Of a DNA stretch of 24,073 nucleotides, positions 1 through 24,073 are shown one piece after another. The DNA is taken from positions 1-24,073 of the IMG/VR virus record IMGVR_UViG_3300008266_001211. The stretch is one strand, 5' to 3'. Below the pieces are notes generated by a model. That model saw nothing but the letters and a program-made list of their open reading frames with translations, was not told the origin of the DNA and ran no database searches. Position numbers and translations under genes: made by a program. The stretch is from a virus. Within the stretch, counting starts at the first letter, position 1; every line of letters begins with the position of its first letter.

Positions 1-45
1 GGTAAAGTCAAACTAAGTAAAAATATAACTTTAGGTAGTTTCTAA
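1..45 (+). CDS. 3' end of an upstream gene (partial)
   Basis: The frame starting at base 1 is open for 14 codons and ends in TAA at 43-45. It would give the C-terminal tail GKVKLSKNITLGSF. The final A of this stop is the first A of the next gene's ATG (TAATG). The same overlap occurs at 3991 and 4500, where both partners are clear genes, so a real upstream gene is likely. Too little is present to name a product. No upstream signal can be judged because the window begins here. Confidence 0.55.
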   Translation, partial: GKVKLSKNITLGSF

Positions 46-1580
46 TGAGTACAGCTAACTCAGTAACCCCTGGAAGTGATAATACAACTGTAGTTATTCA
101 AAACTCAGAAGGACAGATAACTACAATAGTCCAACCAAATGTAAATGTTGTTGAGGTAGAATTGAGCCAAGGTCCCCCAGGCCCTCAAGGAATTCAGGGA
201 CCATCAGGATCACAAGGTTTAACAGGCCCTGAAGGTCCTATTGGCCCTACTGGTCCTTCTGGTTCACAAGGCCCATCTGGTTCACAAGGTCCTATAGGAC
301 CTGCTGGTCCTTCTGGTTCACAAGGTCCTTCTGGTTCACAGGGTCCCATAGGACCTGCTGGTCCTTCTGGTTCACAAGGTCCTTCTGGTTCAATTGGACC
401 TTCTGGTTCTCAAGGTGTTCAAGGAATAACTGGTGTTGGCTATCTCCTTTCCTCATCTACTTCTCAAACCATTTCAACTGAGGTTAAAGTTTGGACTGTT
501 AATAAAACCCCTTTAGAATCTGCTTATACTGTAGGTTCTAGAATCAGAGCCTCATACTCATCTACCCAGTATATGGAGGGTGTTATAGGATCATATATAG
601 GTAATAGTATAGGTGTAACTATTGATTATACAACAGGAGCAGGTTCAAATCTATCTCCATGGTATTTTTCAATAGCAGGTGAAAGAGGAGTCCAAGGTCC
701 TACAGGTCCTACAGGCCCTACAGGCCCTTCAGGTTCACAAGGTCCATCAGGTTCACAAGGTCCATCAGGTTCACAAGGTCCTATAGGCCCTTCAGGTTCA
801 CAAGGTCCATCAGGTTCACAAGGACCTAAAGGAGACCCAGGGACTTTAACTAACTTTACAGATCTAATTGTAACAGGATCTATTTGGGCTAGTGGATCAG
901 GTAATATAACTGCTAGTAATAATATAATAGCTAATGGTTATATAAGTTCAAGTATAATGTATAGTCCTACTGGGTCATTTAGTTATATTCAAGGTAATAG
1001 CCCCATAACTATAAAAGATGATACTACATTCCAAAATGAGTTATACGCCCCTAGACATCCTAGAGTTTTAGATTTTTATGAGATACCTGGGAGGTCAAAA
1101 AGTAAAAGTAAGGGAGGTGGATATTCATATGGACAAATTTCTGGCGTATCTAGCAGTTTTATTGCTCCTTCTAGTGGAAAAATTATTATAGAATTAGGAT
1201 CTGTATTTTTTAGTGTAGATACAATAGTTAATAATGAACAAGGTTATCTTTTTGAAAATGGAGCTTCTGATATAGTTTTAAGTACAACACAAAGTCTTTT
1301 TGGAACTTCTTCTGCTGCTAACACTGATGCCGTTGTGACCAATATCCTTAACCCACCCTCAGGAGGAAGATCTACTGTATTACTTAGAAGTAATGGGTGG
1401 GTTAATAGGTATATAGGACCTCATAAGTTATTTATTACAGATCTCACTCCAAATACTAACTACACATTTTATTATTATGTTTACGATAACAATGGAGTAA
1501 CATCACCTTCTTCCCAACGTTTAGCTGATGGAGCTGATGTACAAATAAGTAATTACATCCAAGTAACAGAAGTTCAATAA
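45..1580 (+). CDS. Collagen-like phage fibre/structural protein 1
   Basis: This 511-residue protein has two uninterrupted Gly-X-Y blocks: about 30 triplets at residues 43-132 and about 18 at 215-268, dominated by GPSGSQ and GPI. The short segment between them is non-collagenous. After the second block (ending GDPG) comes a region shared with the next gene: [46 protein letters not shown] beta-rich C-terminal domain follows, ending YIQVTEVQ. Phage collagen-like repeats form trimeric rods in fibres and virion decorations, so a trimeric adhesin or whisker is the likely role. The exact virion location is unknown. The start overlaps the upstream stop (TAATG), which suggests translational coupling. 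The next gene begins 2 bases after this stop. There is no signal peptide or membrane segment. Confidence 0.8.
171..440 (+). repeat. Collagen-coding tandem repeat, block 1 of fibre gene 1
   Basis: About 270 bases encode 30 consecutive Gly-X-Y triplets. At the DNA level, near-identical units of the type GGTCCTTCTGGTTCACAAGG recur in direct orientation. Such repeats can expand or contract by slippage or recombination without leaving the frame. Confidence 0.85.
687..848 (+). repeat. Collagen-coding tandem repeat, block 2 of fibre gene 1
   Basis: About 18 Gly-X-Y triplets begin [13 protein letters not shown] and continue with GPSGSQ units, ending GPKGDPG. Codon choice differs from block 1 (TCAGGT here, TCTGGT there). 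The two blocks therefore seem to have amplified separately rather than being a recent copy of one another. Confidence 0.8.
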
Positions 1581-1582
1581 CT

Positions 1583-2788
1583 ATGCCCCAAATAATACAA
1601 ATAACAACCCAAGGTCCACAAGGCCCTCAAGGTCCTATAGGATTAACTGGCCCTTCAGGTTCTCAAGGACCATCAGGTTCACAAGGTCCTTCAGGTTCTC
1701 AAGGACCAATAGGTCCTTCTGGTTCACAAGGCATACAAGGTGAACCTGGCCCTTCAGGTTCTCAAGGACCAATAGGTCCTTCTGGTTCACAAGGTCTACA
1801 GGGTATCCAAGGCCCTTCAGGTTCTCAAGGACCAATAGGTCCTTCTGGTTCACAAGGTCTACAGGGTATTCAAGGCCCTTCAGGTTCTCAAGGCCCACAA
1901 GGTATCCAAGGTCCTTCTGGCTCTCAAGGTTTACAAGGTATCCAAGGTCCTTCTGGCTCTCAAGGTTTACAAGGTATTCAAGGTCCTTCAGGTTCTCAAG
2001 GCCCACAAGGTATCCAAGGTCCTTCTGGTTCACAAGGTCTTAAAGGAGATCCTGGGAGTCTAACTTATTTCCAAGATCTAGTAGTTACAGGATCAATATG
2101 GGCTAGTGGTTCAAACGCTAATATAACAGCTAGTAATAATATAATAGCTAATGGTTATATATCTTCTAGTGGAACAGTTTATGGATCAACAGGTTCATTT
2201 TCTTATTTACAAGGAAATTCTCCTATAACTGTAAAAGATGACACTACATTCCAAAATAAACTTTACGCCCCACAACATCCTAGAGTTTTAGATTTTTATG
2301 AGATACCTGGAGGTTCTGCGACAAGACTTTTTGTAACAGGTTATTCTTATAATTTTATCCCTAATGTTTCTAATAGTTTTCAAGCCCCGGCTAGTGGTAA
2401 AGTTATTATAAATTTTGGAAATGTTACTACTGGTTGGTCTTCTTATACTTTTGGTGCTACCGCCGATTCCGCTCCGGGATTTTCAGCTATATTTATAAGC
2501 CAAACTGCTAGTCTTTTTGGGACAGCTAGTTTCGGATCTATTGGGGAAGATATAGCAGCCAGACTTAATTCTCCTTCAGGAGGATATATGGGAGTTCATA
2601 ATAGAAATTTTGACGTTGGTACTAGCTTTTCCAACCCTGTTAATAAACTAATTACAGGATTAACTAGTGGTAGTAATTATACTTTTTATTACTATGTTGG
2701 TAATTTAGATGGTACTACTGCTTTTGAGGACGAAGATAAAGCAACTATGACTTTACGTGACTATATTCAAGTAACAGAAGTACAATAA
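1583..2788 (+). CDS. Collagen-like phage fibre/structural protein 2 (paralogue of the preceding gene)
   Basis: This 401-residue protein has one long Gly-X-Y block of about 50 triplets at residues 11-160 ([18 protein letters not shown] units). It is followed by the same neck sequence as the gene before it: [45 protein letters not shown]. The distal C-terminal domain then diverges, but both proteins share YYYV near the end and finish YIQVTEVQ. A trimeric fibre or whisker with a variable tip is the likely role. The start lies 2 bases after the previous stop, so the pair is presumably co-translated. A minus-strand frame of 132 codons at 1635-2033 is only a shadow of the Gly-X-Y repeat. Confidence 0.8.
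   Translation: MPQIIQITTQGPQGPQGPIGLTGPSGSQGPSGSQGPSGSQGPIGPSGSQGIQGEPGPSGSQGPIGPSGSQGLQGIQGPSGSQGPIGPSGSQGLQGIQGPSGSQGPQGIQGPSGSQGLQGIQGPSGSQGLQGIQGPSGSQGPQGIQGPSGSQGLKGDPGSLTYFQDLVVTGSIWASGSNANITASNNIIANGYISSSGTVYGSTGSFSYLQGNSPITVKDDTTFQNKLYAPQHPRVLDFYEIPGGSATRLFVTGYSYNFIPNVSNSFQAPASGKVIINFGNVTTGWSSYTFGATADSAPGFSAIFISQTASLFGTASFGSIGEDIAARLNSPSGGYMGVHNRNFDVGTSFSNPVNKLITGLTSGSNYTFYYYVGNLDGTTAFEDEDKATMTLRDYIQVTEVQ
1613..2062 (+). repeat. Collagen-coding tandem repeat of fibre gene 2
   Basis: About 50 consecutive Gly-X-Y triplets are encoded by strongly repetitive DNA. Higher-order units such as GGTCCTTCTGGCTCTCAAGG followed by TTTACAAGGTATCCAAGG recur several times. The block is longer and more homogeneous than either block of the upstream paralogue, which suggests recent amplification. 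Confidence 0.85.
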
Positions 2789-2821
2789 TAACTCTGTTAT
2801 TTATTGATTTAGCCTTATTGA

Positions 2822-2829
2822 TATTTATA
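2822..2829 (+). promoter_or_regulatory. TATTTATA element upstream of the gp13-like gene
   Basis: TATTTATA sits 10 bases before the ATG at 2840, in the 51-base gap after the fibre pair, in context TTGATATTTATAACAAAA. The same 8-mer with an A-rich 3' flank recurs before eight other starts. It is a candidate phage late promoter; function is inferred from recurrence and position only. Confidence 0.5.
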
Positions 2830-2839
2830 ACAAAACATC

Positions 2840-3991
2840 ATGGCAAACACTCCTATTTGGCCTGGCTCTTCATCATTCTTCCCAGGTGATACACCTTTTG
2901 GATTTTATGATAATGACACAGATTTTCAAACAGATGCTGATAGAGTAGCTATATTTGTAGCTCGCAGGTTAGGATATCCCTTAGTAGATGTTGAATTACA
3001 AGATATCAACTTTTATGCTGCTTTTGAAGAAGCAATAACAACATATGGTAATGAAGTTTACGCCTACCAGGTAGCTCAAAATTATTTATCCTTAGAAGGA
3101 GCTTCAACAGGATCAAATTTAAATAATACTCTTGTTAGGCCTAATTTAGGTACTATAGTTAGAATTTCTGAACAATATGGTGTTGAAGCTGGAGCTGGGG
3201 GTAATGTTACTTGGAGAACTGGGAGTTTAAATTTAACTCGATATGTTCAAAAATATGATTTAAATCAATGGGCTGTTAGCCAAAGTATAGAAGCTGGGGA
3301 TTTAGAAATAAAGAGGGTTTTTTATGAGGCACTCCCTCCAATTGTAAGATATTTTGACCCTTATGCTGGTACTGGTACTGATGTTCAAGGTCTTTTACAA
3401 GCCTTTGGCTTTGGTTCATATTCACCTGGGATTAACTTTTTGTTGATGCCTATTAACTTTGACTTGCAAAAAATTCAAGCTATTGAGCTTAACGATCAAG
3501 TTAGAAAATCTAACTATAGTTTTGAATTGATAAATAACCAACTTAAAATATTCCCAGTACCTATTGAAGATAAAATTTTACACTTTGAATATATTCTAAA
3601 ATCAGATCGTAACAATCCTATAGTGTCAGGTAGTATGGGGCAGGGAAAAATAACAAATGTTTCTAATACTCCCTATGATAATCCTACATACTCTTATATA
3701 AATTCAATAGGCAGACAATGGATATTTGAATATACTTTAGCTTTATGTAAAGAAATGTTAGGTTATGTTAGAGGTAAATATTCAACTATACCTATACCTA
3801 ATTCTGAGGTGACTCTAAATCATGGAGATTTAATATCGGCTGCTACATCTGAAAAAACAGCTTTAATTGAAAGATTAAGAGCATATTTAGATGAAACCTC
3901 TAGAAGTAAATTACTAGAAAAAAGAGCACAAGAATCTGAGAACCTTCAGAAAGAATTAAGTAATGTACCATATACAATTTATATTGGCTAA
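2840..3991 (+). CDS. Neck protein, gp13-like (head completion)
   Basis: This 383-residue protein has an N-terminal pattern, IFVARRLGYPLVDVEL followed by an amphipathic helix with YAAFEEAITTYG (residues about 40-75). It resembles the start of T4-type gp13 neck proteins, which carry an RRLG-P-V-VE motif and a helical alpha segment. In T4, gp13 and gp14 close the filled head and provide the tail docking site. The following gene looks like gp14 and overlaps this stop as TAATG, which supports the call. The protein is longer than T4 gp13 (about 309 residues). It has a long charged C-terminal helix (residues about 330-375) rich in E, K and R. No membrane segment is visible. The assignment rests on remembered family patterns and order, not on an alignment. 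Confidence 0.65.
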   Translation: MANTPIWPGSSSFFPGDTPFGFYDNDTDFQTDADRVAIFVARRLGYPLVDVELQDINFYAAFEEAITTYGNEVYAYQVAQNYLSLEGASTGSNLNNTLVRPNLGTIVRISEQYGVEAGAGGNVTWRTGSLNLTRYVQKYDLNQWAVSQSIEAGDLEIKRVFYEALPPIVRYFDPYAGTGTDVQGLLQAFGFGSYSPGINFLLMPINFDLQKIQAIELNDQVRKSNYSFELINNQLKIFPVPIEDKILHFEYILKSDRNNPIVSGSMGQGKITNVSNTPYDNPTYSYINSIGRQWIFEYTLALCKEMLGYVRGKYSTIPIPNSEVTLNHGDLISAATSEKTALIERLRAYLDETSRSKLLEKRAQESENLQKELSNVPYTIYIG

Positions 3992-4500
3992 TGGCATTAT
4001 TTGGTAGACAAAGAGACATTAATCTATTTACAACTATCACTAGAGAGTTGATGGGAGATGTTATTACCCAACAATGCTCTTTTTACAAATATAGATTAGA
4101 ACAAACTATAGTTAATATATATGGTGAAGCTTCTGGGGGTAAATTCTTTGATGGGCCTGTACTATTTAATTGTTTGATTGAAAGACAAGACCAACAATTT
4201 ACAGTTGATGACTTTGGAGTAGAATACGCTAGAAATGTAGTATTTAGATTTTTAAGAGAAGATTTAATAGATGCTAGCCTAGTCCCTGAAGTGGGTGATG
4301 TTATTTTATACAATGGAGGATATTATGAGGTAGATTCTACCAATTCTAACCAATATCTTTTAGGCAAAGACCCAGACTATCCAAATGAAACTAACCCATT
4401 AAATCCAGGATTAAGCCAATTTGGTTCTAACTACTCAATAATTTGTTCAACCCACTATACCCCAGCTGATAAGTTAGGTATAGAATTAACAAGACTCTAA
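3991..4500 (+). CDS. Neck protein, gp14-like
   Basis: This 169-residue protein follows the gp13-like gene with a TAATG overlap and itself overlaps the next gene the same way at 4500. The segment DDFGVEYARNVVFRF, then PEVGDVILYNGGYYEVD and QYLLGKDP (residues about 70-130), matches the layout of gp14. There, a diagnostic 'FG.QVQDEV..S' strand is followed by 'P.EGDLIYFP....FEI' and a 'QLG' strand. gp14 forms part of the head-to-tail neck. The protein is shorter than T4 gp14 (about 256 residues), as in many marine T4-like phages. The call is inference from motif order plus context. Confidence 0.65.
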   Translation: MALFGRQRDINLFTTITRELMGDVITQQCSFYKYRLEQTIVNIYGEASGGKFFDGPVLFNCLIERQDQQFTVDDFGVEYARNVVFRFLREDLIDASLVPEVGDVILYNGGYYEVDSTNSNQYLLGKDPDYPNETNPLNPGLSQFGSNYSIICSTHYTPADKLGIELTRL

Positions 4501-5378
4501 TGGCTACTAAAGGAAGAACTCCAACCCCTAAATCTCAATATGAGATTTCAACTGGTCAAGCTAAAGAATTAAATAGAGGAAATAAAAATTCTTTTAAAGG
4601 AGATACTACTAAGCCTTTTTCTATAGAATTTAAAGATATAGATGAGTCTATAATGTATTATTTTCAAAATGTTATCAAACCTTTTGTAATACAAAATGGA
4701 CAAAGAATAGCTGTTCCTGTTATATATGGCTCACCTGAGAGATGGAAGTCTATTCAACGTGATGGATATTATAGAGATAAGGAGGGAAAGATTATGGCTC
4801 CCATAATAATGTTTAAAAGAAATTCTGTTACTCCTATTAAAGGTCAATATAATAAACTAGACGCTAATAATCCTATTAACGTAGCATATTTTCAAAAAAG
4901 ATATAATAAGCAAAATGCTTATGATAAATTTAATATCCTTAATAATAGAGTTCCTATAAATGAATTTCACGCTGTAGTTGTACCAAACCATGTAACAGTT
5001 AGTTATAGTTGTATTGTTATGACTTATTATATGGAACAACTTAATAAAATAGTTGAATCAGTTACATATGCTTCTGATTCATATTGGGGTAATCCTGAAA
5101 GATTTAAATTTAAAGCTAATATAGATTCTATAGCTACTGTTACAGAATTAACAGATGGTAAAGATAGAATAGCCAAAGCTACTTTTGATATTAGTATGAA
5201 TGGATATATTATACCTGATATTCCACAAAAAGATTTAACAGTAGATAAAAAAATATTTAGCACAGGTCAATTTGTTGTTGAAACTGAGACTGTTGTTGAT
5301 ATAAATGAGATTAATAAACGTTCCAAAAAACAGATTGATATAAAAAATCCCCAAAATACAGACACCGGGAATTTTTGA
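4500..5378 (+). CDS. Tail terminator / sheath stabiliser, gp15-like
   Basis: This 292-residue protein has a lysine- and threonine-rich N-terminus. It is followed by IMYYFQNVIKPFVIQNG, VPVIYGSPERW and later LNNRVPINEF, VSYSCIVMTYYMEQLNKIVE and ISMNGYIIPDIP. T4 gp15 shows the same succession: early helix, V-P-I-Y, then 'PRI', a helix with 'MFQIVEQI', and 'FEVNGWMYP'. In T4, gp15 caps the finished tube and sheath and binds the neck, so the position between the gp14-like gene and the sheath gene fits. Translation is probably coupled to the upstream gene by TAATG. The stop TGA lies inside an A/T-only inverted repeat (5369-5387), probably of no consequence. Confidence 0.7.
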   Translation: MATKGRTPTPKSQYEISTGQAKELNRGNKNSFKGDTTKPFSIEFKDIDESIMYYFQNVIKPFVIQNGQRIAVPVIYGSPERWKSIQRDGYYRDKEGKIMAPIIMFKRNSVTPIKGQYNKLDANNPINVAYFQKRYNKQNAYDKFNILNNRVPINEFHAVVVPNHVTVSYSCIVMTYYMEQLNKIVESVTYASDSYWGNPERFKFKANIDSIATVTELTDGKDRIAKATFDISMNGYIIPDIPQKDLTVDKKIFSTGQFVVETETVVDINEINKRSKKQIDIKNPQNTDTGNF

Positions 5379-5390
5379 AAAAAATTCTAA

Positions 5391-5398
5391 TATTTATA
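5391..5398 (+). promoter_or_regulatory. TATTTATA element, first of two before the small coiled-coil gene
   Basis: TATTTATA followed by GAAAACATAAAA lies 22 bases before the ATG at 5421. It is one of two copies in the 42-base gap after the gp15-like gene. It is the better placed of the two to act as a promoter, since the other nearly touches the start codon. Confidence 0.45.
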
Positions 5399-5410
5399 GA
5401 AAACATAAAA

Positions 5411-5418
5411 TATTTATA
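5411..5418 (+). promoter_or_regulatory. TATTTATA element, second copy, 2 bases from the start codon
   Basis: A second TATTTATA lies 20 bases after the first and ends 2 bases before the ATG at 5421. A -10-type element here would place the transcript start inside the gene. This copy is therefore either non-functional or argues that transcripts begin within the motif. Confidence 0.35.
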
Positions 5419-5420
5419 TT

Positions 5421-5672
5421 ATGAGTGAACAAATACAGTTATCCAAAGAAGAACTTGAAAATATCAAGCAGTTACAAACTACTCAACAAAATTTAATTAA
5501 CAATTTTGGACAGGTAGAATATCAATTACAAGTGTTAGAAACTCAAAAAGATAAATTAATTGAATCTTTAGCTCAATTGAGAGAAGAAGAAGTTAATTTA
5601 GGAAAATCATTGACTGAAAAGTATGGTAATGGTTCTATTGATTTAGAATCAGGACTATTCACAAAAACCTAA
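5421..5672 (+). CDS. Small coiled-coil protein of unknown function
   Basis: This 83-residue protein is nearly all helix-favouring. From about residue 8 to 65 it has heptad-like spacing of L, I and V with many Q, E and K, for example LSKEELENIKQLQTTQQNL and LQVLETQKDKLIESLAQL. Such a sequence suggests a coiled coil resembling a prefoldin-type hairpin. I do not recognise a family. It lies between the gp15-like gene and the sheath gene and is preceded by two TATTTATA elements. It could be a minor virion component or an assembly factor for the sheath. No signal peptide, cysteine or catalytic motif is visible. Confidence 0.7.
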   Translation: MSEQIQLSKEELENIKQLQTTQQNLINNFGQVEYQLQVLETQKDKLIESLAQLREEEVNLGKSLTEKYGNGSIDLESGLFTKT

Positions 5673-5696
5673 TAAGAATTAAACATATAAAACAAC

Positions 5697-7421
5697 ATGG
5701 CAGAACAAATAGTATCACCTGGTGTATTTACAAGAGAAAATGACCAGTCATTTATAACTCAACAACCGGTACAGGTAGGTGCCGCTATTGTTGGTCCTAC
5801 AGTTAAAGGACCAGTTGAAATCCCTACTGTAGTAACTTCATATAGTGATTATCAGAATAAATTTGGCACTACTTTTGTTAGTGGTAATCAAACATATTCT
5901 TATCTCACCTCAATCTCAGCTTATAACTACTTCCAAAATGGTGGTACTACTTTGTTAGTAACTAGAGTTGTTAGCCAATCCTCAGCTTGGACTTCATCTC
6001 TCAGTACACCCATAAGTAGTTCAGCTGGGGCATCTTCCCAACCGGCTTTTGTCTTAAAGACAATATCTAAAGGAGCTATAATGAATAGTAGTGGCTCTGA
6101 AAACTCAGCTGGGGTTTTAACTAATGGGACTATTGACAATGTTAGATGGGAAATTTCTCAAGCTGATACAGGATCAGGAACATTTACTCTTTTGATTAGA
6201 AGAGGAAATGATACAACTAATGATAAAGTTATTTTAGAAACATATGCTAACATCTCACTTGACCCTGAACAGGGTAATTACGTAGCTAGGGTCATTGGTG
6301 ATACTTATCAAGAAGTAGTCACAGATACTGATGGTAAAACTTATGTTGAAACTATTGGTACTTATCCTAATGCTAGTAGATATGTTTATGTATCCTCTGT
6401 AAATAACCCAACTCCTAGTTATTTTAATAGTGATGGTACAGTTAAGTCTGCTTTTACAGCTTCTATTCCTTTAGTAGCTAGTGGAACTTTTGGGGGTGCT
6501 GTAGGTACTTTAAACATTGGTGGAGCTAATTTTTATGATAAAATTAATTCTACAAATACTCAAGGATTAACAGGAGCAGCTTATACAACTGCTTTTTCAT
6601 TATTAGCTAATAAGGATGAATATTCTTATAAAGTAATAACCACTCCTGGTTTATACTATGCTGATTATACTTCTCAATTGGGTACTCTTATGACAACAGT
6701 TCAAAATAGAGGAGATGCTATAGCAGTTATTGATTTAGTAAAATATGGAGCTACTATAAATGAAACTACAACCCAAGCCGGTGCTAATAATACTAGCTAT
6801 GCCGCCGCTTATTGGCCTTGGGTTCAAATTCTAAACCCAGATACAGGTAAATTTAATTGGGTGCCAGCTTCAACCCTAATTCCTGGTGTTTATGCTGCTA
6901 ATGATACTTCAGCTGAGCCTTGGTTTGCACCCGCTGGTATCAATAGAGGAGGACTATCTCAAGTTATTAGGCCTGAAAGAAAACTCCAAAGATCAGACAG
7001 AGACACATTATATGAAAATAATGTTAACCCAATAGCCAACTTCCCAGCTACCGGCCCCGCGGTATTTGGTCAGAAAACATTGCAGAAAAGAGCTAGTGCT
7101 CTTGACAGAGTTAATGTTAGAAGATTGTTAATTGAACTTAAGAGCTTTATTGGTCAAGTAGCTAACAATTTAGTATTTGAACCAAATACAGCCGCTACAA
7201 GAAATGCCTTCTTAGCCCAAGTTAACCCATATCTTGAAAGTGTTCAGCAGAGACAAGGTGTGTATGCTTTCAAGGTTGTTATGGATGATTCAAATAATAC
7301 TCCGGATGTAATTGATAGAAATCAATTAGTTGGTCAGATTTTTATCCAACCAACCAGAACAGCTGAATTTATAGTACTTGACTTCAATGTATTACCAACA
7401 GGAGCTGAGTTCCCAGCCTAA
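5697..7421 (+). CDS. Tail sheath protein, gp18-like
   Basis: This 574-residue protein begins with the classic sheath start, SPGVFTRENDQS, then VGAAIVGPTVKGPVEIP and a SYSDYQNKFG motif (residues about 7-60), as in contractile sheath proteins. The middle is a variable beta-rich insertion. The conserved C-terminal domain includes NPIANFPATGPAVFGQKTL, ALDRVNVRRLLIELKSFI, FEPN and a terminal FIVLDFNVLPTGAEF strand. The C-terminal strands of such proteins link neighbouring subunits into the contractile lattice around the tube. The length is in the usual range (T4 gp18, 659). It lies 24 bases after the coiled-coil gene and is followed by the tube gene, the normal order. There is no Shine-Dalgarno; the leader is AAAACAAC. 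Confidence 0.95.
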   Translation: MAEQIVSPGVFTRENDQSFITQQPVQVGAAIVGPTVKGPVEIPTVVTSYSDYQNKFGTTFVSGNQTYSYLTSISAYNYFQNGGTTLLVTRVVSQSSAWTSSLSTPISSSAGASSQPAFVLKTISKGAIMNSSGSENSAGVLTNGTIDNVRWEISQADTGSGTFTLLIRRGNDTTNDKVILETYANISLDPEQGNYVARVIGDTYQEVVTDTDGKTYVETIGTYPNASRYVYVSSVNNPTPSYFNSDGTVKSAFTASIPLVASGTFGGAVGTLNIGGANFYDKINSTNTQGLTGAAYTTAFSLLANKDEYSYKVITTPGLYYADYTSQLGTLMTTVQNRGDAIAVIDLVKYGATINETTTQAGANNTSYAAAYWPWVQILNPDTGKFNWVPASTLIPGVYAANDTSAEPWFAPAGINRGGLSQVIRPERKLQRSDRDTLYENNVNPIANFPATGPAVFGQKTLQKRASALDRVNVRRLLIELKSFIGQVANNLVFEPNTAATRNAFLAQVNPYLESVQQRQGVYAFKVVMDDSNNTPDVIDRNQLVGQIFIQPTRTAEFIVLDFNVLPTGAEFPA

Positions 7422-7444
7422 TAATTAAAAACTTAGATATATAA

Positions 7445-7452
7445 TATTTATA
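7445..7452 (+). promoter_or_regulatory. TATTTATA element upstream of the tail tube gene
   Basis: The extended form ATATTTATAATAAAATA is present, with the 8-mer ending 13 bases before the ATG at 7466. The identical 17-mer recurs before 9064 and 19206. A separate promoter for the tube, the most abundant tail protein along with the sheath, would make sense. Function is inferred. Confidence 0.55.
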
Positions 7453-7465
7453 ATAAAATACAACA

Positions 7466-7951
7466 ATGGCAGTACTAGATCCAAACGAAATATTTTTCAC
7501 ACCATTTGAGCCTAAACAGCAGAATAGATTCATTATGTATATTGATGGATTCCCAAGCTATCTAGTAAAGGCTATTGGTGCTATAACAGTATCACAAGGA
7601 GCTCTTGAGCTTAATCACATCAATATTCAAAGATTTGTAAAGGGCAAAACAAAGTGGGGTACTATTCAATTCACTCTATTTGATCCTATTACACCTTCAG
7701 GTGCCCAATCAGTAATGGAATGGGTAAGATTACATCATGAATCAATCACTGGTAGAGACGGATATTCTGATTTCTATAAAAAGGATTTAACATTTGATGT
7801 TTTAGGTCCTGTAGGGGATGTTGTATCACAATGGATTATTAAAGGAGCCTTGATTACTGAATCTAATTTTGGTGAATACAATTGGGACAATGAAGGAATA
7901 ATCAATTTAACAATGACAGTTCAACCTGATTACTGTGTGTTGAATTTCTAA
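7466..7951 (+). CDS. Tail tube protein, gp19-like
   Basis: This 161-residue protein is the same length class as T4 gp19 (163). It has the recognisable features FIMYIDGFPSYLVKAIG, then a strand with LELNHINIQRFVKGKTKW, then QFTLFDPI and a late block KGALITESNFGEYNW followed by INLTMTVQPDYCVLNF. Tail tube subunits stack as hexameric rings inside the sheath and pass the DNA. The gene follows the sheath and is closed by the strong hairpin terminator at 7972-7999, so sheath and tube can be expressed at a level different from the downstream genes. Confidence 0.95.
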   Translation: MAVLDPNEIFFTPFEPKQQNRFIMYIDGFPSYLVKAIGAITVSQGALELNHINIQRFVKGKTKWGTIQFTLFDPITPSGAQSVMEWVRLHHESITGRDGYSDFYKKDLTFDVLGPVGDVVSQWIIKGALITESNFGEYNWDNEGIINLTMTVQPDYCVLNF

Positions 7952-7971
7952 TAGAAAATAATTATAGAAAG

Positions 7972-7999
7972 AGAGCGCGATTTTTCGCGCTCTTTTTTT
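7972..7999 (+). terminator. Strong intrinsic terminator after the tail tube gene
   Basis: AGAGCGCGA (7972-7980) pairs perfectly with TCGCGCTCT (7985-7993) around a TTTT loop, and a run of T follows to 7999. The G+C-rich stem stands out in this AT-rich window. It lies 20 bases after the tube stop and 9 bases before the next TATTTATA element. Confidence 0.92.
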
Positions 8000-8008
8000 A
8001 TTTTCATA

Positions 8009-8016
8009 TATTTATA
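8009..8016 (+). promoter_or_regulatory. TATTTATA element after the terminator, upstream of the tail-assembly gene
   Basis: ATATTTATAATAAACAA begins 9 bases after the terminator's T run. The 8-mer ends 19 bases before the ATG at 8036. A gene immediately downstream of a strong terminator needs a new promoter unless read-through is common. This is therefore one of the two best positional arguments that the element is a promoter. Confidence 0.6.
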
Positions 8017-8035
8017 ATAAACAAAGTTATTAAAA

Positions 8036-8761
8036 ATGAGTGAATTTAAATTCCCAACTGAAATTATAGAATTACCTTCAAAAGGTTTACTATATCCTGA
8101 AGGCCACCCTTTAAGAAGTGGCAAAGTAGAAATGAAGTATATGACAGCTAAAGAAGAGGATATTTTAACTAACCAAGCTTATATTGAAAGGGGTATTGTT
8201 TTAGATGAACTTCTTAAATCTTTAGTTGTAACTAAAGTTAATATTAAAGACTTAATTATAGGAGATAAAAACGCTTTACTAGTAGCAGCTAGAGTTTTAG
8301 GTTATGGTAAAGATTATTCTTTTAGTTATAATAATAGACAGTACACTGTTGATTTATCAACTTTAGAAAATAAATCTTTTGATGAATCTTCTATAATCCC
8401 TGGGGAGAATAATTTCCCATACACCTTGCCTGACAGTGGTACTCCCATAACATATAAAATATTAACAGGGCATGATGAGAGTAAAATAGATGCTGAGATT
8501 AAAGGATTAAAAAAGATTAACAAAGATAATTCCCCTGAACTCTCAACTCGATTAAAATATATAATTACCTCAGTTAATGGTTCTTCAGAACCTAAAGATA
8601 TTAGAACTTTTGTAGACACTTATCTTTTAGCTAGAGATTCTAGAGCTTTAAGAAAACACATTAAAGAAACCCAGCCTGATGTTGATTTAACCTTTATAGA
8701 TGATAGCAATGAGGAGATTGCTATCCCAATAAATCTAAACTTTTTTTGGCCTGACATTTGA
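8036..8761 (+). CDS. gp26-like protein, probable short form of the tail assembly chaperone
   Basis: This 241-residue protein opens FKFPTEIIELPSKGLLYP, then GKVEMKYMTAKEEDILTN and IGDKNALLVAARVLGYGKDY. It is a pattern I associate with the T4-like gp26 family (the 'T4 base plate protein' family of cyanophages). Its place between tube and tape measure is that of the gpG-type chaperone of other long-tailed phages. It ends with AAC TTT TTT TGG CCT GAC ATT TGA. A T7 run (8741-8747) lies 11 bases before the stop, and another frame opens across it (next entry). I infer that this frame is the abundant short product. In T4 the family is labelled a baseplate hub factor, so that name is an alternative description of the same protein. 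Confidence 0.8.
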   Translation: MSEFKFPTEIIELPSKGLLYPEGHPLRSGKVEMKYMTAKEEDILTNQAYIERGIVLDELLKSLVVTKVNIKDLIIGDKNALLVAARVLGYGKDYSFSYNNRQYTVDLSTLENKSFDESSIIPGENNFPYTLPDSGTPITYKILTGHDESKIDAEIKGLKKINKDNSPELSTRLKYIITSVNGSSEPKDIRTFVDTYLLARDSRALRKHIKETQPDVDLTFIDDSNEEIAIPINLNFFWPDI

Positions 8762-9020
8762 TATAATCCCTCAAGCTAGACTAGGTTTATTTAAGCAAAT
8801 TCATGAAATAGTATTTCATGGTAAAGGAGGGTACTCATGGAGTGAAATTTATAACATGCCAATATGGCTTAGAAGATTTACTTTTAATGAGATACAAAAT
8901 TATTACTCTAAAGAAAGAGAAGAATATGAAAAATCTTCTAGTCAAGGTAAAACCACAGTTATAGATTCTAAAGGTAAAATCCAAGCCCCTGAGTTTTTGA
9001 AGACCCCTACATATAAGTAA
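8739..9020 (+). CDS. Downstream frame of the tail assembly chaperone, probably reached by translational frameshift
   Basis: This frame is +1 (equivalently -2) relative to the preceding gene. It is open from 8739 (just after a TAA at 8736-8738) to TAA at 9018-9020. It encodes about 93 codons including LGLFKQIHEIVFHGKGGYSW, IYNMPIWLRRFTF and a charged helix SKEREEYEK, ending FLKTPTYK. This looks like a real conserved helical protein and fills the only gap between genes. Its first in-frame ATG is at 8856, after the GGYSW segment, so it has no good start of its own. Slippage on TTTTTTT (8741-8747) would fuse it to the upstream product, giving about 327 residues. It is best read as the extended form of the chaperone. 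A sequencing error is the main alternative. Confidence 0.7.
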   Translation, partial: TFFGLTFDIIPQARLGLFKQIHEIVFHGKGGYSWSEIYNMPIWLRRFTFNEIQNYYSKEREEYEKSSSQGKTTVIDSKGKIQAPEFLKTPTYK

Positions 9021-9035
9021 GGGTCTTACTTTTTT
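9000..9035 (+). terminator. Probable weak intrinsic terminator before the tape measure gene
   Basis: AAGACCC (9000-9006) pairs with GGGTCTT (9021-9027). Inside, TAC (9008-9010) pairs with GTA (9017-9019) after one C-A mismatch, and the loop is ATATAA. A T6 run (9030-9035) follows two bases after the stem. The stem overlaps the stop codon of the frame just described. A TATTTATA element begins two bases after the T run, repeating the terminator-then-element order seen at 7972-8016. Confidence 0.6.
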
Positions 9036-9036
9036 A

Positions 9037-9044
9037 TATTTATA
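9037..9044 (+). promoter_or_regulatory. TATTTATA element upstream of the tape measure gene
   Basis: The full 17-mer ATATTTATAATAAAATA is present, with the 8-mer ending 19 bases before the ATG at 9064. This is the same gap as at 8036, and here too it directly follows a hairpin and T run. Candidate phage late promoter. Confidence 0.6.
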
Positions 9045-9063
9045 ATAAAATAAATTATACTAA

Positions 9064-11595
9064 ATGGCTACTCCTACTCCTCAAGAAATCCAAAGATTAT
9101 TAGATAAATTAGATGCTGCTTATAAACGATTAGGAGAAGAAGATAATCCTTTTAAAAATTTTAATGTTAATCAATTTAAGGATGCTGCTACTGCTGCTAG
9201 AGCTTTAGAAGATGCTTTAAGAGGAGTTGAAGATAGATTAGACAGTGTTAGAGGTGATTTAGATTGGATTAATAAATCTCTTACTGATAGTTTAAATGAA
9301 CTTTCTAAACAAGATGTGTATCTTAAAATGCAAAAATCATCTCTTAGTGATATTAGTAATATAGCTAGACAAGCTTTAGCTATTAGAAGAGGTGAAAGTG
9401 ATCTTAATGATAAGATTCTTAAAAAATTAAAAGAACAAACTCGAGAAAATATAAGAAATCTAGAGAATGTAAGAGATGCATACATAAAACAAGGAAAATC
9501 AACAGAAGAGATAAATAAACAAATAGCATCATCTAAAGATTTAGAAAAAAATTTAAATGATATTGAAGATACTTATGAAAATATAAATAGTAAGTTAGGC
9601 TTTATGCCTAAAATAGCAGGTGGAATTGACAAAGCTCTTTCAAAACTTGGACTCCCAGACCTTGGTTTTTCAGATGCTTTAAATGATACCTTAAAAGCTG
9701 GTCAAGCAGCTGAGGGGTTGGGTCAAAAATTTAATGTTGTTGAAGAATTCACTAAAAGAGCAGGAGAGAATTTAAAGGGAATGCTTTCTAAAGCTAATCT
9801 AATTCAATTCGCCATAACTCAATTAGTAGATGCTTTAATTAAAACTGACAAAAACACAGGAGAATTAGCTAAAAATATGGGAGTTAGCTATGATGAAAGT
9901 CTAGAAAATTTAATTAAAGCCCAAACATCTTTAAGTAAAGCTTTTGGAACCAATGTTCTGTTAAGTGGAGAATTATTAAAAGATTACGCCCAAATAACAG
10001 AACAAGCTGGTTATAGTGCTGAAGCTGCTACTTCTTTAGGTAAAATTACCCAAGCTACAGGTGGTGATTTATCTAAAAATACAGCTTCTATATTAGGAAC
10101 AGCTGCTGCTTTTAACGCTACTAATAAATTAGCTCTCAATGAAAAAGAAATTGTTGAAGAAGTAGCTAAAACAGGTGCGGCTACAGTTTTAACATTTAAT
10201 AAAAATACTAAAGCTTTAGCTGATAATGTTCTTCAAGCTAAAAAGTTTGGTCTTAATTTAGAACAGGCTTCTCAAATATCTGAGGGATTACTTAATTTTC
10301 AATCTTCTATTGAATCTGAATTAGAAGCTGAATTATTAACTGGTAAACAATTAAACTTTGAACAAGCCAGATTTTTAGCTTTACAAGGTAAAACCGGGGA
10401 GGCTGCCGCTGAGGTTGCTAAACAAGTTGGAAGTTCAGCTGATTTCGCCGATATGGGTGTTCTAGCTCAAGAAGCTTTAGCTAAATCTGTTGGATTATCT
10501 CGTGATGATTTAGCTCAATCTATTTTAGACAGAGAAGTTTTAGCTAAGTTAGGAGAGAAAGAAGGAACAGCCCAAGAAGCTTATAACAACCTTAAAAAAC
10601 AAGGTCTATCAGATGATGCTATAGCAGCTAAATTAGGTGATGAAAAATTAGCAACCCAACTTAAATCTCAGTCTATACAAGATCGTTTTAATGCTTCTAT
10701 AGCTAAAATGCAAGAATTATTTGTATCTGTAGCGGAACCTATATTAGCTATTGTATCTCCTTTAATGGATCTAGTTATGATAGTTTTACCTCTTATTAAT
10801 AAGTTACTTCAACCTATTAAAACCACATTTGATGGTATAAGTAAAATAATATCAGGAGACTTAGAAAATCTTTCATTTTGGGAAGCCGCATTAGGAGGAA
10901 TAGCTGTAGTTTTAGGGGGTATATTAGGTTTAAATAGAGCTATATCTGTTATAGAAGCAAGAGTTACCTTAGCTAAGGAATTACAATTAGGTCTAGGGGC
11001 TCAAATATTAACTGGTTTAGGGCTTCAAAATATGGCTTTAAATTATCAAATAGCTCGAGAGCAAGGTATGAATGTTTTAAGAGCTATAGGTGTGACATTA
11101 GAACAAACTAAATTAGGAGCTATAATAGCTCAAGGTGTAGGTATTGTTAAAAATATAGGTAAGTTAATAATAGAAAACGCAGCTAGATTCGCTGGGGCTA
11201 TAGCTGCCATAACTACAGCTTCAGCAGCTACTTTAGGTATAGGTATAGCAGCGATTGTAGCTGGAATAGCTGCGGGAGCTATGGCTTTAAAATCAGCTCA
11301 AAAAGCAGATGATATGGTATCTGAAGGAGGGTATGGTAAACGTACTCTCTTAGCCCCCGAAGGAGCTATTAAATTAAATGATAAAGATACTGTAATAGCT
11401 GGGACTAATTTAGGTGGTGGGGGAGGAACACAAGCTTCAACATCATCTCCTTCAATAGATTTAAGTCCTCTTTTAGCTAAAATGGATCAAATGAACACTA
11501 TCTTAAATCAACTATTAGCTAAAGAAGGCACTGTTACTTTAGATGGTAATAAAGTTGGTACTGCTTTGACTATGGGATCTTATAAAATACAATAA
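9064..11595 (+). CDS. Tail tape measure protein
   Basis: This 843-residue protein is largely helical. Residues about 30-180 look like coiled coil (LEDALRGVEDRLDSVRGDL and similar). There are hydrophobic stretches at about 556-585 (VAEPILAIVSPLMDLVMIVL), 605-628 and 710-745 (GIGIAAIVAGIAAGAMAL), as is usual for tape measures that line the tube and may enter the host membrane. The end has KRTLLAPEGAIKLNDKDTVI followed by a Gly-rich linker and a short helix. I have the impression that this ending is common in marine T4-like tape measures. The position directly after the chaperone frames is typical. At roughly 1.5 angstrom per residue the length would imply a tail tube near 125 nm, a rough estimate only. 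Confidence 0.88.
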   Translation: MATPTPQEIQRLLDKLDAAYKRLGEEDNPFKNFNVNQFKDAATAARALEDALRGVEDRLDSVRGDLDWINKSLTDSLNELSKQDVYLKMQKSSLSDISNIARQALAIRRGESDLNDKILKKLKEQTRENIRNLENVRDAYIKQGKSTEEINKQIASSKDLEKNLNDIEDTYENINSKLGFMPKIAGGIDKALSKLGLPDLGFSDALNDTLKAGQAAEGLGQKFNVVEEFTKRAGENLKGMLSKANLIQFAITQLVDALIKTDKNTGELAKNMGVSYDESLENLIKAQTSLSKAFGTNVLLSGELLKDYAQITEQAGYSAEAATSLGKITQATGGDLSKNTASILGTAAAFNATNKLALNEKEIVEEVAKTGAATVLTFNKNTKALADNVLQAKKFGLNLEQASQISEGLLNFQSSIESELEAELLTGKQLNFEQARFLALQGKTGEAAAEVAKQVGSSADFADMGVLAQEALAKSVGLSRDDLAQSILDREVLAKLGEKEGTAQEAYNNLKKQGLSDDAIAAKLGDEKLATQLKSQSIQDRFNASIAKMQELFVSVAEPILAIVSPLMDLVMIVLPLINKLLQPIKTTFDGISKIISGDLENLSFWEAALGGIAVVLGGILGLNRAISVIEARVTLAKELQLGLGAQILTGLGLQNMALNYQIAREQGMNVLRAIGVTLEQTKLGAIIAQGVGIVKNIGKLIIENAARFAGAIAAITTASAATLGIGIAAIVAGIAAGAMALKSAQKADDMVSEGGYGKRTLLAPEGAIKLNDKDTVIAGTNLGGGGGTQASTSSPSIDLSPLLAKMDQMNTILNQLLAKEGTVTLDGNKVGTALTMGSYKIQ

Positions 11596-11600
11596 TTAAA

Positions 11601-11608
11601 TATTTATA
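11601..11608 (+). promoter_or_regulatory. TATTTATA element 3 bases before a start codon
   Basis: TATTTATA lies in the 16-base gap after the tape measure stop and ends 3 bases before the ATG at 11612. Such closeness is hard to reconcile with an ordinary -10 box. It is discussed under findings. Confidence 0.4.
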
Positions 11609-11611
11609 AAC

Positions 11612-11836
11612 ATGGCAATAATTAATCAATTACTTAAGCAAGGATCAATTTACTCTAACTTAGATGGAAGAGACGCTGCAATTCCTAATTTTAAAGAATC
11701 TAAATTACATAATGAATATTCTTTAAATGGTAAACCTGGATTAAAAAACAAACCTGCTCCTTCTATTTTAGATTTAAACGGTAAAATCCCTTCAAATAAT
11801 TATAGAAATAATGCTCCTGAAGGGAGAACTTTCTAA
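11612..11836 (+). CDS. Small protein of unknown function
   Basis: This 74-residue protein is rich in N, K, P and L, with the sequence LDGRDAAIPNFKESKLHNEY near the middle of its N-terminal half and a Gly-Arg-Thr-Phe end. It is probably extended rather than globular. I do not recognise a family. It lies 16 bases after the tape measure and 4 bases before the large baseplate-type protein. It is probably translated with that protein and may be a small baseplate or tube-tip component. There are no cysteines, membrane segments or known motifs. Confidence 0.65.
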   Translation: MAIINQLLKQGSIYSNLDGRDAAIPNFKESKLHNEYSLNGKPGLKNKPAPSILDLNGKIPSNNYRNNAPEGRTF

Positions 11837-11840
11837 CTAG

Positions 11841-14366
11841 ATGCCTTTAGTTGATCTAAAAACAAATCTCAAGTCTATAAAATATGGGCTTGATAGACCT
11901 AATATGGGTAGTAGTAAAGAACCTTTTATTACCAAACCCATACCGGATGAAATACCAGTTGACATTCCTGATTTTATATTAAGGGATGGGGCTTTAAAAA
12001 GAGGATTTGAAGATGTTTCTAGATTAACTCAATTATTTACTACTGTTAGAGGGCTTAGATTCATAGCTAATACTAACCTTTTAGCAGCCCAAAACCCTAA
12101 AATACCAGGATCACCAAGAAATTTATACTTACCAACCAGCACTATAGCTCAGGTTGGTGTTAATGCTATAGGTACTCATTTAAACCTTTTAGGTGAAACC
12201 CCTATTGATTTACCTAGTACCCCTATTAATATAGGTAATTTTTCTTTTAATATAGGAGGAGATACCTACTCCACTGAGTATAAAAATAATCATTCAGATC
12301 AAGATAGTAACAGGTTAGTTATTTTAACTCGAAAAAAAATAGGATTAAAAGGAGAAGAAGAAGGAATTGGAGATTTTTATATAGATCCTACTAAAGCTAT
12401 TAAATATGGTATTGCTCTTTCTAATGATAGGTTAATATCTAACTATTTAGGTGGACCTGGGGCGGGCTTAACTGGGTTAAATACAACTATTAATAGGACA
12501 GAGTTTACAGTAGGTTCCAAAGGATATAGTGGTGAAGATATATCAACATCTAAATCTAATTCTAGAAACCAAATAGCTAACTCTAAAACTTCTTTAAATT
12601 TAACTAACTTATTAGGAGCTTCTAGTGAATACTTCACTTATACTGAAGTGAGTGGTATTCAAGTCCCTGATCCTGATCCTGAATTTTTAGGAATTAACCC
12701 TGGAGATGGGTCTCAATTAAAAACTTACGGTCCTCAAGATAATAATAGTACTTTAAGTATTAATTCTGATAAAGATTCTCTTATTTCTTCATCTTTACAA
12801 ACTTCTTTTAACGAATCTAATAATTCTAAAACCTCAATCAATGGTTATAAATTATTAGGAGCATCTATCAAAGAAGGAATAAGTGATTGGTCTGATGCTG
12901 GATCAGGTTCAGTTGAAGTTGGGTTTAATTATGAAAATGGCACTCAAACCAAATTATATGGTCCTCAAGACAGTAATACTTCTTTAAGTAAGGATTCTAA
13001 TAAGGATTCTCTTATTTCTTCATCTTTACAAACTTCTTTTAACGAGTCTAATAATTCAAAATCTTCAATAAATGGTAATAAATTATTAGGTGCTTCCCTC
13101 AAAGAAGGAATATCTGATCAAAACAATACAGGTTCAATTAAAACTGGTTTTGATGCAGATGGTAAACAAACCAAATTATATGGTCCTCAAGACAGTAATA
13201 CTTCTTTAAGTAAGGATCCTAATAAAGATCTTCTTATTGCTTCATCACGACAGGTTTCTTCTGGTGTTACTTCTCTTAAAACTCTCTCATCTTATAAAAA
13301 TTTGTTAGGAGCTTCTAAAGTATATGATGAGAGAAATAGTGTTAAAGAATCTTCAACAGCCCCTTTTACTGAACCTGAAGTTGATAAATCAGGATTTAAT
13401 AACCTAAATCAACAGCTTAAGAGATATGGCCCTCTAGATAATAATATAGTCCCTGATAAAAACTATTTAGATTATAGATACCAAGGAACCCCAGCTTTAA
13501 GAGAAAATATAAGTTCATCACTTTATGAAATAGGTAGGCAAGGTAAAGTTGATATGTTGACTACACCTAATAGCCCTTATGGTCAAACTTTTTTTCCTAA
13601 TTACACTGTAATAAATTCTCCTTTTATAGGAGATAAAAATTTTGATGCTATAAGAAACCAAAAAGATCAGTTTAACAGAAATAATACTGAAAAACTAAAT
13701 CTTAGTAAATTTAGTGGAACTACACAAGCTTTAACCCCATTTTTAAAGGGGGCGGATGGGAAAAAAGAAAAAGATAGTGGAGGAGATGAAACAACTAATG
13801 AAGGCCAATTATATCCTTTCATTTTAAACCTAATAGACGCCGAATCCCCAGATACTAACCAATATCTTTATTGGCAAGCTTATATAGAATCATTTAGTGA
13901 TAAAATTAACGCTGATTATGAAAATTATGAATATCCTGGTTATGGTACCTCTTTTCATAGATATAAATCATTTAGTAGAGAAATAAATTTAGATTTTACT
14001 ATTGAAGTTCCTCATCCTGATCAAATGGTTATCATTTATCGTAAACTTGAAGAACTTATAAGACATTTAGCACCTAACTATGGTCAAGGTGGATATTTGC
14101 GTGGGAATTTTGTTAAACTTACATTTGGAGATTATCTAAGAGACACCCCATGCATCTTAAAAGGTTTCACAATAGAGCCAATATTTGACGGGGGATTTGA
14201 CATAGGTCGTTCTGGTTATGGATCAAGAGGAAAAAGTTCAGGCTATCAATTACCAAAAGTTCTCAAATTAAGCGGTTTTAATTTTATAGTACTTGCTGAT
14301 AATAATAACCAATTGATAAGAAAAAGTTCAACTTTTATTTCAAATAAGGAACATCCTTTAAATTAA
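11841..14366 (+). CDS. Large baseplate or tube-cap type structural protein with internal repeats
   Basis: This 841-residue protein has three parts. The N-terminal part (residues about 1-200) contains RFIANTNLLAAQNPKIPG and LNLLGETPID. The middle (about 230-530) is built of four related units of 74-82 residues, each carrying LLGAS and YGP(Q/L)D. The C-terminal domain (about 650-841) contains YIESFSDKINADYENYEYPG, RSFSREINLDFTIEVPH-like strands, a helix around YRKLEELIRHLAP and LRDTPCILKGFTIEP. This part is reminiscent of the tube-like beta fold used in tube-initiator and baseplate-cap proteins (T4 gp48/gp54 type). Position between tape measure and hub supports a baseplate role. The exact homologue is not certain. 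The start is 4 bases after the preceding stop, and no SD is present. Confidence 0.65.
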   Translation: MPLVDLKTNLKSIKYGLDRPNMGSSKEPFITKPIPDEIPVDIPDFILRDGALKRGFEDVSRLTQLFTTVRGLRFIANTNLLAAQNPKIPGSPRNLYLPTSTIAQVGVNAIGTHLNLLGETPIDLPSTPINIGNFSFNIGGDTYSTEYKNNHSDQDSNRLVILTRKKIGLKGEEEGIGDFYIDPTKAIKYGIALSNDRLISNYLGGPGAGLTGLNTTINRTEFTVGSKGYSGEDISTSKSNSRNQIANSKTSLNLTNLLGASSEYFTYTEVSGIQVPDPDPEFLGINPGDGSQLKTYGPQDNNSTLSINSDKDSLISSSLQTSFNESNNSKTSINGYKLLGASIKEGISDWSDAGSGSVEVGFNYENGTQTKLYGPQDSNTSLSKDSNKDSLISSSLQTSFNESNNSKSSINGNKLLGASLKEGISDQNNTGSIKTGFDADGKQTKLYGPQDSNTSLSKDPNKDLLIASSRQVSSGVTSLKTLSSYKNLLGASKVYDERNSVKESSTAPFTEPEVDKSGFNNLNQQLKRYGPLDNNIVPDKNYLDYRYQGTPALRENISSSLYEIGRQGKVDMLTTPNSPYGQTFFPNYTVINSPFIGDKNFDAIRNQKDQFNRNNTEKLNLSKFSGTTQALTPFLKGADGKKEKDSGGDETTNEGQLYPFILNLIDAESPDTNQYLYWQAYIESFSDKINADYENYEYPGYGTSFHRYKSFSREINLDFTIEVPHPDQMVIIYRKLEELIRHLAPNYGQGGYLRGNFVKLTFGDYLRDTPCILKGFTIEPIFDGGFDIGRSGYGSRGKSSGYQLPKVLKLSGFNFIVLADNNNQLIRKSSTFISNKEHPLN
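12726..13440 (+). repeat. In-frame direct repeats of about 222-246 bp within the baseplate-type gene
   Basis: Four YGP(Q/L)D units start at 12726, 12957, 13179 and 13425, spaced 231, 222 and 246 bases. The first two full units are close to identical at the DNA level over long parts. For example, CTTATTTCTTCATCTTTACA and the following ACTTCTTTTAACGA occur in both. The second and third share AAATTATATGGTCCTCAAGA. Units degrade toward the 3' end. This is a recent in-frame tandem duplication series. Confidence 0.85.
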
Positions 14367-14377
14367 AGTTAATATAA

Positions 14378-14683
14378 ATGAATAGATATGTTAATATAAC
14401 ACCTATAGTAACCTCTTCATTAGGAAAACAATATTATTATGGAGCTAGGTATCCTGAGGTGGCTTATAGAAATACTGATTTTTATGTTATATCCCAAGAA
14501 GAAGATAGGTATGATTTATATGCTAATGAATATTATAGAGACCACACTTTATGGTGGATAATACCTGCTGCTAACCCTAAGTTACCCTTTAATTCTCTTT
14601 ACCCTCCTTTGGGAGTTCAAATTAGAATACCTATAGAATTAACAGAAATTCTTTCTGATTATAAGTTATTAAATCAATTGTAA
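14378..14683 (+). CDS. Small LysM-like baseplate protein (gp53-like region)
   Basis: This 101-residue protein has a C-terminal half with the layout of LysM-like phage baseplate proteins: DRYDLYANEYYRDHTLWWII, then AANPKLPF and a closing LYPPLGVQIRIP strand (residues about 45-90). In LysM domains this corresponds to 'D.l..iA..yYgd..lWw.Ia.aN.....l..G..l.IP'. In contractile tails such small proteins (the gp53/LysM type) join tube or hub to the baseplate wedges. It is placed between the tube-cap-type gene and the hub. No catalytic residues are expected. The start is AAATGAAT, 11 bases after the previous stop. The LysM pattern is clear; the virion role is inferred. Confidence 0.75.
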   Translation: MNRYVNITPIVTSSLGKQYYYGARYPEVAYRNTDFYVISQEEDRYDLYANEYYRDHTLWWIIPAANPKLPFNSLYPPLGVQIRIPIELTEILSDYKLLNQL

Positions 14684-14697
14684 AAATTATAGTGGAT

Positions 14698-17600
14698 ATG
14701 AAAACACCTCAAGAAATAATTGGTGAATCTTTTGACGGGTATGTAAGTAAACAAATTGAACTTAGACAAACTAAATTAGGGCAAATTCAAAAAGATAATA
14801 AAATATTAACTTATGAATCTGGAAAAAGTCCTTGGATAAGACTTTGTTCTAGTGTTGATTTAGATTCAACCAAAGCCAGTGAATTTGCCTCCAAATATGC
14901 TAGCGGACAAAACCTTACAGGTAATCAATTAGCTAAATATTATATGTTATTTGGAGGAGTTAGCATGGGAGATTTTGGGACTGAAAATTGGAGCCCAAAG
15001 CAATTAAAAGGAGGAGTTGCTAATACCTACAATGTAAGTTATATACAACAAAATGCCTATGGTTTTGACTCAACCAATCAGTATGGCTTATCTCCTATGC
15101 CTGGGGTAACTTCTATAGATGTTGTTTCTCAAAACCAAGGCTCTTTAAGAGAAGCTACTATTAAAATTACTTGTTATAATATTTCTCAATTTGAGACAAT
15201 TGAACTTTTATTTTTAAGATTAAAATATACTATTCTTTTAGAGTGGGGTCATTCTATGTATTTTGAAAACGGAACTCAAGATTTAAGAACTACTCCCTCT
15301 GTTAGTGATGTTTATGATAAATTTTTAAATGTATCTAAATTAGATCCACCTCAAGGACAAACGTATTTAAGAAGAGTTTTGGATTATATAGAAGTCCAAA
15401 GAGAAAGTAGTAGTGGTAACTATGATGGTTTCTTAGGGTGGGTAACTAATTATGAATGGGAAATGCAACCTAATGGCATTTATAATATAACTATTAAAGC
15501 TATTTCTCATGGTGATATTATTGAATCTTTAACTGTAACTACTCCTCGTTCTGATGAAAGTGGGGGTGATGAAGTTAAAGAACAAAACAAAGCTAATAAT
15601 AGCACTTTAGGCAGAATTTTAAATGCCTTAAAAAAGGCCTTAGATGGAGATGATTTATTTACAGCTGAACAACCTGGATTCCCTGTAGCTACCTCAGACT
15701 TAACCTCAACAAATGGTGTTATCATTTCATATTTTCAAGATAAAGAAACAACATCTTCCTCAAATATAGCTAATTTAATTAAACTTAAAAATAAACCATA
15801 TATAAATCCTTTTTATAATATGGCTGGGGAAGAAGTGGTGAGGATAGCACCCACAATGGGTGAGGGTAAAAATTTTTATTACATAACATTAGGGGCTCTT
15901 CTTAGACTAATTGAGAGTTTTTGTCTAACATACGACAAATCAGGAATTCCTACTTTTAACATATATTGGTCATATGAGGGCAATTATACTACTAATGCTG
16001 ATCCTTATATAATGTCAAGTGATATTAATACTTGTTGGGCTTTTGGAGAAAGTGCTTTTGCTAATCCTGGTGAAGATTATAACAGCGCAAAAGCCTCAAC
16101 TAAAAAAATAAGCTATATAGGAGACCAATTTTATAATAGTAGTGCTTCACGCTTATATTATATGTATGCTTTTCTTAACATAGATTTTCTTCTAACTACT
16201 TTAATTGATAATATTGATTCTGAAGGGAATCTTTCGATTTATGATTTTCTCTCAGCTATTTTAACAGCTATGAATGGGACTTTGGCTAACTATATTAACC
16301 TTGAACCTTACTATGATTCCACTACTCATAATTTATACATCATTGACAGATCTACCCCAGTTAAACCAAACAATCTTCCAACACTTATAAATGTAGGTTT
16401 AGTAAAACCAAATCAAGGTACCTTTGTAAAGAGCTTTTCAGTCAAATCTGAAATAACCCCAAATTTAGCTTCTCAAATAGCTATAGGTGCTCAAGCAAAT
16501 AATGAAGATGTAGGTGTAGAATCTATAGCTTTTTCTAGGTGGAATGCTGGTTTGACAGATAGAATTGTACCTAATAAAATAGTCCCCAAAAATAGCACAG
16601 AAAACAGTGATAATTTTTTAGGTCTTAAAAAGGACACTATTTCTTATTTAACAGCTTTAGGAAGTGGAGTATGGATGAAAAATTATGTAGAGGAATTAAG
16701 CCCCTCAGTGAATGACTATCAAAAACAAATTAAGGCCAGTAGAATATTAGCAAACCCAAAAGCAGCCTCACCATCTTTTATACCTATATCTCTAAACTTA
16801 ACTTTAGACGGAATATCAGGAATAAAGATTTTTCAAAAATATACTATAACAGAAGATTACCTCCCAAAAAGTTATAGAGATAATATAGAATTTATTATTA
16901 AAGGTATATCTAATACAGTCGATCCTTCAGGATGGACTACTAAAATTGAAGGTCTTAGCATTCCAAAAGGAAATGAAGCACTAAGTGGGGGAGTTAGAAC
17001 TAGTGAAGCTGGTGCTTTTGATAGTAATAGAGATAGAAGTGTTTCTACAAATGATGGGGGAAGTGTTGCTACTCCAAATAGTGCTGGGTTAACTCAACCA
17101 ACAACAGGGGGAAAGATAGTACATGATTACACGGGTCAAGCTGGTCAAAATGTTCAATTGATTTTAGACGCTTTAAATGCTGTGGGTCTTACTAATCCTA
17201 TATCTCAAGTAGGAGTTTTATGTACTGTATCTAAAGAATGTGGATTTTTACTTAAAGGAGAAATTGGTTATAATAACACTTCTAATGAGAGAATCAGAAA
17301 GATTTTTAAAACTAAACTTGGAAAACAAAGTGATGCTTTTATAAATGATCTAAAAAAAGACAAAGTCAGATTTTTCAGTTATGTATATTCTGATAATTAT
17401 GGTGGTTTAGGTAATGGAAGTGCTGCTTCTAAAGACGGGTGGACATATCGAGGAAGAGGATTTAATGGTCTAACAGGAAGAGCTATTTACAAAAAGTATG
17501 GTGATCTTGTAGGTGTAGATATACTTAACAATCCTGATTTAGTAAATAAAGATTTAGCTTTGGCAGCTAAAATACTTGTTCAATTTTTAGTTGTCCAACC

Positions 17601-17745
17601 CAAAAATAAAGGATCATACACAGTGTTCCAAAATACACAACAAGCTATTTTAAAATTTGCTGATTTGAATAACGGAGGCACCCCAAATACTATGCAACGA
17701 GAAAAAGCCTTACAGGCAGAACGTCATTTCAAGATTGTAGGATAA
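14698..17745 (+). CDS. Baseplate hub protein fused to a GH19-type peptidoglycan hydrolase
   Basis: This is a large protein of about 1015 residues. The N-terminal three quarters look like a tail hub: PMPGVTSIDVVSQNQGSLRE, KITCYNISQFETIELLF, TILLEWGHSMYF, LGWVTNYEW, and later KYTITEDYLPKSYRDNIEFI. A Ser/Gly/Thr-rich linker at about residues 765-805 leads to a C-terminal domain of about 210 residues. That domain has the GH19 lysozyme/chitinase pattern: SKECGFLLKGEIGYNN (catalytic acid candidates Glu849 and Glu857, counted from 14692) and YRGRGFNGLTGRAIYKKYG (919-937). It would cut peptidoglycan as the tail enters, like T4 gp5 lysozyme but with an unrelated enzyme. ATG at 14698 is chosen; GTG at 14692 is in frame and would add two residues. 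Confidence 0.85.
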   Translation: MKTPQEIIGESFDGYVSKQIELRQTKLGQIQKDNKILTYESGKSPWIRLCSSVDLDSTKASEFASKYASGQNLTGNQLAKYYMLFGGVSMGDFGTENWSPKQLKGGVANTYNVSYIQQNAYGFDSTNQYGLSPMPGVTSIDVVSQNQGSLREATIKITCYNISQFETIELLFLRLKYTILLEWGHSMYFENGTQDLRTTPSVSDVYDKFLNVSKLDPPQGQTYLRRVLDYIEVQRESSSGNYDGFLGWVTNYEWEMQPNGIYNITIKAISHGDIIESLTVTTPRSDESGGDEVKEQNKANNSTLGRILNALKKALDGDDLFTAEQPGFPVATSDLTSTNGVIISYFQDKETTSSSNIANLIKLKNKPYINPFYNMAGEEVVRIAPTMGEGKNFYYITLGALLRLIESFCLTYDKSGIPTFNIYWSYEGNYTTNADPYIMSSDINTCWAFGESAFANPGEDYNSAKASTKKISYIGDQFYNSSASRLYYMYAFLNIDFLLTTLIDNIDSEGNLSIYDFLSAILTAMNGTLANYINLEPYYDSTTHNLYIIDRSTPVKPNNLPTLINVGLVKPNQGTFVKSFSVKSEITPNLASQIAIGAQANNEDVGVESIAFSRWNAGLTDRIVPNKIVPKNSTENSDNFLGLKKDTISYLTALGSGVWMKNYVEELSPSVNDYQKQIKASRILANPKAASPSFIPISLNLTLDGISGIKIFQKYTITEDYLPKSYRDNIEFIIKGISNTVDPSGWTTKIEGLSIPKGNEALSGGVRTSEAGAFDSNRDRSVSTNDGGSVATPNSAGLTQPTTGGKIVHDYTGQAGQNVQLILDALNAVGLTNPISQVGVLCTVSKECGFLLKGEIGYNNTSNERIRKIFKTKLGKQSDAFINDLKKDKVRFFSYVYSDNYGGLGNGSAASKDGWTYRGRGFNGLTGRAIYKKYGDLVGVDILNNPDLVNKDLALAAKILVQFLVVQPKNKGSYTVFQNTQQAILKFADLNNGGTPNTMQREKALQAERHFKIVG

Positions 17746-17748
17746 AAA

Positions 17749-17756
17749 TATTTATA
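17749..17756 (+). promoter_or_regulatory. TATTTATA element between the hub gene and the next gene
   Basis: AAAATATTTATAACT fills the 14-base gap after the hub stop. The 8-mer ends 3 bases before the ATG at 17760, the same tight spacing as at 11601. Confidence 0.4.
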
Positions 17757-17759
17757 ACT

Positions 17760-18389
17760 ATGCCTTATACCCCTAAAAGTAGGATCCAAACTAATCTTTA
17801 TACAGAAGGCCGTGAATATACTTTACAAATAGAAGGCCCAGAAGACCCTGGTTATGTTGGGTATTATCATAAATTATATAATGGTAAAATCTACACTGGG
17901 AAAAGCCCAGATGACAAACCTAATTCTCCTCTTTATCCTATTCCTTTTAATGATGGGAAATCAACTTATGGTTTTTTTGATCTCCCAAATAATAATCTTA
18001 TTTTAGATGGAGATTCTAATGTTGCTGGTTATTTAACTCTTAAAAATTTATTACCTGATTCTAAACGTTCTTCTCCCCCACTTTATTTAACCCAACCAAC
18101 AGAACAAGATTATAAAATAGGAGAATTCAGAAGGTACTTTTGTAAAAAACGTAATGAATTCACTTACTTAGAAATTTCTAAGTCTGATTATGACAAATTA
18201 ACTAAAAAAGACTCCACTATAGATTTTATAACTTGGTTTCCTTTTAATATTCCTTGGTCATTAACAGGTGATAAAGATAAAGTGAGCCAAACTAATAAAA
18301 ATATAGTTTCACTACAAATAAATAAAGATAAATTACACGGTTTTAATAAGTATTTAAAAGAAGATTATCTAAAATATTATAAAGCTTAA
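17760..18389 (+). CDS. Conserved-type tail protein of unknown function
   Basis: This 209-residue protein starts with a Y-, T- and R-rich segment. It then has the distinctive DPGYVGYYHKLYNGKIYTGK (residues about 33-52), and later FRRYFCKKRNEFTYLEISK and DFITWFPFNIPWSLTGDK. I associate the 'GYYHK..NGK.YTGK.P' style with proteins next to hub genes in uncultured aquatic phages, but I cannot name a family or function. The sequence looks soluble and beta-rich with one cysteine and no signal peptide. It lies 14 bases after the hub and before the fibre genes. It could connect the baseplate and fibres or assist hub assembly. Confidence 0.65.
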   Translation: MPYTPKSRIQTNLYTEGREYTLQIEGPEDPGYVGYYHKLYNGKIYTGKSPDDKPNSPLYPIPFNDGKSTYGFFDLPNNNLILDGDSNVAGYLTLKNLLPDSKRSSPPLYLTQPTEQDYKIGEFRRYFCKKRNEFTYLEISKSDYDKLTKKDSTIDFITWFPFNIPWSLTGDKDKVSQTNKNIVSLQINKDKLHGFNKYLKEDYLKYYKA

Positions 18390-18390
18390 A

Positions 18391-18398
18391 TATTTATT
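18391..18398 (+). promoter_or_regulatory. Variant element TATTTATT upstream of the Gly-rich fibre gene
   Basis: AAATATTTATTACTAAA starts 1 base after the previous stop. It differs from the shared 8-mer only at the last base and ends 20 bases before the ATG at 18419. The CCCCCT after it is unusual in this AT-rich leader. Confidence 0.4.
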
Positions 18399-18418
18399 AC
18401 TAAACCCCCTATAACAAC

Positions 18419-19180
18419 ATGGCTGAAAGGTTTAGAATAGACTTAGGCTTTCCCGCTTTATATGCATCTCTATCAATGGATACTAAAGGTATCACTGATG
18501 GAGTTGTAGTTTATGATAAGGAAAGACAACAATTATTCTACACAGGAAGTTATGGGGCTGGGGGAGGGGGCATTGATCCAAGTTTATACTTAAAAACAGC
18601 CTCAGCCAATCTTAACATAATTACCTTTACTAAAGGAGATGACTCTCAATTTACCATAACAATTGATACAGGTAGTGGTGGTGGAGGTGGAGGAGGTATA
18701 ACTAACATAACAACAGGGGATGGTCTTTCAGGAAGTCTGTCAGGTACTACTTTTACTGTAGAAGTAGATTATTATGGAGCTGATAATGTTATATTAGACG
18801 CCCCCAATTTCTCCCCAGGCAATGAAAGTAGAGCTGATGATAAATTACTTATCTATAACCAATTTGATGGTGAAGTCCAAGATATTACTATCCAACAATT
18901 TATAGATGGTTATAGTATAGGGGGTGGAAGTAATTATTGGATTTTAGATAATAATAATATAGTTAATAGTGGAAGTTTAGATGTTATTATATCATCATCT
19001 TTAACTTTAGTTCAAACTAGTAGTAATGATGATATTCTTACTATTAAAAGAGGAAGTGAAACTTCATTAAAAGTTAATAATCAAGGTGTGTTAACTTTAT
19101 CACCTAATAGTTTTTTTCCAACAGCAGTAACAGGTGGTATAATTTATAAAGATAATGAATTTTATTTCGGCTTCCAATAA
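18419..19180 (+). CDS. Gly-rich fibre-type structural protein
   Basis: This 253-residue protein opens with FRIDLGFPALYASLSMDTKG and VYDKERQQLFYTGSYG, then a GAGGGGIDPS linker (about 42-52). A run of seven or more glycines near residue 85 is followed by ITNITTGDGLSGSLSG. The C-terminal half has short beta-strands typical of fibre shafts (SGSLDVIISSSLTLVQTSS, LKVNNQGVLTLSP, GGIIYKDNEFYFGF). The layout suits a tail or baseplate fibre or a fibre connector. No chaperone-cleavage motif or catalytic site is visible. It is first of the 3' fibre cluster and is followed by a small protein and two large fibre proteins. Confidence 0.65.
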   Translation: MAERFRIDLGFPALYASLSMDTKGITDGVVVYDKERQQLFYTGSYGAGGGGIDPSLYLKTASANLNIITFTKGDDSQFTITIDTGSGGGGGGGITNITTGDGLSGSLSGTTFTVEVDYYGADNVILDAPNFSPGNESRADDKLLIYNQFDGEVQDITIQQFIDGYSIGGGSNYWILDNNNIVNSGSLDVIISSSLTLVQTSSNDDILTIKRGSETSLKVNNQGVLTLSPNSFFPTAVTGGIIYKDNEFYFGFQ

Positions 19181-19188
19181 TATTTATA
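19181..19188 (+). promoter_or_regulatory. TATTTATA element upstream of the 70-residue protein
   Basis: The full 17-mer ATATTTATAATAAAATA begins at the stop codon of the previous gene, and the 8-mer ends 17 bases before the ATG at 19206. Its presence supports 19206 rather than 19155 as the true start. Confidence 0.55.
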
Positions 19189-19205
19189 ATAAAATACTAA
19201 GTTTT

Positions 19206-19418
19206 ATGGCAACTTTTCAAGATATCAAAGCAACAGCAATTAAAGATTCTTCAATTGAATCTCCTATTAAAAAAAATGAGCTTCCTCAATTAAATTTAGA
19301 GGAAAATAAATATTTACTAGCACTAGTTGCTCGTTCTGACTTTAAGGGTCAGGAAGTACAGATAGTTTATAACATAGTTTTTAAGTTACAAGAAATAATA
19401 AAAAACTCAAATACCTAA
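19206..19418 (+). CDS. Small protein of unknown function within the fibre cluster
   Basis: This 70-residue protein has an N-terminal MATFQDIKATAIKDSS, a polar middle and a helical C-terminus (LLALVARSDFKGQEVQIVY, then FKLQEIIKN). The frame is open back to an ATG at 19155, but that start lies inside the upstream gene. The ATG at 19206 has a TATTTATA element at 19181 and a start environment like its neighbours, so I choose it. I do not recognise the family. The next gene starts 4 bases after the stop. It could be a small fibre-assembly factor, by position only. Confidence 0.65.
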   Translation: MATFQDIKATAIKDSSIESPIKKNELPQLNLEENKYLLALVARSDFKGQEVQIVYNIVFKLQEIIKNSNT

Positions 19419-19422
19419 ATAA

Positions 19423-21579
19423 ATGGCTGAATGGAAAAAGGTAATAGTATCAGGCTCTAATGCTGAACTAAATAACATATTTGCTAAAGGATCTATTACT
19501 GGGAGTAATGTTAGCTCCAGTGGTAATCTATTCGCCAGTTTAAGTGCTGTACCTCAAAATTGGGTTGTTACTTATAAATCAGAAAGTGGTCAATTTCATT
19601 ACACTGCTTCTACAGCTGTAGGTAATACTACTATAGGAGATCCTTCTGATGGGACTTATAATGGTGGGGTTTTTCCTTTTGTTCCAACTACAACTATAGC
19701 AGATGCTGTTGATGATTTAAACACCCTATTATCATCTCTAGTCCCATCCCAAGCCCCAAGTTTAAATAATATAAGTTCTTCAAATGTTGTTGATGGTACC
19801 TCAGCATCAACTGATGGGGACGTAACATCTGCTCAACTAAGTTTTGGAGCAACTAACTCAAGTTTTGTTGGTGATTATACTATAGTATCAGGATTAAATG
19901 GGCTAACTCCAGCGGGGACAAATACTTCTGTGAATACTGATGCCGCTTTTTCCCAAACCACTACCCCAGATTATAGATTAGGTGTATTTGATGGAACAAT
20001 TAATATTGTTGGTAGATTAAATGGAACTACCCCTCAAAATCCTACTGACACTGGTACTAATTATAAAGCTTATGCTTTTAATAATGGCCATTTAGGAGAA
20101 TTAAGAATTTATGTTAATGATAATACAACTCCTAAACATACTTTAGACCTAACTTCAACTATGGCTGCTATAGCTAGTAGTGTGAATGGTAATGGAACAG
20201 GATTTACTAATATAACAGCCACTAGAAGCGCGGCTTTCCCTAATGGAGATCCTTTTACTAATTTTATCCACAGAACTGGGAGTTTTGTGGTTGATGATCT
20301 TGACCAACGAAATGGATGGAATTGGTGTAGAGTAGTTCATACTGGGTCTAGTTTTGATGTAACAACTAACTATATCGAATGGGTTAATGATAAATCAGGT
20401 TCAATAGCAGCTACCTTCCCATCAACTACTCTTAAACAAAGAACCCCAACAGGTACAAGATATTTAAGCCAAATTCCCTATTATACAGGTGTAACTGTAG
20501 AATTTACAGCTTCAATTAGTAATGCTTATACTATGACTTATGTAGCTAATAATGCTATAGGTTTTGATGATGAAAATACTAATTTAAATGATTTTGCCTC
20601 TCAAAATATACCTGCTTTAGGTAATAATAATCCTAGAACTACAACTTTAACAGTTAGTAGTTCTGGGGCTTATAGTAACACTACAAATGCTTCTTATTTC
20701 TTTACTTCATCTGAAAATGGAGGGACTGGAGCGAGTGGGGTAGGAGAAGGAGCTGGGACTGACTTTGGAAATGGTATTGGGGTTAGAGCTAATTTTGCTA
20801 AACCTTTCTTAACTACAGCCAACTCAAGTTATTCTAGGACTGGGAGTATGTTTTTGATAGGGAAAAACAGTACTAATAATACTTTAGGTTCTTCAGCTAA
20901 TTATTCATTTCTTAATGAATATGGAAGATTAATTTCAAATTCTTATGATAATCAAAGTGATGTAACTAATGCGGGAAACGCTTGGGATTCACAAAATAGT
21001 AGTATAGATACTAATAAAGGTTTAATTGTATATGGGCAGCCTAGAATTAATGGAGTTTTAACAAGTACTACTTATTATAATTATAACAGAGTAATCTCAT
21101 CATTTAGTGATAGCTATAGCTATAATGGTGGTAATTTTAGTAATATCTCAGCCCCATCCTCCCCACCTAACTTAAGTACTTTATCTCATACTGAGTTAAT
21201 GATTTTCCTTAGGTATGATAATGGAGCTAGCGCTACCCCAACTAAAACTGTAACCTTATATGGGGTAAATGCAACAGTAGTACCAGACGGTACTTCTCTT
21301 TCAGGGAATAATATTCACTGTTATTTTAAAGTTCCCGGCCAAACTGGGTTTAGAGATATGGCTACAGCAGCTCCTGGTGGGGCTTATACAGCCTTAGCAG
21401 ATGGAGTAGGATGTTACAATGGGACTGTTCCTTCTCTTACTTTAGGATCAACCAACACTTCCTTATCCCTCCCAGTCCAGTTAGTAAATGAAGTTGTACC
21501 AGCTAGTGGATATGCTGTATTAAAAATAGTCACACATAAAGACTGGGAAGGGTATTTTTATAATATTACAATATCATAA
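19423..21579 (+). CDS. Large fibre or receptor-contact type protein
   Basis: This 718-residue protein begins MAEWKKVIVSGSNAELNNIF with SITGSNVSSSGNLFAS. I have seen this kind of opening in fibre-type proteins of uncultured aquatic phages, and IVSGSNAEL and ITGSxxSSGxLF are typical shaft-attachment motifs. The rest is rich in N, T, S and G, with beta-strand texture and few charges, as in tail fibres and adhesins. A more globular end includes TLYGVNATVVPDGTSL, IHCYFKVPGQTGFRD and GYAVLKIVTHKDWEGYFYNI. No enzymatic motif is visible. It is the probable host-contact or virion-surface protein, co-transcribed with the preceding 70-residue gene and the following repeat protein (6-base gap). Confidence 0.7.
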   Translation: MAEWKKVIVSGSNAELNNIFAKGSITGSNVSSSGNLFASLSAVPQNWVVTYKSESGQFHYTASTAVGNTTIGDPSDGTYNGGVFPFVPTTTIADAVDDLNTLLSSLVPSQAPSLNNISSSNVVDGTSASTDGDVTSAQLSFGATNSSFVGDYTIVSGLNGLTPAGTNTSVNTDAAFSQTTTPDYRLGVFDGTINIVGRLNGTTPQNPTDTGTNYKAYAFNNGHLGELRIYVNDNTTPKHTLDLTSTMAAIASSVNGNGTGFTNITATRSAAFPNGDPFTNFIHRTGSFVVDDLDQRNGWNWCRVVHTGSSFDVTTNYIEWVNDKSGSIAATFPSTTLKQRTPTGTRYLSQIPYYTGVTVEFTASISNAYTMTYVANNAIGFDDENTNLNDFASQNIPALGNNNPRTTTLTVSSSGAYSNTTNASYFFTSSENGGTGASGVGEGAGTDFGNGIGVRANFAKPFLTTANSSYSRTGSMFLIGKNSTNNTLGSSANYSFLNEYGRLISNSYDNQSDVTNAGNAWDSQNSSIDTNKGLIVYGQPRINGVLTSTTYYNYNRVISSFSDSYSYNGGNFSNISAPSSPPNLSTLSHTELMIFLRYDNGASATPTKTVTLYGVNATVVPDGTSLSGNNIHCYFKVPGQTGFRDMATAAPGGAYTALADGVGCYNGTVPSLTLGSTNTSLSLPVQLVNEVVPASGYAVLKIVTHKDWEGYFYNITIS

Positions 21580-21585
21580 TAGATT

Positions 21586-23400
21586 ATGGCTAATAATACA
21601 TTAACTCAACTTAACCAATTACAGATAGCTTTTAAAAAGTTATTAGGAAAGTCTCATACTAACCCTAATAAGGAATTTTTCAATGAAAACTTTCCATCAG
21701 CTATACAATCTACTACAGATATTATATTTGGGGAACCCATTTCTTCAATAACAATAACTCCAGCTAATTACACTAATACAAATAATATAACTGAAGTTGT
21801 TCCTTTCACACTTGAGGCTCTTACAACAGATTCCACTTATGATGCTGACCCTGGGAATGCTACTTTGAGTAGTTATGGAACTACTATTGGAGCCCAAACA
21901 GCTGATACAGCTGCTGAGAATACTTCAACAGTTCATGCTTATAAGTTAGTATTACCTTCTAATTATCAAACTAATAGTACTAACCCTAAAAAAGGAACTG
22001 GTCCTTTTGTTAATAGCAAAGTTGTAGCGGACACAACTGGATCTTTGCAGATTATACCTGAATCATTTGGGCTAGGTTATAGACCAATAGTTAGAGACTC
22101 CAGTGGTAATCTTATATCTAGTTTAGGTAATGAAAACTGGGTTATTGATCCCTATATTGGGATTTTATGGATCCAAGACCAAGGTGGATCTTTTGCGGTT
22201 CCAGCATCTGTTACAGCTTCACTCTATATTGGTAAATACGCTGATGAAGTAATTGCTAGTGGTAGTGGAGAACCTGCCTTCCCATTCTCAGGTAGTGCTG
22301 TTATAACAGGATCTCTTACCATTAGTGGTAGTAGCGGACCGGAGTTAATAGTTACAGGAACTGTTGAAGTTACAGGAGGTATAACAGGTTCACTATTTGG
22401 TACTTCAAGTTGGGCTATAAATTCTTTAACCGCCTCCTATGTTAATCCTTTAACCCAATCAGTCTTTATAAGTGGAGGTATTGACATATATAACAGTGGT
22501 AATTGGGATATCTATACAGGAACTCATATTATTGGAAATGGGATTGCCCCAGCATTAGGAAGTATTACAGGTTCTGGTCTTATAATTAGTGCTTCAGATT
22601 TACCACTAGGTACATATAATCTTTTAAAAGTTGGAAATACTGAAATAGTTGGTTATGAATTTGGTGGAACTAGTACTTTATTAATACATAATGTTGATTC
22701 TTTCCAAGTAACCTCAGGAAGTGATGGTGGAACCATAAAGAATTTGTTTGTCCATGATGGGGATAATTTTGAAATTTATTCAAAAGAATCTAAAATAGCC
22801 TCTTTTGGTTCATCTAGTACCTCTATAACTTCTACTGATAATTTTTCGGTTGGTTCTACTACAACATCAATTAAAGCAGCTGTTACTAATGATTTAACTA
22901 ATGGTGTAGCAGTATTTACAACAGCAGTTGGGATAAATCCATCACCTATAGGAAGAGTTTCTAGTTCCTTATTTATTTTAGCTACTGGTTCAAACCAAAT
23001 AATATCCGGAGGATTAACTATAACAGGAAGTTTAAATGTTTCTCAAGGAATAACTGGTTCGTTATTTGGAACTGCGAGCTGGGCTCAAAGTGCTTCTCAA
23101 GCTATTAGTTCTAGTTACGCTTTAAGTGCTTCCTATGCTTTGAGTGCTTCCTATGCCCTAAGTTCTAGTTATGCTCTAAGCGCTTCCTATGCCCTAAGTT
23201 CTAGTTATGCTCTAAGTGCTTCTTATGCTCTAAGTGCTTCTTATGCTCTAAGTTCTAGCTATGCTCTAAGTGCTTCCTATGCTTTGAGTGCTTCCTATGC
23301 TTTGAGTGCTTCCTATGCTTTGAGTGCTTCCTATGCTTTGAGTGCTTCCTATGCTTTGAGTGCTTCCTATGCTTTGAGTGCTTTATGCTCTAAGTTCTAG
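21586..23400 (+). CDS. Fibre-type protein with SxSYAL repeats, 5' part before a frame break
   Basis: This 604-codon frame shares the fibre style of its neighbour: GSAVITGSLTISGSSG, VTGGITGSLFGTSSWA and LNVSQGITGSLFGTASWAQS, a repeated shaft motif. From 23107 it enters an array of 15 hexapeptides SASYAL or SSSYAL. At 23383 two bases of a unit are missing (GTGCTTTATGC where other units read GTGCTTCTTATGC). The frame then ends with the out-of-register LCSKF and TAG at 23398. The same repeat continues in the next frame to 24073, so this stop is not the natural end. A true frameshift, a repeat-slippage event or an assembly error are all possible. No membrane segment or enzyme motif is visible. Confidence 0.75.
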   Translation: MANNTLTQLNQLQIAFKKLLGKSHTNPNKEFFNENFPSAIQSTTDIIFGEPISSITITPANYTNTNNITEVVPFTLEALTTDSTYDADPGNATLSSYGTTIGAQTADTAAENTSTVHAYKLVLPSNYQTNSTNPKKGTGPFVNSKVVADTTGSLQIIPESFGLGYRPIVRDSSGNLISSLGNENWVIDPYIGILWIQDQGGSFAVPASVTASLYIGKYADEVIASGSGEPAFPFSGSAVITGSLTISGSSGPELIVTGTVEVTGGITGSLFGTSSWAINSLTASYVNPLTQSVFISGGIDIYNSGNWDIYTGTHIIGNGIAPALGSITGSGLIISASDLPLGTYNLLKVGNTEIVGYEFGGTSTLLIHNVDSFQVTSGSDGGTIKNLFVHDGDNFEIYSKESKIASFGSSSTSITSTDNFSVGSTTTSIKAAVTNDLTNGVAVFTTAVGINPSPIGRVSSSLFILATGSNQIISGGLTITGSLNVSQGITGSLFGTASWAQSASQAISSSYALSASYALSASYALSSSYALSASYALSSSYALSASYALSASYALSSSYALSASYALSASYALSASYALSASYALSASYALSASYALSALCSKF

Positions 23401-23637
23401 CTATGCTCTAAGTGCTTCTTATGCTCTAAGTTCATCCTATGCCCTAAGTTCTAGTTATGCCCTAAGTTCTAGTTATGCTCTAAGTTCATCCTATGCCCTA
23501 AGTTCTAGCTATGCCCTAAGTGCTTCTTATGCTTTAAGTTCTAGTTATGCTCTAAGCAGTTCTTATGCTTTTAATGCTACAAGTGCTTCTTATACTTTAA
23601 GTTCAAGTTACGCTACAACTGCCTCTTATGTACTTAC
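23089..23637 (+). repeat. 18-bp tandem repeat array coding SxSYAL hexapeptides
   Basis: The unit is 18 bp (AGTGCTTCCTATGCTTTG and variants; AGTTCTAGTTATGCTCTA), with roughly 26 units. A homogeneous run lies at about 23269-23376, and mixed SA and SS forms lie on both sides. The array keeps 18-base register except for one unit at 23377-23392 that is 2 bases short. The last units decay into ATSASYTL and TTASYVL. Confidence 0.9.
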
Positions 23638-24073
23638 ATCATCAGTAACAGATGCTGCTTTAGTTACTCCTACTAATAGTGATAGTAACTATAAAGTATT
23701 ATTTACTGACAATACAACCACTACAGATTATGAAAGACTAAATATTGATAATGGTACTGGTGAATTTACATATAATCCTTCAACCAATGTATTATCAGTA
23801 GGAACTATTACAGCTTCAGTTGGTTTAAATGGAACTGCTAGTTGGGCTAATAATGCTACAAGTGCTTCTCATGCCCTCACAGCTTCCTCTGTTAATACTT
23901 TAAACCAAGCTGTTACTATAAATGGTAATTTAACAGCTGGTACTTCATCATTAGCTAATTTAACTGTTACTAATAATGCTATTATAAATGGTGATTTATT
24001 TGTTTACGGTTCAGCCTCAGTTATTAACGTTAATAATTTATCTATTGAAGATAAATTTATATTATTAAATAGT
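23384..24073 (+). CDS. Continuation of the SxSYAL fibre protein after the frame break (partial, runs off the window)
   Basis: This frame (+1, equivalently -2, relative to the 21586 gene) is open from the break to the last base, about 230 codons. It continues the SSSYAL/SASYAL array for about ten units, then gives SSVTDAALVTPTNSDSNY and VLFTDNTTTTDYERLNIDNG. Next comes a second shaft motif (SVGLNGTASWANNATSASHA) and an end ITNGDLFVYGSASV-like block with VNNLSIEDKFILLNS. There is no ATG in this frame near its beginning, so it cannot be an independent gene. It is the 3' part of the same fibre gene. The C-terminus lies beyond 24073. Confidence 0.72.

Follow-up and report, generated by a model that had tools for sequence, protein, structure and literature searches.

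Length covariation between the repeat-bearing linker of a predicted tube-initiator-type protein and the tape-measure protein of contractile phages

Why should a baseplate-type protein encoded between the tape measure and the hub of a phage tail, a place where the initial annotation of this locus expected length to be constrained, carry a set of repeat units in its middle? The window, that is the whole 24-kb stretch of IMGVR_UViG_3300008266_001211 analysed here, holds the tail module of a contractile phage, with genes in the order sheath, tube, hub-type protein (PHROG 150), tape-measure protein (TMP), a 74-aa ORF, the repeat-bearing protein (here protein X), a gp53-like protein and a GH19-domain hub-type protein (Table 1).

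Gene order and predicted fold of protein X

The window TMP aligns with the annotated TMP of Flavobacterium phage immuto at 25% identity over about 580 aligned columns (E 3e-33); searches of PHROG and Pfam with it gave no confident match. X starts 245 nt beyond the end of the TMP gene. The 74-aa ORF (11612-11836) occupies this gap in the window, gaps of about 210-330 nt between TMP and X recur in many relatives, and a small protein is annotated there in immuto.

By sequence, X gave only chance-level matches in PHROGs (best E 0.31) and Pfam (best E 0.37) and none in a search of PDB sequences with an E cut-off of 1. A structure model of X, built from 51 sequences, has a mean pLDDT of 50. The repeat region is predicted to be disordered (pLDDT below 50 over residues 230-611), and the C-terminal domain reaches 66-90 by block over residues 661-820, except for 42 at 791-800. 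In this predicted structure the C-terminal domain matches the T4 baseplate chain 5iv5_BE (Z 10.7) and chain R of the A-1(L) baseplate-initiator entry 8kea (Z 10.0), as well as baseplate chains of AFP, PVC and an Anabaena contractile system, which we take to be those named Afp7, Pvc7 and Cis7. The residues of the matched T4 chain are numbered 39-358, within the 364 aa of gp48 and beyond the 320 aa of gp54, and the chain therefore fits gp48. The N-terminal domain folded alone gave no structural match at E 0.001 or better, and none of 15 chains compared with it reached Z 2, a result that says little given the low confidence of that model (mean pLDDT 64). Together, the matches point to X as a baseplate tube-initiator-type protein with a gp48/Afp7-like C-terminal fold, an identity that we put forward tentatively and jointly with the length-matched arm considered below.

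Table 1. Features of the tail module and of protein X (nucleotide positions in the window)
Feature	Position	Strand	Basis
Protein X (841 aa): N-terminal peptide and helical domain, variable four-unit linker, C-terminal tube-initiator-type domain	11841..14366	+	
N-terminal peptide of X (residues 1-16), resembling the N-terminus of distant Mel-JY01-type proteins	11841..11888	+	
N-terminal domain of X, mainly helical, to about residue 220	11889..12500	+	pLDDT 42-84 per ten-residue block, folded alone
X unit 1 (residues 246-320); closest to L198 unit 1 and L199 unit 2	12576..12800	+	
X unit 2 (residues 327-397)	12819..13031	+	
X unit 3 (residues 404-471)	13050..13253	+	
X unit 4 (residues 477-552), most diverged; closest to the last units of L199, L198 and L200	13269..13496	+	
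41-nt tract common to units 1 and 2, identical to 13005-13045	12774..12814	+	
51-nt tract common to units 2 and 3, identical to 13167-13217	12945..12995	+	
Predicted C-terminal tail-tube/tube-initiator fold of X (residues 657-817)	13809..14291	+	Predicted structure
Tape-measure protein (TMP), 843 aa	9064..11595	+	Position and similarity to immuto TMP
gp53-like baseplate wedge subunit	14378..14683	+	PHROG 7145, E 1e-7
Hub-type protein with GH19 domain; hub assigned by place; its length is the control gene length	14692..17745	+	

Divergence and copy number of the repeat units

The initial annotation described four units with LLGAS and YGP(Q/L)D markers (nt 12726-13440) in the 841-residue product of ORF 11841-14366, and an in-frame duplication inside a baseplate-type protein. 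Both observations were correct: LLGAS occurs at residues 257, 338, 415 and 488 and YGP(Q/L)D at residues 296, 373, 447 and 529, marking four in-frame units of about 70-80 residues each. The markers stand at nt 12726-13439, but with the unit HMM the array opens about 150 nt sooner than first described, near 12576. The best internal self-match of X, scored on the L003 protein, identical in all 841 residues, was 258 as against at most 51 in 30 shuffles.

The first two units had also been thought nearly identical in DNA, synonymous positions included. This did not hold, as they share 71-76% DNA identity with a dS of 0.45-0.48, and only tracts shorter than a unit, the 41-nt and 51-nt tracts of Table 1, both in frame, are identical. 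Such exact tracts suggest later conversion or unequal exchange. Units 2 and 3 are mutually nearest (78-81% identity, dS 0.41), units 1 and 3 are more distant (65-66%, dS 0.67-0.70), and unit 4 differs from the other three by a dS of about 0.8-1.1 and is, judging by this divergence, older than units 1-3. Outside the window, units 2 and 3 are both closest to the unit-1 type. Unit 1 differs from its L198 ortholog by a dS of 0.35 and a dN of 0.04, so that the duplications look approximately as old as the L198 split.

Among relatives, unit number differs by whole units. The unit HMM, whose background was at most 4.4 bits over 312 shuffled sequences, detects four units in the window and in L197 (the same X on a near-identical contig), three in L199, L200 and L201, two in L198 and one in L202, L204, L206, L213, L218, L223 and L225, with partial matches in L214, L212, L209, L016 and L063; five of the one-unit sequences (L204, L213, L218, L223 and L225) gave no seed to the HMM. 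Unit number is thus 0-3 elsewhere among the relatives, as against four in the window and L197, and because of this difference the case for a fixed, ancient four-unit architecture, with the same units at saturated dS, fails. The duplications had been called recent. This fits L198 and L199, whose two common units stand at a dS of only 0.04 and 0.16 and which are yet one whole unit apart, but not units 2 and 3 of the window, at 0.41.

An IMG/VR search listed 80 of 426 reported relatives. A first broad set of 84 loci contained 68 distinct homologs once 3 short and 13 identical ones were set aside. In four of the 68, namely L003 (the X of the window), L005, L019 and L033, the self-match lay more than 4 SD above shuffles; two units as in L004 fall below this mark. 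The linker of the L033 homolog (L033:4919-5473) carries two near-identical copies with a period of 88 residues, unlisted by the unit HMM above 6 bits. By eye these copies resemble the X unit, but a common origin is not claimed.

Other repeats and indels were noticed in the window. An 18-nt repeat array encoding ALSASY-type hexapeptides lies at 23083-23569, where an apparent loss of 2 nt near 23383 changes the reading frame, so that the gene is divided between two ORFs. Two adjacent fibre-type genes, with C-terminal halves alike by eye, contain collagen-like GPSGSQ arrays (232-832 and 1613-2040). The window and L003 are near-identical save for indels (window 9904-9909 and 16653-16836), for which assembly error is possible: the window TMP is without about 60 nt, in frame, relative to L003, and the L003 hub is without stretches and reads as two ORFs.

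The region may be a flexible spacer or an exposed baseplate loop, as was first proposed, in which repeats change near-neutrally by slippage and unequal recombination. The predicted disorder of residues 230-611, the whole-unit difference between the very close L198 and L199 and the further repeat arrays in the same window would all agree with this. However, there is little protein change between unit 1 and its L198 and L199 orthologs (dN 0.04-0.05 at a dS of 0.35), and a spacer does not by itself predict the link to TMP length described below, so that we regard this explanation as improbable.

Linker length and tape-measure length

In the window clade, linker length and TMP length covary. Phylogenetic contrasts over 26 tips, the window included, gave r 0.577 (p 0.002), the two lengths changing in the same direction in 18 contrasts and in opposite directions in 3. 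Of 2000 tip permutations, 11 were as high; such permutation takes no account of phylogenetic signal and is a rough guide only. Definitions, trees and branch floors were varied between contrast runs, and p values here and below are uncorrected for multiple testing. The other parts of X showed no such trend (r -0.21 for the N-terminal and -0.35 for the C-terminal part). The expected constraint on length suits these flanking parts, which span 182-252 and 151-199 residues over the 26 tips, much better than it suits the linker, which spans 119-473. The sample consisted of 44 of 80 loci plus the window, with L241-L276 left out, as were L231, L237 and L240 (no core pattern) and L212 and L238 (no TMP). 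Merging rows of equal length gave 29 tips (r 0.48-0.54), and leaving out the distant L235, L236 and L239 gave the 26.

The covariation was kept on trees of the hub-type protein (PHROG 150), the gp53-like protein and the tube protein (r 0.53-0.60, p 0.002-0.007, 24-26 tips), when any single contrast was dropped (r 0.54-0.68), and when either the window or L197, which have one common X, was left out (r 0.59 and 0.58). A slope of 2.2 obtained in this clade without its multi-unit members was dropped, being about 1.3 on other trees. By unit count, TMPs of 655-863 aa go with no full unit (14 tips), those of 931-1097 aa with one unit (seven tips from three clades) and those of 778-938 aa with two to four units (five tips); the tips are not independent of each other. 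The multi-unit clade and its sisters (8 tips) gave r 0.64, with 128 of 2000 permutations as high, and are unconvincing alone; L200 has three units but a TMP of 938 aa. Among L198, L199 and L197 the TMP differences fall in a C-terminal stretch. Over 49 tips of the wider family, a test in which 13 loci, among them L023-L027 of the window clade, were without the motif, r was 0.24 (p 0.09), with 20 like against 22 opposite signs.

The strongest rival to a physical matching is that phages exchange TMP, X and their neighbours as a linked block, or that several tail genes lengthen jointly (general co-scaling). The close neighbourhood of TMP and X, the high divergence of TMPs among close relatives and the block-wise variation of identity along X and its neighbours would speak for exchange. 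Hub length, taken as a control over 19 tips, was linked neither to the linker (r -0.006) nor to the TMP (r -0.15), but this result depends on one tip, L197, in which the hub ORF is split (506 aa). With L197 left out (18 tips) the linker-hub r is 0.38 (p 0.12), the TMP-hub r 0.49 (p 0.037) and the linker-TMP r 0.68, and some general co-scaling is therefore likely. However, with the hub held constant the linker-TMP correlation is still about 0.61 (arithmetic from the 18-tip values), the N-terminal part of X, although encoded between the TMP and the linker, does not follow the TMP, and the trend persists on the trees of other genes and recurs, without a hub link, in a distant clade. We consider exchange or co-scaling unlikely, though it deserves serious weight.

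This distant clade is typified by Microcystis phage Mel-JY01. Its homolog of X (WWT39329.1, 2255 aa) has a similar C-terminal domain (31% identity, E 6e-8), the same gene order and a similar N-terminal peptide, but carries about 20 copies of a 44-aa repeat that is unrelated to the X unit and precedes the helical core, whereas the X units follow it. For a single chosen pair, the likeness of the N-terminal peptides was equalled in 1 of 20000 shuffles. The peptide fitted best at the N-terminus in 54 proteins out of 78, a set that includes truncated and repeated ones.

Arm and TMP length covary in the main part of this clade (37 tips: r 0.598, p 9e-5; 0.664 with another branch floor) and over all 44 tips (r 0.461, p 0.0016; 0.509 in a repeat analysis with another branch floor), and hub length followed neither (r -0.11 with the arm, 0.02-0.04 with the TMP). 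The C-terminal part of X showed r 0.24-0.27 with the TMP (23 like, 8 opposite signs) and 0.34 with the arm (p 0.037). Total X length, repeat count and repeat span were more weakly related to the TMP (r 0.27-0.41), and exceptions were seven far tips (r -0.45) and a six-tip subclade (r -0.04). The set comprised 72 of 78 loci (L191-L196 left out), six earlier loci and Mel-JY01. After exclusion of L181 (no X found), truncated X or TMP and L157 (TMP ORF of 382 aa), and removal of rows equal in X and TMP length, 45 tips were left, or 44 without L139, which has no anchor.

The slope of this relation, in TMP residues per arm residue, is unstable. A first regression on the 27 of 45 tips that fitted an arbitrary anchor pattern gave 0.59, raw values for 44 of the 45 tips and for the 37-tip main clade are 0.25 and 0.43, and contrasts gave 0.26 (44 tips), 0.39 (37) and 0.51 (31, one subclade left out). 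Arm length would thus correspond to about 17-22 TMP residues per 44-aa repeat, as against 8-9 by direct count (about 9, interval 1-17). One repeat per ring was rejected on this direct count, and ring matching is not claimed. Since slopes range from 0.26 to 2.2 over the two clades, no single geometry fits.

A possible arm matched to the tail

Arm length follows TMP length in the clade of the window, where the hub control is not clean, and in the main Mel-JY01-type clade, weakly in the wider family and not in two subclades. This covariation hints at a matching of arm and tail, and it is possible, as our tentative explanation, that X is a tube initiator with an arm that is matched in length to the TMP and the tail. 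According to this model, the C-terminus of X would be placed in the tube-base ring and its N-terminal part would stay engaged with the TMP or the growing tube. The arm between the conserved N-terminal part and the C-terminal domain would vary by whole-unit duplication, loss and probably conversion. A longer TMP might then select for a longer arm, for which added units would offer an easy route. We searched titles and abstract openings of the open-licence literature and found no report of such a length covariation.

One may speculate further that the arms run along the tail, with the repeats laid against successive parts of the tube or TMP, much as the modules of nebulin follow actin. Contractile tails would then have a second length-matched part besides the TMP, made of initiator chains with repeat arms, a generalisation that we think rather improbable. 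Tail length is generally ascribed to the TMP (PMC10966104, PMC3004832). A second structural protein with a variable part that follows the TMP, and does so in two groups of phages that are distant from each other and have unrelated repeats, would indicate a partner matched to the TMP.

Another model has the arm act as an assembly chaperone that coats or solubilises the TMP before the tube encloses it, a longer TMP needing more binding sites; once the tail is complete, the arm could then be placed elsewhere than along it. Chaperones acting on the lambda tape measure during assembly have been described (PMC8718954). Such a role would produce the same covariation of linker and TMP, and would suit the predicted disorder of the arm and the short hydrophobic motif, LLGAS, that recurs in it; however, the arm belongs to a predicted structural protein rather than to a separate chaperone, and we consider this role very unlikely.

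Among known systems, the predicted C-terminal fold of X is shared by T4 gp48, which caps the tail tube at the baseplate, and by tube initiators from contractile injection systems. In T4, gene 48 lies directly after the TMP gene 29, as X does after its TMP, but gp48 has 364 aa whereas X has 478-841 aa over the 26 tips, with a variable arm. Older work on T4 may have linked gp48 with tail length. The tube initiator of cyanophage A-1(L), gp18, likewise resembles the predicted C-terminal domain of X in having a tail-tube-type beta-barrel, which in gp18 lies at the tube base, and in the accessible text no repeat arm is described for it (PMC10966104), unlike in X. A second alpha/beta domain is present in gp18 and in the injection systems, and none was identified in X from its low-confidence N-terminal model. 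The length of phage TMPs varies with the determinants of tail length, as that of X appears to do; X itself, however, adjoins the TMP and has a predicted tube-initiator fold.
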